Part shown: positions 1 through 64,000 of the stretch, in pieces
Position numbering within the stretch: the first letter of the stretch is position 1
Layout of the letters: each line of letters starts with the position of its first letter
Assembly (NCBI RefSeq): GCF_014197055.1
Contig: NZ_JACIEW010000004.1
Location: 248,001-312,000 of the forward strand
Length of the DNA stretch: 64,000 bases
Source: Devosia subaequoris
Lineage (GTDB): Bacteria; Pseudomonadota; Alphaproteobacteria; Rhizobiales; Devosiaceae
Reading direction: 5' to 3'
The notes under the pieces: model-generated
The model's database searches: none
Told to the model about the DNA's origin: nothing
The model's input: the letters and a program-made list of their open reading frames with translations, nothing else
Position numbers and translations under genes: made by a program

Positions 1-1026
1 GGTCCGAATGGCCACGTTGAAGGCGAAATCACCGTTCGGCGCCAAATAGCCGATTGACCCGGTATAGAGTCCGCGCGGGCTCGCTTCGAGGGCGTGGATG
101 ATTTCCATCGCCCGCAATTTCGGCGCGCCGGTGATCGAGCCGCACGGGAAGAGATTTTCCAGCACCTCAACAAAGTCCACGCCCGGACGCCTTCGCGCCC
201 TGATGCCCGAGGTCATGGTGTGCAGGCTGCGATAAGTCTCCACCGAGAACAGGTCTGTCACCTCGACCGAGCCGATCTCGGCAATGCGGGCAAGATCGTT
301 GCGCAGCAGGTCAACGATCATCAGGTTTTCAGCGCGGTTCTTTTCATCGGCGGCCAGCGCTGCCCGGCCCGCATCGTCTTCGCTGACCGTCCGCCCGCGC
401 CGCAGCGTGCCCTTCATCGGTCGGGCGCCAAGGACATTTTTGACAGAGGAAACGAAAAGCTCGGGCGAGCGGGAGAGCACATGGTGATCCCCGGCATTGA
501 GATAGGCGCCGTATGCAGTGTGCTGGCTCTGGGCCAGACGGCGATAGAGACCGAGCGGATCGCCCTCGAGTTCAAACTGCGCCTTGAAGGTGAGGTTGAC
601 CTGATAGCTGTCGCCGGCGGCAATCAGCGCCTTGACCTGCTCAAAGGGCTTTTCATAGTCCGCAAAGCTGGGGATGGGACTGACAGCAATGGCCTGACCA
701 TCAGGCGCCTCGGCCAAAATCTGCTGCACCTGGTCGACCCCGAGCCGCTGTGGTGCTGGGTAAAGTCCGAACCAGAGCAGCGGGGTCTTGCTGCGTTCGG
801 GGAGAAGCGCTTCAAGCCGCTCCTCAAACACAAAGCCCAGCTCATAAGCGAAATAACCAGCAGCCCACAGCCCGTTCCGACCGGCCTCGGCGATTCGCGC
901 AAGGGCCGCTCTTGCCTCGGCGGCGCTATGCGCCACCAGCACCTCGCGCGGGGCGCTGAACAGCAGATTCTGGCCCTCAGGGGCAAGATTGTCATGCAGC
1001 AATAGGGTGCCGGGCGTCGTCATCAT
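1..1026 (-). CDS. pabB: Aminodeoxychorismate synthase component I (3' end beyond window)
   Basis: The reading frame stays open from an ATG at 1026 to the window edge, giving 342 residues of a chorismate-binding (TrpE/PabB) enzyme that converts chorismate plus ammonia to 4-amino-4-deoxychorismate for folate synthesis. Visible signatures are RPMKGT near residue 200, whose lysine is the PabB-type nucleophile (anthranilate synthase has alanine there), NLMIVDLLRNDLARI, and PCGSITGAPKLRAMEII near residue 300. The C-terminus is missing because the window ends, so a PabC (lyase) fusion, common in this group, cannot be excluded. It is transcribed away from dnaK. Confidence 0.92.
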   Translation of the reverse strand, partial: MMTTPGTLLLHDNLAPEGQNLLFSAPREVLVAHSAAEARAALARIAEAGRNGLWAAGYFAYELGFVFEERLEALLPERSKTPLLWFGLYPAPQRLGVDQVQQILAEAPDGQAIAVSPIPSFADYEKPFEQVKALIAAGDSYQVNLTFKAQFELEGDPLGLYRRLAQSQHTAYGAYLNAGDHHVLSRSPELFVSSVKNVLGARPMKGTLRRGRTVSEDDAGRAALAADEKNRAENLMIVDLLRNDLARIAEIGSVEVTDLFSVETYRSLHTMTSGIRARRRPGVDFVEVLENLFPCGSITGAPKLRAMEIIHALEASPRGLYTGSIGYLAPNGDFAFNVAIRT

Positions 1027-1115
1027 GCGCTCTTAGGCGGTTTGTCCGCCGGGGGGAATCATCGAATGCGGACAGGCGCTTTATCGGGCATGCAGGAAAT
1101 TCAGCAAGACGCGCG

Positions 1116-1147
1116 CTTGAAGCGTCAATGACACCCCCCTATATACG
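1116..1147 (+). promoter_or_regulatory. RpoH (sigma-32) heat-shock promoter of dnaK
   Basis: CTTG at 1116-1119 is followed after exactly 18 bases by CCTATATACG at 1138-1147. This matches every fixed position of the alphaproteobacterial RpoH consensus CTTG-N17/18-CYTATNTNNG. The start of transcription would fall near 1153, leaving a leader of about 115 bases before dnaK. Confidence 0.85.
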
Positions 1148-1267
1148 CCCCGAGGCCCCGCAAGGGGCGATTTTATAACCTATGAGGGACCCCGGCCCAT
1201 CGGGCCAGGAAGCTGCTTTCCTTGAGAGGGCTTTAAATCGCGGGTTCGCTGAGAAAGAGGCAGAGTA

Positions 1268-3184
1268 ATGGCTAAAGTCATCGGTATCGACCTGGGTACT
1301 ACCAATAGCTGCGTTGCCGTCATGGACGGCACCAATCCCAAGGTGATTGAAAACGCTGAAGGCGCGCGGACCACTCCGTCCATGGTTGCCTTCTCCAAGG
1401 ATGGCGAGCGTCTGGTTGGCCAGCCGGCCAAGCGCCAGGCCGTCACCAATCCAGAAAACACCCTGTTTGCCGTCAAGCGCTTGATCGGCCGCCGCTACGA
1501 CGACAAGGTCGTGGCCAAGGACAAGGACCTGGTGCCCTTCAAGATCACCAAGGCCGACAATGGCGATGCGTGGGTGGAAGCCTCGGGCGAGAAGTATTCG
1601 CCGTCGCAGATTTCCGCCATGGTGCTGCAGAAGATGAAGGAAACCGCCGAGAGCTATCTCGGTGAGACCGTCACGCAGGCTGTGATCACCGTTCCGGCCT
1701 ACTTCAATGACAGCCAGCGCCAGGCCACCAAGGACGCAGGCAAGATTGCCGGCCTTGAAGTGCTGCGCATCATCAACGAGCCGACCGCAGCGGCCCTCGC
1801 CTATGGCCTGGACAAAAAGAATTCGGGCACCATCGCGGTCTATGACCTTGGTGGCGGTACCTTCGACGTCTCGATCCTGGAGATCGGCGATGGCGTGTTC
1901 GAGGTGAAGTCCACCAATGGTGATACGTTCCTGGGCGGTGAAGACTTCGACATGCGTCTGGTCGACTATCTGGCCGACGAGTTCAAGAAAGAGCAGGGCA
2001 TCGACCTGCGCGGCGACAAGCTCGCACTGCAGCGCCTCAAGGAAGCTGCGGAAAAGGCCAAGATCGAACTTTCGAGCTCGACACAGACCGAAATCAACCT
2101 GCCCTTCATCACCGCAGACGCTTCAGGCCCCAAGCACCTGACGCTCAAGCTCTCGCGCTCCAAGCTCGAATCGCTGGTCGATGACCTGATCAACCGCACC
2201 ATCGAGCCGTGCAAGCAGGCCATGAAGGACGCAGGCGTCTCGGCCAGCCAGATCGACGAGGTTGTGCTGGTGGGCGGCATGAGCCGCATGCCCAAGGTTC
2301 AGGAAGCGGTCAAGCAGCTGTTCGGCAAGGATCCGCACAAGGGTGTGAATCCGGACGAAGTGGTGGCACTGGGTGCTGCTATTCAGGGCGGCGTGCTGCA
2401 GGGCGACGTCAAGGACGTGCTGCTGCTCGACGTGACCCCGCTCTCGCTGGGCATTGAGACCCTGGGTGGCGTCTTTACCCGCCTGATCGATCGCAACACC
2501 ACCATCCCGACCAAGAAGAGCCAGACCTTCTCGACCGCCGAGGATAATCAGAACGCGGTGACCATCCGCGTCTTCCAGGGCGAGCGCGAAATGGCCGCGG
2601 ACAACAAGCTGCTGGGTAATTTCGACCTGGCCGGCATTCCGCCCGCACCGCGTGGCGTGCCGCAGATCGAGGTGACCTTCGATATCGACGCCAACGGTAT
2701 CGTCAATGTCTCGGCCAAGGACAAGGGCACCGGCAAGGAGCAGCAGATCCGCATCCAGGCCTCGGGTGGTCTTTCGGACGCCGATATTGAGCAGATGGTC
2801 AAGGATGCCGAGGCCAATGCCGAGGCAGACAAGAAGAAGCGCGAGGCCGTCGAAGCCAAGAACCAGGGCGAATCGCTGGTGCACTCGACCGAAAAGTCGC
2901 TGGCCGATTATGGCGACAAGGTCTCGGCCGATGACAAGGCTGCCATCGAAACCGCCATTGCCGATCTCAAATTGGTGCTGGAAGGCGACGATGCCGAAGC
3001 CATCAAGGAAAAGACCGCCACCCTGGCGGAAGCCTCGATGAAGCTGGGCGAAGCCATGTACAAGGCCAGCCAGGCCGAAGCTGAAGCCAAGGCCAATGGC
3101 TCCGACGATGATGGCGATGACGACGTGGTCGACGCCGACTTCGAAGAGGTCAAGGACGGCGACGACGACAAAAAGTCAGCCTAA
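1268..3184 (+). CDS. dnaK: Molecular chaperone DnaK (Hsp70)
   Basis: 638 residues, full family length. ATP-dependent cytosolic Hsp70 chaperone working with DnaJ and GrpE. The N-terminal ATPase domain carries [13 protein letters not shown] (residues 6-18), [17 protein letters not shown], and the phosphate-2 motif [16 protein letters not shown]; the substrate domain follows with [14 protein letters not shown], and the tail is acidic, ending in a [10 protein letters not shown]-type element typical of proteobacterial DnaK. An AAAGAGG ribosome site precedes the ATG. It is driven by the RpoH promoter upstream and closed by a strong hairpin before dnaJ, so dnaJ levels may depend on read-through or its own promoter. 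Confidence 0.99.
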
Positions 3185-3206
3185 GACGATCTGACTGAAC
3201 TTTTGG

Positions 3207-3236
3207 AAAGCCCCGGTGGCAACGCCGGGGCTTTTC
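3207..3236 (+). terminator. Intrinsic terminator after dnaK
   Basis: Perfect 10-bp stem AAAGCCCCGG (3207-3216) / CCGGGGCTTT (3225-3234) with an 8-base loop and a short T run, 23 bases after the dnaK stop. Confidence 0.85.
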
Positions 3237-3285
3237 GTTAGAGCCGGTCCACCGCACCGAATCTGCCACTGAGGCATGGCTCGAC

Positions 3286-3299
3286 GTTTCACGTGAATC
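3286..3299 (+). other. parS-like site 1 (dnaK-dnaJ gap)
   Basis: GTTTCACGTGAATC: one base from the symmetric bacterial parS core GTTTCACGTGAAAC. It lies between the dnaK terminator and dnaJ, preceded by GGCTCGAC, similar to the bases before sites 2 and 4. It is the most distant site from parAB on the left. Confidence 0.6.
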
Positions 3300-3442
3300 C
3301 GGTGCGGTTGATCCATCCTGTTCCCCTTGCTAAGAGGCGCACGCCTGCCCATATGCGGGTTCAAGCGCCGACCTAGCCGGCCTTTCTTCATTGCAATCCA
3401 GCGCGACGACCAGACCGGCGCGACCGACAAAGAGAGTTCAAC

Positions 3443-4579
3443 TTGGCCAAACGCGATTTCTACGAGGTGCTTGGCTGCCAGAAGGGCGCTGATGACGGCG
3501 CTCTCAAGAGCGCCTATCGCAAGCTCGCCATGCAGTTTCACCCCGACCGCAATCCGGGCAATGAAGAGGCAGAGCACAAGTTCAAGGAAATCAACGAGGC
3601 CTACGACACCCTCAAGGACCCGCAAAAGCGCGCGGCCTATGACCGGTTTGGCCACGCGGCATTTGAAAATGGCGGTGGCGCCCGAGGCGGTCCGGGTTTC
3701 GGGCCGGAATTTGCTTCCTCCATGTCCGATATCTTCGAAGACATCTTCGGCGATTTCATGGGCGGTGGCGGCGGACGGCGCAGCAGTGGGGCGTCCCGTA
3801 TGCGCGGCTCGGACCTGCGCTACAATCTCGAAATCACGCTGGAAGAAAGCTTCGAGGGCCGGACGGTCGAGATCGACGTACCGACGCTGGCGACCTGCGA
3901 GACCTGCGACGGAGCCGGGGCCAAGCCAGGCACCGGTACCCATACCTGCCGCCAGTGTAACGGCCATGGCAAGGTGCGCGCCGCCCAGGGCTTTTTCACC
4001 ATCGAGCGCACCTGCCCGGTCTGTCAGGGTCGGGGCCAGATGATGGATCAGCCCTGCACCGATTGTGGTGGACAGGGTCGGCATCAGCAGAACCGCAAGC
4101 TCAGTGTGGACGTGCCCCAGGGCATTGAAGACGGCACCCGCATCCGCCTTGCCAATGAGGGCGAAGCCGGAGTGCGCGGTGGCCCGCCGGGCGATCTTTA
4201 TATTTTCGTTTCGATCAAGCCGCACCAGTTGTTCCAGCGCGATGGCGCAGATCTGTTTGCGCGCGTGCCCATTTCGATGACCACAGCGGCGCTGGGCGGC
4301 GAGTTCGAGGTGCCCACGCTGGGCAATGCCCGCGCCAAGGTGAAAGTGCCCGCCGGCACCCAGCCAGGCCAGCGCGTCCGCCTCAAGGGCAAGGGCATGC
4401 CGGTGCTGCGTTCAAAGGATGTGGGCGACCTCTATGTGCAGCTCGACATCGAGACGCCGCAAAATCTGAGCCGCAAGCAGCGCGAACTGCTCGAGGAATT
4501 CGCCCGGCTCGAAACCGGGGAAACCAGCCCGACCTCGGACGGTTTCTTCGATAAGCTCAAGAAGATGTTTGAGGCTTGA
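3443..4579 (+). CDS. dnaJ: Chaperone protein DnaJ (Hsp40)
   Basis: 378 residues. Co-chaperone that stimulates DnaK ATPase and delivers unfolded clients. The J domain has the HPD triad at residues 33-35, followed by a Gly/Phe-rich linker, then four zinc-binding repeats [24 protein letters not shown] and CTDCGGQG, and the two beta-barrel C-terminal domains. The start is TTG, directly giving the conserved [11 protein letters not shown]-terminus, with an AAAGAGAG ribosome site; no in-frame ATG fits. A weak TTG start may keep DnaJ below DnaK levels. Confidence 0.98.
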
Positions 4580-4589
4580 TCGCGCAGAT

Positions 4590-4614
4590 AAATCGCCCCG
4601 GTGGGGCGATTTTC
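4590..4614 (+). terminator. Intrinsic terminator after dnaJ
   Basis: Stem AATCGCCCC (4591-4599) / GGGGCGATT (4603-4611) with a 3-base loop and TTT following, 12 bases after the dnaJ stop. Confidence 0.85.
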
Positions 4615-4773
4615 GCGATCAAGGCCTGGAGAGCTATGCTCGACAGGCGGGTACGGCCAGAACGCTGCACGGTCTATTTGCGCCGGCGGCGCGATCTGAG
4701 GGCTCAAGGCCATGAGGCCTATGGCTGAATGGCACGCAGGAGCGGCGCGCTGGATGCCCAGCGCATCCATCAC

Positions 4774-5646
4774 ATGTCTGGGGGCCAAGCCGTGCATGAC
4801 ATCGTCCTGACCTTTGACGACAATTTCTGGGGCCCGGCCTATGCGACCATGCGCTCGCTCTGCCTGACCAGCACGGACCCCACAGCCCTGCGCTTCCGCG
4901 TTTTCCATACCGGGCTAAAGCCAGAGAATCTGGCGATCATCAAATCCATCGCCAGCGACTATGGTGCTGCGCTGCATCTGACCGATCTCCAGCAAAGCGA
5001 CATTCTGGGCGCGCGCATCGCCGCCTTCCCGCGCATTCGCATGAAGCGGCTTAATCCGATTGTCTATGTGCGCCTGTTCCTGAGCGAATTGCTGCCGGCC
5101 GGGATCCAACGAGCGCTCTATATCGATGCGGACACCTTTGTGCGCAATCCGATCGAAAAACTGTTCGCCATCGACATGCAAGGCAAAGTGATTGCTGCCG
5201 CGCTGCAGCCGGACCGCATGCATTGCATTGCCGGGCGCGATCTCAAGGCGCGGTCGAGCTTTTCCATGGCCGAGCCCTATTACAATGCCGGGGTGATGCT
5301 GATCGATCTCGAGCGCTACGCCCAGGTCGATTTCATCGCCGGGCTTAAAGAATTGCCTCCCGGCGAGCTCGAACGATTCTATTACGATCAGGACATTCTC
5401 AATTACGTCCTTAAAGGGCAGTTCCTCGAGCTTGACCCACGCTGGAACATGCAGAACCCCGAGCCGGCGCATGAAGTGTTCGACCCGCACATCCTGCATT
5501 ATTCATCCGACAGCCGCCCCTGGTGGCCCTGGGCGCGCGTGGCCTTCAAGCAGACCTATCGCCATCTGATGACCAATGCGCATTATTATCGCTACCAGCG
5601 CGAGCAATATTGGCGGCTAGTACGGCGGCTGTTGCGCCTGGGCTAG
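4774..5646 (+). CDS. Glycosyltransferase family 8 protein
   Basis: About 285-305 residues. Members of this family transfer a hexose from a nucleotide sugar while keeping the anomeric configuration, usually onto lipopolysaccharide or other surface glycans. The N-terminal DIVLTFDDNFWGPAYA strand, the metal-binding DxD in YIDADTFVRNP, YYNAGVMLIDLERY, and the HYSSDSRPWW near the end are all typical. The start is uncertain: ATG 4729 and ATG 4774 lack a clear ribosome site, while GTG 4792 has GGGG seven bases upstream and would begin just before DIVLTF as in relatives. It stands alone, so the acceptor cannot be named. Confidence 0.88.
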   Translation: MSGGQAVHDIVLTFDDNFWGPAYATMRSLCLTSTDPTALRFRVFHTGLKPENLAIIKSIASDYGAALHLTDLQQSDILGARIAAFPRIRMKRLNPIVYVRLFLSELLPAGIQRALYIDADTFVRNPIEKLFAIDMQGKVIAAALQPDRMHCIAGRDLKARSSFSMAEPYYNAGVMLIDLERYAQVDFIAGLKELPPGELERFYYDQDILNYVLKGQFLELDPRWNMQNPEPAHEVFDPHILHYSSDSRPWWPWARVAFKQTYRHLMTNAHYYRYQREQYWRLVRRLLRLG

Positions 5647-5684
5647 GGTAGGCCGCAACGCGGCCTACCCGAACCTCATCGCGA

Positions 5685-6092
5685 TTATTCGGACGGGAAC
5701 TTGGTCATGTCCATCCAGACATATTCCCAGACATGGCCGTCGATATCGGCAATGGCGCGCGAATACATGAAGCCATAATCATCCGGGTCGCGCTGTTCGC
5801 TACCACCGGCCTTGAGCCCGGCCTCGGCAATGGCGTCCACGGCCTCGCGGCTGTCACGCGACAGGGCATAGAGCGCGCCGGTCTCCTTGTTGAAATCGGG
5901 GATCGGCTTTTTCGAAAAGCTCTGGAATTTGTCGTGGGTCAGAAGCATCACATAGATGGTGTCCGAGATGACAATTGCGGCGGCTGTCTCGTCGGTGAAC
6001 TGCGGATTGTGTTCGAAACCGAGCGCATTGTAGTAAGCCATTGCGGCGGCGAGATCGCGCACGGGCACGTTGATGAAGATCGAGGTGGTCAT
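5685..6092 (-). CDS. VOC family (glyoxalase/bleomycin-resistance fold) protein
   Basis: 135 residues, one vicinal-oxygen-chelate domain. It starts with IFINVPVRDLAAAMAYYNAL, and ends with DIDGHVWEYVWMD, where the histidine and glutamate are likely metal ligands. Proteins of this length are often labelled lactoylglutathione lyase-like, but the substrate is unknown. It is transcribed divergently from the FMN reductase at 6210, sharing a 117-base gap that probably holds both promoters. Confidence 0.85.
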   Translation of the reverse strand: MTTSIFINVPVRDLAAAMAYYNALGFEHNPQFTDETAAAIVISDTIYVMLLTHDKFQSFSKKPIPDFNKETGALYALSRDSREAVDAIAEAGLKAGGSEQRDPDDYGFMYSRAIADIDGHVWEYVWMDMTKFPSE

Positions 6093-6209
6093 CGGGTTTC
6101 TCCCTGGAACATTGTGTCAGACAGACAGGGGCACATGCTCCCGCCAATTCACTTGCACCGACGAACCAGCCGGGTCACTTTCGACACTATCGGAAATTTC
6201 GGAGGCAAT

Positions 6210-6755
6210 ATGAAGACGGCACTCACCCTGTCCGGGTCGATCCGCAAGGGGTCCTACAACCGCATCCTGCAGCAGCATATGGGCCGCAAGCTCACTCAGG
6301 CGGGAGTGGCGGTGACAGAAATCAGCCTCAAAGATTTCGACATGCCGATTTTCAATGAAGACCTCGAGCCCGACCATGTGCCCGAAGCGGCGGTGAAACT
6401 GGCCGAGATGTGGCGCAGCCACGATATCGTGTTCATCGCCAGCCCCGAATATAATGGCGGGGTGCCGCCGCTGCTGGTCAACACCATTACCTGGCTGTCG
6501 CGCCAGAAGCCCAGCGTGTTCCGTCACGCCGTGTTCGGCATTGGCGGGGTCAGTTCGGGAAAGTATGGCACCATATGGTCCCTGAGCCACCTGCGTGACA
6601 GCCTCACCAAGGTGGGCACGCTGATCGTGCCGACGCTGCTCGGCATCGGCCCGGCCGATACAGCATTCGATGACAATGGCGACCCGGTGGAGCCGGGCAT
6701 CATCCGCAAGGTTGACCAGATGGTGACCGAATTGACCCATTTCAGCCGGGGATAG
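6210..6755 (+). CDS. NAD(P)H-dependent FMN reductase (flavodoxin-like fold)
   Basis: 181 residues. The N-terminal SGSIRKGSYN loop binds the FMN phosphate and SPEYNGGVPPLLVNTITWL is the standard signature of the FMN_red/ArsH/ChrR group, soluble enzymes that reduce flavins or quinones with NAD(P)H. The frame is open much further upstream, but the real start is the ATG at 6210: GGAGG lies at 6201-6205 and the conserved fold begins here, whereas the extension would run antisense through the VOC gene. The next gene follows after two bases, suggesting co-transcription. Confidence 0.9.
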   Translation: MKTALTLSGSIRKGSYNRILQQHMGRKLTQAGVAVTEISLKDFDMPIFNEDLEPDHVPEAAVKLAEMWRSHDIVFIASPEYNGGVPPLLVNTITWLSRQKPSVFRHAVFGIGGVSSGKYGTIWSLSHLRDSLTKVGTLIVPTLLGIGPADTAFDDNGDPVEPGIIRKVDQMVTELTHFSRG

Positions 6756-6757
6756 AA

Positions 6758-7363
6758 GTGCGCGCGCTCTACCTTACCCATCCCCAGGTTCAGATTGATG
6801 CGGCCATTCCGGTGCCGCTCTGGGGCCTGTCGGGTCTGGGCAGGGCGCGGGTCGAGGCCTTTGTGACGCGCGGCGTGGTGCCCGATGGGGCCATTGTCTT
6901 TTCGAGCCGCGAGACCAAGGCGCTGCAAATGGCCGAGCTGATTGCGGCGGCCGCCGGGACGCCGGTGCTGGCCGATCACCAAATGGGCGAGAATGACCGC
7001 TCATCCACCGGCTTTTTGCCGTCAGCCCTGTTCGAGGAAACGGCGGACCGCTTTTTTGCCTTTCCCCAGCAGAGCATTGAAGGCTGGGAGCGGGCTATCG
7101 ATGCGCAGGCGCGGATCGTTTCGACCATTCGCACTGCTTGCGCCTCAGTCCCGCCTGACGGTGTAGCAGTGTTTTGCGGCCATGGCGCGGTCGGTACCTT
7201 GCTCAAATGCCGGCTAGGCAATCGCCGCATTTCGCGGGAGGAGGACCAGGGCCATATCGGCGTCCCGGGTGGAGGCAATGGCTTTGTCTTTGACCTCGCC
7301 GCCAAGCAGCTCCTAAGCGACTGGACGCCGATGGAGGAGATCGAGCCGGATTGGTTTGGGTGA
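6758..7363 (+). CDS. Histidine phosphatase-like protein with degenerate RHG motif
   Basis: 201 residues, GTG start two bases after the FMN reductase stop. Overall order of motifs fits branch-1 histidine phosphatases: a first strand LYLTHPQV, WGLSGLGRARVEAF, SSRETKALQMAEL, GENDRSS, and VAVFCGHGAVGTLL near residue 140. The usual catalytic RHG is replaced by LTHP: the histidine nucleophile is kept, but the first arginine of the phosphate pocket is threonine. Whether it is an active phosphatase or a pseudo-enzyme cannot be told from sequence. I recall relatives in Rhizobiales that share the TH(P) form, so this is probably a subfamily trait. Confidence 0.75.
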   Translation: MRALYLTHPQVQIDAAIPVPLWGLSGLGRARVEAFVTRGVVPDGAIVFSSRETKALQMAELIAAAAGTPVLADHQMGENDRSSTGFLPSALFEETADRFFAFPQQSIEGWERAIDAQARIVSTIRTACASVPPDGVAVFCGHGAVGTLLKCRLGNRRISREEDQGHIGVPGGGNGFVFDLAAKQLLSDWTPMEEIEPDWFG

Positions 7364-7369
7364 GGGTTC

Positions 7370-7855
7370 CTATCGCCCCATCCAGTTCTCAAGCCCGAAC
7401 AGCTCCAGCGCATCGTTGAGCGCGGGGGTCAGCCGGTCGAGCCGGTCGGTCTCTCCTTCGACGTCCCGCAGCCGCATCGGACCGGCCATGGGCACCGCCG
7501 CTACCAGGGCAGCCCCAGCTTGGCTCAGGGATACATTGCGGGCCCGGCGGTCCTCGGGATTGGTGCGCACCTGGCACAAGCCCTTGCGCCGCAGATCATC
7601 GATCGCCTGGCCCAGCGTTGCCGGATGCGCCAGCAGCGCCTTGCGCAAGGCGGCCAGCGGAATATGCGGGCGTTCGGAGACGATGTGCAGCACCGCCAAT
7701 TGCAGTGTGGTGATCTTGTGATCGCGCTTGAGCGCGGCTTCAAAGGCCTTGAGCGCGGTGTCGAGCCGCATCCAGGCCACCATGGCCGCCAATGCCTGTT
7801 GCTGCATGAGAATATCCGGAAAACACGGGCAGAAAGCGGCTTGGTATGATGCCAT
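7370..7855 (-). CDS. MarR family transcriptional regulator
   Basis: About 161 residues from ATG 7855 (an alternative ATG lies at 7807). Winged-helix core: LQLAVLHIVSERPHIPLAAL, a recognition helix around HPATLGQAIDDLRRKGL, and the wing with NPEDRRARNVSLSQAG, the DxR wing signature of MarR repressors. It probably represses or activates neighbouring stress genes in response to a small ligand. The N-terminal segment has cysteines (FCPCF) that might be redox-sensitive, which is speculation. It is divergent from pyrF across 107 bases. Confidence 0.85.
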   Translation of the reverse strand: MASYQAAFCPCFPDILMQQQALAAMVAWMRLDTALKAFEAALKRDHKITTLQLAVLHIVSERPHIPLAALRKALLAHPATLGQAIDDLRRKGLCQVRTNPEDRRARNVSLSQAGAALVAAVPMAGPMRLRDVEGETDRLDRLTPALNDALELFGLENWMGR

Positions 7856-7962
7856 AGCAACGCCCTGCAAGCCTGTTATGGCGCCATAATACCAAGAGAA
7901 GGCTTGCTCTTGCGCAACACTTGTGCGAGGCGAAAAGCAAATCACAAATCGGGAGAAAGACC

Positions 7963-8664
7963 ATGGCTGGCCAGTTGATCGTGGGTCTTGACGTTTCCTC
8001 ACGCGCGCGCGCCGAGGAGATCGTGGCGCTGCTCGGCGACAGCGTCGATTTCTACAAGATCGGCTATCAGTGCTTTTACGGCGCCGACGGTCTCAATCTG
8101 GGCAAGGCCCTGCTTTCCGCCGGCAAGAAAGTCTTCTTCGACCTCAAACTGCTCGATATCGACAATACGGTCGAAAAGGGCGTGGCCGCGATTGCCGAAA
8201 CCGGCGCTACCATGCTGACCGTGCACGCCTATCCCAAGGCGATGCGCGCCGCGCAGAAGGCGGCCGCGGGATCTGGTCTTTCTATTTTGGGCGTCACTGT
8301 CCTGACCTCGATGGATGACAATGACGTCAAGGATGCCGGCTATGCCCGCGATGCGGCCGGACTGGTTGCCCTGCGTGCCCAGCAAGCGAAGGAGGCCGGC
8401 ATTGGCGGCGTGGTCGCTTCGGCCCATGAGGCCGAAATGGTCCGCACTATTGTGGGCAAGCACATGGCCGTGGTCACCCCCGGTATCCGCCCCGCCGGCG
8501 CTGACCTTGGAGATCAGAAGCGCGCCATGACCCCCGGTGACGCCTTAAGCGCCGGAGCATCCCACCTCGTCGTCGCCCGCCCGATCATCGCGGCGGCAGA
8601 CCCGGCGGCCGCGGCAAGGGCGATACTGGCAGAGATGGACGGAAAGCGGGTGAGCGTGGCTTAG
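7963..8664 (+). CDS. pyrF: Orotidine 5'-phosphate decarboxylase
   Basis: 233 residues. Last step of UMP synthesis: decarboxylation of OMP in the cytosol. The TIM-barrel signatures are [14 protein letters not shown] at the N-terminus, the catalytic [11 protein letters not shown] (Lys-Asp tetrad with FFDLK), and TPGIRP plus SHLVVARPI for phosphate binding. Start chosen at ATG 7963 with GGGAGAAAG upstream; 14 extra residues of open frame before it are not conserved. Its last four bases overlap the end of the convergent gene below. Confidence 0.97.
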
Positions 8665-9404
8665 CTCAGCTCAAGCGGGAAGGGCGTCGGCTGCCAATAG
8701 GGTTTCAGACCGAGCTTTTCGACTCGTTGTGCTTCCCATCGATGCAATTGTGCCGCGATACTGGCGCGATCATTCCTATGCGCGAGATCCGCTAGCAATT
8801 TCATGTCTTTGTGCCGAGCGATGTAGGTGTTTGCCACGCTGACCTTGTGATCGCCCCAATTATTGCGCCCACCACGCTCCCGCTCGATGAGGCCCTCTTC
8901 CAGCAGTTCAAGGTAGCCCACTTCGTTCTCGGCGAGCTCGGCATCCACGGCGGCGCACAAGTCTTCGAGCTTTCCCAGGGCTGCAAGCACGGCGGCCTGC
9001 AGCGGCGGTGAATGCGATAGTCCGGTGCCGGCTACGTTCCACAATAGTCCATCTTCGCATGTCAGTTCGTAAAGCGCCTGGATTGTATCGAGCCGGCGCA
9101 GACCCCTCTCCAACGCATCGTCAGTCATTTGCGAAAGTTTCGCCGCAAAGCCGGACTCCGTCGAATGCCCGACCATTAGGTCCAAACCGAACGTGTGACT
9201 CATGGGTACGGAAGGCGGCACAAACAGGACGCCAAAGGTGGCAGTCGGATTGGGGTAAGTTCTTTGGGACGACCCCATGAACCGTATGGCACGATAGATG
9301 TGATTGAGAGGCCGAAGCAGAAGGTCGCGGCCCACAAGGAGCAGGTCCGGGTGCCTTGCAAGGAGCGGTCTAGTCCAGCGCTTTACCTCTGCCGAGGTCG
9401 TCAT
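8661..9404 (-). CDS. Hypothetical protein of unknown family
   Basis: 247 residues, no family recognised. It starts [20 protein letters not shown], contains a [20 protein letters not shown] helix, a leucine- and glutamate-rich helical middle, and a C-terminal half with [20 protein letters not shown] and a proline-rich end. There is no signal peptide or membrane segment. Codon use looks less GC-biased than in pyrF or the adenosine kinase beside it, hinting at an accessory gene. It is tail-to-tail with pyrF, overlapping it by four bases. Confidence 0.6.
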
Positions 9405-9490
9405 AGGCTGGGTCTAAGCTCAATAATGAAGAATGGTACAACACCAAAATGCGATAAGTGGGCCCAAAGCGCCCTCACATGCATGGCGCC

Positions 9491-9507
9491 CTGGAACTTC
9501 GTTCCAG
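9491..9507. other. Hairpin between the hypothetical gene and the adenosine kinase
   Basis: CTGGAAC / GTTCCAG with a TTC loop, 40-odd bases beyond the adenosine kinase stop. There is no T run, so a terminator role is uncertain. Confidence 0.35.
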
Positions 9508-9549
9508 CAATTGCATCACTGGCGCAATGCTCACCAACGCGAACGGTCG

Positions 9550-10554
9550 TCACCCCGCAAGCCCGTGCTTCTGACTCAGCTCTTCGAGATCGAGCTGCGG
9601 CCTTGCGCCGATATGGGTGATGACTTCGGAGGCCGCCAGGCACCCGGTCTTGAGCGCGGCATCCATGGTCTGGCCGCGGGCCAGGCCGAGCAGGAACCCC
9701 GAGGCGAAGAGGTCACCGGCGCCGGTGGCATCCACCACCTTGTCGACCGGGAAGGCCGGGACCGAGATCACTTCGCCGTTGAACACGGCCATGGCGCCTT
9801 CGGCGCCCATGGTGATGGCGGCGACTTCGGCGTCCTTGGCGATTTCGCGCACGGCTTCGCCCAGATCCTCGGTCTGGTAGAGCGATTTGATCTCATTCAC
9901 ATTGGCAAAGACATAGTCGATGGTCTTGGAGCGGATGAGGTCGAGGAATTCGGCGCGGTAGCGGTCGACGCAGAACGGGTCCGACAGGGTAAAGGCGGCG
10001 GCGCGCTCGTTCTTGTGGGCGTAATGGGCGGCCAGCACGAAGGCCTTCTTGGCTTCCACCGGGTCCCACAGAAACCCTTCCATATAGGTGATTGCGGCGC
10101 CGCCGATTTCATCGGCATGGATATCGCGCTCGGTCAGTTCATGGCAGGCGCCGAGATAGGTGTTCATGGTGCGCTCGCCATCGGGCGAAACAAAAATCAT
10201 CGAGCGGGCGGTCAGCGCGCCGTTCTTGAGGCGCGAGGTGTTGTAATGCACCCCGATCTCGTTGAGGTCGGTTTCGAACACGTCGCCCAGCGGATCGTCG
10301 GCCACCTTGCCGACAAAGGCAGCGCGCCCGCCCAGCGAGGCGACGCCGGCGGCGGTATTGGCGGCCGAGCCGCCTGAAATCTGTTCGCGGCCCAGTGGCA
10401 TCTTGCCATAGAGGTCTTCGGCCCGATCGGTATCGATCAGGTGCATGATGCCTTCCTGCATGCCTTCGCGCTCGATAAAGCCGGGCTCCACCGGGGCGAT
10501 GATGTCGACAATGGCATTGCCGATGGTCAGCACGTCGAAGCGGGTCTGGGTCAT
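9550..10554 (-). CDS. Adenosine kinase (PfkB carbohydrate kinase family)
   Basis: 334 residues. The ribokinase-fold shows the N-terminal FDVLTIGNAIVDIIAPV, the substrate lid signature GGSAANTAAGVASLGG near residue 53, and the PfkB signature DATGAGDLFASGFLLGL with the catalytic aspartate of GAGD near residue 290. Rhizobial proteins with this layout phosphorylate adenosine to AMP in purine salvage; a different nucleoside or sugar substrate is possible. The start at ATG 10554 is preferred over a longer open frame upstream, which overlaps the TetR gene in another frame. Confidence 0.88.
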   Translation of the reverse strand: MTQTRFDVLTIGNAIVDIIAPVEPGFIEREGMQEGIMHLIDTDRAEDLYGKMPLGREQISGGSAANTAAGVASLGGRAAFVGKVADDPLGDVFETDLNEIGVHYNTSRLKNGALTARSMIFVSPDGERTMNTYLGACHELTERDIHADEIGGAAITYMEGFLWDPVEAKKAFVLAAHYAHKNERAAAFTLSDPFCVDRYRAEFLDLIRSKTIDYVFANVNEIKSLYQTEDLGEAVREIAKDAEVAAITMGAEGAMAVFNGEVISVPAFPVDKVVDATGAGDLFASGFLLGLARGQTMDAALKTGCLAASEVITHIGARPQLDLEELSQKHGLAG

Positions 10555-10660
10555 GCGGGGGTGTCCGGCGTTGGGGAAAAGGCCGTGGGCCGGTTTAGAG
10601 CATGATAGGCAGCGGGGCAATTGTTTTGGGCTTGGCGCCCTGAATCCAAGTGCCGCAGAC

Positions 10661-11221
10661 CTAGAGAGACGAAATGATCTCTTCCACCAGCGCTTCGGTG
10701 TCTTCGCCCGAGCGGATGGCGATCTGCCCGTCAAGCAGCAGCACAGCCAGGCCATGCACCTTAGCCCAGGCCGCCAGGGCCCGAACGCGGCCGTTCTCGA
10801 GATCGCCGCCGACCAGATGGCGCAGCGTATCAAAAGCTGCGTCGGCCGCCATTCGCAGGCCGGGCCGGGAATCCTTCTTCAATTGCGGGGAGAACATCAG
10901 GCGGAAGAGGTTGGCATTTTGCAGCGCAAAGACCACGTAGGTTTTGCCCATGGCCGCCATCGGATCGTGTGGCCGGCTCGCCGCCACCGCCTCCATGCGC
11001 GCGGCAAAGCGCTGGAACCCGGTCACTGCCAGCGCTTCAAGCAAAGCCGCACGGCTGTCGAAATGTCGATAGGGTGCCGCCGGCGATACCCCCACCGCCC
11101 GCGCCAGATCGCGCAAGCCCAAGCCCGCTTCGCCCTGTTGCTCGAGAATGACCAGCGCCGCCTCGAGCAGGGCCTGGCGCAGATTGCCGTGATGATAGGG
11201 GCTATTGGATGATGTTGACAT
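10661..11221 (-). CDS. TetR/AcrR family transcriptional regulator
   Basis: 186 residues. N-terminal helix-turn-helix: HHGNLRQALLEAALVIL followed by GLRDLARAVGVSPAAPYRHF, the classic TetR recognition helix; the C-terminal half resembles the WHG-type ligand domain (FRLMFSPQLK). It is divergent from the DUF2214 membrane gene, and a 21-base inverted repeat in the shared gap is a plausible operator, so it probably represses itself and that neighbour. Confidence 0.9.
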   Translation of the reverse strand: MSTSSNSPYHHGNLRQALLEAALVILEQQGEAGLGLRDLARAVGVSPAAPYRHFDSRAALLEALAVTGFQRFAARMEAVAASRPHDPMAAMGKTYVVFALQNANLFRLMFSPQLKKDSRPGLRMAADAAFDTLRHLVGGDLENGRVRALAAWAKVHGLAVLLLDGQIAIRSGEDTEALVEEIISSL

Positions 11222-11241
11222 TGATCACATCGCGGAGCAGA

Positions 11242-11262
11242 TATGTATGCACTGATTACATA
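11242..11262. promoter_or_regulatory. Candidate operator of the TetR regulator
   Basis: TATGTA (11242-11247) and TACATA (11257-11262) form a 6-bp inverted repeat with a 9-base spacer, placed between the TetR start (11221) and the DUF2214 start (11281). Length and position fit a TetR-family operator. Confidence 0.5.
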
Positions 11263-11280
11263 GAATGGGACGCAGCGCAA

Positions 11281-11730
11281 ATGCTCGACCTGATCCTGGC
11301 CTCGGCCCATCATCTGGCAGTCTTTACCCTGGTGGGGCTGTTTGCTGTCCAGTTCGTCTTGGTGCGACCGGGTCTCTCAGGGGCGCGCCTCAAGCAATTG
11401 GCCCGCATAGACGGAGCCTATGGCGCGGCGGCCGGCATCGTCATTATCGTGGGCGTTGTTCGGGTTATCTTCGGCACAGTGGGGTATGAGTATTACATCG
11501 GCAACCACGCCTTTTGGGGCAAGATGGTGGCCTTTCTCATCGTCGGCCTGCTCACCATACCGCCAACAATAGCCTTTCGCCGCTGGGCCCAGGCGGGTGT
11601 CGAGCAGGCCGACTATGCCCCGCCAGCCAATGAGATTTTGGCAAGTCGTCGCTTCATTCACCTGCAGGCTGGTGTCCTGCTGCTGATCCCGATCTTTGCC
11701 GCCGCCATGGCGCGGGGCTATGGGGGGTGA
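11281..11730 (+). CDS. DUF2214 family integral membrane protein
   Basis: 149 residues with four predicted membrane helices (roughly residues 5-22, 45-65, 80-98 and 125-142). The start MLDLILASAHHLAVFTLVG and the central GAAAGIVIIVGVVRVIFG are typical of DUF2214, a family of unknown function. ATG 11281 is chosen because the hydrophobic helix starts immediately; a longer frame runs through the candidate operator. Its regulator is probably the divergent TetR protein. Confidence 0.8.
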   Translation: MLDLILASAHHLAVFTLVGLFAVQFVLVRPGLSGARLKQLARIDGAYGAAAGIVIIVGVVRVIFGTVGYEYYIGNHAFWGKMVAFLIVGLLTIPPTIAFRRWAQAGVEQADYAPPANEILASRRFIHLQAGVLLLIPIFAAAMARGYGG

Positions 11731-11739
11731 CCCTTTTCA

Positions 11740-11760
11740 CCTCTCCCTTTGGGGGAGAGG
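11740..11760. terminator. Hairpin between convergent DUF2214 gene and nth
   Basis: CCTCTCCC / GGGAGAGG (8-bp stem, 5-base loop), ten bases after one stop and 24 from the other. It probably serves both genes, although the T run is weak. Confidence 0.5.
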
Positions 11761-11783
11761 CTGACCGCAGGGCGGGTGGGGGC

Positions 11784-12458
11784 CTATCGCCGCACCGGCA
11801 ATGGCGTCTTGGGTTCGAACCGGCACCACTGGGCAATCGGGCAGCGCCAGCATTCGGGTGTTCTGGCCTTGCAGATATAGCGCCCATGCAGAATCAGCCA
11901 GTGATGCGCATGTAGCAAGAAGCGGTCGGGAACCTGCTTGGTCAGCGCTTTCTCGACATCGAGCGGGGTCTTGCCCGGCGCCAGGCCGGTGCGATTGCTG
12001 ACCCGAAACAGGTGCGTATCGACCGCAATGGTGGGTTGCTTGAAATAGATATTGAGCACCACATTGGCGGTCTTGCGCCCGACGCCGGGCAGAGCTTCGA
12101 GCGCCTCGCGCTCGGGGGGTACCTCGCCGCCGTGCCGATCAAGGAGGATCTGGGAGAGCGCGAAGACGTTCTTCGCCTTGCCGCGATAGAGCCCGATCGT
12201 CTTGATCAGATCAGTGATCTGCTCGACGCCGAGCGCCACCATGGCAGCGGGGGAGGGCGCCAGTTCAAACAAACGCTTTGTGGCCTTGTTCACGCCCACA
12301 TCGGTCGCCTGGGCCGAGAGCACGACGGCCACCAGCAGCGTGAAGGCGTTGATATAGTCAAGCTCGCCCTTGGGTTCGGGCTCGATCTCATGAAAGCGGG
12401 CAAAAATTGCCTCGGCGTCGGCCCGGCTCAGCTTTTTCACTTTTTTGGCAGTCGCCAT
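11784..12458 (-). CDS. nth: Endonuclease III (DNA glycosylase/AP lyase)
   Basis: 224 residues. Removes oxidised pyrimidines and cleaves abasic sites in base-excision repair. The helix-hairpin-helix LPGVGRKTANVVLN carries the catalytic lysine at its first K, VDTHLFRVSNR carries the catalytic aspartate, and the C-terminal CKARTPECWRCPIAQWC gives the Cys-X6-Cys-X2-Cys-X5-Cys iron-sulfur loop. ATG 12458 follows a GAGGCCGAGAG ribosome site. It is divergent from the DUF2244 gene, 48 bases apart. Confidence 0.98.
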   Translation of the reverse strand: MATAKKVKKLSRADAEAIFARFHEIEPEPKGELDYINAFTLLVAVVLSAQATDVGVNKATKRLFELAPSPAAMVALGVEQITDLIKTIGLYRGKAKNVFALSQILLDRHGGEVPPEREALEALPGVGRKTANVVLNIYFKQPTIAVDTHLFRVSNRTGLAPGKTPLDVEKALTKQVPDRFLLHAHHWLILHGRYICKARTPECWRCPIAQWCRFEPKTPLPVRR

Positions 12459-12506
12459 TCTCTCGGCCTCATTTCTCTGCCAGTATTTCGGCCAAGAGGA
12501 TCTGCG

Positions 12507-12986
12507 ATGCAAGTCACCACCACCACCCCGCTCTTTGCCGCGACCCTGCGACCGGACCGGTCGCTGCGCATGGCTGGCGGCTGGCTGGCCCTGGTGCTGG
12601 CCGCCATTGTGGCGGCGCCGTTTCTGCTCGCCTTGCCCGAATTTCTCGTGCCCGGCCTGTCGGCCTTCGTCATCGGCACTGCCGGGCTGGCAGCCGTAAG
12701 TGTGCGGCAAGCGCGGCAAGGCCGCATCAGCCAGCAGATCACCCTCTGGACCGACCAGGTCGAGATTGCGACCACCCAGCCGGGTATTGAAAAGACCCTT
12801 GAGCGCTTCGATCCGGCGGAGGTTCGCCTGCGCCTTGAACGCGACAGCTTCGAGCGCACCACCGGCATCTATCTTCGTGCCGCGGACCGCGAAATCGTGC
12901 TGGGTGCCTTTCTTTCGACCGCAGATAAGTCGAGTTTTGCCAAAGCCTTCGGCGCCGCCCTACGCAAGGCGCGCCGCGCCCGCTAG
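12507..12986 (+). CDS. DUF2244 domain-containing membrane protein
   Basis: 159 residues. Two adjacent membrane helices (about residues 22-42 and 48-66) followed by a soluble beta-rich domain (QITLWTDQVEIATT, VRLRLERDSF, YLRAADREIVLGAFL). This is the usual DUF2244 layout, widespread next to nth in Rhizobiales; function unknown. AAGAGGA lies six bases before the ATG. A much longer open frame upstream is the antisense of nth and is not used. Confidence 0.85.
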   Translation: MQVTTTTPLFAATLRPDRSLRMAGGWLALVLAAIVAAPFLLALPEFLVPGLSAFVIGTAGLAAVSVRQARQGRISQQITLWTDQVEIATTQPGIEKTLERFDPAEVRLRLERDSFERTTGIYLRAADREIVLGAFLSTADKSSFAKAFGAALRKARRAR

Positions 12987-13073
12987 CGAAATCGGGCCCA
13001 GGTTAAATCCGGGTCGTGTTGCCCCGCGTCAGACGCTATGACTATCCGACGTTTTCCAGTGAAAGACCCGGAC

Positions 13074-13943
13074 ATGAACCAGCATCTGACACTGACGCCG
13101 GACAGCGAGTACGACACTATCCGCGCGGCCATTCGTTATCTGAGCGAAAACGGTCCCGACACCACCGACCTCGATCGTTTTGCCCGCGCACTGGGGCTCA
13201 CCGAGCGGAAATTGACCGATCTGTTCCGGCGCTGGTGCGGTCTCTCCCCCAAAAGCTTTGCCCAGGCCGTAGCGCTCGACCACGCCAAGAGCCTGTTGCG
13301 CGACAAGGCAAGCGTGCTCGACACCACCTATGAGGTGGGTCTGTCGTCCACTTCGCGCCTGCATGACCTGTTTGTCACCTATGAGGCCATGCCGCCCGGC
13401 GTGTTCCGGGCCGGCGGCGCTGGCATCGACATGGCCTGGGGCGTTGCCCCGTCGCCCTTTGGCCTCGCCGTGGTCACCGCAACCGATTATGGCATTTCCG
13501 GACTCGGCTTTGCCGACGCGCAAACCAGCGTGGACGATGTCTTTGCCGATCTGGCCAATCGCTGGCCCAAAGCGCGCTTCAGCCATGACGACACACGCAT
13601 TGCTGCAATGGCCGCAGGCATTTTCGAGCCGTCACGCTGGTCGGCCAACCAGCCGGTGCGAATTGTGCTGATCGGAACCGATTTCGAGGTAAGCGTCTGG
13701 GAGACGCTGCTCAAAATTCCCTGCGGCAAGGCGACGACCTATTCAGAGGTGGCCCGGGCCATTGGCCGGCCAAGCGCCTCACGCGCCGTTGGGGCCGCAG
13801 TGGGCAAGAACCCGATCAGCTTCGTCGTACCCTGCCACCGCGTCGTGGGCAGCTCTGGCGCACTTACTGGCTACCATTGGGGGGTGCCGCGCAAGCGGGC
13901 AATCCTGGGCTGGGAGGCCGGGGTAATCTCAGCGGCGCGTTAG
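13074..13943 (+). CDS. Ada-like protein: AraC-type HTH fused to methylated-DNA-protein-cysteine methyltransferase
   Basis: 289 residues from ATG 13074 (ATG 13038 is also possible). The N-terminal half is an AraC-type helix-turn-helix (IRAAIRYLSENG to CGLSPKSFAQ and YEVGLSSTSRLHDLF); the C-terminal half is an O6-alkylguanine transferase with the acceptor cysteine in VPCHRVVG and the helix RPSASRAVGAAVGKNP. It lacks the N-terminal zinc/phosphotriester domain of E. coli Ada, so it cannot sense methylphosphotriesters by the classical route. It likely repairs O6-methylguanine, with a possible regulatory role. It stands alone. Confidence 0.9.
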   Translation: MNQHLTLTPDSEYDTIRAAIRYLSENGPDTTDLDRFARALGLTERKLTDLFRRWCGLSPKSFAQAVALDHAKSLLRDKASVLDTTYEVGLSSTSRLHDLFVTYEAMPPGVFRAGGAGIDMAWGVAPSPFGLAVVTATDYGISGLGFADAQTSVDDVFADLANRWPKARFSHDDTRIAAMAAGIFEPSRWSANQPVRIVLIGTDFEVSVWETLLKIPCGKATTYSEVARAIGRPSASRAVGAAVGKNPISFVVPCHRVVGSSGALTGYHWGVPRKRAILGWEAGVISAAR

Positions 13944-14002
13944 CCATTCAAGCATGGCTTTCATGGGATTCTCGCCCTAAATCTCCCCGCCGGGGAGATT
14001 TA
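13942..14002 (+). repeat. 61-bp hairpin element, copy A
   Basis: A conserved 35-base block (13942-13976, ending ATTCTCGCC), one spacer base, then an 11-bp perfect stem TAAATCTCCCC / GGGGAGATTTA with a 3-base loop. Copies B (17216-17276) and C (32454-32514) have the same lengths throughout without gaps. A parS-like site follows at a fixed distance here and behind copy C. The block overlaps the last bases of the Ada-like gene stop codon. Confidence 0.75.
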
Positions 14003-14021
14003 CCTGACGGAACAGCTCCAA

Positions 14022-14035
14022 GTTTCACGTGAATC
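14022..14035 (+). other. parS-like site 2 (behind hairpin element A)
   Basis: GTTTCACGTGAATC, 20 bases after the stem of element A, the same distance as site 4 behind element C. One base from the symmetric parS core. Confidence 0.6.
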
Positions 14036-14099
14036 GAGAGGCCTGGGGAACTTCCGGCAAGGTGAGGCTTTGCTCTCTCGTTCACCGAGCAGGGATCGT

Positions 14100-15128
14100 A
14101 TGACGGACGTCACCCGCGCCATATTGATCGGCATTCTCGCCGTCGCCACGTTGATGTTGGCCTGGCAGCTCAGCGCAATCCTGCTGCTGGCCTTTGCCGG
14201 CGTGCTGTTGGCTGCGCTGCTCGATACCGCTGTCCGACCGCTCGACCGGGTTCTCCCGCTTCCTCGGCCCTTGATCGTTGTCCTGGTCACGCTGCTAATC
14301 GCCGGCCTGCTCATCGGCGGGCTGTCCTGGGGCGGATTCAGCCTATGGCAGGGTGTGGAGGAGCTCTGGTCAATGATCATCAATCGGGCCACCGAGCTCT
14401 ACGAGCGTTTCGGCGATGATCTGAATGATCAGCTGACGAGTGAGGACCAGACATTGATGCAGAATCTTCTGCCCAATCCGGCAGAGCTGTTCAGCCAGGC
14501 CGGGTCCATTTTCGGCCTGACGCTGGGTGTTCTGGGCAATATCGTGATTATCGGATTTCTGGGGCTTTTCTTTGCCATCAATCCCGCCGGCTATCGCGAC
14601 AGCGTCCTGATCCTCATCCCCGCGAGATATCGGGCACGCTGGAAAGATGCTTTCGACAATACGGGAGAAGCCCTGCGGGGTTGGCTGGTGACTCAGTTGG
14701 CGGTGATGATCCTGATCGGCCTTCTGGTTTTTACCCTGCTGACACTGCTTGGTTCACCCGACGCCCTGCTGTTGGGCGTTTTGGCCGGTGTCCTCAATTT
14801 CATACCCTATCTCGGGCCGATCATTTCCGCTGTGCCGGTGCTACTGACCCTGGCCGGCCAGGACATGACCGCGCTCTGGATCGGCGCCCTGGGGCTGCTG
14901 CTGATCCAGAATATCGAAGGCTATGTCATCACTCCGCTGCTGCAACAGCGCATCATCGAATTGCCACCGGCATGGTCACTGATCACCATGGCGGTGATGG
15001 GGGCGTTGTTCGGCCCCATGGGCGTGGCCCTGGCCACGCCTCTATTCGCGGTCAGCCGCACCTTGACCCAGAAGCTCTATATCGAGCCCCGCGATGCAGA
15101 AAAAACCGGGCAGGGACACAGCCCTTAA
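14100..15128 (+). CDS. AI-2E family transporter (YdiK/PerM-type membrane protein)
   Basis: 342 residues, about eight membrane helices in the usual arrangement: helices at residues 5-22, 25-42 and 60-80, a soluble region with [13 protein letters not shown], then a C-terminal helix group with [35 protein letters not shown] and [14 protein letters not shown]. These last two motifs are diagnostic. The family exports small molecules or acts as an ion antiporter; the AI-2 link is only a name. A TTG at 14070 with GGTGAGG is an alternative start. It overlaps the end of gpmA by four bases. Confidence 0.88.
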
Positions 15129-15739
15129 AGGGTCACCCGTTCTACCAGCTTTCCGTCCGGGCCGATCTTATAGATCGTCGGTTCGCCGGTGCCGATTTCG
15201 CGGGCCAGGATTTCGTCCGGTGTCAGTCCTTCAATGGCCATCACCAGCGCACGTAGCGAGTTGCCATGGGCAGCGACCAGCACCGTCCTGCCCGATTTGA
15301 GCAGCGGCAGAATCTCGGCCTCGTAATAGGGCAGGGTGCGCGCCGCTGTATCCTTGAGCGATTCGCCGCCCGGCGGGGGCACATCGAACGACCGGCGCCA
15401 GATATGGACCTGCTCCTCGCCCCATTTCTCGCGCGCATCATCCTTGTTCAAACCCGCCAAGTCGCCATAGTCGCGTTCGTTGAGCGCGATATTGCGGGTG
15501 ATGGTGACATTCTGGATATCCATCTCCTCAAGCATCAGGTCCAGCGTATGCTGGGCCCGGCGCAGGGCGGAGGTGTAATAGAAGTCCGGTTCGATGCCGG
15601 CTGATTTGAGGCCTTTGCCGGTTGCGCGTGCTTCCTCGATCCCCTTTTCGGTCAGGCCTGGATTGCGCCAGCCGGTGAAGAGGTTCTTGAGGTTCCATTC
15701 GCTCTGGCCATGACGCACCAGGATCAGCGTTCCGCTCAT
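15125..15739 (-). CDS. gpmA: 2,3-bisphosphoglycerate-dependent phosphoglycerate mutase
   Basis: 204 residues. Interconverts 3- and 2-phosphoglycerate in glycolysis. The phosphohistidine motif [18 protein letters not shown] is at residues 7-24, [15 protein letters not shown] and the second histidine in [14 protein letters not shown] follow. The shorter length than E. coli GpmA (250) is typical of alphaproteobacterial enzymes. ATG 15739 has AAGGGA upstream. It lies downstream of dapB, 58 bases away on the same strand, so the two may be co-transcribed. Confidence 0.96.
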
Positions 15740-15797
15740 GATTTTGGTCCCTTGGATCTGTGTTTCGTCAGAGGCCCTGCAAGCAGGGCGAAAAAAT

Positions 15798-16610
15798 TCA
15801 GTCGGTGAGGCCGAGCACGTCGGCCATGGAATAGAGACCCGGTCGCTGTCCGGCGGCCCACAGCGCCGCCTTGACCGCGCCATTGGCATAGATGGTGCGG
15901 TCCTGCGCCCGGTGATTGAGTTCGATGCGCTCGGACTGTCCGGCCAGAATCACCATGTGATCGCCGATGACATTGCCGCCCCGCAGCGTGGCAAAGCCGA
16001 TGGTGCCCGCCTCACGCGGACCAGTATGGCCGTCGCGTACCCGCACCGCATTGTCCTTCAGGCTGATATTGCGGCCCCGCGCCGCCGCCTCGCCCAGCAT
16101 CAATGCGGTGCCCGAGGGCGCGTCGACTTTCTTGTTGTGGTGCATTTCGAGCACCTCGACGTCATAGTCGGCCAGCGCCCGGGCGGCCTTTTCGACCAGC
16201 ACGGCCAGCGCCACCATGCCGGGAGAGAAATTGCCCGACTTGACGATCCGCGCCCCGGCCGCCCCGGCAGCAGCGATCGCAGCCTCGTCGGCTTCGGTGC
16301 AGCCCGTGGTGCCGATGATATGAACAAGGCCCTTTTCGGCCGCCTGCTGTGCCAGCGCCACGCTGGCGGCCGGCGCAGTGAAATCGATGATGGCATCAGC
16401 CTGGTCGAGCAGGGTGGCAGCATCATCGCTAACCGGCACACCCAGTGCGTCCAGTCCTGCCAGGGTACCGGCATCCTTGCCGATCGCAGCCGATCCGGCC
16501 CGGTCCAGCGCGCCCACCAACTCAACCCCGTCATGGGCAGCGACCGCAGCAATATTGGCAACACCCATGCGCCCACCAGCCCCGGCCACGATAATGCGCA
16601 ATCTGGTCAT
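15798..16610 (-). CDS. dapB: 4-hydroxy-tetrahydrodipicolinate reductase
   Basis: 270 residues. NAD(P)H-dependent step of lysine and diaminopimelate synthesis. Signatures: N-terminal Rossmann motif VAGAGGRMG (residues 8-16), GTTGCTEAD, and the substrate-binding [19 protein letters not shown] near residue 155 with the catalytic His-His and Lys. ATG 16610 is used; the upstream 25 residues of open frame are not conserved. It is divergent from the VOC gene at 16736 and precedes gpmA. Confidence 0.97.
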
Positions 16611-16735
16611 GCCACAAACTCCCTGCAATTGCCTTGCCCTATAGCAGCGCGTTGCCGCCCCGCCAACCGGGATGCCTGGAACCATCTGCGTGTGCTAGGA
16701 TTCGATAAAAGCAAAAAAAGAAAGTGGACCTGTCC

Positions 16736-17086
16736 ATGAGCCTCACCAATGTGCTGGCCGGAATTGCTGTCGAAGATCTCGGGCATTCCCTGGTCTGGTA
16801 TGAATATCTGTTCGGCCGCCCGGCCGATGCGCGCACCATGGTCGATGTGGCCGAATGGAAACTTCCCGGCGGCGGCTGGGTGCATGTGATGACCGATGAG
16901 GATCGGGCCGGTGCCAGCGTCTGCATGCTGATCGTCGATGACATCACCGACGAGTTGGCGCGACTCGAACTACACGGCATCAAGCCGGTGGCCAAGGCGA
17001 TCGGGGATTTCTTCAAGACCGCCAAGCTGCGCGATCCCGATGGCAACCTGATCATCCTCAGCCAGCCCCAGCAGGGGACGTATTGA
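16736..17086 (+). CDS. VOC family protein
   Basis: 116 residues, one glyoxalase-fold domain: VLAGIAVEDLGHSLVWYEYL, WKLPGGGWVHVMTD, and KLRDPDGNLIILSQP at the end where a glutamate metal ligand would normally occur; here leucine-isoleucine stand instead, so metal binding is doubtful. An alternative GTG start at 16724 follows AAAGAAAG. Substrate unknown. Confidence 0.8.
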   Translation: MSLTNVLAGIAVEDLGHSLVWYEYLFGRPADARTMVDVAEWKLPGGGWVHVMTDEDRAGASVCMLIVDDITDELARLELHGIKPVAKAIGDFFKTAKLRDPDGNLIILSQPQQGTY

Positions 17087-17122
17087 GACCGTTTAGTGCG
17101 CTTTGACTCCTGCGGCCGATCG

Positions 17123-17140
17123 CGTCTCCCGAGGGAGACG
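17123..17140. terminator. Hairpin after the VOC gene
   Basis: CGTCTCCC / GGGAGACG, 8-bp perfect stem with a 2-base loop, 37 bases after the VOC stop. A T run is lacking; likely a weak terminator or a relic of another hairpin element. Confidence 0.4.
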
Positions 17141-17215
17141 TAGCGACGCCGGCGTGCCAACCACATGGCAGAGCCGGGTCAAGGGTGCAGACTATTTACC
17201 CGGCGCTGGTAGGCC

Positions 17216-17276
17216 CGCCATTCGAACATAGCTCTCATGGCCTTCTCGCCGGAGACCGCTCCACTGGAGCGCTCTC
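17216..17276 (+). repeat. 61-bp hairpin element, copy B
   Basis: The 35-base block 17216-17250 (containing CTCATGGCCTTCTCGCC) is followed after one base by an 11-bp stem with one C-C mismatch (17252-17262 / 17266-17276) and a 3-base ACT loop. It ends eight bases before the coaA stop codon. No full parS-like site follows, but GGCTCAAAG resembles the GGCTCGAAG that precedes site 4. Confidence 0.7.
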
Positions 17277-17284
17277 TGTTCGGC

Positions 17285-18235
17285 TCAAAGCCGTTTCAGC
17301 TTCACTTCCTCGACCCGGTGGTCCTTGCCCTTTTTGAGGATCAGATCGGCGCGACCGCGCGTGGGCAGCACGTTTTCGAGCAGGTTGGGCAGGTTGATTG
17401 TCTCCCATACATTGCGCCCGAAGGCGCCGGCCTCCTCCTCGCTCATTTCCGAAAACTTGCGGAAGAAAGAGGTCGGGTCGCGGAAGGCGGTTTCGCGCAG
17501 GCGAAAGAAACGGGTGAGATACCAGTCGCGCAGATCGTTCACATCGGCGTCGATATAGATCGAGAAATCGATGAAGTCGGACGCAAACAGGATCGGCTTG
17601 CCATCGCGCGGCAATTCGCCGGGCTGGAGAATGTTCAATCCCTCGACGATCAGAATATCGGGGCGCTCGATGATCACCTCTTCGCCGGGCACCACATCAT
17701 AGACCAGGTGTGAATAGACCGGCACCGAGACCCTGGCCTTGCCCGATTTGATATCGCCGAGAAAATTGACGAAGCGGGCCCGGTCATAGCTTTCGGGAAA
17801 ACCCTTGCGCTGCATCAGGCCGCGCGCTTCGAGCACCTTGTTGGGGTAGAGGAACCCGTCCGTGGTGACCAGGTCGACCTTGGGGCTCGATGGCCAGCGG
17901 CTGAGTAGCGCGCGCAGAATGCGCGAGGTGGTGGATTTACCTACCGCCACCGAGCCGGCCACGCCGATGATGAAGGGCACCTTGTCGCCCGGCGTGTTGA
18001 GAAAGCGCGAAGAGACATCGTGCAGACCCTGGATCGCCTCGACATAGTAGGCAAGCAGGCGCGAGAGCGGCAGATAGATCTCTTCGGCCTCGGCCAGCGA
18101 GATCGGATCGGTCAGCGCGCGGAGACGGTCGATGTCGTCGGCATTCAGCGTCATGGGCTGGCCGTTGCGCAGATCGCTCCACTGGTCCTTGGTGAAACTG
18201 CGATAGGGGTCGCGGGCCGGGGGACGCTTGGCCAT
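17285..18235 (-). CDS. coaA: Pantothenate kinase, type I
   Basis: 316 residues, standard length. Phosphorylates pantothenate in the first step of coenzyme A synthesis. The P-loop [17 protein letters not shown] is near residue 92, [12 protein letters not shown] and the substrate region [13 protein letters not shown] follow, and [12 protein letters not shown] is typical. Its ATG touches the hisE stop by one base, placing it at the distal end of the his cluster, a common arrangement in Rhizobiales. The 3' end abuts hairpin element B. Confidence 0.98.
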
Positions 18236-18552
18236 CAGGCATTATCCTTACGGGCGGCCTTTTCGGCCAGACCCGACTGGGCGGTACGGCTGTCGAGCTC
18301 GGCCATCACTTCGGATAGCGGTACGCCTTCGGCCTTGAGCACCACCAGCAGATGATAGAGCAGATCGGCGCTTTCCTTGACCAGCTCGGCGCGATCATGG
18401 GTTACCGCGGCAATCACTGCCTCGGTGGCTTCCTCGCCCAGCTTCTGGGCGGCCTTGTTGATGCCACGGGCAATCAATTTGGCCGTATAGCTGTCTTCGG
18501 GCGAGGCGGCGGCGCGCTGGGCAATGCGCGTTTCGAGGTCTTCGAGGGTCAT
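18235..18552 (-). CDS. hisE: Phosphoribosyl-ATP diphosphatase
   Basis: 105 residues. Second step of histidine synthesis, hydrolysing PR-ATP to PR-AMP. The all-alpha MazG-like core shows [24 protein letters not shown] and the metal-binding [15 protein letters not shown]. It is a stand-alone HisE, not fused to HisI. One-base overlap with coaA downstream; 59 bases after hisF. Confidence 0.97.
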
Positions 18553-18611
18553 GTCAGGCTGGTCTCCTCAGTGCGGACCATTGGCGGAATACGAGCCGCC
18601 TGCAATTGAAC

Positions 18612-19409
18612 TTAAGCCGCGCTGTCGAGCCGCATCGCGATGCCATGTTTGGCCATGTAGTGCTTGGCCTCAGGGATGGTGAAGGTGCCGAAGTGGAAGA
18701 TCGAGGCGGCCAGCACGGCGCTGGCATGGCCTTGCTGAACGCCTTCGACCAGGTGCTGAAGCGTGCCGACACCGCCCGAGGCGATCACCGGCACTTCGAC
18801 CTGGTCGGCAATCGAGCGGGTCAAGTCGAGATCAAACCCGGACTTGGTGCCATCGCGATCCATCGAGGTGACCAGCAGCTCGCCGGCGCCGCGCTCGACC
18901 ATGCGAGCGGCAAATTCCACTGCATCGATGCCGGTCGGTTTGCGGCCGCCATGGGTGTAAATTTCCCACTCGCTGCGATTGTCGCCGCCCACGCTCTGGC
19001 CCCGCTGCTGCTTGGCATCGACCGAAACCACAATGCACTGATTGCCGAACTTGTCGGCGGCCCGCGCGATGAAATCGGGGTCGTTCACCGCGGCCGAGTT
19101 GATCGCCACCTTGTCGGCCCCGGCCAGCAAAAGCTTGCGGATGTCTTCAATGGTGCGGACGCCACCGCCCACCGTCACCGGCATAAAGCAATGCTCTGCC
19201 GTTCGCGCCACCACGTCAAAAATCGTGTCGCGGCCCTCATGGCTAGCGGTGATGTCGAGAAAGGTCAATTCGTCGGCGCCCGCCGCGTCATAGGCCATGG
19301 CCGCCTCGACCGGATCGCCGGCATCGATCAGGTCCACGAAATTGACGCCCTTTACGACTCGGCCACCGGCGACGTCGAGGCAGGGGATGATTCTTGTTTT
19401 CAGGCTCAT
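18612..19409 (-). CDS. hisF: Imidazole glycerol phosphate synthase subunit HisF
   Basis: 265 residues. Cyclase half of the HisFH complex, producing IGP and AICAR from PRFAR with ammonia from HisH. The TIM barrel begins [21 protein letters not shown] with the catalytic aspartate of CLDV (residue 11), and has [22 protein letters not shown] and the second catalytic aspartate in TSMDRDGTK. Four-base overlap with the small membrane gene upstream. Confidence 0.98.
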
Positions 19410-19735
19410 GGTGTTTTTGCCTTCTGCATCCGCCCCCAGGCGATGCGATGAATGATGAGTGTAGCCAGCCAGACGATCAGCGCTCCGCCGCCCAGCGGCA
19501 GGGTGGCCAGGGCAAACAGGCCCAGAACAAAGAAGAAGCTGATAATCCCGCCGAACTCCATATCCCCAACCACGCAGGGATGCATATCATGTTCTGTCAG
19601 CGTGCAGCCATTGACCTCGGCCAGCAGGCCCGAAAACAGGGCCGACAGAATGGGGGCCAGTGCAAACAGAACGATCACACCAAACAGCAGCCAGTAGACC
19701 CGCCAGGGGAAGTTCGCCGGCCGTTCCGTGCTCAC
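19406..19735 (-). CDS. Small membrane protein inside the his cluster
   Basis: 109 residues, no family recognised. Three likely membrane helices: residues 12-33, 61-80 and 80-100. Two cysteines ([16 protein letters not shown]) lie in the loop between the first and second helices and could form a disulfide if this loop faces the periplasm. Both ends overlap neighbours by four bases (hisA stop, hisF start), so it is certainly translated with the his genes or by coupling. Its role in histidine synthesis is unknown and may be none. Confidence 0.8.
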
Positions 19736-20460
19736 GCCGCCCTCAGCTTCGCCAATGCTTCACGTGAATCAATCCGTCCGTCATAGAGCGCCCGCCCGGA
19801 AATAGCGCCTTCAAGCACCTGGTAGTCCGCTCTCGTCATACGCTCGATGTCCTCCATCGACGCCAGACCACCCGAGGCGATGACCGGGATCGAGGTGGCC
19901 CGCGCCAGCTCCAGCGTCGAGTCCCAGTTGATGCCGGCGAGCACTCCATCGCGATCGATGTCGGTATAGATGATGGCAGCCACGCCAGCGCCCTCAAAGC
20001 GCTTGGCGAGCTCGATCACCGAAAGTTCAGAGGTCTCGGCCCAACCCTCGACAGCCACCATGCCCTGGCGCGCATCGATGCCGACGGCCACCTGGCCGGG
20101 CCACTTTTGGGCAGCCTCTTTGACCAGCGCCGGATCGCGCACCGCAATTGTGCCGAGAATGACCCGGGCCAGGCCCTTATCGAGCCAGGCTTCGATATGT
20201 CCCAGATTGCGGATGCCGCCACCGAGCTGCACCGGGAACTTCACGGTCTTCAGAATTGCGTCCACGGCCGCGCCATTGACGCTCTGGCCGGCGAAGGCCC
20301 CGTTGAGATCGACAACGTGCAGATATTCGAAACCCTGGTCCTCAAAACTCCTGGCCTGGGCCGCGGGATCGTCATTGAAGACCGTGGCCTGGTCCATATC
20401 GCCCAGCTTGAGGCGCACGCACTGGCCGTCCTTGAGGTCGATGGCAGGAAACAGGATCAT
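19732..20460 (-). CDS. hisA: Phosphoribosylformimino-AICAR ribotide isomerase
   Basis: 242 residues. Fourth step of histidine synthesis (ProFAR to PRFAR isomerisation). TIM-barrel motifs: [14 protein letters not shown] with the catalytic aspartate, [10 protein letters not shown], and [14 protein letters not shown] with the second aspartate. Four-base ATGA overlap with hisH. Its C-terminal codons for DSREA contain parS-like site 3. Confidence 0.98.
19757..19770 (+). other. parS-like site 3 (inside hisA)
   Basis: GCTTCACGTGAATC on the plus strand; the complement reads GAT TCA CGT GAA GC in hisA frame (Asp-Ser-Arg-Glu-Ala). Central TTCACGTGAA is perfect; two outer bases differ from parS. Confidence 0.45.
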
Positions 20461-21110
20461 GGTGTCCACCCCAGAAAATTCTCGATCAGTTTGAGGCCCA
20501 GAGCCTGGCTTTTTTCGGGATGGAACTGGGCGCCGAAAATATTGTCCCGACCCACACAGGCGGTCAGCGCCCCACCATAGTCGGTGGTGGCGATCAATGT
20601 TTCGACGTGATCCGTTTTCAAGTGATAGGAGTGGACGAAATAGGCGTGCAGCCCATCGGGGCCGGTTTCGATCCCCTCGAGCAGCGCATGCGGCCTCGTC
20701 ACCATGACAGTGTTCCAGCCCATATGCGGGATCTTCAGGGCCGGGTCGGCGGGCACGATTTTCTCTACCGCGCCCGGGATCCAGCCCAGACCTTGCGTCA
20801 CTGATTTTTCCCGGCCTTCGCTGGCCAGCAATTGCATGCCGACGCAAACGCCCAGGAAGGGCACGCCATTTCTGAGCACCCGTTCTTCGAGCACCTCGAC
20901 CATGCCTTCGACAGCATCGAGTCCGGCCTTGCAGTCGGCAAAGGCGCCAACGCCGGGCAGCATGATGCGATCGGCCGAACGCACGATATCGGGATCAGAG
21001 GTCACCTTGATAACATCGCCCTGGCCTCGCTCGGCGGCCATACGCTCGAAGGCCTTGGCGGCCGAGTGCAGATTGCCGGCGCCATAGTCGATAATGGCAA
21101 CAATGCTCAT
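20457..21110 (-). CDS. hisH: Imidazole glycerol phosphate synthase subunit HisH
   Basis: 217 residues. Glutaminase half of HisFH. Class-I amidotransferase signatures: [25 protein letters not shown], the nucleophile cysteine in [11 protein letters not shown] (near residue 88), and the His-Glu of [11 protein letters not shown] near the end. Overlaps hisA by four bases downstream and the DUF2628 gene by four bases upstream, showing a translationally coupled operon. Confidence 0.98.
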
Positions 21111-21469
21111 GGGGTGGTCTCCAGGCTGGCGATCCGCGCAAGATCAGGGTCGGGCGCAAATCGATAACCGGCTGCGCCCAAGCCGCGCCGCTTGAGGGCC
21201 CGCTGTCGGGCACCTGGCGCGGCAAATCCGCAGGCGATGGCAAGCAGGATATAAAGCCAGATCACTGCATCGGGCCCGATATAGGGCGCGGCGAACACCA
21301 GCGCCACGATCCCCAGCACGAACAGCACAAGCTGTCCCCAAAGCCGATGGGCCAGCGCATGCACGGGCGGCAGCAATGCGGCGAACCAGGAGAACTTTTC
21401 CGGCACCGCCTGGGGCAGGGCACCGGCGTCGGATCTGAAAATGGCGTAGAGGGTCACGGGACACTCCAT
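21107..21469 (-). CDS. DUF2628 domain-containing membrane protein
   Basis: 120 residues. [20 protein letters not shown] followed by [19 protein letters not shown] is the DUF2628 hallmark; two membrane helices (about 45-63 and 66-82) and a basic tail follow. Function unknown. A GTG at 21457 just before TLYAIF is an alternative start. It lies between hisB and hisH with a four-base overlap to hisH, an arrangement I recall from other Rhizobiales. Confidence 0.82.
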
Positions 21470-21562
21470 GGGGCAAGATGGGGACCCCTTAGTGCAAAAC
21501 GCTCACAGGGGGAAGGGCAGAGCGCGCCACCCCGCGCTTTGAGCGCCGCGCCTCTTGCGGTC

Positions 21563-22150
21563 CTAAAGGACACCCTTGGTGCTCGGTACCCGATCGGCCG
21601 TGCGCGGATCGATCTCGACCGCCTCGCGCAGGGCACGGGCTACCGCCTTGAACATTGACTCGGCCAGATGGTGGTTGTTGTCGAAATAAAGGTTCTCGAT
21701 ATGCAGGGTGATCCCGGCATTGATCGCCAGCGCCTGGAAGAACTCGCGGAACAGTTCGGTATCGATCTCACCGATCTTGTTCTGACTGAACTCAGCCCTG
21801 AACACGAGGAAAGCGCGACCGGACACATCCAGCGCCGCCCGGGTCAGCGAGCCGTCCATGGGCAGGTCGCAACTGGCATAGCGACGGATGCCCTTCTTGT
21901 CGCCAAGGGCTTGCTTGATGGCCTGGCCCAGCGCGATGCCGACATCTTCGACCGTGTGGTGGAAGTCGATATGCAGATCACCCTTGCAGCTGACATCCAT
22001 GTCGATCAGCGAATGGCGGGAGAGCTGGTCGAGCATGTGGTCAAAAAAGCCCACCCCAGTCTTCATGGCGTGCGTGCCGATGCCATCGAGGTTTATCGAG
22101 ACGGCAATCTCTGTCTCGTTGGTCTTGCGGGCGATGGTTGCGGTACGCAT
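21563..22150 (-). CDS. hisB: Imidazoleglycerol-phosphate dehydratase
   Basis: 195 residues, the single-function dehydratase (no phosphatase domain, unlike E. coli HisB). Sixth step of histidine synthesis, Mn-dependent. Signatures: [36 protein letters not shown], and a second [15 protein letters not shown] with the metal-binding histidines. It is the first gene of the leftward his cluster, divergent from hslV. Confidence 0.98.
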
Positions 22151-22237
22151 GGGGGGATGTCTCCGAAATCGGGCGCTTCCCTAGCAGATAGGCAGAGCTG
22201 AGTGAAGATTGGGTTAGGCCGATCCGGCCCTGTCTCG

Positions 22238-22268
22238 GTTGCAATTGGCGACCATGCTCCTAAATATC
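22238..22268 (+). promoter_or_regulatory. Possible weak RpoH promoter of hslVU
   Basis: GTTG at 22238-22241, a 17-base spacer, then CCTAAATATC at 22259-22268: three departures from CTTG-N17/18-CYTATNTNNG with correct spacing. hslVU is a heat-shock operon in many bacteria, and the predicted start would lie about 20 bases before the hslV ATG. Confidence 0.4.
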
Positions 22269-22295
22269 AGCCAACAGTTCGGAGTATCTTTTCCA

Positions 22296-22856
22296 ATGAG
22301 TGACAATAATTTTCCCGGCTGGCACGGCACGACCATCGTTTCGGTCCGCAAGGGCAACAAGGTGGTGGTTGCCGGCGACGGCCAGGTGTCGATGGGCCAG
22401 ACCGTAATGAAGCACAGCGCCAAGAAGGTGCGGCGGCTGGCCGATGGCAAGGTGATCGGCGGCTTTGCCGGTTCGACCGCCGATGCGTTCACCCTGTTCG
22501 AGCGGCTCGAAACCAAGCTCGAGCAATATCCCGACCAGTTGATGCGGGCAGCGGTGGAACTGGCCAAGGACTGGCGTACCGACCGTTATCTGCGCAAGCT
22601 CGAAGCCATGATGATCGTGGCCGACAAGACCGACACGCTGGTGCTAACCGGCACGGGCGATGTGCTGACCCCCGATCACGGCGTCATCGCCATTGGCTCG
22701 GGCGGCAATTATGCCCACTCGGCGGCGCTCGCCCTGCATCAGGCCACCGAGCTCGATGCCGAGGATATTGCTCGCCGCGCCATGAAAATAGCCGAAGAAA
22801 TCTGCGTCTATACCAATGGCAATGTGACCGTTGAAGCCATCGAGCTGGGCGCGTGA
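22296..22856 (+). CDS. hslV: ATP-dependent protease subunit HslV (ClpQ)
   Basis: 186 residues. Proteasome-like threonine protease forming a double hexameric ring capped by HslU. The mature N-terminus [20 protein letters not shown] follows an 11-residue leader ([11 protein letters not shown]), so the catalytic threonine must be exposed by cleavage after glycine, as in many alphaproteobacteria but unlike E. coli. ATG 22296 is preferred to the earlier TTG 22239. It overlaps the GNAT gene by four bases. Confidence 0.97.
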
Positions 22857-23377
22857 GCTTTGTCATAAAGCGTCTGGGTATTGAGGATGCGGCTGCCTAT
22901 CGGGCCATTCGCCTGGAGGCGCTGACCAACCATCCCGAGGCTTTCGTCTCCACGCCCGAGGGCTTTGCGCAGAAATCGGACGATGAAATCCGGCAGACGC
23001 TGGAAACGCTGACAATTTTCGGCGCTGTGCTGCCCGATAGACGCCTGGGGGGCATCAATGCCTTCTTGCGCAATGAGGGCCTCAAGGAGCAGCATCGGGG
23101 CTGGATGATCCAGGTCTATGTGCGGCCCGAGCATCGCGGCTCGGGCATGGCGCAGGTGCTGGTCGAACATCTGGCCGAATATGCAAAGCACCACGTGCTG
23201 CAAATTCATCTCGGTGTCTGGTCGGAGAACATTCCGGCGATCAAGCTCTACAAGCGGCTGGGCTTTGAAACTTATGGCACCGAGCCCCGCTATCTCTTCG
23301 TGAACGGTCGATTTATCGACGAACACCTGATGGTGCGCTTCCTGGATAAGGCACCGATCGAAAGTGACCAAGAATGA
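22853..23377 (+). CDS. GNAT family N-acetyltransferase
   Basis: 174 residues. GNAT fold: [20 protein letters not shown] at the start, the acetyl-CoA pyrophosphate loop [18 protein letters not shown] near residue 90, and [20 protein letters not shown] near residue 130. It sits exactly between hslV and hslU with four-base overlaps at both ends, so all three are co-transcribed. Its substrate is unknown; the position suggests, without proof, a link with protein quality control. Confidence 0.92.
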
Positions 23378-24684
23378 GTGAAACCAATTTTTCCCCGCGC
23401 GAGATCGTCTCCGAGCTCGATCGCCATATTGTCGGTCAGGCCGATGCCAAGCGCGCCGTCGCCGTTGCCTTGCGCAATCGCTGGCGCCGGCAACAGCTGT
23501 CCACCGATCTCAGGCGTGAGGTGACGCCGAAGAACATTTTGATGATCGGGCCGACCGGTGTCGGCAAGACCGAGATTTCGCGCCGTCTTGCCCGGCTGGC
23601 CCAGGCTCCCTTCGTCAAGGTGGAGGCCACCAAGTTCACCGAGGTCGGCTATGTCGGCCGCGATGTCGAGCAGATTGTCCGCGACCTTGTGGAGGCGGGC
23701 ATCACCGTCCTGCGAGACAGGCGCCGCCGCGATGTGCAGGCTCAGGCCCACCACAATGCCGAAGAGCGCGTGCTCGACGCGCTGGTTGGCACCTCCGCAA
23801 CGCCGTCCACGCGCGAAAGCTTTCGCACCAAGCTGCGCAACAACGAGCTCGACGACAAAGAAATCGAAATCGAAATGCAGCCCTCGGCCGGCACCGGCGG
23901 ATTCGAAATCCCCGGCATGCCCAATGGCGGCATCGGCATGATCAATCTTTCCGACATGTTCAAGCAGGCCATGGGCGGACGCGGGGTCAAGCGCAAGATC
24001 AAGGTTCAGGACGCCTATGAGCCGCTAGTGGCCGAAGAGGCCGACAAGCTGCTCGACCAGGATCAACTGAAGGCCGAAGCGATCGAGCTGGTGGAAAACC
24101 ACGGCATTGTCTTTATCGACGAGATCGACAAGGTGGCGCATCGCGAAGGGGGTGCGCAGGGTGGCCCGTCGCGCGAAGGTGTGCAGCGCGATTTGCTGCC
24201 GCTGATCGAGGGCACCACCGTTGCCACCAAATATGGACCGGTCCAGACCGACCATATCCTGTTCATCGCTTCGGGCGCCTTTCACGTTTCCAAACCGTCA
24301 GACCTGCTGCCAGAACTGCAGGGGCGCCTGCCGATCCGGGTGGAATTGAAGGCGCTGACGCGGGAGGATTTCATCGGCATTCTCTCGGACACCGAGGCGA
24401 GCCTGATCAAGCAATATGTTGCGCTGATGGGCACTGAGGGGGTGACGCTCGAGGTGACCCATGACGCCATCGAGGCCATTGCCGACGCGGCGGTGCTGGT
24501 CAATTCATCGGTCGAAAATATCGGCGCGCGGCGTTTGCAGACGGTCATGGAGCGGCTGGTGGAAGAGATTTCCTTTGACGCGCCGGACAAGTCCGGCGAG
24601 ACCGTCACCATCGATGCCGCCTTTGTCCGCGACAAGGTCGGTGCCCTCGCCGGCGATACGGATCTGAGCAAGTTCGTGCTCTAG
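23374..24684 (+). CDS. hslU: ATP-dependent protease ATPase subunit HslU (ClpY)
   Basis: 436 residues. AAA+ unfoldase that feeds substrates to HslV. Starts [20 protein letters not shown], Walker [18 protein letters not shown], the GYVGRD pore motif in [15 protein letters not shown], Walker [13 protein letters not shown], and sensor region GSGAF-type [20 protein letters not shown]. The C-terminal DLSKFVL docks into HslV. Starts in a four-base overlap with the GNAT gene. Confidence 0.99.
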
Positions 24685-24702
24685 CGACCACCTACTCGAT
24701 AT

Positions 24703-24726
24703 CCCTTCTCCCACCAGGGAGAAGGG
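24703..24726 (+). terminator. Hairpin terminator between hslU and the XRE gene
   Basis: CCCTTCTCCC / GGGAGAAGGG, a 10-bp perfect stem with an ACCA loop, 18 bases past the hslU stop and 11 before the convergent gene's stop. It can serve both strands. Confidence 0.65.
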
Positions 24727-24737
24727 AAGAGGTCGGC

Positions 24738-25106
24738 CTACCGCTTTCTGCCAGCTCGCTTGACCACTTCATCGCGCAGGAACTTCAAATCCTCGGCATC
24801 CAGCCGGTTGATATCATCGCGCAGACGATTGGTCAGTTCGGTCGCCTCGGGCACCAGGCCCCCGGTATTGATCGTCACCTTGGGGTCGGAGATTTCGGCC
24901 AGGCGCTGAAGTTCTTCAGCCTCGTCCCAGATGACGTTGAAGAAGGCGATGATGCGATGGAGCAGGAAGGACGTGGGCTGGCCACGTTTGCCGTGTTCCA
25001 GCGCCGAGAGATAGGCGCTCGAGACGCTGAGCGCCGCTGCCATTTCCTTGAGCGAAATGCCGCGAGCTTCGCGCATGGCGCGAAGTTTTGCGCCGAGCGG
25101 GGTCAT
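24738..25106 (-). CDS. XRE-family helix-turn-helix regulator
   Basis: 122 residues. N-terminal Cro/CI-type HTH: LGAKLRAMREARGISLKEMA and ALSVSSAYLSALEHGKRGQP, then a helical C-terminal part with DPKVTINTGGLVPEATELTN. ATG 25106 overlaps the Smr stop by four bases, making a coupled pair; the longer ORF to 25130 would intrude further into smr. The pairing of a small HTH gene after Smr is common in Rhizobiales. Confidence 0.88.
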   Translation of the reverse strand: MTPLGAKLRAMREARGISLKEMAAALSVSSAYLSALEHGKRGQPTSFLLHRIIAFFNVIWDEAEELQRLAEISDPKVTINTGGLVPEATELTNRLRDDINRLDAEDLKFLRDEVVKRAGRKR

Positions 25107-25684
25107 TGGCGCCGCAGGCGCACATACCACGCCCCCTCTCCGCCATGACCGCGCGCCGCAACGCTCCAGCCGGACACCAGATGGGACAGGCCCGGTTCGC
25201 TCAGCCAGATCGGCAGCATGGTGCGCAGGATGCCGCGCTCGGTCATGGCCGCGATATAGTCATTGTCGGTCTTTGCGCCCTTGCCGGTGATGACCAAAAT
25301 GGTCCGGTCTCCCCGTGCCGCCCGCGCCCCGATATAGCGCCGCAGAGTGTCGCGGGCTTCGTTCTGGGTCATGCCATGCAGGTCGATCTTGCCATCGATC
25401 TCGATGCGGCCGCGCCGCACCTTTTTATGGATGGCCGGATCGACCGCGCGCTCCGCGGCCGGCGCATTGGAGGAAGGCGCCTGATAGGGCGGCAGAAAGG
25501 GTTTGGCGGATTTGAGCGGTCGGGGTGCCGGCTTGACCAACGGCTCGGGATCGGCTTCGGGCACCGGCAGGGTGCCGGCCCCCATTTTCAGCAAGCCCTT
25601 GCGGCGCAGCGGCTCGACCGTGGCGGCCACGCTGGTCCAGAGGTGGAAGTCGTGCGGCAGGCGCTTCGAGCCGCGTTTAGACAT
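25103..25684 (-). CDS. Smr/MutS2-type endonuclease domain protein
   Basis: 193 residues. A variable proline-rich N-terminal half is followed by the Smr domain: IDGKIDLHGMTQNEARDTL with the DLHG motif near residue 100, ILVITGKGAKTDN with the TGKG motif, and VRLRR at the end. Smr domains nick branched or collided nucleic acids; many are nucleases acting on DNA or ribosome-linked mRNA. Here the usual rhizobial neighbour mltA is absent upstream, with only 21 bases to the Tim44-like gene. Confidence 0.9.
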   Translation of the reverse strand: MSKRGSKRLPHDFHLWTSVAATVEPLRRKGLLKMGAGTLPVPEADPEPLVKPAPRPLKSAKPFLPPYQAPSSNAPAAERAVDPAIHKKVRRGRIEIDGKIDLHGMTQNEARDTLRRYIGARAARGDRTILVITGKGAKTDNDYIAAMTERGILRTMLPIWLSEPGLSHLVSGWSVAARGHGGEGAWYVRLRRQ

Positions 25685-25705
25685 GATTCGGCCTGCGCGA
25701 CGCGA

Positions 25706-26428
25706 TTAATCGAGCTGGCTGGTGGAGATCACCTTCCAGTTCGGGTCGCGCGATTTGGGGTTGCGCGAGAAAGTCCATTCATCGGCAATGGTCTGGACCT
25801 GATCGGCATTGCCCTCGACCAGATTGCCGTCCTTGTCGCGGGTGGCCGAGACAACCTCAGCGTGGAAATCGACCGTGACATTGACGTCCTTCTTGTCGAA
25901 TTCCGCGTCGACAATCGAGACCTTGGGCAGTCCGACAAAGGTGAAGTCCACCGTTTTACCCTCGGCCTCGCGATCAGCGATGGCGCGCTGGAAGCTCTCG
26001 AAGATGGGCTTGTCGAGCAGGTTCTTCAGCGTCTGGCGATCCCCCTCGGCATAGCTGGTGACGATCATCTCATAGGCTTGCTTGGCACCCTCGAGGAAAC
26101 TCTTGGGCGAGAAGCTCGGATCAACCTCGGCCACCGCCTTGAGGCCAGCCGCAAGGGTTTCATTGCCCGATGCAGCCTGTTCGATCTCGGCTTCGAGCTT
26201 GCGGGCGCGGCGCTCATCATCGAGATCCGGCTGGGCAGCGCGGGGCCGCAGCGGCACCACCGTGTCCTCGTGGGCCGCAGCCTGCTTTTCGGTGGGTGTC
26301 GAGCGGCTCCGGTCGATGGGCGGGCGCTCATTGCCGGTGCGCGTGCCCAGTACAGAGCGCAGCCGGAACAGCACGAAGACAGCAACGGCGATGGCAATCA
26401 GGGTCGGCAGATCGAGGAATTCGGCCAT
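25706..26428 (-). CDS. Tim44/TimA family protein
   Basis: 240 residues. One N-terminal membrane helix (about residues 7-25, LPTLIAIAVAVFVLFRLRSV), a charged linker (GNERPPIDRSRSTP), and a C-terminal Tim44-like domain (PSFSPKSFLEGAKQAYEMIV, LKNLLDKPIFESFQRAI, DEWTFSRNPKSRDPNWKVIS). Alphaproteobacterial relatives of mitochondrial Tim44 lie near secB as here and are thought to act at the inner membrane; the role is not settled. Divergent from fxsA. Confidence 0.9.
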   Translation of the reverse strand: MAEFLDLPTLIAIAVAVFVLFRLRSVLGTRTGNERPPIDRSRSTPTEKQAAAHEDTVVPLRPRAAQPDLDDERRARKLEAEIEQAASGNETLAAGLKAVAEVDPSFSPKSFLEGAKQAYEMIVTSYAEGDRQTLKNLLDKPIFESFQRAIADREAEGKTVDFTFVGLPKVSIVDAEFDKKDVNVTVDFHAEVVSATRDKDGNLVEGNADQVQTIADEWTFSRNPKSRDPNWKVISTSQLD

Positions 26429-26600
26429 GTAGAGGGCACCTTGAATATGAGGCGTCGACAAAAAACTGTTCGCTGGCGCTCGTTCTGCGCCGTATCTGGC
26501 CTATATATAGGCAAAGCTTTAGCCCGAAACCAGTTCACGATGGGGCGAGTTGCGTATTTGCCGCGCCCGAGGTGAACAAAATTCCTGCAAGGAGCCGAAT

Positions 26601-27065
26601 TTGGCCCGCCTGATTGCCCTTTCCTTCCTGGCCCTGCCGCTTCTGGAAATCGCCGTCTTCATTCTGGTCGGGCGCGCCATCGGGCTGTTTCCGACGCTTG
26701 CACTGGTGATCCTGGCCGCGCTGGGCGGCGGACTGCTGCTGCGCCAGCAGGGCCTGAGCACGCTGTCCCGGCTGCGCAACAATGTCAGCGCCGGCACCAT
26801 TCCTGGGCGCGCCATGTTCGACGCCATGCTGATCGGCGTGGCCGCAATCCTGTTGGTGCTGCCCGGCTTTCTCAGCGATGTGCTGGCGCTGGCCCTTTTG
26901 GTGCCCCCGGTGCGGAACTGGCTGTTTTCAGCACTGGCAAGCCGGGTCCGGGTGGTCGAGACCACCACCAGCTATCGTCGCTATGATGAACCAGAGACGA
27001 CATATGACGGCGATGCCAAGGTGATCGAACATCGGGATGAGGACGATCCCAAGCCCCGCCAATAG
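26601..27065 (+). CDS. fxsA: FxsA family membrane protein
   Basis: 154 residues from TTG 26601, chosen because AAGGAG lies six bases upstream and the conserved ARLIALSFLALPLLEIAVFI follows immediately. Three to four membrane helices, then IPGRAMFDAMLIGVAAILLV and LLLVLPGFLSD-type residues, and an acidic cytoplasmic tail. E. coli FxsA suppresses F exclusion of phage T7; the cell role is unknown. It is upstream of secB on the same strand. Confidence 0.92.
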   Translation: MARLIALSFLALPLLEIAVFILVGRAIGLFPTLALVILAALGGGLLLRQQGLSTLSRLRNNVSAGTIPGRAMFDAMLIGVAAILLVLPGFLSDVLALALLVPPVRNWLFSALASRVRVVETTTSYRRYDEPETTYDGDAKVIEHRDEDDPKPRQ

Positions 27066-27151
27066 GTCTGCTTGGCTTGTTCCAATGGGCCAAAAGTGGT
27101 AGCCACACGGCCACAATTGCTTTGAATTCAAACTTCAAGAAGGACCAGACA

Positions 27152-27673
27152 ATGGCCGATGACACCCAGGGCGCGGCAGCGCCGCAGCCCGGCACCGCAC
27201 CCAGCATGAATCTTGTGGGTCAGTATATCCGCGATCTCTCCTTCGAAAATCCCGGTGCACCCGGAACGCTGCTGGGCGGCGGCACCAATCCGGCTTTCAA
27301 CGTGTCGATCTCGGTCGGCGTCAAGAAGCAGAGCGATGAAATCTATGCCATTGAGCTCACGCTCAATGCCAAGGCCAATCGCGAAGAGACCGTGCTGTTC
27401 AATGTCGAACTGGTCTATGGCGGCATCTTCCGCATCAAGAACGTACCGGAAAATCAGCTTTCCCCGCTGCTGATGATCGAATGCCCGCGGCTGATCTTCC
27501 CGTTTGCGCGCCAGGTGCTGGCCAGCGTGACCCAGCAGGGCGGGTTCCCGCCGCTGATGATGGAGCCGGTGGATTTCTCGGCGATCTATCGCCAGAACCT
27601 GGCCAAGCTGGCCCAGCAGCAGGGCGGCGCACCGGCTGCCGATGCCGCCGCCGAGACGCCCAAGCCGAACTGA
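27152..27673 (+). CDS. secB: Protein-export chaperone SecB
   Basis: 173 residues. Tetrameric cytosolic chaperone that holds preproteins unfolded and hands them to SecA. Core motifs: LVGQYIRDLSFENPGAP, FNVSISVGVKK, IECPRLIFPFARQVLASV, GGFPPLMMEPVDFSAIY. ATG 27152 has AAGGA at proper spacing. The alanine-rich tail after residue 155 is typical of alphaproteobacterial SecB. A hairpin terminator follows. Confidence 0.98.
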   Translation: MADDTQGAAAPQPGTAPSMNLVGQYIRDLSFENPGAPGTLLGGGTNPAFNVSISVGVKKQSDEIYAIELTLNAKANREETVLFNVELVYGGIFRIKNVPENQLSPLLMIECPRLIFPFARQVLASVTQQGGFPPLMMEPVDFSAIYRQNLAKLAQQQGGAPAADAAAETPKPN

Positions 27674-27698
27674 TCGGTCATATCGGGTTCAATGAGAT

Positions 27699-27729
27699 AG
27701 GCCCTGGCTTCTGCCGGGGCCTTAATTTT
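27699..27729 (+). terminator. Intrinsic terminator after secB
   Basis: A 10-bp stem (27699-27708 / 27713-27722, one G-T pair) with loop TTCT, followed by TAATTTT. It lies between convergent secB and dnaQ. Confidence 0.85.
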
Positions 27730-27743
27730 GGGGCCGGTTCATC

Positions 27744-28454
27744 CTACTCGGCGGCAACGCGCTGCTGGTACCTGGCCCAGATAGCGTTTTCACCCATCTT
27801 CTCAATGAAGGTGTCATGAGCCTCTGCTTCACTGGCGCTGAGCCGGCTGGGCAGCGGGACGGGACGTTGGGCCACTGCAATACGGGTCTGGCCCATACCA
27901 CTGGACGCCGTTTCGACCTCGGCCACCAAGGCCAGGCTCACCTGCTTGCCACCGATCAACTCAAGATAGACTTCGGCCAGGATTTCGCTGTCGAGCAGGG
28001 CGCCATGCAGCGTGCGGCGGGAATTGTCGATGCCGTAATGCTTGCAGAGCGCATCGAGGCTGACGCGAGCACCCGGATGCTTTTGCCGGGCAACCATGAC
28101 GGTGTCGATCACCTCATTGGTCAGGCGCGGCAGGCCGGCCCATTCCATTTCGGCGTTCAAAAAGCCCATGTCGAAGGGCGCGTTGTGGATCACGAGCGTC
28201 GCATCGGCAATGAAGGCCCGGAAATCCTCGGCCACAGCCTTGAAGAGCGGCTTGTCGGAGAGAAATTCCTCGCTCAGCCCATGCACGCGAAACGCCTCCT
28301 CGGGCATGGAGCGCTCGGGGTTGATATAGACGTGAAAATTCTTGCCGGTGGGGATGTGGTTGATCAACTCGACGCAGCCGATTTCCACCAGCCGGTCCCC
28401 GCCCTGCGGTGAAAGGCCCGTGGTTTCGGTGTCGAGCACGATTTCCCTGATCAT
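27744..28454 (-). CDS. dnaQ: DNA polymerase III epsilon subunit (3'-5' proofreading exonuclease)
   Basis: 236 residues. DEDDh exonuclease: ExoI LDTETTGLSPQGGDRLVEIG (residues 7-26), ExoII VIHNAPFDMGFLNAE, and ExoIII with the catalytic histidine and aspartate in TLHGALLDSEILAEVY. The C-terminal half should hold the clamp and alpha-subunit contacts. Overlaps coaE by four bases; the leftward order aroE-coaE-dnaQ is conserved near the alphaproteobacterial origin. Confidence 0.97.
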   Translation of the reverse strand: MIREIVLDTETTGLSPQGGDRLVEIGCVELINHIPTGKNFHVYINPERSMPEEAFRVHGLSEEFLSDKPLFKAVAEDFRAFIADATLVIHNAPFDMGFLNAEMEWAGLPRLTNEVIDTVMVARQKHPGARVSLDALCKHYGIDNSRRTLHGALLDSEILAEVYLELIGGKQVSLALVAEVETASSGMGQTRIAVAQRPVPLPSRLSASEAEAHDTFIEKMGENAIWARYQQRVAAE

Positions 28455-29047
28455 TGGTCCTGCCGTTCTGCCTTCAACTTGCCGACCAGTGCGGCGACTT
28501 CGGCCTCCATCTCGGCGATGGGGAGGCCGGTGTCGAAGAGCCAGTCGGCGCGTTCCTTCTTTTCGGCCTGTGGCATCTGACGGGCAAGCAGCGTCTCCAT
28601 CTTTTCCACGGTCATGCCCGGTCGGGCCAAGATACGTTCCCTTTGCACTGCCTCATCGACATAGGTCACCGCAATGCGATCAAAGCCATAATCATGGCCA
28701 CTTTCGAACAGCAATGGAACCTCGACGGCAGCCAGGGCATGACCCTGCGCTTCTGCGTCATCGAGAAAGTCAGCAATGGCGCTGCGCACCATGGGATGGA
28801 CAATGGCTTCGAGGCGCTGGAAACCAGAAGGATCGGAAGACAGGCGCCGGGCCAGCTCCCCACGGTCGATGACGCCATTGTCCGCAACGCCTGGGAAAAG
28901 CGCTCCGACCGGCGCGACAGCCGCACCCGAATAAAGCCGCGCCACCGCCTCATCGGCGGAAAACACCGGTACACCGCATTTGGCAAAGGCAGCCAGCAAG
29001 GTCGATTTGCCGGTGGCGATCGAACCTGTAACGCCGATCCTGAGCAT
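28451..29047 (-). CDS. coaE: Dephospho-CoA kinase
   Basis: 198 residues. Last step of coenzyme A synthesis, phosphorylating dephospho-CoA. N-terminal P-loop GVTGSIATGKSTLLAAF (residues 5-21), PVFSADEAVARLY, LEAIVHPMVRSAIADFL, and VEVPLLFESGHDYGFDRIAV are diagnostic. Four-base overlap with dnaQ, three bases from aroE. Confidence 0.98.
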   Translation of the reverse strand: MLRIGVTGSIATGKSTLLAAFAKCGVPVFSADEAVARLYSGAAVAPVGALFPGVADNGVIDRGELARRLSSDPSGFQRLEAIVHPMVRSAIADFLDDAEAQGHALAAVEVPLLFESGHDYGFDRIAVTYVDEAVQRERILARPGMTVEKMETLLARQMPQAEKKERADWLFDTGLPIAEMEAEVAALVGKLKAERQDQ

Positions 29048-29050
29048 GGC

Positions 29051-29881
29051 CTAGTGATCCAAAGTGGCTTCGATACGTGCCCGCAGGTCCGGCGTCACCG
29101 CCGGCTGGACGCCGAACCAGGCCGCAAATCCGGGCACAGCCTGATGCAGCAGCATGCCCAGCCCATCCACCGTGGGCAGGCCGCGCGCCCTTGCGTCGGC
29201 CAGGAGTGGGGTCTCGAGCGGACTATAGACTATATCGGTTACCAATGTGCCTGGGCGCAGCAAGCTGATATCGAAGTGATCGAAACGGGTGCCGTGCATG
29301 CCGATCGATGTGGTGTTGACCACCAGCCCGGCATGCGGTGCCGAGGCATTGATGTTCTCGAGCGTGCCGACGGTAAACCCTTCGGGACCCAACTCGCTGG
29401 CCAAGCGGTCAGCAGTCCCGCGCGTGCGATTGAGCAGGACGATGGGTATATTCCGGCTTTGCAGCGCCACGAGGACGGCGCGTGCGGCGCCACCAGCACC
29501 CAATACCAATGCGCAATCAAGACAATCAGACCAACTGGGTGCTTTGGCGTCGAGATTGCCCAGAAAGCCCAGGTAATCTGTGTTTGTGCCGTGAACCTTG
29601 CCGTCCCTGGCGACCAGTGTGTTGACCGCACCAATCTTGCGCGCCAGCTCGTCCACACTGTCGCAAAGGGCAAAGACGGCTTGCTTATGTGGAATGGTAA
29701 CATTGCCACCGGCAAATTCTCCGCCACGCAAGCGCTCGAAAAAGCTCTCCAGCGCGTCCGGCGGAACATCAATCGCTTCATAGGTGCCATCGATGCCGTG
29801 TTCGCGCAGCCAGGTCCCATGAATGAGCGGCGAGCGGGAATGGGCAATCGGATGCCCGATGACAAATGCCTTGGTGGTCAA
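29051..29881 (-). CDS. aroE: Shikimate dehydrogenase (NADP+)
   Basis: 276 residues. Reduces 3-dehydroshikimate in aromatic synthesis. Substrate site VIGHPIAHSRSPLIHG (residues 7-22), the catalytic lysine in GGNVTIPHKQAVF near residue 66, NTDYLGFLGNL, and NADP loop VLGAGGAARAVLVAL. It lies 15 bases after maf and three before coaE. Confidence 0.98.
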   Translation of the reverse strand: MTTKAFVIGHPIAHSRSPLIHGTWLREHGIDGTYEAIDVPPDALESFFERLRGGEFAGGNVTIPHKQAVFALCDSVDELARKIGAVNTLVARDGKVHGTNTDYLGFLGNLDAKAPSWSDCLDCALVLGAGGAARAVLVALQSRNIPIVLLNRTRGTADRLASELGPEGFTVGTLENINASAPHAGLVVNTTSIGMHGTRFDHFDISLLRPGTLVTDIVYSPLETPLLADARARGLPTVDGLGMLLHQAVPGFAAWFGVQPAVTPDLRARIEATLDH

Positions 29882-29896
29882 TCTTGTGTCCTTGGC

Positions 29897-30517
29897 TCAA
29901 GCCCGGGCGTTCAAAAGCTCTGGTGCGATATCGCGCAAAGCGGCCAGAAGGGGAAGCAGCGGAAGCCCCAGAATGGTGAAATAGTCGCCGGCCACGGTTT
30001 CTAACAGGCGAATAGACGGGCCTTCCAGCCGATAACCGCCGACCGAGCCAAGGCTTGCCTCCCCCTCCAGATCAAGCACGTGATCGCGTTCCTCGGCGGA
30101 AAAGTCACGCATGGTCAACTCGGCCGTCTGAAGATCGGACCAGAGCAGATGCCCGTCCCGCACCAGGGTCACCGCAGCGTGCAGCCGATGAGTCTTGCCC
30201 CGCAGGTGATCGAGCTGGGCGACGGCCTCCGCGCGCGACGCGGGCTTGTGCAAGAGTTCCAGGCCCAAAGCGAGCGTCTGGTCGGCGCCAATAACCAGGT
30301 CACCTTGCCGGCTGCTGGAAACGACTTCGGCCTTGTGCCGCGCCAACAGCAGGGCAACATCCCGGGCATCACCGCCAGCCTCAAGAGCCTGATTTTCTAC
30401 CTGGCGCTCATCGAGTTCTGCCGGCTTGGCCTCAAAACGCAATCCAGCCTTGTCCAGCAAGGCTTTGCGCGTCGCACTGGCAGAAGCGAGGATCAGCATG
30501 GGAAGCAGTTTTTCCAC
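29897..30517 (-). CDS. maf: Maf family nucleoside triphosphate pyrophosphatase
   Basis: 206 residues from GTG 30517 (ATG 30499 alternative). Hydrolyses non-canonical or methylated nucleoside triphosphates and has been linked to septum control. Signatures: LILASASATRKALLDKAGL, ELDERQV, GDLVIGADQTL with the catalytic aspartate, and GSVGGYRLEG. It is the first gene of the leftward block beside the candidate origin; a DnaA-box-like TTTTCCACA overlaps its start codon. Confidence 0.95.
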   Translation of the reverse strand: MEKLLPMLILASASATRKALLDKAGLRFEAKPAELDERQVENQALEAGGDARDVALLLARHKAEVVSSSRQGDLVIGADQTLALGLELLHKPASRAEAVAQLDHLRGKTHRLHAAVTLVRDGHLLWSDLQTAELTMRDFSAEERDHVLDLEGEASLGSVGGYRLEGPSIRLLETVAGDYFTILGLPLLPLLAALRDIAPELLNARA

Positions 30518-30737
30518 ACTGTCATCCCCAGCTCAAGACCGATCTGTGGGTTGGTCGCGCAACTTCGGATCGATGCCAAACTTGTCCCCCTTGGGTAAGA
30601 AATTGTTAACAGTTCGTCTTGAGCGCCGGTGAAAACCGGGCGTGGAAAGCTCTGGGGATATCGAAACGAACCGCGACAAAGATATGCGCAGCTTCATCCA
30701 CACCCGGAATCGAATCATTGACTCGGCAGAGGCCGGA

Positions 30738-30752
30738 TTAACCTCTCGTTAA
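30738..30752. promoter_or_regulatory. CtrA box (TTAA-N7-TTAA)
   Basis: TTAA at 30738-30741, seven bases CCTCTCG, TTAA at 30749-30752. It is the exact CtrA consensus and lies in the candidate origin, where CtrA represses initiation in Caulobacter. Confidence 0.65.
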
Positions 30753-30765
30753 TGAATTGGGCGCG

Positions 30766-30781
30766 TTAAGATTTCAGTAAC
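30766..30781. promoter_or_regulatory. Near-consensus CtrA box
   Basis: TTAA at 30766-30769, seven bases, then GTAAC at 30777-30781: one mismatch from TTAA-N7-TTAAC. It is 28 bases from the perfect box. Confidence 0.45.
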
Positions 30782-30940
30782 AGTCTGGAGCGGATTCACA
30801 CCCCGTTAACCATGGCCTGCGCGCAAGTGTCACTTCGCACTTGGATTGTGGGTGGAACGGAATTGCAGCTAAACACCGCCATAATGATAAAGAAGCGAAG
30901 CAAGAAAGACTCTTTATAGGGTTTTGGAAGGGATCAACCC

Positions 30941-31975
30941 ATGGCTCCGGTGACGCACAAACCATTGCTCGCCACAGTATTGGGACAGCGTCAGGAACGC
31001 CCCCCGATCTGGATCATGCGGCAGGCCGGGCGCTATCTGCCCGAATATCGGCAGACCCGGGCGCAGACGGGCGGTTTTCTGGAATTGTGCTACACACCGG
31101 AACTGGCAGTGGAGGTCACGCTGCAGCCGCTCCGGCGCTTTGACCTGGATGCCGCCATCCTGTTTTCCGACATTCTGGTCATCCCCGATGCTTTGGGGCA
31201 GAGCGTACGCTTTGCAACGGGCGAAGGGCCCTTGCTCGATCCGCTCGATGAAAAAGGCATTGATGGTCTGGACCGGGATCGAGCGATAGCTCATCTGGCG
31301 CCGGTCTTTGAGACACTGCGGCGGCTTCGTGCGGCCTTGCCACCTGAAAAGACCCTGATCGGCTTCTGCGGCGCGCCCTGGACAGTGGCGACCTATATGC
31401 TGGGCGGTCGAGGTTCCCCGGATCAATGGGCCGCACGCCGGTTCGCGCTGGAGCATCCTCAGGCTTTTGACAGGCTGATCGATATCCTGGTGGATACCTC
31501 GATCGATTATCTCGCGGCGCAGTTCGAAGCGGGCGCCGATGTGGTGCAGCTTTTTGAAAGCTGGGCACTCAATCTCGACGATGCCAGTTTCTTCCGCCAG
31601 GTGATGGACCCCAACCGGCGGATTGTTGAAGGATTGCGCCAGCGGGTCCCCGATGCACCGGTGATCGGCTTCCCGCGTGGCGCGGCGGGCAATCTCCGAC
31701 GTTTTTCGGAGGCTACCGGAGTTAATGCCTTGGGGATCGACTTCGCCACGCCGATCGACTTCGTCAACGCGCATTTGCCGCCGGAGCTGGCTGTGCAGGG
31801 CAATCTTGATCCGCTGCGGCTGGTCGTCGGTGGTGAAGCCATGGAGCGGCAAGCCCGTGCCATTATCGAGGGCTTCGCGAACCGGCCGCATATCTTCAAT
31901 CTGGGACACGGCATCGTCCCCGAAACGCCGATCGCCCATGTCGAGCGGCTCGTCGAACTGGTCAAAGGCGGCTAA
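30941..31975 (+). CDS. hemE: Uroporphyrinogen decarboxylase
   Basis: 344 residues. Converts uroporphyrinogen III to coproporphyrinogen III in heme synthesis. Signatures: PPIWIMRQAGRYLPEYR (residues 21-37) with the substrate arginines, ILFSDILVIPDALG with the essential aspartate, GFCGAPWTVATYMLGGRGS, and FNLGHGIVPETP near the C-terminus. GGAAGGGA lies nine bases before the ATG. It borders the candidate origin, as in Caulobacter. Confidence 0.99.
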   Translation: MAPVTHKPLLATVLGQRQERPPIWIMRQAGRYLPEYRQTRAQTGGFLELCYTPELAVEVTLQPLRRFDLDAAILFSDILVIPDALGQSVRFATGEGPLLDPLDEKGIDGLDRDRAIAHLAPVFETLRRLRAALPPEKTLIGFCGAPWTVATYMLGGRGSPDQWAARRFALEHPQAFDRLIDILVDTSIDYLAAQFEAGADVVQLFESWALNLDDASFFRQVMDPNRRIVEGLRQRVPDAPVIGFPRGAAGNLRRFSEATGVNALGIDFATPIDFVNAHLPPELAVQGNLDPLRLVVGGEAMERQARAIIEGFANRPHIFNLGHGIVPETPIAHVERLVELVKGG

Positions 31976-32005
31976 CCAGCGCTGCTGAACTGTTGAGGTT
32001 TTCCC

Positions 32006-32434
32006 ATGTATGATTGGGTAAAGGCGCTGCACGTCATCTCGGTCATCGCCTGGATGGCGGGGATGATGTATCTGCCGCGGCTCTTTGTTTATCACGCGCA
32101 GTCAGCCGTCGGTTCGGAGAAGGCCGAGACCTTTAAGGTCATGGAGCGGCGCCTTTATCGTGGCATCAACACACCGGCGATGATCGCCACCTGGTTGTTC
32201 GGGCTGTGGCTGGCCTTTGGCTTTGGCATTGTCGATTTTTCGCAAGGCTGGATGTGGCTCAAGGCAGTGATGGTGATTGCGCTGAGCGGCCTGCATGGCT
32301 GGTATGGCTCCATGCTGCGCGCCTTCAAAGAGGATCGAAACGTGCGCTCGCATAGGTTCTACCGCGCAATCAACGAGATCCCCTTTGTCATGGCGATCGT
32401 CATCGTGATCGCGGTGATCGTGAAGCCATTTTGA
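32006..32434 (+). CDS. hemJ: Protoporphyrinogen oxidase HemJ
   Basis: 142 residues, four membrane helices. Oxidises protoporphyrinogen IX to protoporphyrin IX; an unrelated replacement for HemG/HemY. The first helix carries the conserved histidine in VKALHVISVIAWMAGMMYLP, then LFVYH, and WMWLKAVMVIALSGLHGWYG contains the essential lysine. It follows hemE by 30 bases, so the two heme genes are likely one operon. Confidence 0.95.
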   Translation: MYDWVKALHVISVIAWMAGMMYLPRLFVYHAQSAVGSEKAETFKVMERRLYRGINTPAMIATWLFGLWLAFGFGIVDFSQGWMWLKAVMVIALSGLHGWYGSMLRAFKEDRNVRSHRFYRAINEIPFVMAIVIVIAVIVKPF

Positions 32435-32453
32435 GAGATCCGGTTTGCGACTC

Positions 32454-32514
32454 CGCCACTCGACCATAGGTCTCGTGGCCTTCTCGCCTCAAATCTCTCC
32501 ATCGGAGAGATTTG
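32454..32514 (+). repeat. 61-bp hairpin element, copy C
   Basis: The 35-base block 32454-32488 (ending TCGTGGCCTTCTCGCC), one base, then an 11-bp perfect stem CAAATCTCTCC / GGAGAGATTTG with an ATC loop (32490-32514). It lies 19 bases after hemJ and may end its transcript, although no T run follows. A parS-like site follows 20 bases after the stem, as behind copy A. Confidence 0.75.
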
Positions 32515-32533
32515 CCCTTCGGGACGGCTCGAA

Positions 32534-32547
32534 GTTTCACGTGAATC
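32534..32547 (+). other. parS-like site 4 (behind hairpin element C, hemJ-rho gap)
   Basis: GTTTCACGTGAATC in the rho leader region, preceded by GGCTCGAA. Same distance from its hairpin as site 2. Confidence 0.65.
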
Positions 32548-32711
32548 GATTTTCACAATTGGCTTTGAACTTGAAACGGGCAGCGGATCGCGTTACATGG
32601 AGACAAGGCATCCCCTGATTGCGCGACCACCCCGGTTGCTGCGCGGTGCCGAATATTCCCCTCATTCGACTGTCCAGTCTTATCGATATCCCTTCAGGGT
32701 CGTTTCGCTAC

Positions 32712-33977
32712 ATGCAGAATATCAAGCTCAGTGAGCTCAAGGCCAAGTCCCCGGCTGAACTCTTGGCATTTGCCGAGGAACTCGAGGTCGAGAATGCATC
32801 GACCATGCGCAAGCAGGAGTTGATGTTCGCCATTCTCAAGGAACTGGCTGCCCAGGACATCAACATCGTCGGCGAAGGCGTGGTCGAAGTGCTCCCCGAT
32901 GGGTTCGGCTTCCTGCGCTCGCCCGATGCAAACTATCTGCCCGGGCCCGACGACATTTACGTCAGCCCCAGCCAGATCCGCCGCTTCGGCCTCAGAACCG
33001 GAGATACGGTTGAGGGCGAAATTCGCTCTCCCAAGGAAGGCGAACGCTACTTCGCCTTGCTCAAGGTCTCGACCATCAATTTCGAAGATCCCGAGGCGGT
33101 TCGTCACAAGGTCAATTTCGACAACCTTACCCCGCTCTATCCCGAACAGCGTCTGCGGTTGGAACTGCCGGATCCGACAACGAAGGATCGCTCAGCACGG
33201 TTGCTGGATCTCGTTGCACCGCTTGGCAAAGGCCAGCGTGCCTTGATTGTTGCGCCACCGCGTACTGGCAAAACGGTATTGTTGCAAAATATTGCACAAT
33301 CTATCGCCACCAATCATCCCGAATGTTATCTTATCGTCCTGCTGATCGATGAGCGTCCGGAAGAAGTGACCGACATGCAGCGCTCGGTGCGTGGCGAGGT
33401 TATTTCATCAACGTTCGATGAACCGGCTTCGCGCCACGTTCAGGTCGCCGAAATGGTGATTGAAAAGGCCAAGCGTCTGGTCGAACACAAGCGCGACGTG
33501 GTCATCCTGCTCGATTCAATCACTCGCCTCGGCCGTGCGTACAACACGGTGGTGCCCAGCTCTGGCAAGGTACTGACGGGCGGTGTGGACGCCAATGCCC
33601 TGCAGCGCCCCAAGCGCTTCTTTGGTGCAGCGCGCAATATTGAGGATGGCGGCTCGCTCACGATCATATCGACTGCGCTGATCGATACCGGCAGCCGCAT
33701 GGACGAAGTGATCTTTGAAGAGTTCAAGGGCACGGGCAACTCTGAAATCGTGCTTGACCGCAAAGTTGCCGACAAGCGCGTCTTTCCGGCGATCGACATC
33801 AACAAGTCGGGCACGCGCAAGGAAGAACTGCTCGTGGAATCGGATATCCTGCGCAAGATGTATGTCCTGCGCCGCATCCTCAATCCCATGGGGACGATCG
33901 ATGCCATGGAGTTCCTCACCGATAAGGTTCGTCAAACCAAGACGAATTCGGACTTCTTCGATTCGATGAACACCTAG
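32712..33977 (+). CDS. rho: Transcription termination factor Rho
   Basis: 421 residues, full length. Hexameric RNA-dependent ATPase that releases RNA polymerase. N-terminal helix bundle [23 protein letters not shown]-binding cold-shock-like fold with [21 protein letters not shown]-loop [17 protein letters not shown] near residue 185, Walker [17 protein letters not shown], and Q/R-loop region [23 protein letters not shown] 32712 gives the conserved start; 31 upstream codons are open but not conserved. The 277-base gap before it holds hairpin element C and parS-like site 4. Confidence 0.99.
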
Positions 33978-34002
33978 GGCGTCGAAACCCAGGAGCCAAA
34001 TC

Positions 34003-35295
34003 ATGCAGGCGGGCGACACCATCATGGCGCTCTCCTCCGGCGCGTTGCCGGCAGGTGTCGCGGTCATTCGGCTCTCGGGCCCGCGCGTGCAGGAAATCCT
34101 CAAGCAAATTGCCGGGGGCGTCCCCAGTCCACGGCAAATGGCTCTGCGCAGGATCGGTGCAGGGCAAATGCTCGATCAGGGGCTGGTTGCGTTCTTTCCG
34201 GCACCGCATAGCTTCACCGGTGAAGATTGCGCAGAACTGCAAGTGCACGGCTCACCGGCCGGGGTGAGGGCAATTCTGGCTCAGCTAGCAACCCTCGGTC
34301 TGCGCCTGGCGGAAGCCGGCGAATTCACTCGCCGCGCGTTTGAAAACGGTAAGCTCGATCTGGTCGAAATTGAGGGACTGGGCGATTTGCTCAGTGCCGA
34401 AACTGAAAAGCAGCGCCAGCAGGCCCTGTCGCGTTTTGACGGCCGGCTCACGGAGAAAATCACCCAATGGCGTGAAAGTCTGCTGGATCTGCGCGCTGAG
34501 ATCGAGGCACGGCTCGACTTCTCCGATGAAGGCGATGTGCCCGAGGACCTGCCGGATCAATGGCAGCACCAATTGGGCGCGCTTGAAGCGGCCATCCGGA
34601 CGTCACTGGCCTCATTGGAAAGTGGCCGCATCGTTCGCGAGGGGATCAGGGTGGCGCTGGCGGGCGCGCCCAATGCCGGCAAATCCAGCCTGATAAACGC
34701 CCTGGCAAAGTCAGACCTTGCTATCGTGTCGGACGAAGCGGGCACGACCCGTGATGTGAGGGAAGTGCCATTGGACATCAATGGTCAACTTTTTATTCTG
34801 CTCGATCTCGCTGGCCTGCGTGAGAGCGATAGCAAGGCAGAAGCCGAGGGTGTTCGGCGGGCACAACGGGCGATAGAGACAGCCGATGTCGTACTATGGC
34901 TTTCGGCGCCGGACGTTGAAGATATCGCGCCTTCCGGTGTTTCAGGTCAACTTGTTCGCATCGGGACAAAGTCGGACCTGGGGTCGCAAACCGGCGTCGA
35001 TATTAGCATCTCAACCAAATCGTTAGACGGCCTGACAGCTCTACGGCAGCGCCTTGACGGGTTGGCGGCAAACGTCACGGGTTCAGAACCCAGCCTTGTC
35101 AGCCACGAAAGAGATCGTCTGGCGCTCAGCGGGTCGTTAACGGCCTTAGAGGAAACACGGCGAAATCTCGGAGACTGGGAATTAGCCGCCGAATCCCTGC
35201 GCAGGGCGTCTGCTGCGCTAGAGCGGCTCATCGGGCGGATCGACGCCGAACGCGTATTGGACCGGCTGTTCTCCAGCTTCTGCATCGGGAAATGA
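34003..35295 (+). CDS. mnmE: tRNA modification GTPase MnmE (TrmE)
   Basis: 430 residues. Works with MnmG to form 5-carboxymethylaminomethyl-uridine at tRNA wobble positions. N-terminal folate-binding domain (DTIMALSSGALPAGVAVIRL, APHSFTGEDCAELQVHG), helical domain, then a G domain: GAPNAGKSSLINAL (G1), DEAGTTRDV (G2), LLDLAGLRES (G3), IGTKSDLG (G4, with TKSD instead of NKxD). It ends FCIGK, keeping the conserved cysteine. Somewhat shorter than E. coli (454) within the G domain. Confidence 0.98.
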   Translation: MQAGDTIMALSSGALPAGVAVIRLSGPRVQEILKQIAGGVPSPRQMALRRIGAGQMLDQGLVAFFPAPHSFTGEDCAELQVHGSPAGVRAILAQLATLGLRLAEAGEFTRRAFENGKLDLVEIEGLGDLLSAETEKQRQQALSRFDGRLTEKITQWRESLLDLRAEIEARLDFSDEGDVPEDLPDQWQHQLGALEAAIRTSLASLESGRIVREGIRVALAGAPNAGKSSLINALAKSDLAIVSDEAGTTRDVREVPLDINGQLFILLDLAGLRESDSKAEAEGVRRAQRAIETADVVLWLSAPDVEDIAPSGVSGQLVRIGTKSDLGSQTGVDISISTKSLDGLTALRQRLDGLAANVTGSEPSLVSHERDRLALSGSLTALEETRRNLGDWELAAESLRRASAALERLIGRIDAERVLDRLFSSFCIGK

Positions 35296-35307
35296 TTCAC
35301 GTGAAAC
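35294..35307 (+). other. parS-like site 5 (mnmE-mnmG gap)
   Basis: GATTCACGTGAAAC immediately at the mnmE stop codon. One base from the symmetric core; 47 bases from site 6. Confidence 0.7.
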
Positions 35308-35340
35308 ACGCCCAAGAAGTCATCCAGCGAGCTGGCAATT

Positions 35341-35354
35341 GATTCACGTGAAAC
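35341..35354 (+). other. parS-like site 6 (mnmE-mnmG gap)
   Basis: GATTCACGTGAAAC followed by A, in the 93-base gap before mnmG. It is identical to site 5 over 14 bases and in the same orientation. Confidence 0.7.
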
Positions 35355-35388
35355 ATTGGCCTATGTCTGGCGCCTTGGAGAAATTGCC

Positions 35389-37251
35389 ATGACTGACTAT
35401 GCCGTCATCATTGTCGGCGGGGGCCATGCGGGCACGGAAGCCGCAGCCGCCTCGGCGCGCCTCGGCGTTCCCACCGCGCTGATCACCCATCGCTTCGATA
35501 CTATCGGTGAAATGAGCTGCAATCCGGCCATCGGCGGATTGGGCAAGGGCCATCTCGTGCGGGAAATCGACGCCTTGGACGGGCTGATGGGCCGCGTAGC
35601 CGACGCGGCAGGCATTCAATTTCGTGTGCTCAACCGGCGCAAGGGTCCCGCTGTCCGTGGCCCGCGCGCCCAGGCCGATCGGAAACTCTATCGGCAGGCA
35701 ATGCAGGCGACGATCTCGGCGCAGACCAATCTCGATGTAATCGAAGGGGAAGTTGACGACCTCCAGGTCACCGACGGGCGGATCAGTGGCGTCATACTCC
35801 TCGACGGTCGTCGAATCAGCACCAGTTCCGTCGTTCTCACCACGGGAACGTTTCTGCGCGGATTGATCCATCGCGGCGAAGAAACCGTGCCGGCCGGCAG
35901 GATCGGCGAAAAGCCGGTTCTGGGTCTCTCGACCCGGCTGGAAGGGTTGGGTCTGCAATTGGGTCGGTTGAAAACCGGCACGCCGGCCCGGCTGGATGCC
36001 ACCAGCATCAATTACAGGGTGCTCGAAGCGCAGCCTGGCGACAATCCGCCTGAAGCGTTTTCAGCACTAACCGCTGCTATCACTACGCCGCAGATTTCTT
36101 GCCATATCACGCGCACGACGGCTGAGACCCACCGGATCATCCAGGACAATTTGCATCGCTCGGCGATGTATTCAGGCCGCATTCAATCGCGCGGCCCGCG
36201 CTATTGCCCGTCGATCGAGGACAAGGTGGTGCGCTTTGCCGATCGGAACAGCCACCAGATCTTTCTCGAGCCCGAAGGGCTTGACGATCAAACCGTCTAT
36301 CCGAATGGACTTTCGACCTCGTTGCCGGCAGAGGTGCAGGAGGCTTTCCTCCAGTCGATGCCGGGCCTGGAATCGGTACGAATCATTCGCCCGGGCTATG
36401 CGATTGAGTATGATTACGTCGATCCGCGAGAGTTGAAGCCGACGCTGGAGGTCAGGAAGCAGCCAGGCCTCTTTCTCGCCGGCCAGATCAATGGCACCAC
36501 TGGCTATGAAGAAGCTGGCGCTCAGGGCCTGTTGGCCGGCGCCAACGCCGCATTGGCAGCCAAGGGCGAAGGAGCGCTGGTGCTGTCGCGGACGGAAAGC
36601 TATCTCGGTGTCATGGTTGATGATCTGGTAACGCGGGGGGTGAGTGAACCCTATCGGATGTTCACGTCGCGTGCCGAGTTCCGGCTGCATTTGCGGGCCG
36701 ACAATGCCGATCAACGCCTGACTGCTTTGGGGCTGGAGCGCGGGCTGGTTGGCGCGGAACGCGGCGATATTTTCTCCAAGCGCACGGCAAACCTGAGCAG
36801 CGCTCGTAGCTTGCTGCGGAGCCTGTCCGTGTCGCCTAGCGAGGCGCGCAAAGCCGGCCTGGCCGTGAATGAAGATGGCAAGCGGAGATCAGCGTTTGAT
36901 CTGCTTTCCTATCCCGATCTGGAGCTAGCTGATCTAACCAGGCTCTGGCCTGAACTGATGTCGATTGATGCGGCCGTTGCCGAACAAGTGTCAATCGACG
37001 CTCAGTATGCAGTCTATCTGGACCGACAAAAGTCCGACATCGAGGCCGTTCGTCGCGATGAGCAGCGAACGATACCAGAGGCGCTGGACTACATGGCAAT
37101 CCCGGGCCTGTCCATGGAACTGCGTCACAAATTGGCGAGCGCCCGGCCGCAAACTATTGCGCAAGCCCAGGCAATGGACGGCATGACCCCGGCGGCTATT
37201 ACACTGCTTCTGGCGGTAATTCGCCGCGGCGCCCTCTCCAAGGCAAGCTGA
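35389..37251 (+). CDS. mnmG: tRNA uridine-5-carboxymethylaminomethyl modification enzyme MnmG (GidA)
   Basis: 620 residues. FAD-dependent partner of MnmE. N-terminal dinucleotide motif [40 protein letters not shown] with the catalytic cysteine, [19 protein letters not shown], and [20 protein letters not shown] with the second active region. ATG 35389 has GGAG upstream. The gene sits next to the parAB locus as in many bacteria, and rsmG begins on the base after its stop. Confidence 0.99.
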
Positions 37252-37899
37252 ATGGTAGACATCGAGGCCATCCTACCCTATGGACCGGTTTTTTCACGAC
37301 CGGTTGATGAGGTGGCGCGCGATCTGGAATCCTATGCCAAACTCCTGGCGAAATGGCAGTCTGTGCAGAATCTGGTTTCACGTGAAACATTGACTCACAT
37401 CTGGACCCGGCACTTTGCTGACAGCCTGCAGGTCCTCAGTTTGACGACCGAGGATGATCGGCTGTGTCTTGATATCGGCAGCGGCGGCGGGTTTCCCGCG
37501 CTCCCTATGGCCATTGCCAGCAAAGGCACCGATCGCCAGTTCGTCCTGATCGAGCCGACGGCCCGCAAAGTCAGCTTTCTTCGCACCGTAGCGCGAGAAC
37601 TAGGGCTCAACGTGACGGTAATCGGACGTCGCAGCGACCAGGTTGATTCACGTGAAACAGGCGTGCCGGACGTCATTACCTCCCGCGCTTTGGCCGCCAT
37701 GCCCCAATTGTGCGGTTGGATGGCGCCATTTTTCGGTCCAAACAGCAGAGCCTTGCTGCATAAAGGACGGGAACATGTTGAAGAGCTCGTGGAATCGGGT
37801 GCGCAGTGGCATCATGACGTGCTAGTAAGGGTGAGTGACACAGATCCCGGCGGCGTGATCCTGACGATTACGAATCTGCGCCGGAAAACAATGCGTTAG
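37252..37899 (+). CDS. rsmG: 16S rRNA (guanine-527-N7)-methyltransferase RsmG (GidB)
   Basis: 215 residues. Methylates G527 of 16S rRNA using S-adenosylmethionine. N-terminal LAKWQSVQNLVSRETLTHIW motif, then the AdoMet loop CLDIGSGGGFPALPMAI, LIEPTARKVSFLRTV, and SRALAAMPQLCGW. The codons for VSRET and DSRET each contain a parS-like site. Its ATG directly follows the mnmG stop. Confidence 0.98.
   Translation: MVDIEAILPYGPVFSRPVDEVARDLESYAKLLAKWQSVQNLVSRETLTHIWTRHFADSLQVLSLTTEDDRLCLDIGSGGGFPALPMAIASKGTDRQFVLIEPTARKVSFLRTVARELGLNVTVIGRRSDQVDSRETGVPDVITSRALAAMPQLCGWMAPFFGPNSRALLHKGREHVEELVESGAQWHHDVLVRVSDTDPGGVILTITNLRRKTMR
37375..37388 (+). other. parS site 7 (inside rsmG, fully symmetric)
   Basis: GTTTCACGTGAAAC followed by A: the perfect 14-base palindrome of the bacterial parS consensus TGTTTCACGTGAAACA, one outer base different. 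It reads Val-Ser-Arg-Glu-Thr in rsmG. This is the strongest site in the window, 540 bases before parA. Confidence 0.85.
37645..37658 (+). other. parS-like site 8 (inside rsmG)
   Basis: GATTCACGTGAAAC followed by A, preceded by TT. It reads Asp-Ser-Arg-Glu-Thr in rsmG, 257 bases downstream of site 7. Confidence 0.75.
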
Positions 37900-37917
37900 C
37901 GGCACACGGAGGCCAAT

Positions 37918-38718
<801 letters not shown>

Positions 38719-38727
38719 GAGCTCAAT

Positions 38728-39603
38728 ATGACCGACAAACCAACCCGACTGGGCCGAGGCCTTGCCGCCCTGATTGGTGATATGGCGGTGGTTGAAGGTG
38801 CGCGGGTGACCGAGTCATCTGGTGGCAGCAAGCGCCTCCCGGTCGATTTCATCATTGCCAATCGGGCTAATCCACGGCGCAGCTTCGACGCCGAACAGCT
38901 TGAAGAACTGACCAACTCAATTCGGGAAAAGGGCGTTATGTCGCCCTTACTGGTAAGGCCCACTGATGATCCGAATATTTTCGAGCTTATCGCCGGTGAG
39001 CGGCGTTGGCGGGCGGCTCAGAAGGCCGGCCTGCACGATGTACCGGTCATCGTCCGAGAGGTCGATGACAAGGAAGCGCTTGAGCTGGCCATTATCGAGA
39101 ATGTGCAGCGTGCTGACCTGAACCCGCTTGAAGAGGCCCTGGGATATGGGCAGCTGATCGAGCAGTTTGAATATACCCAGCAGGACCTGGCCCAGGTCAT
39201 CGGTAAGTCGCGCTCGCACGTCGCCAATACGCTGCGCCTGCTCAAGTTGCCCGAAGATGTGCGGGGCATGGTTTCGGGTGGCACCTTGACCGCCGGACAC
39301 GCCAGAACATTGATTACAGCCGAAGATCCTGCTGCCCTTGCCCGCCAAATCGTTGACAAGGGGCTGTCGGTGCGTGAGGCGGAGGCGCTTAGCCAACAGC
39401 GCGATCTGCCCAAGCGCAAGCCCGTTGCGGAGCATGCGCAGCGCGATGCGGACACGCTGGCGCTGGAAAGGCGCTTGGCCGATGCGCTCGGGTTGAGCGT
39501 CGCACTCAACCATTCAGAGCGCGGCGGGAAGGTTGAAATTCGCTATAAGACGCTGGAGCAGCTTGATGATATCTGCCTCCGCCTGACTGGTCGCACCAAC
39601 TAA
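38728..39603 (+). CDS. parB: Chromosome partitioning protein ParB
   Basis: 291 residues. CTP-dependent DNA clamp that loads at parS and spreads. N-terminal LGRGLAALIGD contacts ParA, the CTPase region shows ELIAGERRWRAAQKAGL and IIENVQRADLNPLEEALGY, the HTH that reads parS is QQDLAQVIGKSRSHVANTL, and a C-terminal dimerisation part ends the protein. The numerous parS-like palindromes around it are its expected targets. Confidence 0.98.
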   Translation: MTDKPTRLGRGLAALIGDMAVVEGARVTESSGGSKRLPVDFIIANRANPRRSFDAEQLEELTNSIREKGVMSPLLVRPTDDPNIFELIAGERRWRAAQKAGLHDVPVIVREVDDKEALELAIIENVQRADLNPLEEALGYGQLIEQFEYTQQDLAQVIGKSRSHVANTLRLLKLPEDVRGMVSGGTLTAGHARTLITAEDPAALARQIVDKGLSVREAEALSQQRDLPKRKPVAEHAQRDADTLALERRLADALGLSVALNHSERGGKVEIRYKTLEQLDDICLRLTGRTN

Positions 39604-39621
39604 CAGCCTGATATCAAAACT

Positions 39622-39635
39622 GTTCCACGTGAAAC
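39622..39635 (+). other. parS-like site 9 (behind parB)
   Basis: GTTCCACGTGAAAC, one base from the symmetric core, 18 bases after the parB stop. It overlaps the start of the terminator stem at 39632. Confidence 0.65.
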
Positions 39636-39657
39636 CGCCGCTTTTGGGGAGGTTTTT
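39632..39657 (+). terminator. Terminator after parB
   Basis: AAACCGCC (39632-39639) / GGAGGTTT (39648-39655) with one G-A mismatch, then a run of T. The T run and the position between convergent parB and holA support a terminator; it shares four bases with parS-like site 9. Confidence 0.6.
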
Positions 39658-39683
39658 TCGTGCACGTTGCAGGTCGTTGCCGA

Positions 39684-40706
39684 CTAGTGCGTGGCGGCCA
39701 TCATGCAGAGGGCGAGCGTGGTGCGACGCAGGATAGCGTCGGCTAGTGCCGGCTTGCGGCGCGAATCTGAAACGCCTTGCAGCAAACGTTCTATAGCCTG
39801 GGAGAGGGCAGGGTCGGTCCATAGACGCAATTGTTGCTCCAGAGCTCCGATGCGCGAGAAATGCGGCTTGGGCCGTTGGCCGTCGAGGACCGCTCGGGCC
39901 GTTTTGCCGGTATCGACCTGGGTCCGCCAGCGGCGAAGATTGGCGAAGTGATTGGTCAGCATGGCCAGCAATTGCTGCGGATTGACATTGGCCGCCAGGG
40001 CCCGGTTCAGGGCCAGTTCCAGTTTTTCCGCATGGCCACCGCCGGTGGCGTCGAGAATGGCGTCGATGGCCAAGGCGCCGTTGTCGGCGCAGAGCAGCAG
40101 CACATCCTCACGCGTCAACGCCTTGCTTGACGCGGCGTAGAGGGTCAGCTTCTCCAGCTCGCGCCGGGTCACTTCCCGGTCGTTGCCAAGTATTTCGCGC
40201 AAGGTCGGCACAACGTCGCTATCGGCGCGGATACCGGCCTGGTTGAAGGTCTCGCGCATCAGCGCCATCAGGGTTTCATCCGAATCCGGGTAGCAGGGCA
40301 GGGCGCGGCCGAGCTTTGACGCCTCTACTAGCGAGCGCAGCGCATCGCGCGGGGTGAGATTGTCGGCCTCGAGCACGATGGCCGTGCCTCCGGGGTCATC
40401 CCGCAGCTCGGTGAGCGGCATGACCAGCGCCTTGGTGGCATTGCGTACCCGGATGATGCGCTTGCCACCAAATAGCGAGACTGAGCGGGCCTCCAGCACC
40501 AGTTGCGAGGGATCGGAAGCCAGCTCCGGCCCGTCAAATATAGTGACATTGGCAGACGCTGGATCCTCGCCGCTCAAATGGCGAATCAGGCGTTGCGCGG
40601 TTTCGCGCACCAGGCCGCCATCCGGCCCATAGGCGAGAAAGATCCCCTCGCTGAGATCGGGACGCGCCAGGTAGCGCGCCACTTCGTGGGCCTTGAGGGC
40701 CGTCAT
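39684..40706 (-). CDS. holA: DNA polymerase III delta subunit
   Basis: 340 residues. Clamp-loader subunit that opens the beta ring. N-terminal EGIFLAYGPDGGLVRETAQRL is the degenerate AAA+ start, SLFGGKRIIRVRNATKA and the helical NPQQLLAMLTNHFANLRRW collar region are typical. It starts on the base right after the leuS stop. In many Rhizobiales an lptE gene separates leuS from holA; here none does. Confidence 0.95.
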   Translation of the reverse strand: MTALKAHEVARYLARPDLSEGIFLAYGPDGGLVRETAQRLIRHLSGEDPASANVTIFDGPELASDPSQLVLEARSVSLFGGKRIIRVRNATKALVMPLTELRDDPGGTAIVLEADNLTPRDALRSLVEASKLGRALPCYPDSDETLMALMRETFNQAGIRADSDVVPTLREILGNDREVTRRELEKLTLYAASSKALTREDVLLLCADNGALAIDAILDATGGGHAEKLELALNRALAANVNPQQLLAMLTNHFANLRRWRTQVDTGKTARAVLDGQRPKPHFSRIGALEQQLRLWTDPALSQAIERLLQGVSDSRRKPALADAILRRTTLALCMMAATH

Positions 40707-43343
40707 CTAGACGACGATGTTGACGATGCGGTTGGGCACCACCACCACCTTTTTCGGAGCCTTGCCGTCCAGCGCCTTCTGGACGATCTCCAGGGCGAGC
40801 ACCAGGGCTTCCACCTCGGTCGCCGGCATGTCCTTGGCGACATTGATCTCGCCGCGACGCTTGCCATTGAGCTGGATCGGGAGGGTCACCTCATCGTCGA
40901 CCAGCATGGCCGGATCCACCTCGGGCCACAGTGCGTCAGCGACAAGTCCTTGTTTTCCGAGTACTTCCCAACAGCTTTCGGCCAGATGCGGCATCATCAG
41001 ATTGACGAGTTGGACCAGCTTTTCGACGCCGTCGCGCAAGGTCGGCGTGAGATCGGTGGCCGACTTGCTCTCCTTTGCCTTAACCAGGGCATTGGTCAGC
41101 TCATAGATGCGAGCGACGGCGCGGTTGAAACCGAGCCCTTCAATATCCTGGGCAACGCCGGCGACGGCGCGATGAACGATCTTGCGCAGCGCCACCGCAT
41201 CAGGCTTTTCTTGCGAAACAGTCCCCGAAGATTGTTCGGAAAGTTCGACCGTGTCGTTGACCAGCCGCCAGATGCGTTGCTGGAAGCGGCTGGCCCCTTC
41301 GACGCCGGACTCGGTCCATTGCACATCGCGCTCCGGCGGGGAATCGGAGAGCATGAACCAGCGGGCCGTATCGGCGCCATAGCTGCGCACGATCTCATCG
41401 GGGTCCACAACGTTCTTCTTGGATTTGCTCATCTTCTCGACCGAACCGATGGCAATCGGCGCGCCGCTGGTTGCGTGACGGGCGGTGCGAGTGTCGCCCT
41501 CGGTCTCGATGATAATGTCGGTGGGCGGCACCCATTCGCCCTTGTCGCCCTTGTAGGTTTCGTGGGTCACCATGCCCTGGGTGAACATGCCCTTGAACGG
41601 CTCGTCGATGCCCACATGGCCGGTCACCTTCATGGCGCGGGTGAAGAAGCGCGAATAGAGCAGGTGCAGGATCGCGTGCTCAATGCCGCCGATATATTGA
41701 TCCACCGGCAGCCAATGATTGGCGACATCGGGGATGGTGGGCGTATCGGCTTGGGGTGCGGTGAACCGGGCGAAATACCAGGACGAATCTACGAAAGTGT
41801 CCATGGTATCGGTCTCGCGACGCGCGGCCGCGCCACATTGCGGACAATGGACATGCTTCCAGGTCGGGTGGTGGTCGAGCGCATTGCCTGGCTTGTCGAA
41901 GGTAACATCCTCAGGCAACACCACTGGCAGATCCTTTTTGGGCACGGGAATGGTGCCGCAGACCTCGCAATGGATCACCGGAATGGGGCAGCCCCAATAG
42001 CGCTGACGGGAAATACCCCAGTCGCGCAGGCGGTAATTGACCTCGACCTTGCCCTGCGGCTTACCATCGACCGTGCGGGCAGCGAAATGATCGGCGATCC
42101 GTGTCTTGGCGTCTTCGATGGTCAGGCCATCGAGAAAGTCCGAGTTGAAGATGTTACCGGCGTCAACATAGGCTTCGTTGGCAATCGAGAAGCTAGCTGG
42201 ATCGGCGTCCGGCGGCAGGACCACCGGGGTGACCGGCAGATCATATTTGCGGGCGAAATCTAGATCGCGCTGGTCGTGTGCCGGGCAGCCGAACACCGCG
42301 CCGGTGCCGTAGTCCATCAGCACGAAATTGGCGACATAGACGGGCAGGGTTTCACCCTCGACGACAGGATGCTTGACGCGCAGACCGGTGAACACGCCCT
42401 TTTTCTCGGCCCTTTCGAGCGTTTCGGTGGCAGTGCCCTGGCGATGGAATTCGGCGATGAACTCGGTGAGGGCCGGATTGTCCTTGGCCAATTGCGCCGT
42501 CAAAGGGTGGTCGGGCGAGAGCGCGATGAAAGAGGCGCCAAAAATCGTGTCCGGTCGCGTGGTGAAGACGTCGATGCTCTTGGCATCTGTCTTCTCGCTG
42601 GCCTCGAGTTCGAACAACAGCCGCAGGCCTTCGGACTTGCCGATCCAGTTGCGCTGCATGACGCGCACTTTTTCCGGCCAATCCGTGAGACCATTGAGGG
42701 CTTCGAGTAGTTCCTCGGCGAAGTCGGAGATCCTGAAGAACCATTGGGTCAGCTCGCGCTGCTCGACCACGGCGCCGGAGCGCCAGCCCTTGCCGTCGAT
42801 CACCTGCTCATTGGCGAGCACGGTCATGTCGACCGGGTCCCAGTTGACCTTGGAGCTCTTGCGGGTCACCAGGCCCGCTTCGAGCATGTCGATGAACATG
42901 GCCTGCTGATGCTTGTAATAGTCGGGCGAACAGGTGGCGATTTCGCGCGTCCAGTCGATCGACAGGCCCATCGATTTGAGCTGGGCCTTCATCGCCTCGA
43001 TGTTCTGATAGGTCCAGGCACCGGGATGGGTCTTGCGCTCGATCGCGGCATTTTCCGCGGGCAGGCCGAACGCGTCCCAGCCCATGGGGTGCAGCACATT
43101 CTTGCCGCGGGCACGGTGATAGCGCGCCACCACATCGCCCATGGCGTAATTGCGCACATGGCCCATATGGATGCGGCCCGAAGGGTAGGGGAACATCTCA
43201 AGGACATAATAGGGATCGCGCGGATCGTCATTTGTGGTGACGAAACTCTTGTTCTCGTCCCACACCTTCTGCCATTTCGGTTCGCTTTCGCGCGGATTGT
43301 AGCGTTCGCCGCTCACGTGATGGTCGTCCTTGCAAGATTTCAC
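40707..43343 (-). CDS. leuS: Leucyl-tRNA synthetase
   Basis: 878 residues, class-I synthetase. HIGH motif in [20 protein letters not shown] (residues 50-69), the editing CP1 domain with [12 protein letters not shown], a zinc-like [20 protein letters not shown] insertion, and the [12 protein letters not shown] signature near residue 630. The C-terminal anticodon part is complete. ATG 43343 is followed by a GTG at 43316 that is an alternative start. It heads leuS-holA. Confidence 0.98.
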
Positions 43344-43450
43344 GCCTGGCCCGCCGCAAATGGCGGCACAGCTTGCGTTTTTGAGGGTTTTTGGCTACCC
43401 GGACCATCACCAGAAATCCCTTGCTAGGTCAACAGATACGGGGCCGGAAC

Positions 43451-44125
43451 ATGGCTGATCGCGCTGAAAGCGCCGCAACGCGCCTCGACTATATCCGCAC
43501 GCGCATGGAAAAAGCCCGCCGCCGTTTCGGCGCTCCGCCCGATGCAGTGGAACTGGTTGCCGTTTCCAAAACCTTTTCGGCCGACGCCATCGAGCCCTAT
43601 ATCGCGGCGGGTCAGCGCGTATTCGGTGAGAACCGGGTGCAGGAGGCCAAGGAAAAATGGCTTGGGCTGCGCGAGAAATATGCCAATCTCAGCCTGCATC
43701 TGATCGGACCGCTGCAGTCGAACAAGGCGCGTGAGGCGGTCGCTCTGTTCGACGTCATCGAATCGGTTGATCGGGAGAAGATCGCGGCCGCCCTGGCCGC
43801 AGAAATGGTCCGGGCGGAGCGGCATCTGCCTTGTTTCGTGCAGGTCAATATTGGCGGCGAAGAGCAAAAGGCCGGTGTGCCAGTCGACGAGGCAGTGGCG
43901 TTTGTGCACCGTTGCCGCGAGGTACATGGGCTCAATATTGTCGGACTGATGTGCATCCCACCCGATGGCCAGCCAGCCGGCCCCTATTTTGCGCATCTGG
44001 CTCAGCTGGGTCGGGCGGCAGATGTCGAGCAGCTTTCCATGGGCATGAGCGGCGACTTCGAAACCGCCATTGCCATGGGTGCCACCTATGTGCGGGTGGG
44101 CTCGGCGCTGTTCGGCAAGCGCTAG
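43451..44125 (+). CDS. YggS family PLP-binding protein (PLP homeostasis)
   Basis: 224 residues. Alanine-racemase-like barrel that binds pyridoxal phosphate without known catalysis and buffers PLP and amino acid pools. ELVAVSKTFSADAIEPY contains the PLP lysine near residue 36, VFGENRVQEAKEKW, LHLIGPLQSNKAREAV, and MGMSGDFETAIAMGATYVRVG close the family pattern. ATG 43451 follows GGCCGGAAC. Divergent from leuS. Confidence 0.96.
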   Translation: MADRAESAATRLDYIRTRMEKARRRFGAPPDAVELVAVSKTFSADAIEPYIAAGQRVFGENRVQEAKEKWLGLREKYANLSLHLIGPLQSNKAREAVALFDVIESVDREKIAAALAAEMVRAERHLPCFVQVNIGGEEQKAGVPVDEAVAFVHRCREVHGLNIVGLMCIPPDGQPAGPYFAHLAQLGRAADVEQLSMGMSGDFETAIAMGATYVRVGSALFGKR

Positions 44126-44258
44126 GCGCCGCCTGCAACTTTTCATCCGGTAAGCGCGTTGCTCAAGCGGAAATAACGCCGTTGTGATTCGCTGATCAAA
44201 AACGGGTCGCAATAGTGTGAACTTGGTCGGTAAGTCACGGAAAAGACCGGAGAAAACA

Positions 44259-44942
44259 ATGAACAAGCGACGCATCCTAGTCGTAGATGACGACGCGGAC
44301 CTGCGCCAGACCCTGGTTGAACAACTCAAGGGCGAGCCTGATTTCGATGTTCTCCAGGCCGGAACGGCCAATGAGGCGCTCAAGGCAGTGCGCGAACATA
44401 ATGTCGAGTTGACTATTCTCGATGTCGGCCTGCCGGACATGGACGGCCGCGAGGCGGTTCGGATGATGCGCCAGGAGGGTTACAACAGCCCCGTGCTGAT
44501 GCTGACTGGTCATGACACCGACGCTGACGAAATCAAGGGTCTTGAGGCTGGGGCCAATGACTATCTGACCAAGCCATTCCGCTATCCGGTGCTGCTTGCC
44601 CGGATCAATGCGGCGCTGCGTCAGCGAGATCAAAGCGAAGACGCGGTCTTTACCATCGGGCAATACAGCTTCCAGCCTGCGGCCAAAGTGCTTGAGACCA
44701 ATGAGGGGATCAAGGTGCGCCTGACCGACAAGGAGACTTCCATCTTGAAGTATCTTTATCGCCAGGGGCCCAAGACCATCACGCGCGATGTGCTGCTGAA
44801 GGAGGTCTGGGGCTACAATAACCGGGTCACCACCCATACGCTGGAAACCCATATCTACCGGTTGCGGCAGAAGATCGAGCGCGACCCCTCCAATGCGCGG
44901 CTTCTCGTGACGGAGGACGGGGGCTACCGTCTCGTCCCCTGA
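44259..44942 (+). CDS. OmpR/PhoB-family response regulator, CenR-like
   Basis: 227 residues. The receiver domain has acidic pocket VVDDDADLR, phosphoacceptor Asp55 in LDVGLPDMDG, Thr83 in MLTGHD and Lys105 in LTKPFR; the C-terminal winged helix has LTDKETSILKYLYRQGPKTI and LETHIYRLRQKIERDP. The closest remembered match is CenR, the essential envelope-linked regulator of alphaproteobacteria, but this needs a homology search. No histidine kinase is adjacent. ATG 44259 is used; an upstream 44217 start would add 14 residues. Confidence 0.85.
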   Translation: MNKRRILVVDDDADLRQTLVEQLKGEPDFDVLQAGTANEALKAVREHNVELTILDVGLPDMDGREAVRMMRQEGYNSPVLMLTGHDTDADEIKGLEAGANDYLTKPFRYPVLLARINAALRQRDQSEDAVFTIGQYSFQPAAKVLETNEGIKVRLTDKETSILKYLYRQGPKTITRDVLLKEVWGYNNRVTTHTLETHIYRLRQKIERDPSNARLLVTEDGGYRLVP

Positions 44943-45049
44943 GCGGCGCAAAGCCTTTCATTTCCTGCCCGAACCAGACTATAGCTTGAGCCGGAACAGT
45001 CGCCCGCAGCCAGCGGGCGGCGCAATTTGGCGCTTTGGGTCTGGGGCAT

Positions 45050-45508
45050 ATGAGAATGGACGACGCGGCCGGGGTCTTGGCTCGGGCCGATTTCTTCGAC
45101 ATCTGCGACGACGAGCAATTGCGCATGCTCGGCTTTGCGGGCGATCGCAAGCATTTCGATGCCGATGCGGTCATCTACAAGGCTGGCGATGTGCCCAGCG
45201 GCGCCTATGTGCTGATCGAGGGGACCATAAAGGCCAAGCATGAAGGCGCCGAGGCTGGCAAGCCCTATGCCCTCTCCGAGCCAGGCAGCGTCATTTCCCC
45301 CACTTCGTTGATCCTGGAAAAGCCCCGTCCGGTGACTTTTACCGCCGTGACAGACTGCGAATTGCTGTTCGTGCCCCGTACCGCGTTTCTCAAGCTGGCG
45401 CGGCAGAACCCTGATCTGGCCGCGCGCGCCGCGCAACGCATCGAGCAGGAACTGGGCCGCTATATGCATGCGCTTGAGCCGCTCAAGGGCAAGATGAGGG
45501 GCGGTTAG
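45050..45508 (+). CDS. Cyclic nucleotide-binding domain protein
   Basis: 152 residues, a single cNMP-binding beta-roll: FFDICDDEQLRMLGFAGDRK, VIYKAGDVPSGAYVLIEGTI, SEPGSVISPTSLILEKPRPV, and FVPRTAFLKLARQNPDLAAR. There is no DNA-binding HTH, so it is not a full Crp/Fnr regulator. The PBC stretch (SEPGSVIS) lacks the usual arginine that contacts cyclic phosphate, making nucleotide binding doubtful. It lies between the CenR-like regulator and the DUF930 gene. Confidence 0.85.
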   Translation: MRMDDAAGVLARADFFDICDDEQLRMLGFAGDRKHFDADAVIYKAGDVPSGAYVLIEGTIKAKHEGAEAGKPYALSEPGSVISPTSLILEKPRPVTFTAVTDCELLFVPRTAFLKLARQNPDLAARAAQRIEQELGRYMHALEPLKGKMRGG

Positions 45509-45547
45509 CCTCATCGCAAAACTGCCGCAAATGCTCTTCATGTCACG

Positions 45548-46237
45548 GTGGTGGAGCGGGCCAGAACAGCGCGGACAGGGTCAGGGCGCAGTCTGGCTGT
45601 GCTGGCGGCTTCGGTTGGCCTGCATCTGTTGTTCGCCCTCGTACTGGCTCTGCTGGCGATCCCTGAACCGTTTGCGCCCACCGAGACGGGCAGCATAGCG
45701 GTCGAGCTCTTGTCCGAGGCCGACTATGCCGAGCTGGTTGCCCCGGAGCCGGCCCCGGAAATGCCACATCTTGAGCCGGTATCTCCCGAATTCAGGCCGA
45801 AGGCGCAAGCGGAGCCGGCCGTCGTAGCCGGAGAGGGTGGCATGGTAGCGGCGACTGAATTCTTTGCCGCCGACATTCTCAATGATCCGTCCCACCGCGA
45901 GGTGCAGCAGAATTTCCCGTTGCTTGCCAGCCGGGAGCAAGTCATCCAATTGTGCAATATCGAAGCGCTTGAGCAATTGCGGGACCATGGAGTGGCCGAC
46001 AATCCCGATGCCCTGGTGGGCTATGCCTTTGATGGCATCGCGGTGGCCGGGTTGTCCTTGGAAGCTAACGGTGGCGCCTTTCGTGCTGCTGGCCGATGGC
46101 ACCGCATCCGCTATCACTGCGAAGTGGCCCCGGATATCCGAAGCGTTTCCCAGTTTTCATATGCTGTGGGCGCGTTGGTGCCGGAGAGCCAGTGGGAAGC
46201 TCACTTTCTCAATTCCGATGATGATTGGCTGGATTAG
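45548..46237 (+). CDS. DUF930 domain-containing protein
   Basis: 229 residues with GTG start. An N-terminal membrane helix (LAVLAASVGLHLLFALVLAL) precedes a proline/glutamate-rich stretch like a TonB spacer, then a DUF930 domain (FFAADILNDPSHREVQQNFP, QLCNIEALEQLRDHG, FRAAGRWHRIRYHCEVAPD). The domain has two cysteines and likely faces the periplasm. Function unknown; DUF930 proteins are mostly confined to Rhizobiales. It is convergent with xthA, separated by three bases. Confidence 0.82.
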   Translation: MVERARTARTGSGRSLAVLAASVGLHLLFALVLALLAIPEPFAPTETGSIAVELLSEADYAELVAPEPAPEMPHLEPVSPEFRPKAQAEPAVVAGEGGMVAATEFFAADILNDPSHREVQQNFPLLASREQVIQLCNIEALEQLRDHGVADNPDALVGYAFDGIAVAGLSLEANGGAFRAAGRWHRIRYHCEVAPDIRSVSQFSYAVGALVPESQWEAHFLNSDDDWLD

Positions 46238-46240
46238 GCG

Positions 46241-47053
46241 TCAGGGTCGCACGAAACGGGCGATCACCGGCACGTGGTCAGAAGGCTTTTCGGTCCAGCC
46301 GCGGGCCGGCTTGATGATTTCGGCGCCCACCGAGCGCTCGGCAACATCGGCGGTGGACCAGATATGGTCGAGCCGCCGGCCGCGGTTCGAGGCTTCCCAG
46401 TCCTTGCCGCGATAGCTCCACCAGGAATAGATCTTGGTGTCGTGGGGCACATGCTTGCGTACCAGATCGGTCCAGCCGTGACCGCCATTGAGGATAGCGT
46501 CGAGCGCTTCGGTTTCAATTGGGGTGTGGCTGACGACCTTTAAAAGCTGCTTGTGGCTCCAGACGTCATTTTCATGCGGAGCAATGTTGAAGTCGCCGGC
46601 GATCAGGTGGCCGCGCTGAAATACGGGCTCGGCGAACCAGGTCTTGAGCTCGTCGAGAAACCCCAGCTTATGCTTGAATTTGGGGTTGATCTCGGGGTCG
46701 GGCTCATCGCCCCCGGCGGGGATGTAGAAATTGTGGAGGGTAAAGGGGCCGTGGCCCAGGTCGACGAGCGCGGAAACGTGGCGCGACTCTTCAATTTCGC
46801 AGAAGACGCGGCGGGACACATCGGTCAGCGGGAATTTCGAGACAATGGCGACGCCGTGATAGCCCTTCTGGCCGTGTACGGCCATGTACGGGTAGCCGGC
46901 TTCAATGAAGGCGTTCCGGGGAAACTGGTCATCGGTGCATTTGATTTCCTGCAGCATCAGCACGTCAGGCTGATATTGCGCCAGAAAATCGAGCACCATG
47001 GGTAGGCGCAAGCGCACCGAATTGATGTTCCAGGTGACGACGGAATGGGTCAT
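46241..47053 (-). CDS. xthA: Exodeoxyribonuclease III (AP endonuclease)
   Basis: 270 residues. Cleaves abasic sites and trims 3' ends in base-excision repair. Mg-site LMLQEIKCTDDQFP (glutamate of QEIK), GYHGVAIVSKFPL, HNFYIPAGGDEPDPE, IAGDFNIAPHENDVW, and RRLDHIWSTADV plus SDHVPVIARF at the end give the catalytic Asp-Asn and His residues. Confidence 0.98.
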   Translation of the reverse strand: MTHSVVTWNINSVRLRLPMVLDFLAQYQPDVLMLQEIKCTDDQFPRNAFIEAGYPYMAVHGQKGYHGVAIVSKFPLTDVSRRVFCEIEESRHVSALVDLGHGPFTLHNFYIPAGGDEPDPEINPKFKHKLGFLDELKTWFAEPVFQRGHLIAGDFNIAPHENDVWSHKQLLKVVSHTPIETEALDAILNGGHGWTDLVRKHVPHDTKIYSWWSYRGKDWEASNRGRRLDHIWSTADVAERSVGAEIIKPARGWTEKPSDHVPVIARFVRP

Positions 47054-47160
47054 AGGGCGTCCGGGGAATCGGGTCTTGGCGAGTTGTGCCCCGTTATCGC
47101 CAAGGCGGGAGCACGGGTAAAGCCGGAAATGGCGTTGGGGCGACAGGAACTGTCAGCAGC

Positions 47161-47174
47161 GTTTCACGTGAATC
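47161..47174 (+). other. parS-like site 10 (xthA-rplS gap)
   Basis: GTTTCACGTGAATC in the gap between xthA and rplS, 36 bases before the rplS terminator stem. It is the rightmost site seen. Confidence 0.6.
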
Positions 47175-47210
47175 GCATTGGCTCTGGCAAGGTGCGCCAG
47201 CAACCAGCAA

Positions 47211-47236
47211 AAAGCCCGGCACAGAGGCCGGGCTTT
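47211..47236 (-). terminator. Intrinsic terminator after rplS
   Basis: AAAGCCCGGC / GCCGGGCTTT, 10-bp perfect stem with a 6-base loop; the T run on the minus strand comes from AAAA at 47208. It ends the leftward rimM-trmD-rplS transcript. Confidence 0.85.
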
Positions 47237-47260
47237 TCAATTCTCGGAGCGCTGGGGCTC

Positions 47261-47812
47261 TTATTCGCTCTTGGCTTCTTCGCCTTCAGCGGCAGCGGCC
47301 TGTTCGGCGGCAGCAGCAGCGGCGGCGGCTTCGGCGTCCTTCGCAGCCTGTTCAGCGGCGAAAGCCTCGGCAGCAGCGATCTTCTCGGCTTCGCGGGCTT
47401 CCTTGGCGGCCTGGGCGGCGGTGCGCTCGGCGTCCTGGATCTTCTTGGTACGCGAATTGGTCGATTCGAAAATACGGGCCGACTTACCGCGACGATCACG
47501 CAGGTAGTACAGCTTGGCACGACGGACCTTACCGCGCTTGATCACTTCAATCGAAGCGATATTGGGCGAGTAGAGCGGGAATACGCGTTCCACGCCTTCG
47601 CCATAGGAAATCTTGCGGACAGTGAAGCTCTGCATGATGCCACCGCCGGAGCGGGCAATCACGACGCCTTCATAGGCCTGCGTGCGTTCCTTGTCGCCTT
47701 CGCGAATCTTGACCCATACCTTGACGGTGTCGCCATGGGAGAATTCGGGATGTTCGCGCTGGGTGGCGAGGGCCGCGACCTGTTCGGCCTCGATCTGTTC
47801 GATAATGTTCAT
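47261..47812 (-). CDS. rplS: 50S ribosomal protein L19 with long Ala/Glu-rich tail
   Basis: 183 residues. The first 125 form the conserved L19 ([78 protein letters not shown]). A tail of about 58 residues made of alanine, glutamate and lysine repeats follows and probably forms a long helix or stays unfolded; similar tails occur in rhizobial L19. Located at the bridge between the subunits. It follows trmD by 190 bases with a hairpin leader. Confidence 0.98.
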
Positions 47813-47840
47813 TTTTCGATCCGTTCTGATCTTTTCATAG

Positions 47841-47878
47841 GGACGACTCCTTGGCGGGCCTTTGCGGCCCCGTCGTCC
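47841..47878 (-). other. Two-part hairpin in the rplS leader
   Basis: GGACGAC (47841-47847) pairs with GTCGTCC (47872-47878), enclosing GGGCC (47856-47860) / GGCCC (47866-47870). It lies 29 bases upstream of the rplS start on its transcript. It could be a processing site or an autoregulatory leader; no known RNA family is claimed. Confidence 0.45.
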
Positions 47879-48002
47879 GGTCTTGGTTGGTAACGGAAGG
47901 GCAGTCTTCTTGGTCTTGCCGTATGCCGGTCCGATACGCCTAGCACACGAATGGGCGGCTCATAGGGGAAAACGGGGCAAGAGTCCAGCACCAATGCCAG
48001 TT

Positions 48003-48692
48003 TCAGCGCTCTTTGACCGGCAACAGGTCCGGCCGGCGCGCCGCGGTCAGCGCCAGTGATTGCTCGTGCCGCCATTTTGCTATTTTCCCGTGATCGCCCG
48101 AGGTCAGCACTGCGGGGATTTCTCGTCCTTCAAAGCTTTGCGGCCTGGTGTATTGCGGATATTCGAGCAGGCCGTTTTCGAAGCTTTCCTCGTCACGGCT
48201 GTCCAGCGCGCCGAGCACGCCGGGAATAAGCCGTACGACGGCCTCGAGCAGCACCATGGCGGCCACTTCGCCGCCGGCCAGCACATAGTCGCCGATGGAG
48301 ATTTCCTCGAGATTGCGGGCCTCGATGACGCGCTGGTCCACTCCCTCAAAGCGGCCGCAGACGATGATAGCACCGGGCCCGGTGGCCAGTTCATGGGCCC
48401 GGGCCTGGGTGAGCGGGGTGCCGCGCGGCGACATCAGGATGCGGGGGCGCAGATCCCCTGCCGGGGCGATGGTGTCGATGGCCCTGGCCAGAATATCGGG
48501 TTTGAGCACCATGCCAGCGCCGCCACCCGATGGCGTGTCGTCCACGGTGCGGTGGCGATCAGGCGCGAAGTCGCGCAACTGGGTGGCCTGCAGGGCCCAT
48601 AGGCCCTCATTAAGGCCGCGTCCCAGTACGGAAGCCCCCAGCGGCCCGGGAAACAGCTCGGGGAAGAGGGTAATGATATCGGCCGAAAACAT
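48003..48692 (-). CDS. trmD: tRNA (guanine-37-N1)-methyltransferase
   Basis: 229 residues. Methylates G37 to prevent frameshifting. Deep-trefoil-knot SPOUT enzyme: [68 protein letters not shown] and [20 protein letters not shown] are the knot and AdoMet loops. It shares one base with rimM. Confidence 0.98.
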
Positions 48693-49228
48693 CAGTCCGG
48701 CTCTTCCTCACCGGGCTCGGCGTCGAGCGGTGGGGCAATGACCAGATAGCCATCGGCAACCCGGATGAGAGGAACGACGGCCTTGGTGAAGGGATAAAGA
48801 AAACTGTCGCCCGAGCGTTCATCGCGCACCTCCAGGATGTCTCCGGCGCCGTGATCGTAGATGGCGCTGACCACGCCGATCGACACGCCGTTGTCGAGAC
48901 GGGCATCGAGCCCGATCAAGTCGGCGTGGTAGAAATCGTCCTCATCCTCGATTTCCGGCAGGCGGTCGCGCTCGACATAAAGCTCGACGCCATTCAGCGA
49001 TTCGGCGGCATTGCGGTCGCGCACGCCTTCGATGCGGGCAATCAGCACGGTCTTTTGCAGCCGCGCCGATTCAATGGTGATGACCAGCCCCGGCCGATTG
49101 GTCTCGAGGGGCCCGTAATCAGCAATCGCCTCCGGGTCCTGGGTGTGGGAGGCGATGCGCACCTCGCCCTTGATGCCATGCGCGGCGCCGATCGTGCCCA
49201 TCAGAATGCGAGAGGAAGTATCTGCCAT
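48692..49228 (-). CDS. rimM: Ribosome maturation factor RimM
   Basis: 178 residues. Assists 30S head assembly with S19. The N-terminal barrel begins [20 protein letters not shown], with [20 protein letters not shown], and the PRC-barrel part has [18 protein letters not shown] and [19 protein letters not shown]. Usually rpsP (and ffh) lie upstream; here a DUF4893 gene does. One-base overlap with trmD. Confidence 0.97.
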
Positions 49229-49290
49229 CGGCCTTCTCTTTGTTGTTGGTATGGCTCCATAGCAGCGCCACCGGTAGGCGCAAGGGCCCG

Positions 49291-49884
49291 TCAGCGTGCC
49301 GGCACCAGTTCGATAACGTCATGGGTCGATTCAAAGCGCGGAAATGGCAGTTCCAGGCGATAGCGCACGGGCTTGCCGTCGACCTTGTAGAGGCAACCGA
49401 CCTGGCTGCGATCCCCTTCCTCCTGATAGGGACGGGGATCCTCGTCTCCATAGTGAAGCGCACCCCGATAGAAATGGCCGCCAGCGTCGGTCGCGAGCAG
49501 ATCGCCGCTGAACCGTTGCGATCCGGTAAGCTTTTCAATCTTCGTGCCGCCCTGGGCAACAACGCAGTCGAAATAGCTGTAGGCAGTCAATGGCAGTAAA
49601 CCGCCGAGCTTGATGGTGCGGCAGCGATAGTTTCCGTCCGGCACCGGAGCCTGGGGAGCAATGCCGGGTGCGAACAAAAGCGAGACCAGTTCGCGATCTG
49701 CGGCACTCTCGGCGCGCAAGGCTTCGGCCAGCCCCCTGGTTCGGGCTATTCCAAGACCGTCCATGCGATCCGCATCGAACGGACTGATCGAGGCATTGTC
49801 AGGAACCGCGCAGGCGAGCGGGGCAATAGCGGGCAGCGCAGCGAGCATGGCAAGGGCGATAGCGGAGGATCGAAACAGTCTCAT
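49291..49884 (-). CDS. DUF4893 domain-containing exported protein
   Basis: 197 residues. A signal peptide (MRLFRSSAIALAMLAALPAI, cleavage probably after LACA) is followed by a DUF4893 domain: DADRMDGLGIARTRGLAEAL, YRCRTIKLGGLLPLTAYSYF, GSQRFSGDLLATDAGGHFY, and SQVGCLYKVDGKPVRYRLEL. Two conserved cysteine regions (CRTIK and GCLYK) suggest a disulfide. Function unknown. AAGGAG precedes the ATG; the longer frame upstream is unsupported. Confidence 0.85.
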   Translation of the reverse strand: MRLFRSSAIALAMLAALPAIAPLACAVPDNASISPFDADRMDGLGIARTRGLAEALRAESAADRELVSLLFAPGIAPQAPVPDGNYRCRTIKLGGLLPLTAYSYFDCVVAQGGTKIEKLTGSQRFSGDLLATDAGGHFYRGALHYGDEDPRPYQEEGDRSQVGCLYKVDGKPVRYRLELPFPRFESTHDVIELVPAR

Positions 49885-49966
49885 CCGTGTCTCCTTTGGA
49901 GCTTTGGCAGGGAACCTTGCACGCCATGGGGTCTTACTCAAGCAAAGCCAGATTGGAGAACTCGCC

Positions 49967-50350
49967 ATGTCCCAGATCCTGACCGACCGTGAAGCCATTC
50001 GCCAGTGGGTCGCCGCGCGGGGCGGCAATCCCATTCTGATGGACGTGCCCGATGGCTCGCAGAACCGCACCGTGCTGCAGCTGACCTTTGGTCAGCACGC
50101 CCTGAACAGCGACGGCAATGAGGGCCCCGACCGGGTTGGCGGGTTCCATCTCGTCAGCTGGGAAGAATGGTTTACCGCGCTCGAAGAAGGGGGACTGGCG
50201 CTCAAGGTGTCCGACGATCCTGCCGGTGGTAATGAAGCTGAATTCGAGTTTGTGGCGCGGGAAGAGGCTGACCGCGAAAGCACCGACGCGGCCCAGAAAC
50301 CGGCCTCGATCGTAACCGAGGGACCAAATCTGGCCAATCGCGGCTACTGA
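49967..50350 (+). CDS. Hypothetical small acidic protein
   Basis: 127 residues, no named family. SQILTDREAIRQWVAARGGN and a DRVGGFHLVSWEEWFTALEE middle suggest a compact alpha/beta fold; the tail (EADRESTDAAQ) is acidic and probably disordered. TTGGAGAA provides a ribosome site at ATG 49967, which supports a real gene. It overlaps the end of the convergent metallopeptidase by seven bases. Confidence 0.7.
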   Translation: MSQILTDREAIRQWVAARGGNPILMDVPDGSQNRTVLQLTFGQHALNSDGNEGPDRVGGFHLVSWEEWFTALEEGGLALKVSDDPAGGNEAEFEFVAREEADRESTDAAQKPASIVTEGPNLANRGY

Positions 50351-50784
50351 TCCTGTTCCTCGGCGTCGGCGAGAGCTTCCAGGGCCTCCATGTCCGCGTC
50401 GGAAAAACCGAAATGGTGTCCCAGTTCGTGGATCAGCACATGGGTGACGATTTCGCCCAGGGTATTGTCGTCGTGTTCGGCCCAATAGTCGAGAATGGCG
50501 CGGCGGTAGAGATAGACCGTATTGGGCATCTGGCCGGTCTGGGGCGTGGCGCCGTCTTCTGTCAGGCCAACGCCGGAAAACAGCCCCATCAGCTCGAACG
50601 GGCTTTCCATGCCGAAGTCTTGAAGGATTTCGTCCTCGGCGAATTCGGCCACTGAGCAGGTGACGTCGGCCGCTAGAGAGGCAAAAGGCTCCGGCAGGTC
50701 GGCCAGTGCCGCGCTCGCCAGAGCCTCTAGATCATCCAATGTCGGGGCATAGAGCCCCGACCAGTCTGTCTTGCTTAGTGCCAC
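50344..50784 (-). CDS. Metallopeptidase (minimal zincin) family protein
   Basis: 146 residues from GTG 50784, which overlaps the leuC stop. Predicted small cytosolic zinc peptidase of the DUF1025/zincin type: the HExxH site lies in [20 protein letters not shown] near residue 120, preceded by [12 protein letters not shown] and [15 protein letters not shown]. The third zinc ligand is probably the aspartate of the GFSD segment. Substrate unknown. Neighbouring leuC in this way is common in Rhizobiales. Confidence 0.88.
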
Positions 50785-52181
50785 TCGCGGATGTCGACGA
50801 AGTGACCGGCAATGGCAGCCGCAGCGGCCATGGCAGGGGACACCAGATGGGTGCGGCCCTTGAAGCCCTGTCGACCCTCGAAATTGCGATTGGACGTAGA
50901 GGCGCAGCGTTCGCCGGGCGCCAGCTTGTCCGGGTTCATCGCCAGGCACATCGAGCAACCTGGCTCACGCCACTCGAAACCGGCATTCTTGAAGACCACA
51001 TCGAGGCCTTCGGCCTCTGCCTGGGCCTTCACCAGACCCGAACCGGGGACGACCATGGCCGAAACGTGGCCCGCCACCTGCTGCTCACCGATGACGGCAG
51101 CGGCGGCACGCAGATCTTCGATGCGGCCATTGGTGCACGAGCCGATAAAGACCCGGTCGAGCTTGATGTCAGTGATCGGGGTGCCGGGCTTCAATCCCAT
51201 ATAGTCCAGCGCCCGCCACTTGGAGGCGCGCTTGTTTTCATCGGCAATGTCGTCGGGATTGGGCACAGCGCCGGTAACCGAGATCACGTCTTCGGGCGAG
51301 GAGCCCCAAGAGACGATCGGCGGCAGATTGGCGGCGTCGAGCACCACGACCTTGTCGTAATGGGCGCCTTCGTCGGTGTTCAGCGTCTTCCAGTAGTCCA
51401 GCGCCATATCCCAGGCCTTGCCGGTTGGCGCGCGCGGCCGATCCTTGACGTAGGCGAAGGTTTTTTCATCCGGTGCGATCAGGCCGGCGCGGGCGCCGCC
51501 TTCAATGGTCATGTTGCAGACCGTCATGCGGCCTTCCATCGAGAGCGAGCGAATGGCTTCGCCAGCAAATTCGATCACATGGCCGGTGCCGCCTGCGGTG
51601 CCGATCTCCCCGATAATGGCCAGGATGATGTCCTTGGCCGTAACGCCGGGGGGCAATTGCCCGTCGACGCGCACCAGCATGTTCTTGGCCTTTTGCTGGA
51701 TCAGCGTCTGGGTGGCGAGCACATGCTCGACTTCCGAGGTGCCGATGCCATGGGCCAGGGCGCCAAAAGCACCATGGGTCGAGGTGTGCGAGTCGCCGCA
51801 GACAATGGTCATGCCGGGCAGGGTGAAGCCCTGTTCCGGGCCAACGATGTGCACAATGCCCTGACGATTGTCGAACGGGTCGTAATATTCGATGCCGAAA
51901 TGCTTGGTGTTGTCGGCCAGCGCGGCGATCTGCACGGCGCTTTCCGGATCGGGATTGGGCAGAGACCGATCGGTGGTGGGCACATTGTGGTCGACCACGG
52001 CCAGCGTCCGCTCAGGATGGCGCACCGTGCGGTTGTTCATCCTCAGGCCCTCAAAGGCCTGCGGGCTGGTCACTTCGTGCACCAGATGCCGGTCGATATA
52101 AAGCAGGCTGGTGCCGTCCTCGTTGTTCTGGACCAGATGGTCGTCCCAGATCTTGTCGTAGAGCGTGCGGGCCTTGGTCAT
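50775..52181 (-). CDS. leuC: 3-isopropylmalate dehydratase large subunit
   Basis: 468 residues. Aconitase-family isomerase of leucine synthesis, needs LeuD as partner (not in this window). Signatures: [47 protein letters not shown] with the first iron-sulfur cysteine, [20 protein letters not shown] and [20 protein letters not shown] for the other two. ATG 52181 is selected over 17 more residues of open frame. Confidence 0.98.
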
Positions 52182-52291
52182 ATCCGTAGGTTCCGGGGCA
52201 GGAATGAAAGATTGGAGTGGTTCTAAGCCCAAGCCGGGGCGGGGGTCAAGCAGAACCGTACTCGCGGGTACGGTGGCGGGTGTCGATCAGG

Positions 52292-53617
52292 CTATCTAGC
52301 GCCAATGACACTCCAAAAGCCCAGACGGCGGCGTACCAGCCAGACCATGGCAATGGTCGCCAGGCAGATGGTGATCGTGGTGCCAATAGCCGCCCCAAGA
52401 GAACCGAGGTGTAAGATCAGTAGGAAATCGAGCACGATGGCCAGAGCGGCACAGCCGGACAGAGCGAGCGCCAGATGGTTCTGCTCGCCCGTCATCAGCA
52501 GCAGGAACTTGGTTGGCCCGGCCGCAGCCTGCACTACCAGCCCGACCAGCAGGATCATCAGCAGTGGACTGGCGCTGACAAAGTCGGGACCGAACAGGCC
52601 GAGGGCCAGGGGGGCGCCGGCTGCCATCAGCAGCGCTGCCAGCAGGGTCGGCCAGAAGGACCAGACGACAAACTTCTTTACCAGCGCGGTCAGCTCGTCA
52701 TGGCGGCCAGCGGCATGGAGGCGGGCGAGCTGGGCGCTGGAAATCGCCGAGATGGCGAACATGACATAGGACACCAGCGCCGCCAGGCGCGAGGCGGCGT
52801 AAAAGGCGCCTCCGGCTTCGGGGCCGGAAATGGCGTTGACCAGCATGACGTCGATGCTGGTGACCAACATGAAATAGCCGTCAACCGCGACGATGGCCCA
52901 GGAGCCCCCCAGCCAGGCACGCGGTTCGTAGCGCGGCGGTCCCTCCAGTATCGAACCGAGATGGTGGCGGATCACGCCCCATTGCACGGCCCAGGTCAGC
53001 AGCAGGGCGACAAGCATCGCCCAGATGGCGGTGGGGGCATTGACGGATAAGCCCAGCGCGTGGAATGCGCCCAGCGTTGCAAGGAAGAGAACAGGCCGGA
53101 GCATGAAGCTGGGGAAGTAGGCGAGCCAGGCCGGCCCGTCGGCGCGGGCAATGCCTTTACCGATATCGACCTGGGCGAATAGTGGAATGCAGAGACAGCC
53201 AATGAGCAGCGCCTCCTTCTGCCCACCGGTCAGACCGAGCGCGGCGCTGGAGACCAAAGTGGCGATCAATGCTGTTGCCAGCAGGCTGATGGCGAAGACG
53301 GCAAGCTGTGAGAAGATCACGATGCCCTTGACGCCCGCGCGGTCCTGCCGTTCGAGCGCTCCCGCGGCAAAACGGGTGGTGGAGCTGGCCATGCCCAGTT
53401 GCACCAAGGTCCCGGCCAATGTCACCCAGACCCAAGCATTGGAAAAAATACCGAACTCGACCAGCCCCATCCATCGGGCAATCACCAATTGTGAAAGGAA
53501 GGTCACCAGCGACCCGCCAATCCGGACCCCGAATGAGAGAATGGCGTCGCCGCCCCCGCCCTGTTTGAAGGCGAGGCGCCGCAGTCGCGCCATCGAGCCG
53601 AGGGGGACGTCGCTCAT
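52292..53617 (-). CDS. Polysaccharide flippase-like membrane protein (Wzx/MATE fold)
   Basis: 441 residues, 12-14 membrane helices. The start LRRLAFKQGGGGDAILSFGV and LVIARWMGLVEFGIFSNAWVW resemble Wzx/oligosaccharide-flippase proteins that move lipid-linked glycans across the inner membrane. ATG 53617 is one base after the ATP-grasp stop, so the pair is translationally coupled. No other glycan genes are near, so the cargo is unknown. Confidence 0.82.
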   Translation of the reverse strand: MSDVPLGSMARLRRLAFKQGGGGDAILSFGVRIGGSLVTFLSQLVIARWMGLVEFGIFSNAWVWVTLAGTLVQLGMASSTTRFAAGALERQDRAGVKGIVIFSQLAVFAISLLATALIATLVSSAALGLTGGQKEALLIGCLCIPLFAQVDIGKGIARADGPAWLAYFPSFMLRPVLFLATLGAFHALGLSVNAPTAIWAMLVALLLTWAVQWGVIRHHLGSILEGPPRYEPRAWLGGSWAIVAVDGYFMLVTSIDVMLVNAISGPEAGGAFYAASRLAALVSYVMFAISAISSAQLARLHAAGRHDELTALVKKFVVWSFWPTLLAALLMAAGAPLALGLFGPDFVSASPLLMILLVGLVVQAAAGPTKFLLLMTGEQNHLALALSGCAALAIVLDFLLILHLGSLGAAIGTTITICLATIAMVWLVRRRLGFWSVIGAR

Positions 53618-53618
53618 C

Positions 53619-54857
53619 TCAGCCCGACTTTCTTTGAACGCGTCGCTCAAGATCTGGCTCGGCGCGGCGAAGCGCCCTGTTTTTGGCAATTCTGGGCGCC
53701 ATTTTCAGCTGCGCTAGTGCGGGACCCAGATCATGGCGCACGAAGGTATCGGAACGCTCGCGGCCCAATGCCCAGCTCACAGGCTGCAGGGCGAAGCCGG
53801 CAAGGCGATGCAGCGCCTGTGGCCATTGGCCGGGGGCGGTGCGAAAGGTCATGGCTATAGCGTGCAGGTCGCGCAGAAAATTTCGCCCGCGCAATCCGAC
53901 CCGATAATCCACTTGGGGGCGCGTGCGGCCCTCAACGTGTTGCTCGAACAGGTAAAGGGGAAAATCGACTCCGGATGCGACGGCCAGAGGAAGGGAGCCC
54001 CAGAGGCGGGCATTAACCTCGATTAGAATGAAGTTTCCTGTTCGATCCTGGCGGAATTCGACCATCGCAACGCCGTCCAGATCGGTTGCGGCCGAGATCG
54101 CTCTCGCCGCCGCGTGCAGGCGCGGGTCAATCGCTTCGCTGATCCGCAGTGAACTGCCGCCTTCAGTGCCGGTCTCACCCAGCCGCCGATGCTGAAAGGC
54201 CTGGCTGATGACCCCGTCCCTGGCCAAGACGGACAGGCCAAGCCCGTCCCCGTCAAAGTAGCGTTCGGCCAGCACGCCCTCGCGGGTCGGGACAGTGGCC
54301 AGAAAGGCCTCGAGTTCAGCGATCGTGTTGACCTGGACGACGCCGTTGCGAGCGGTCAGATTGGCCAGGTGATACGACCGGGTTTGCTTGATCAGAAGCG
54401 GCAGGCCGAGCTCCGCCACAAGGCTTTGGGCGCTGTCATCGTCCCGCACTGGGCGCCCCGGGGCAGTGGGCACGCCGAGCCGGGCGCAGAGTTCTCGGGT
54501 CTTTTGCTTGTCGTTGAGAACGTCCAGCGTGCCATGAGCCGGAAGCGCGATGGTCTGATCGGCGAAGCGATCCCGGTTCTGATCGAGCGGCAGCATGGAT
54601 CGCTCGCAGCAGGGCAGGAGCAGATCGAAACGCTGCTGATCGAGCAGATGCCGCAGTTCATCGAGCCAGGCGCCGGGATTGTCGCTGTAGCGCGGGAGAT
54701 GGTGAACACCGCTTACATAGCGTGACCGCATCGTTGGGCTGTTCCAATTGAACGGCGCCAGGTGCACAGCAATGCCCGCCCGCCCCAGCGAACGCACCGC
54801 CGTCAGGACGCTGCGGTCATCATCGCCAAATATGAGAACCTTTCTCATCAGCCGCAC
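53619..54857 (-). CDS. ATP-grasp domain protein
   Basis: 412 residues from GTG 54857 (ATG 54848 alternative). N-terminal KVLIFGDDDRSVLTAVRSLG, then the ATP-grasp core: [52 protein letters not shown], and GNFILIEVNARLWGSLPLAV with the Mg-binding Glu-Asn. Such enzymes form amide or ester bonds using ATP; carbamoyl-phosphate-like family members modify surface polysaccharides. The following flippase supports that, but the substrate is unknown. Confidence 0.82.
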   Translation of the reverse strand: MRLMRKVLIFGDDDRSVLTAVRSLGRAGIAVHLAPFNWNSPTMRSRYVSGVHHLPRYSDNPGAWLDELRHLLDQQRFDLLLPCCERSMLPLDQNRDRFADQTIALPAHGTLDVLNDKQKTRELCARLGVPTAPGRPVRDDDSAQSLVAELGLPLLIKQTRSYHLANLTARNGVVQVNTIAELEAFLATVPTREGVLAERYFDGDGLGLSVLARDGVISQAFQHRRLGETGTEGGSSLRISEAIDPRLHAAARAISAATDLDGVAMVEFRQDRTGNFILIEVNARLWGSLPLAVASGVDFPLYLFEQHVEGRTRPQVDYRVGLRGRNFLRDLHAIAMTFRTAPGQWPQALHRLAGFALQPVSWALGRERSDTFVRHDLGPALAQLKMAPRIAKNRALRRAEPDLERRVQRKSG

Positions 54858-55047
54858 TGCCCCACAAGCTGACGGGCAGAAGCCGAAAAGCCAAATGATT
54901 CAATGTTCCCGACTTGCATCTTGCGTGCCTTTTCTTCGCCGCGCTTGAGCCTACGCGGCGTGAGAAGTGTGACACAGGCGGGATCAAGAAGGTCTTACCG
55001 AAACCGGCCAGCAAAATTACAATCTGGTAACTTTCCGGTCACCTTGC

Positions 55048-56631
55048 CTAATGCCGGAAATGGCGCATGCCGGTCATCACCATGGCGATGCCAGCGGCGT
55101 CTGCAGCGGCGATCACCTCTTCGTCGCGCATGGATCCACCGGGCTGGATCACGGCGGTGGCGCCGGCTGCAACGAGCGCTTCCAGGCCATCGGCGAAGGG
55201 GAAGAAGGCGTCGGAGGCCACGACCGACCCGTGGGTCAGAGCCCCGTCGATACCGGCGGCCTCGGCAGCGTCGATCGATTTGCGATGCGCCACGCGAGCG
55301 GAGTCCACCCGACTCATCTGCCCGGCGCCAATACCGGCGGTGGCGCCGTCCTTGACGTAAATGATGGCATTGGACTTGACGTGCTTGGCCACCTTGGCGG
55401 CCAGCTTCAAATCCACCAACTCCTGTTCGGTCGGCTGGCGCCTGGTGACGACTCGCAATTCACAATCATCGACATTACGATTGTCGCGACCCTGGACCAG
55501 CAGGCCGCCGGATACCGATTTTACCGTCAAACCGTCGGCCTTGGGGTCGGCGACACCGCCAGTCAGCAGCAGGCGCAGATTCTTCTTGGCGGCGATGATC
55601 TCCTGCGCCTCGGCGCTCGCGGACGGCGCGACAATCACCTCGGTGAACACCTTGACGATTTCGGTGGCAGTCTCGGCGTCGATTTCGCGATTGGTGGCGA
55701 CAATGCCGCCAAAGGCCGAGACCGGATCAGTCCGCAAAGCCTTGAGATAGGCGGATTTAAGATCATCGGCCACAGCCACGCCACAGGGATTGGCATGCTT
55801 GATGATGGCCACGGCAGCGGTCTCGGCAGGATCGAACTCAGAGACCAGCTCGAAGGCGGCGTCGGTATCGTTGATATTGTTGTAGCTCAGGGTCTTGCCC
55901 TGCACCTGGGTAGCGGTGGCAACGCCGGGGCGCTCCTCGCCAGTCTTGTAGAAGGCGGCCCATTGGTGAGGGTTTTCGCCATAGCGCATGACTTCGCTCA
56001 ACGTGCCGGCAAAGCTGCGATAATTGACATCGGCAAAGTCGATCTCGCGGGCGAACCAGCTCGAGATGGCGCTGTCATAGGCGGCAGTGCGAGCATAGGC
56101 CTTGGCGGCAAGGCGCTGGCGCAGCGCGAAGGGAATGCCTCCCGATTTGATGGCTTCAAGAATGACCGGGTAGTCGGCCGGGTCGACCACGACGGTAACG
56201 AAGGCATGGTTCTTGGCCGCCGAGCGCACCATGGCCGGGCCGCCAATGTCGATATTCTCGATGATCTCGTCATAGCTGGCGCCGGAGGCGACGGTCTTCT
56301 CGAATGGATAAAGATTGACCGCAACCAGATCGATCGGGCCGATTTCGTGTGCGTCCATCGCAGCCTGGTGTTCGGGATTGTCGCGTACCGAGAGCAAGCC
56401 GCCATGCACCTTGGGGTGCAGCGTTTTGACCCGGCCGTCCATCATTTCGGGAAAACCGGTCAGATCGGAAATATCGCGCACCGGCAGGCCGGCCTCGCTG
56501 ATCAGGCGATGGGTGCCACCGGTCGAGACCAGTTCAACCCCGGCTTCGGACAGGCCGCTGGCGAAATCGGCCATGCCGGATTTGTCGAATACCGAAAGCA
56601 GTGCCCGACCGACACTTACCGTCTTGCCCAT
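55048..56631 (-). CDS. purH: Bifunctional AICAR transformylase/IMP cyclohydrolase
   Basis: 527 residues. Last two steps of IMP synthesis. N-terminal cyclohydrolase: [51 protein letters not shown], and [17 protein letters not shown]-terminal transformylase: [30 protein letters not shown], and [12 protein letters not shown] with the catalytic Lys-His. ATG 56631 matches the conserved start. Last gene of the rsmB-heparinase-purH row. Confidence 0.98.
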
Positions 56632-56737
56632 GAGATCTGTCTCGCGCTTTTCAGAAAATGGAGGATTTCGCGGCTGCGCTAGCACGAGACGGTCAAAACG
56701 CCAATCGCTTTGCGTTCCTTAGGCCCGGATTTGCGCA

Positions 56738-58351
56738 CTATTGCTGTTCGAGCGTGAAGATCCAGGCCACTTCAGTGGTGCTGGTGACATCGGTTTCGAG
56801 CACGAGCTGCCGTGTGCGGTGAAAGCCCAGATAGGCCGATTGGCGAACGCTGTCATCTTCGCGAAGCTGGGCCCCCTCCCAGAGAAAACTCCAGGTCACC
56901 CCATTGGGCAGCACCAGCCGGGCAATGCCCTCTCCGGTGGTGCGCCGCACCTTGACGCTCGGCGCCAAGTGAAAGCGCAGGGACATCAGGCCCCGCGGTT
57001 CGCCAGAGGGGACGATCCGGTCCTGTCCCACCAGCGTCGTACCGCCCGAAAGCAGGGTCAGCCGCCGCTCGATCTCGACGCCATAGCGCGAGGCGTAGCC
57101 GGCGCTGGTCATGGTCAGCATGTGCTCGGCTGTATCGATGGACATGGCTGGGACGTCGGTCCGGCGCTGCCGGTGATCGGGGCCTTCCGCATCCAGGGTG
57201 GGGGCAGAATGGGCCACGGTCTGGCGAAACAGCTCGCGGCTCTCGGGCAGGTCGGAGGGTGCGGGGCCGCAACTGCCCACGACCAGTTCGCTGCCATGGG
57301 CAAACTCGAAGGCCAGGGCGCTGTCATGGGCCTCGCCATCGAAGCCCGGCGGGGGCCGCAAGCCGCTATCGGCGATCACCACGGTGTCGCCGGCCCGAAC
57401 GATGCCGTAGCCGCCGATGAGCCGGGAGCGGCGCGAGGCGGAGGGGCCATTGGCCTGTACCGCTACCAGGATATCGTGCGGCACCTGTCCGCAGCCGTTG
57501 AAATAGATCGGCTCGCCGCTCGGCAGCGTCAGGGCGTCGAGGGCCTCGTGCATGCGGTCGATGCGATTGGTCAATTCTGCCATGACCGGGCTGCCATGGC
57601 GTCCAATGGCGCGGCGGAGGCTGGCCAGTTCGACCAGCAAGGCAAGTTGCTGACGCGGATTGCGCGACAGGTGCAGACCATCACTGTCAAGCTGCTGGGC
57701 GAGCAGGCCATCGAGCCGGGCGACATTGGTGTCGATATCGGGCACGTCGTCCAGATTGCACAATTCGGCCCCCAACAGGCCAATGGCGGCAAACAGCGCC
57801 TCGATCGGATCGGCAGCCAGCGGCCCACGGACGCGCAGGCTTTGCACCTGGGTGCCCAGGCTGCGCTGGATGGTGCGGGTCTGGTCGGGCGTGGCGCCGT
57901 CCAACACCAGCGTCAGGTGGCGCAGCCAATTCAACACGCGCTGAGCCGTCAGCGTCAGCGTCCAGCTATCGGCCTCGAACTGACCTTCGCGGCCGATCCA
58001 GTCGAGCACCAGCGTGCGGGCGAAGAGCTTTTCGCCCGGATCGCGGCAATCGCGGAAATGTCTGAGCCAGGAGAAACTGTGGAGATTGTTCCACCAATCG
58101 GGATGCTCGACATCGAGCGAAAAGGGCGAGGCGCCGCCGGTTTCAAATAGTTTGGAGGCAAGCAGATAGCGTCCGGACATCATTTCGCGCACCGCTTCGC
58201 GGTCCGCGGGACGGAAGTCGGGGAGGTCGCCGGCATAGGCGTGATCGGCCTGGCCGCGCCAGGTCCAGCGCAGCAATGGCATGGTGACCACGCTGTCGGC
58301 CAGACCGAGCGCCAATTTGCGCCCAGCCGGAACCAGCCGTCCATTCACCAT
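56738..58351 (-). CDS. Heparinase II/III family protein
   Basis: 537 residues. Alpha/alpha toroid N-terminal half (LASKLFETGGASPFSLDVEH, WWNNLHSFSWLRHFRDC, ADSWTLTLTAQRVLNWLRHL) and a beta-sandwich second half beginning around FNGCGQVPHDILVAVQ, GGYGIVRAGDTVVIADSGLR and AHDSALAFEFAHG. Members are polysaccharide lyases; here the cellular substrate is unknown and there is no signal peptide. GGAAGG lies before the ATG. It lies between rsmB and purH, an order I recall from other Rhizobiales. Confidence 0.9.
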   Translation of the reverse strand: MVNGRLVPAGRKLALGLADSVVTMPLLRWTWRGQADHAYAGDLPDFRPADREAVREMMSGRYLLASKLFETGGASPFSLDVEHPDWWNNLHSFSWLRHFRDCRDPGEKLFARTLVLDWIGREGQFEADSWTLTLTAQRVLNWLRHLTLVLDGATPDQTRTIQRSLGTQVQSLRVRGPLAADPIEALFAAIGLLGAELCNLDDVPDIDTNVARLDGLLAQQLDSDGLHLSRNPRQQLALLVELASLRRAIGRHGSPVMAELTNRIDRMHEALDALTLPSGEPIYFNGCGQVPHDILVAVQANGPSASRRSRLIGGYGIVRAGDTVVIADSGLRPPPGFDGEAHDSALAFEFAHGSELVVGSCGPAPSDLPESRELFRQTVAHSAPTLDAEGPDHRQRRTDVPAMSIDTAEHMLTMTSAGYASRYGVEIERRLTLLSGGTTLVGQDRIVPSGEPRGLMSLRFHLAPSVKVRRTTGEGIARLVLPNGVTWSFLWEGAQLREDDSVRQSAYLGFHRTRQLVLETDVTSTTEVAWIFTLEQQ

Positions 58352-58456
58352 TGCCTTCCCCCCAGATCTGGGGAGAAGGCCATCGCCTTATCCATCGATA
58401 TTCCCACTCGAAACGTCTCGCCAGCCAATCATGCCCGGCGCCCGTTACCAAAGCCC

Positions 58457-59758
58457 TTAGCGTGTTCGTTTGAACCGCGCCACGAAGAACCCATCCATCC
58501 CCGCATTTCCGCTGCCCGGCGACATCGCGGGATGGGTGCGCACGAAACCCTCGGGGGTGAGTGCTTGCTCGAGTCCTTTCATCTCGCCGGCCGCGATGGG
58601 CCAGAGTTCGAGGCCCGGCAAGGCGTCCAGCGCCCAGGACACCTGTTGTTCGCCTTCTGCCGCCTCAAGGGAGCAGACGCAGTAGAGCAGCGTTCCTCCG
58701 GGAGCCAGGCAGCGGAAGGCATTGGTCAGCAGGGCCTGCTGCAAGGTCACGCGTCCGGAAATGTCTCGCGCGGTACGGTTCCACAGTACTTCGGGGTGAC
58801 GCCGGAACGTGCCGGTAGCCGAACAGGGCGCATCGAGCAATATGCCATCAAACGGGCTGGCGGGGTCGTAATTGGCCGCGTCGGCCTCAACCACGATTGG
58901 CGCATAGCCAAGGCGTCCCATGTTCTGTTTGAGGCGCTGGAGGCGCGTGCCGTCGCTGTCGAGCGCCGTGACCTTGTATCCGGCCTTGATCAATTGGGCG
59001 GTCTTGCCACCGGGTGCGGCGCAGAGATCGAGCACGCTGCGACCGGCTTCCAGCCCCATCAGACGGGCGGGAATGGCCGAAGCAGCGTCCTGCACCCACC
59101 AGCGACCCTCGTCATAGCCTGGCAGCGCTTCAACCGGACGGTCGCGGTGCTCGAGGCGAACGCTGTCGGCAATCAGCGGCTCGGCGCCGAGCGCCTCGAT
59201 CAGCACAGGATCATTGTCGCGCAAGGTCAGATCGAGCGGGGCGCCCTCGGTCAGGGTCGTGGCGAACTGGGCAACAGCATTGCTGCCATAGGCCGCGGTC
59301 CAGCCCGTGGTGAAATGCTCGGGCAGCAACAGGGCATCATCCATCAGGCCATAGCGGGCTGAATTTGCCTGAGCACGGCGCAATACCGCGTTCATCAGGC
59401 CGGACAGGTGGCGGGCCTTGGCGTCGCGCTTGACAGCTTCCACGGCCAGGAACAGGGCACTATGGGCACCCAGATCAGGCAGGAAGACCAGTTGGGCGAG
59501 CGAGAGGCGCAGCACGGCCTCGAAACTGCCAGAGCGCGCGGGAAGGCCTTTTTCGAGCAAATCGGCGAGCATGACATTGATCTGGCCCTGCCGTCGAAGG
59601 GCTGTGGTGATCAGCCGATTGGCCAGGGCGCGATCGCGCCCGTCGGCGAGATCGTTGGCCCCAAGCGGGGTAAAATGTTCACCTGCCAACACAGTCTTAA
59701 GCCGCTGCGCGGCAGCGAGGCGGAGCTTCAAGCCCGCCGGTTCGGTCCGTTGCGCCAA
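58457..59758 (-). CDS. rsmB: 16S rRNA (cytosine-967-C5)-methyltransferase RsmB-like
   Basis: 433 residues from TTG 59758. A NusB-like helical N-terminal part (ALANRLITTALRRQGQINVM, LPDLGAHSALFLAVEAVKRD) leads to the AdoMet domain: WWVQDAASAIPARLM, VLDLCAAPGGKTAQLIKAG, motif IV DAPCSATGTFRRHPEVLW and motif VI LYCVCSLEAAEGEQQ with the two catalytic cysteines. The substrate position is by homology. Lies between htpX and the heparinase gene on the same strand. Confidence 0.92.
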   Translation of the reverse strand: MAQRTEPAGLKLRLAAAQRLKTVLAGEHFTPLGANDLADGRDRALANRLITTALRRQGQINVMLADLLEKGLPARSGSFEAVLRLSLAQLVFLPDLGAHSALFLAVEAVKRDAKARHLSGLMNAVLRRAQANSARYGLMDDALLLPEHFTTGWTAAYGSNAVAQFATTLTEGAPLDLTLRDNDPVLIEALGAEPLIADSVRLEHRDRPVEALPGYDEGRWWVQDAASAIPARLMGLEAGRSVLDLCAAPGGKTAQLIKAGYKVTALDSDGTRLQRLKQNMGRLGYAPIVVEADAANYDPASPFDGILLDAPCSATGTFRRHPEVLWNRTARDISGRVTLQQALLTNAFRCLAPGGTLLYCVCSLEAAEGEQQVSWALDALPGLELWPIAAGEMKGLEQALTPEGFVRTHPAMSPGSGNAGMDGFFVARFKRTR

Positions 59759-59798
59759 TTCGTCAACTCAGTTTTGGCAGCGTCGCTTGGGCGCTGCA

Positions 59799-60782
59799 TT
59801 ATCCCCAGGGTCCGCGGCTCTTACCCTCGTCCAGAGGGCGTCCTGCGGTCGGTACTCGCCAGCCGGTGCGCGAATTGCGGCCGCTCGAAACGGCGCGGGG
59901 GCGGGGCTGACGCGTTGGCCCCTTATCGTCCAGGTGCATCTCGGCGGCAAGCCTTTGCAGCGCCGCGATGCGGTTGCCGGTGTCTGGGTGGGTGGAGAAC
60001 AGATTGTCCATCCGCTGTCCGTTGAGCGGGTTGACGATGTACATATGGGCCATGGCCGGGTTGCGCTCGGCGGCGACATTGACCTGGCGACCGGCCAAGG
60101 TGGCAATCTTGTTGAGCGCTGATGCCAGGGCGATCGGATCGCCGGCAATCTCGGCCCCAAGCTTATCTGCCTCATATTCGCGGGTGCGGCTCACCGCCAT
60201 CTGCACCAGCATGGCGGCGAGGGGGGCCAAAAACACCATCAGCAAGGCACCAATGCCGCCCAGCGGATTGTCGCGATTATTGCCGCCGCCAAAGAACAGG
60301 CCGAATTGGGCCAGGGCCGAAATGGCACCGGCCAGCGTGGCAGTGATGGTCATGGTCAGGGTATCGCGGTTCTTGATATGGGCCAGTTCATGGGCCACCA
60401 CGCCCGCCACTTCCCGCGTCTCGAGCTGACGCAGCAGGCCCGAGGACACCGCAACCGCTGCATTTTTGGGGTCTCGCCCGGTGGCAAAGGCATTGGGCTG
60501 ATCGGTCTCGATCACATAGACTGCCGGGGTTGGAATGCCTGCCCGCCGGGAGAGCACTTCGACCATGTCATGGAGTTCGGGCGCGCGGGAGCGTTCTACC
60601 GGCACGGCGTTCTGCATGCGCAGCACCATCTTGTCCGAATTCCAAAAGGCGAACAGATTGGTGCCGGCAGCAAACAGAAAAGCGATCATCATGCCGCCCG
60701 TGCCGCCGATGAAATAGCCCACCACCATGAACAGCGCCGTCATTGCCGCCAGAAGGGCAAAAGTGCGCAGCGTATTGAACAT
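59799..60782 (-). CDS. htpX: Membrane zinc metalloprotease HtpX
   Basis: 327 residues. Inner-membrane M48 peptidase that clears misfolded membrane proteins. N-terminal helices ([39 protein letters not shown]), the zinc site [15 protein letters not shown] near residue 140, a second helix pair, and the third ligand glutamate in [17 protein letters not shown]. The C-terminus has a basic tail longer than in E. coli. AAGGGG precedes ATG 60782; divergent from the DUF1674 gene. Confidence 0.97.
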
Positions 60783-60878
60783 CGTCTCGAACCCCTTGGG
60801 TTGGATTTGCTGAGCAACTATGTTGTGTGTCAGGCGGTTCCGCGCAAGCAGCGTGACCAATTTGTCATGGAAGAGACG

Positions 60879-61094
60879 ATGAGCGACGATCAGCAACGCC
60901 CCGACCTATCGCAGCAGGATGAGCGTCCGATGTTGAGCCCGGCAGCCCGACGCGCCTTGGCTGAGGCCGAAGCGCGACGGCAGGAGATCGATGCGGCTTC
61001 AGCACGGGCGCAAAAGGAAAAGGGTGGTCGCGGGGGACTGGAGCCGGTGCGTTATGGCGACTGGGAGATCAAAGGTCTCACCAGCGACTTCTGA
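60879..61094 (+). CDS. DUF1674 / succinate dehydrogenase assembly factor 4-like protein
   Basis: 71 residues (GGAAGAG ribosome site; an alternative ATG at 60867 adds four residues). The conserved C-terminus [20 protein letters not shown] is the hallmark of SDHAF4/DUF1674, which helps flavinylated SdhA in mitochondria and alphaproteobacteria. The N-terminal part is charged and variable. Confidence 0.88.
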
Positions 61095-61107
61095 ACCGAT
61101 GGACCGA

Positions 61108-61254
61108 TCAGCCCGGGAAGAAATCGGTGATATTGTAACCGGCAGCCGAGACGGCGAAGGTAGTGGCGACCGTAACGATCGCGGCAATCAGCACATATTC
61201 GATACGGGTGATCAGCGGCTGATTGCGGAGATGGGCAAGAACGCGACGCAACAT
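61108..61254 (-). CDS. Orphan Flp/Fap-type pilin-like small membrane peptide
   Basis: 48 residues from ATG 61254 with GGAAGAG. The sequence LRNQPLITRIEYVLIAAIVT resembles the processed region of Flp pilins (IEYGLIAA with the conserved glutamate and tyrosine), followed by a single helix. It lacks the glycine before the usual cleavage position, and no tad/cpa pilus genes are near. Either a divergent pilin relic or an unrelated small membrane protein. Confidence 0.6.
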   Translation of the reverse strand: MLRRVLAHLRNQPLITRIEYVLIAAIVTVATTFAVSAAGYNITDFFPG

Positions 61255-61320
61255 ACAGGTCTCTTCCGACAATGAAGACGGCCAGAATGCCGCAGGCAAG
61301 ATGAACGGAGCCTGAATGGC

Positions 61321-61854
61321 TCAGCTCCGCGCCTTTTCTAGAGCAGGAAGCAGTTCGGTTTCAAGAGCGGCGGGCGTCAACGGGCCGACATGCTTGTAGG
61401 TAATGACGCCATTTGCATCGACCACAAATGTCTCGGGCACGCCATAAACACCCCAATCAATGGACACGCGGCGGTCGCGATCGGCTCCGACCGCGTCATA
61501 GGGGTTGCCGAGTTCTGCGAGAAATGCCCGGGCATTTTCTGGCGCATCGGAATGGTTGATGCCAAACAACCTGACGCCGGTTTGTGCCTTGAGGGTTTCG
61601 AGCAGCGGATGTTCGTCGCGGCAGGGAATGCACCAGGAGGCAAAGACATTGACCACGCTCACGTCGCCGCGAAGTGAGGCGGTGTCGAAGCCAGGCACGT
61701 CCAGACCTTCAATAGCAGGCAGGGTGAAGTCAGGCACCGGTTTGTCAATCAGCACCGAACGAACCAGACTGGAATCGCGGTCGATGGAAAAGGCAAAGAC
61801 CGAGACCAGCGCCAGCAGCAGGATCAGGGGCAGGGCAAACAGGGCATACCGCAT
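61321..61854 (-). CDS. ccmG: Thiol:disulfide interchange protein CcmG (DsbE)
   Basis: 177 residues. Membrane-anchored thioredoxin that reduces apocytochrome c cysteines before heme attachment. N-terminal helix LFALPLILLLALVSVFAFSI, then PVPDFTLPAIEG, and the active site VVNVFASWCIPCRDEHPLLE with Cys-X-X-Cys, GVYGVPETFVVD carrying the cis-proline. It is the last of the visible ccm genes on the leftward operon; starts in an overlap with ccmD stop. Confidence 0.96.
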   Translation of the reverse strand: MRYALFALPLILLLALVSVFAFSIDRDSSLVRSVLIDKPVPDFTLPAIEGLDVPGFDTASLRGDVSVVNVFASWCIPCRDEHPLLETLKAQTGVRLFGINHSDAPENARAFLAELGNPYDAVGADRDRRVSIDWGVYGVPETFVVDANGVITYKHVGPLTPAALETELLPALEKARS

Positions 61855-62000
61855 CAGCCGCGCCTGTCCCCGAGCGCTTCGAGCCGAGCCCGGACCCGGC
61901 GGCTATCATAGACGATCCGACCGATCAGCAGTCCAAGGCCGATGAACACACCCGCATAGGCGGCGATGATGAACTCGGCGTGTTCTCCAAGCCCAATCAC
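61854..62000 (-). CDS. ccmD: Heme exporter protein CcmD
   Basis: 48 residues, GTG start overlapping the ccmC stop by four bases, and its TGA overlaps the ccmG ATG by one. The sequence contains GLGEHAEFIIAAYAGVFIGL followed by a basic R/Y-rich tail, the usual CcmD pattern: a short membrane helix that anchors the holo-CcmE release complex. Identified by position and composition. Confidence 0.85.
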   Translation of the reverse strand: MIGLGEHAEFIIAAYAGVFIGLGLLIGRIVYDSRRVRARLEALGDRRG

Positions 62001-62767
62001 AGGGCGTCTCCCTGCGCGGCGCGGCGCTCAAGAGTTATCAGGCGACGGCGGCGGATTTCAGTATGCATGGCGAGCAGTTGCAGAGTGACAAAGAGCAGCG
62101 TGAAGGCAAAGAACATCACAAAGAGCGGGGTCAGCAGTGAGCCGGGCATGGTGGGCCCATCGGCGCGGAACACGCTGGCCGGCTGATGCAGTGTGGACCA
62201 CCAGTCGACCGAGAACTTGATGATCGGTACGTTGACTGCGCCCACCAGGGTGAACACGGCGACGACGCGGGCGGCGCGCAACTGATCATCGAAGGCCCGC
62301 CACAGCGCGATGATCCCGAGATAGATGAATAGCAAGATCAGGGTCGAGGTCATGCGCCCGTCCCATTCCCAAAACGTGCCCCAGGTGGGGCGCCCCCACA
62401 TCGAGCCGGTGAACAGCGCCATGGCGGTAAAGGCTGCACCCAGCGGGGCGGCGGCCTTCATCGAAACATCGGCGAGCGGATGGCGCCAGACCAGCGTACC
62501 CAGGGCCGACACCGACATGGCGGCATAGACGAACTGGCTGAGCCAGGCGGTGGGCACATGCACGTACATGATGCGGACCGTATCGCCCATCTGGTAGTCG
62601 GCCGGTGAGTTAAAGAAGGCGAACCACAGCCCCACCAGCATCAGCACGAGCGTCAGGGCAGCTAGCGGCCAGATCAGCGGGCGGGTCCAGCTCAGGAACT
62701 GGCCAGGATGGGCCAGCCTGCTCCACCAGCTCATTTTCGGGGTGTCATCAATGCCGTTCAGGTTCAT
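61997..62767 (-). CDS. ccmC: Heme exporter/ cytochrome c biogenesis protein CcmC
   Basis: 256 residues, six membrane helices. Attaches heme to CcmE in the periplasm. The tryptophan-rich WWD-type segment is WGRPTWGTFWEWDGRMTS near residue 125; conserved histidines are in YVHVPTAWLS and WWSTLHQPASV. Overlaps ccmD by four bases and ccmB by a nine-base gap upstream. Confidence 0.97.
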   Translation of the reverse strand: MNLNGIDDTPKMSWWSRLAHPGQFLSWTRPLIWPLAALTLVLMLVGLWFAFFNSPADYQMGDTVRIMYVHVPTAWLSQFVYAAMSVSALGTLVWRHPLADVSMKAAAPLGAAFTAMALFTGSMWGRPTWGTFWEWDGRMTSTLILLFIYLGIIALWRAFDDQLRAARVVAVFTLVGAVNVPIIKFSVDWWSTLHQPASVFRADGPTMPGSLLTPLFVMFFAFTLLFVTLQLLAMHTEIRRRRLITLERRAAQGDAL

Positions 62768-62776
62768 GGCGCGGCT

Positions 62777-63442
62777 CTACTCCTCTCCCCAATCTATCGC
62801 AAGCGCAGCGGCAAAGGGAGAGAGCGCAAGCGCCATGAGACTGAGTGCCGCAAGGAACAGCATGGCGCTCGATGCCTGGTCGGGTCCACCGAGGGGGGCG
62901 ATCGCCCCGACACCAAAGATCAGCACCGGCACACAAAGCGGTGCGATCAGGATTGGTGCGAGAAGGCCACCACGCCGGATGGCCACCGTAACGGCAGCCC
63001 CGAAGGCCCCAAAGGCCGCCAGAGCCGGGGTGCCCAGCAGGAGAGACAGTGCCGTGCGGGCGAAGGTCGGACCATCCATGGCCAGGATCATGGCCAGAAA
63101 GGGTGAGGCGATGATCAGGGGCAGGGCGGTGGTCAGCCAATGGGCGATCACTTTTGCGGCAACGACGCCGGCCATGGACATATCGGCCAACCGGTAGAGC
63201 GCCAGCGTGCCATCGTCGCGATCGGGTCGGAACAAGCGGTCGAGCCCCAGCAGCATGGCGAGAAACGCCGCGATCCAGATGATGCCGGGTGCAATGCTGG
63301 CCAAAAGCACCTGGTCCGGGCCAATGGCAAAAGGCACGATCGCGCCCACAATGATGAAGAACAGCACCAGCGTCAGCACTTCGCCACCACCCGACAGGTT
63401 CAGACGCAATTCGCGCTGCAAAACGCCAAGAAAGCCGCTCAT
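62777..63442 (-). CDS. ccmB: Heme exporter protein CcmB
   Basis: 221 residues, six membrane helices. Membrane subunit of the CcmAB ABC transporter that releases holo-CcmE. It starts with FLGVLQRELRLNLSGGGEVL and has FLAMLLGLDRLFRPDRDDGT, LPLIIASPFLAMIL and FGAAVTVAIRRGGLLAPILI. Four-base overlap with ccmA. Confidence 0.96.
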   Translation of the reverse strand: MSGFLGVLQRELRLNLSGGGEVLTLVLFFIIVGAIVPFAIGPDQVLLASIAPGIIWIAAFLAMLLGLDRLFRPDRDDGTLALYRLADMSMAGVVAAKVIAHWLTTALPLIIASPFLAMILAMDGPTFARTALSLLLGTPALAAFGAFGAAVTVAIRRGGLLAPILIAPLCVPVLIFGVGAIAPLGGPDQASSAMLFLAALSLMALALSPFAAALAIDWGEE

Positions 63443-64000
63443 GCCTCAGCCCCCAGGGTCAGCGTGGCTGCGCCGGGCAGGGCGATATCGTCGTGGGTGG
63501 CGATCACGGCCAATCCGCCACTCTCCAGATGATCCACGAGCAGCGCCGCCATCAACTCCCGCCCTGCCGCATCGAGCGCGGCGCTGGGTTCATCGAGCAG
63601 CCAGACCGGCCTTGGTGACACCAACAGCCGGGCCAGAACGAGGCGGCGCTGCTGACCCGCCGAGAGATAGCCCGCATCGACACGGGCGGTGCGCGCAAGC
63701 CCGACCCGTTCGAGCGCGGCTGCGGGAGGCAATGGGCCCGATCCATTGAGGTCGGCCCAGAATCGCAGGGTTTCAAGGACGGTGAGGCGCGGCCGCACTG
63801 CGTTTTTGTGTCCGCAATGATGGATGAAGGGTCCCGCTTCGGGATCGGCACCCTCGAAAACGAGTGTGCCCGAGATGGGTCGCAGCAAGCCGGCCAGGGT
63901 GAGCAGAAGGGTGGATTTGCCCGCGCCGTTGGGCCCGCGCAGCAGCAGGGCGCTGCCGGCTGCGACCTCCAGCGACAAATCTGCCACCAGCACAGCGTCA
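63439..64000 (-). CDS. ccmA: Heme exporter ATPase CcmA (5' end beyond window)
   Basis: 186 residues visible, open to the window edge; only the first residues are missing. ABC ATPase domain: Walker A LLRGPNGAGKSTLLLTLAGL, Q-loop replaced by a histidine-rich HHCGHKNAVRP, signature LSAGQQRRLVLARLL, Walker B VWLLDEPSAALD and H-loop VIATHDDIAL. It energises release of holo-CcmE by CcmABCD. First visible gene of the leftward ccm operon. Confidence 0.95.
   Translation of the reverse strand, partial: DAVLVADLSLEVAAGSALLLRGPNGAGKSTLLLTLAGLLRPISGTLVFEGADPEAGPFIHHCGHKNAVRPRLTVLETLRFWADLNGSGPLPPAAALERVGLARTARVDAGYLSAGQQRRLVLARLLVSPRPVWLLDEPSAALDAAGRELMAALLVDHLESGGLAVIATHDDIALPGAATLTLGAEA

Follow-up and report, generated by a model that had tools for sequence, protein, structure and literature searches.

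The gap between maf and hemE as the candidate origin of chromosome replication in Devosia subaequoris

Where does replication of the main chromosome begin in Devosia, and does the gap between maf and hemE hold the signals for it? The replication origin of Sinorhizobium meliloti adjoins hemE. That of Caulobacter, Cori, is placed between hemE and COG1806/ppsR in the excerpted text of PMC1914354. The window analysed here, the whole stretch of 64,000 nt (G000:C4:248001-312000), belongs to a genome of 3.79 Mb in 29 contigs (G000) and reads, by Pfam, coaE (-), aroE (-), maf (-), the gap, hemE (+), a UPF0093 gene, rho, mnmE, mnmG, rsmG, parA and then a parB-like ORF; its HemE is 85% identical to the best-matching named record, from Devosia ureilytica. 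Judged from sequence, the maf-hemE gap is very likely the DnaA-dependent origin of the main chromosome, an origin at this place being the best explanation for a motif set conserved in the genus, adjacent parS sites, an antipodal dif and a motif cluster independent of its neighbours. The locus comprises:

29897-30499, minus strand: maf, left flank (Pfam Maf, 1.2e-41), with its ATG start at 30499
30500-30940, no strand: candidate oriC, the whole maf-hemE gap (length and column conservation in 30 same-genus loci)
30941-31975, plus strand: hemE, right flank (Pfam URO-D, 1.8e-107)
35293-35308, 35340-35355, 37374-37389 and 37644-37659, no strand: parS-like sites, one mismatch each
37918-38718, plus strand: parA (Pfam AAA_31, 6.7e-58, and CbiA; the name ParA is from context)
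38728-39603: parB-like ORF, named from its look and context only

The gap lies between maf and hemE, as the initial annotation had it, but the extent of 423 bases given there has been corrected to 441 bases (30500-30940): about eight alignment columns just past 30499 are variable among the 30 same-genus loci, and the start of maf is thus taken to be ATG 30499, not GTG 30517. Nor is it the only long non-coding gap, as had been claimed, since a crude ORF caller leaves 375-424 b free of ORFs at three further places in the window (10834-11208, 50351-50774 and 63443-63823; 0.61-0.69 GC, 0-1 GANTC each); the same caller missed the maf-hemE gap because spurious ORFs overlap it. The three GC-rich stretches gave no Rfam or tRNA match, and the window as a whole yielded neither a tRNA nor any Rfam family at gathering threshold. 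Within the gap, the following elements were located:

30510-30518, plus strand: DnaA-box-like TTTTCCACA, one base off TTATCCACA
30525-30530, plus strand: W-box TCCCCA, in the same conserved block (30509-30540) as the DnaA-like box at 30510
30653-30658, minus strand: W-box TCCCCA (TGGGGA on the plus strand), in conserved block 30650-30660
30694-30702, plus strand: DnaA-box-like TCATCCACA, one base off TTATCCACA, variable beyond the closest relatives
30707-30711, 30712-30716 and 30720-30724, no strand: three GANTC (CcrM) sites
30738-30752, no strand: perfect CtrA box TTAACCTCTCGTTAA, the sole TTAA-N7-TTAA in the 64-kb window
30766-30780, plus strand: imperfect CtrA-like TTAAGATTTCAGTAA, poorly conserved
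30795-30809, plus strand: second CtrA-like box TTCACACCCCGTTAA, one base off, overlapped by GANTC 30793-30797
30844-30851, minus strand: conserved GATTGTGG, a reversed DnaA-core-like sequence (block 30842-30852; 26/30 same-genus gaps)
30879-30918, no strand: least stable 40 bases of the window, a candidate unwinding element; it overlaps with GANTC 30908-30912 and possibly with the hemE promoter

The gap has fewer strong DnaA boxes than the E. coli origin; its DnaA-binding potential lies in a weak cluster of two 9-mers, each one base off consensus, and two W-boxes, all four of which had been correctly noted from the letters alone, as had the two CtrA-type boxes, the one at 30738-30752 perfect and the one at 30795-30809 one base off. 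TTTTCCACA is the sole TTWTNCACA in the 64-kb window. The CtrA boxes are of the TTAA-N7-TTAA type found at Cori and, being matches in sequence, count as candidate sites. Two features went unremarked in the initial annotation, namely the GANTC (CcrM) sites, five in total (30707, 30712, 30720, 30793 and 30908), and the least stable 40 bases of the window; none of 63,960 window positions is weaker in 40-base stability than 30879-30918, as befits an AT-rich unwinding region, and the GC content is 51% in the gap against 61% in the window. The IHF consensus WATCAN5WTR was not found in the gap, but it is a loose consensus and weak evidence either way.

In comparison with Cori of Caulobacter crescentus, as far as the excerpts of PMC1914354, PMC4285127, PMC4468827 and PMC3973325 describe it, the gap shares the hemE flank, weak DnaA boxes together with TCCCCA W-boxes, TTAA-N7-TTAA CtrA boxes and GANTC sites. 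The resemblance in location holds on the hemE side only, the gap having maf as its neighbour and lacking the COG1806/ppsR flank. It also has one perfect and two imperfect CtrA boxes where Cori has five sites, TTTTCCACA and TCATCCACA as DnaA boxes where the excerpt of PMC4285127 gives the G-box TGATCCACA alongside the W-box TCCCCA, and, unlike Cori, no match to the IHF consensus. The gap is probably an alphaproteobacterial oriC of the usual kind in the usual place.

Could such a cluster have arisen by chance? Each motif class alone is just moderately rare in 3000 dinucleotide shuffles of the gap (CtrA 16/3000, W 99/3000, TCCACA 57/3000, and GANTC, a class picked after the gap had been seen, 140/3000), while the combination stands out, all four counts being jointly reached in 0/3000 shuffles; none of 62,676 other 441-b positions in the window matches the gap's count in at least two classes. 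Scored by motif classes that had been selected in knowledge of the gap, the gap ranks first among the windows within 386-400 kb around hemE in 4/4 genomes (scores of 10.5-16.4, next best at most 6.0). This lead over the surroundings appears only once the W, CtrA and GANTC classes are added to E. coli-type boxes; with the latter alone (at most one mismatch), the gap is not top in all four genomes (2 against a best of 3 in its own genome, 1 against 2 in G015).

Conservation was followed in 30 same-genus loci (the locus itself and 29 others, from 37 same-genus genomes), all of which keep the order maf-gap-hemE with a gap of 431-442 b. At least 90% conservation is seen in 151 of 428 usable gap columns (35%), compared with 5% of 78 4-fold sites and 7% of 341 third positions in hemE. 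At least one perfect CtrA box is present in 29/30 gaps, L025 being the one without, and in almost no shuffle; at least two TTMA-N7-TTWA occur in 28/30. TCCACA is found in 30/30 gaps, the W-box in 28/30 and GANTC in 30/30, the last at a mean of 5.67 per gap against 1.58 in shuffles. As for individual elements, TTTTCCACAC is present in 29/30 gaps, a loose pattern spanning the left DnaA-like box and W-box (TCCACA variant allowed) in 26/30, TGGGGA anywhere in the gap in 26/30, TTGACTC in 28/30 and a close GANTC pair in 27/30. Comparison with relatives had been proposed at the outset as a check, and the motif set is indeed kept across the 30 loci.

From the motifs, their conservation, the flanks and the parS/dif geometry, all of which are read in the DNA itself, we infer every step of binding and regulation, as well as the exact firing point, of a possible mode of action. 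DnaA would bind the left pair of boxes (30510-30530) and the one at the centre (30694-30702), spread over the weak W-boxes and open the AT-rich stretch beside hemE (30879-30918). Phosphorylated CtrA on 30738-30752 and 30795-30809 would exclude DnaA and block initiation in G1-like cells; DnaA exclusion by CtrA is the simplest mechanism given for Cori in the excerpted text of PMC4468827. Once the fork has passed, the GANTC sites that separate the DnaA from the CtrA boxes would be hemimethylated and may modulate rebinding until CcrM returns, while ParB on the parS sites 4-7 kb away would segregate the new origins. As candidate DnaA, CcrM and CtrA sites fall within about 60 bases (30694-30752), replication, methylation and cell-type signals would share one module. 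The genome encodes a CtrA 83% identical to the Caulobacter sequence, and a RAMA-domain (CcrM-type) protein is found in 11/11 genomes.

A CtrA signature in most Devosia gaps is, on its sequence, unexpected for the order Hyphomicrobiales. The portions of text consulted report predicted CtrA boxes in the origins of Wolbachia, Ehrlichia, Anaplasma and Rickettsia (PMC1914354) and binding of Hyphomonas CtrA beside its origin (PMC7200025), and they describe an S. meliloti origin with no CtrA motif and not bound by CtrA (PMC4433202) and, for Brucella CtrA, no binding at the origin (PMC2877005). No literature on a Devosia oriC or on CtrA at Hyphomicrobiales origins was found, judging by title or the start of the abstract. 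Perfect CtrA boxes were seen in six of the 18 other families of the order that were compared, against 0.49 expected (one genome per family, from 24 same-order genomes after leaving out one without a hemE match, one at a contig end, one too short, one with neither gene and two others). Four of these six boxes lie at -201 to -251 from hemE, those of five named Devosia loci at -193 to -203; several other families have a mid-gap CtrA box at a similar distance. Direct CtrA gating may extend into the Hyphomicrobiales, Devosia and near relatives having kept it, several families having a mid-gap box, and Rhizobiaceae, Brucella and Bradyrhizobium having lost it, a reading to which somewhat less than an even chance is given. 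A tenable alternative, itself held to be rather doubtful, is that the gap is the origin but that its CtrA boxes do not control firing and serve hemE transcription or nothing; it is compatible with the gap being a DnaA-dependent origin. It draws on S. meliloti, whose CtrA does not bind its own origin in the excerpt of PMC4433202, on Cori, where weakening all five CtrA sites perturbed the laboratory cycle no more than mildly according to the excerpt of PMC4468827, and on the gaps without a perfect box, namely L025 and 35 of the 39 ppsR-hemE gaps of other genera. Against it stands the retention of a perfect box in all but one of the same-genus gaps, near-absent in shuffles and beside DnaA-like and GANTC sites.

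Whether the gap sits where an origin should sit on the chromosome can be asked of parS, dif and dnaA. Sites for parS lie near Cori in Caulobacter, as they do near the gap in Devosia, and in 11/11 genomes all parS-like sites (at most one mismatch) are at most 9 kb from hemE. A dif-like site, searched for with two mismatches to a dif pattern, was found exactly once in each of 10/11 genomes and not in G006. Arms were calculated for nine of the 11 genomes, since G006 lacks a dif-like match and the assembly of G000 is split into 29 contigs; among the nine, G005 and G027 consist of two contigs each. The dif-like site lies at a mean of 0.500 of the chromosome from hemE (sd 0.022, range 0.465-0.546), so that the two arms are equal. 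Measured from dnaA, the distance is 0.512-0.631 (mean 0.559), with an arm over half in 9/9 genomes. Polarity of the KOPS-like GGGCAGGG, sampled in 20 stretches of 20 kb per genome, likewise outlines two arms that meet near hemE and dif (43:2 and 10:44 in G024; 36:1 and 6:38 in G004). In G009, the best DnaA C-terminal match (G009:C1:3512603-3512809) belongs to an open frame of only 192 aa, whereas those of the other ten genomes run to about 490-580 aa, which may reflect a broken gene or a sequencing error.

The same strand signals, at finer scale, do not coincide with the gap. The skew check put forward by the initial annotation fails in the gap's own contig, where GC skew shows no sign change at the gap, its values being near zero over the adjoining 20 kb on the left and positive both beyond these and on the right. 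The strand-composition switch expected of origins in general is found 82-168 kb to the left for the KOPS-like motif: GGGCAGGG polarity has its minima at -82 (own), -91, -123 and -168 kb from the gap in four genomes (own, G000:C4, with G015, G009 and G024), and the summed counts are 44F:3R at -80 to 0 kb and a mixed 27F:36R at -200 to -80 kb. Left-side GGGCAGGG motifs are kept in all three other genomes for just 2/8 of those in the own genome and 2/11 of those in G009; being mostly unshared in position, they show a bias that descent alone does not explain. A classifier of k-mer strand composition (k=4 to 6), trained on the hemE/dif-defined arms of G024 and G004, places its minima in three genomes at -163 to -235 kb from hemE; two of these minima fall at the edge of the stretch taken from G009. 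Within 10 kb, nine named Devosiaceae-like loci show forward polarity to either side of the gap (12:6 and 14:6); polarity is more one-sided in 27 loci without maf or ppsR (2:16 and 0:20) and slight in ppsR-hemE loci (13:11 and 19:14). Few inverted blocks were seen on the synteny axis, most of them local ones on the left, and synteny was discarded as a locator because its lone cross-arm inverted block (own versus G015, centre about +6 kb) is too little to count.

These signals invite the proposal that replication starts 80-200 kb left of the gap, closer to dnaA, the gap itself being a fossil or a regulatory element. The KOPS-like and k-mer minima speak for this improbable arrangement, the latter partly at the G009 stretch edge, as does the position of dnaA, at -155 to -262 kb from hemE in 10/11 genomes and -505 kb in one. 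However, no conserved DnaA-box cluster was found there in the four genomes, the dnaA genes of G015 and G024 lying just outside the stretches scanned; the dnaA-to-dif arms are unequal as given above, parS lies by hemE, the gap is under strong constraint, and GC skew looks unreliable in the genus. Indeed, GC skew is judged an uninformative locator in the genus, as it keeps its sign across the gap in the own contig and the left arm of G024, where sampled, is mostly positive as well; it is still counted against exact placement. Candidate origins in the vicinity of dnaA or between -80 and -210 kb were rejected, as their boxes are scattered, mostly in or beside ORF calls, and differ in place between genomes. 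Separately, perfect TTATCCACA boxes lie between ORF calls at about -47.3 kb from hemE in the own contig C4 (beyond the window) and about -48.8 kb in G009, and possibly mark a DnaA-regulated promoter. With no conserved DnaA-box cluster to the left, the gap is kept as the origin; motifs, parS and dif bear out the candidate oriC reading of the initial annotation, while the KOPS-like switch to the left and a GC skew without sign change leave the exact position short of proven.

The element can finally be separated from the genes that flank it. As regards INDEPENDENCE from neighbours, the motif cluster appears, across the loci compared, to depend on neither flanking gene. In 39 of 80 named loci, ppsR (COG1806) stands between maf and the gap; ppsR (PF03618) was not found in the own genome, nor in five of 12 further genomes (two named Devosia, a Pelagibacterium, an Aureimonas and a Cohaesibacter; loci L153, L155, L159, L171 and L203), and in all of these the gap stayed. 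Fourteen named loci with maf and without ppsR have a gap of 425-636 b. The remaining 27 have neither gene in the flank: two are Devosia-like loci without detected maf (L158 and L163), both of which keep the cluster, and 25 are Bradyrhizobium-type loci with a displaced hemE, whose upstream 420 b contain CtrA boxes in 0/25, W-boxes in 0/25 and TCCACA in 2/25. Conversely, the 450 b upstream of ppsR in Bradyrhizobium-type genomes with hemE elsewhere contain, by counts only, TCCACA (1-3) and GANTC (2-8) in 6/6. With a cluster beside ppsR in the absence of hemE and none upstream of displaced hemE, the element is not simply the hemE promoter, and the hemE-promoter-only reading is rejected because the cluster does not travel with hemE. 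That the gap is regulatory only, its CtrA, DnaA and GANTC sites controlling the hemE and maf promoters, is thus highly improbable, even though the gap lies between divergent genes and must contain the hemE promoter, and CtrA, DnaA and methylation-dependent GcrA are promoter regulators in Caulobacter in the partial texts consulted. The cluster persists where ppsR is absent, where no maf is detected and, in genomes with hemE elsewhere, beside ppsR; it is missing at displaced hemE, and it is where the parS and dif geometry points.

The ppsR-hemE gaps of other Hyphomicrobiales and relatives (39 named loci) are alike in their hemE-adjacent position, a length of 299-752 b and TCCACA (34/39); they differ in having perfect CtrA boxes in 4/39, three of these in Cohaesibacter, and GANTC at 1.8 times shuffles, often near the hemE start, versus 3.6 times in same-genus gaps. 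A paired GANTC element (two GANTC 2-3 bases apart, e.g. GACTCTTAGAATC) recurs in them, at about -36 to -67 from hemE in L177, L180, L193, L207 and L230 and further out in L210 and L219. The TCCACA/GANTC cluster beside ppsR in L235-L237 and L239-L241 marks a candidate origin position for the Bradyrhizobium-type group.

If the origin reading is true, it would provide a mapped origin for Devosia and, within the Hyphomicrobiales, a case in which control of initiation by CtrA can be tested. The natural contrasts, in which ppsR is missing, maf is undetectable or hemE has moved, separate the origin element from its neighbour genes. The displaced strand polarity is a puzzle, kept as it is despite turnover of the GGGCAGGG motifs. 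Devosia would contrast with the studied Hyphomicrobiales S. meliloti and Brucella, which are without CtrA at the origin in the excerpts of PMC4433202 and PMC2877005, and would help to date the gain or loss of the link between CtrA and the origin.
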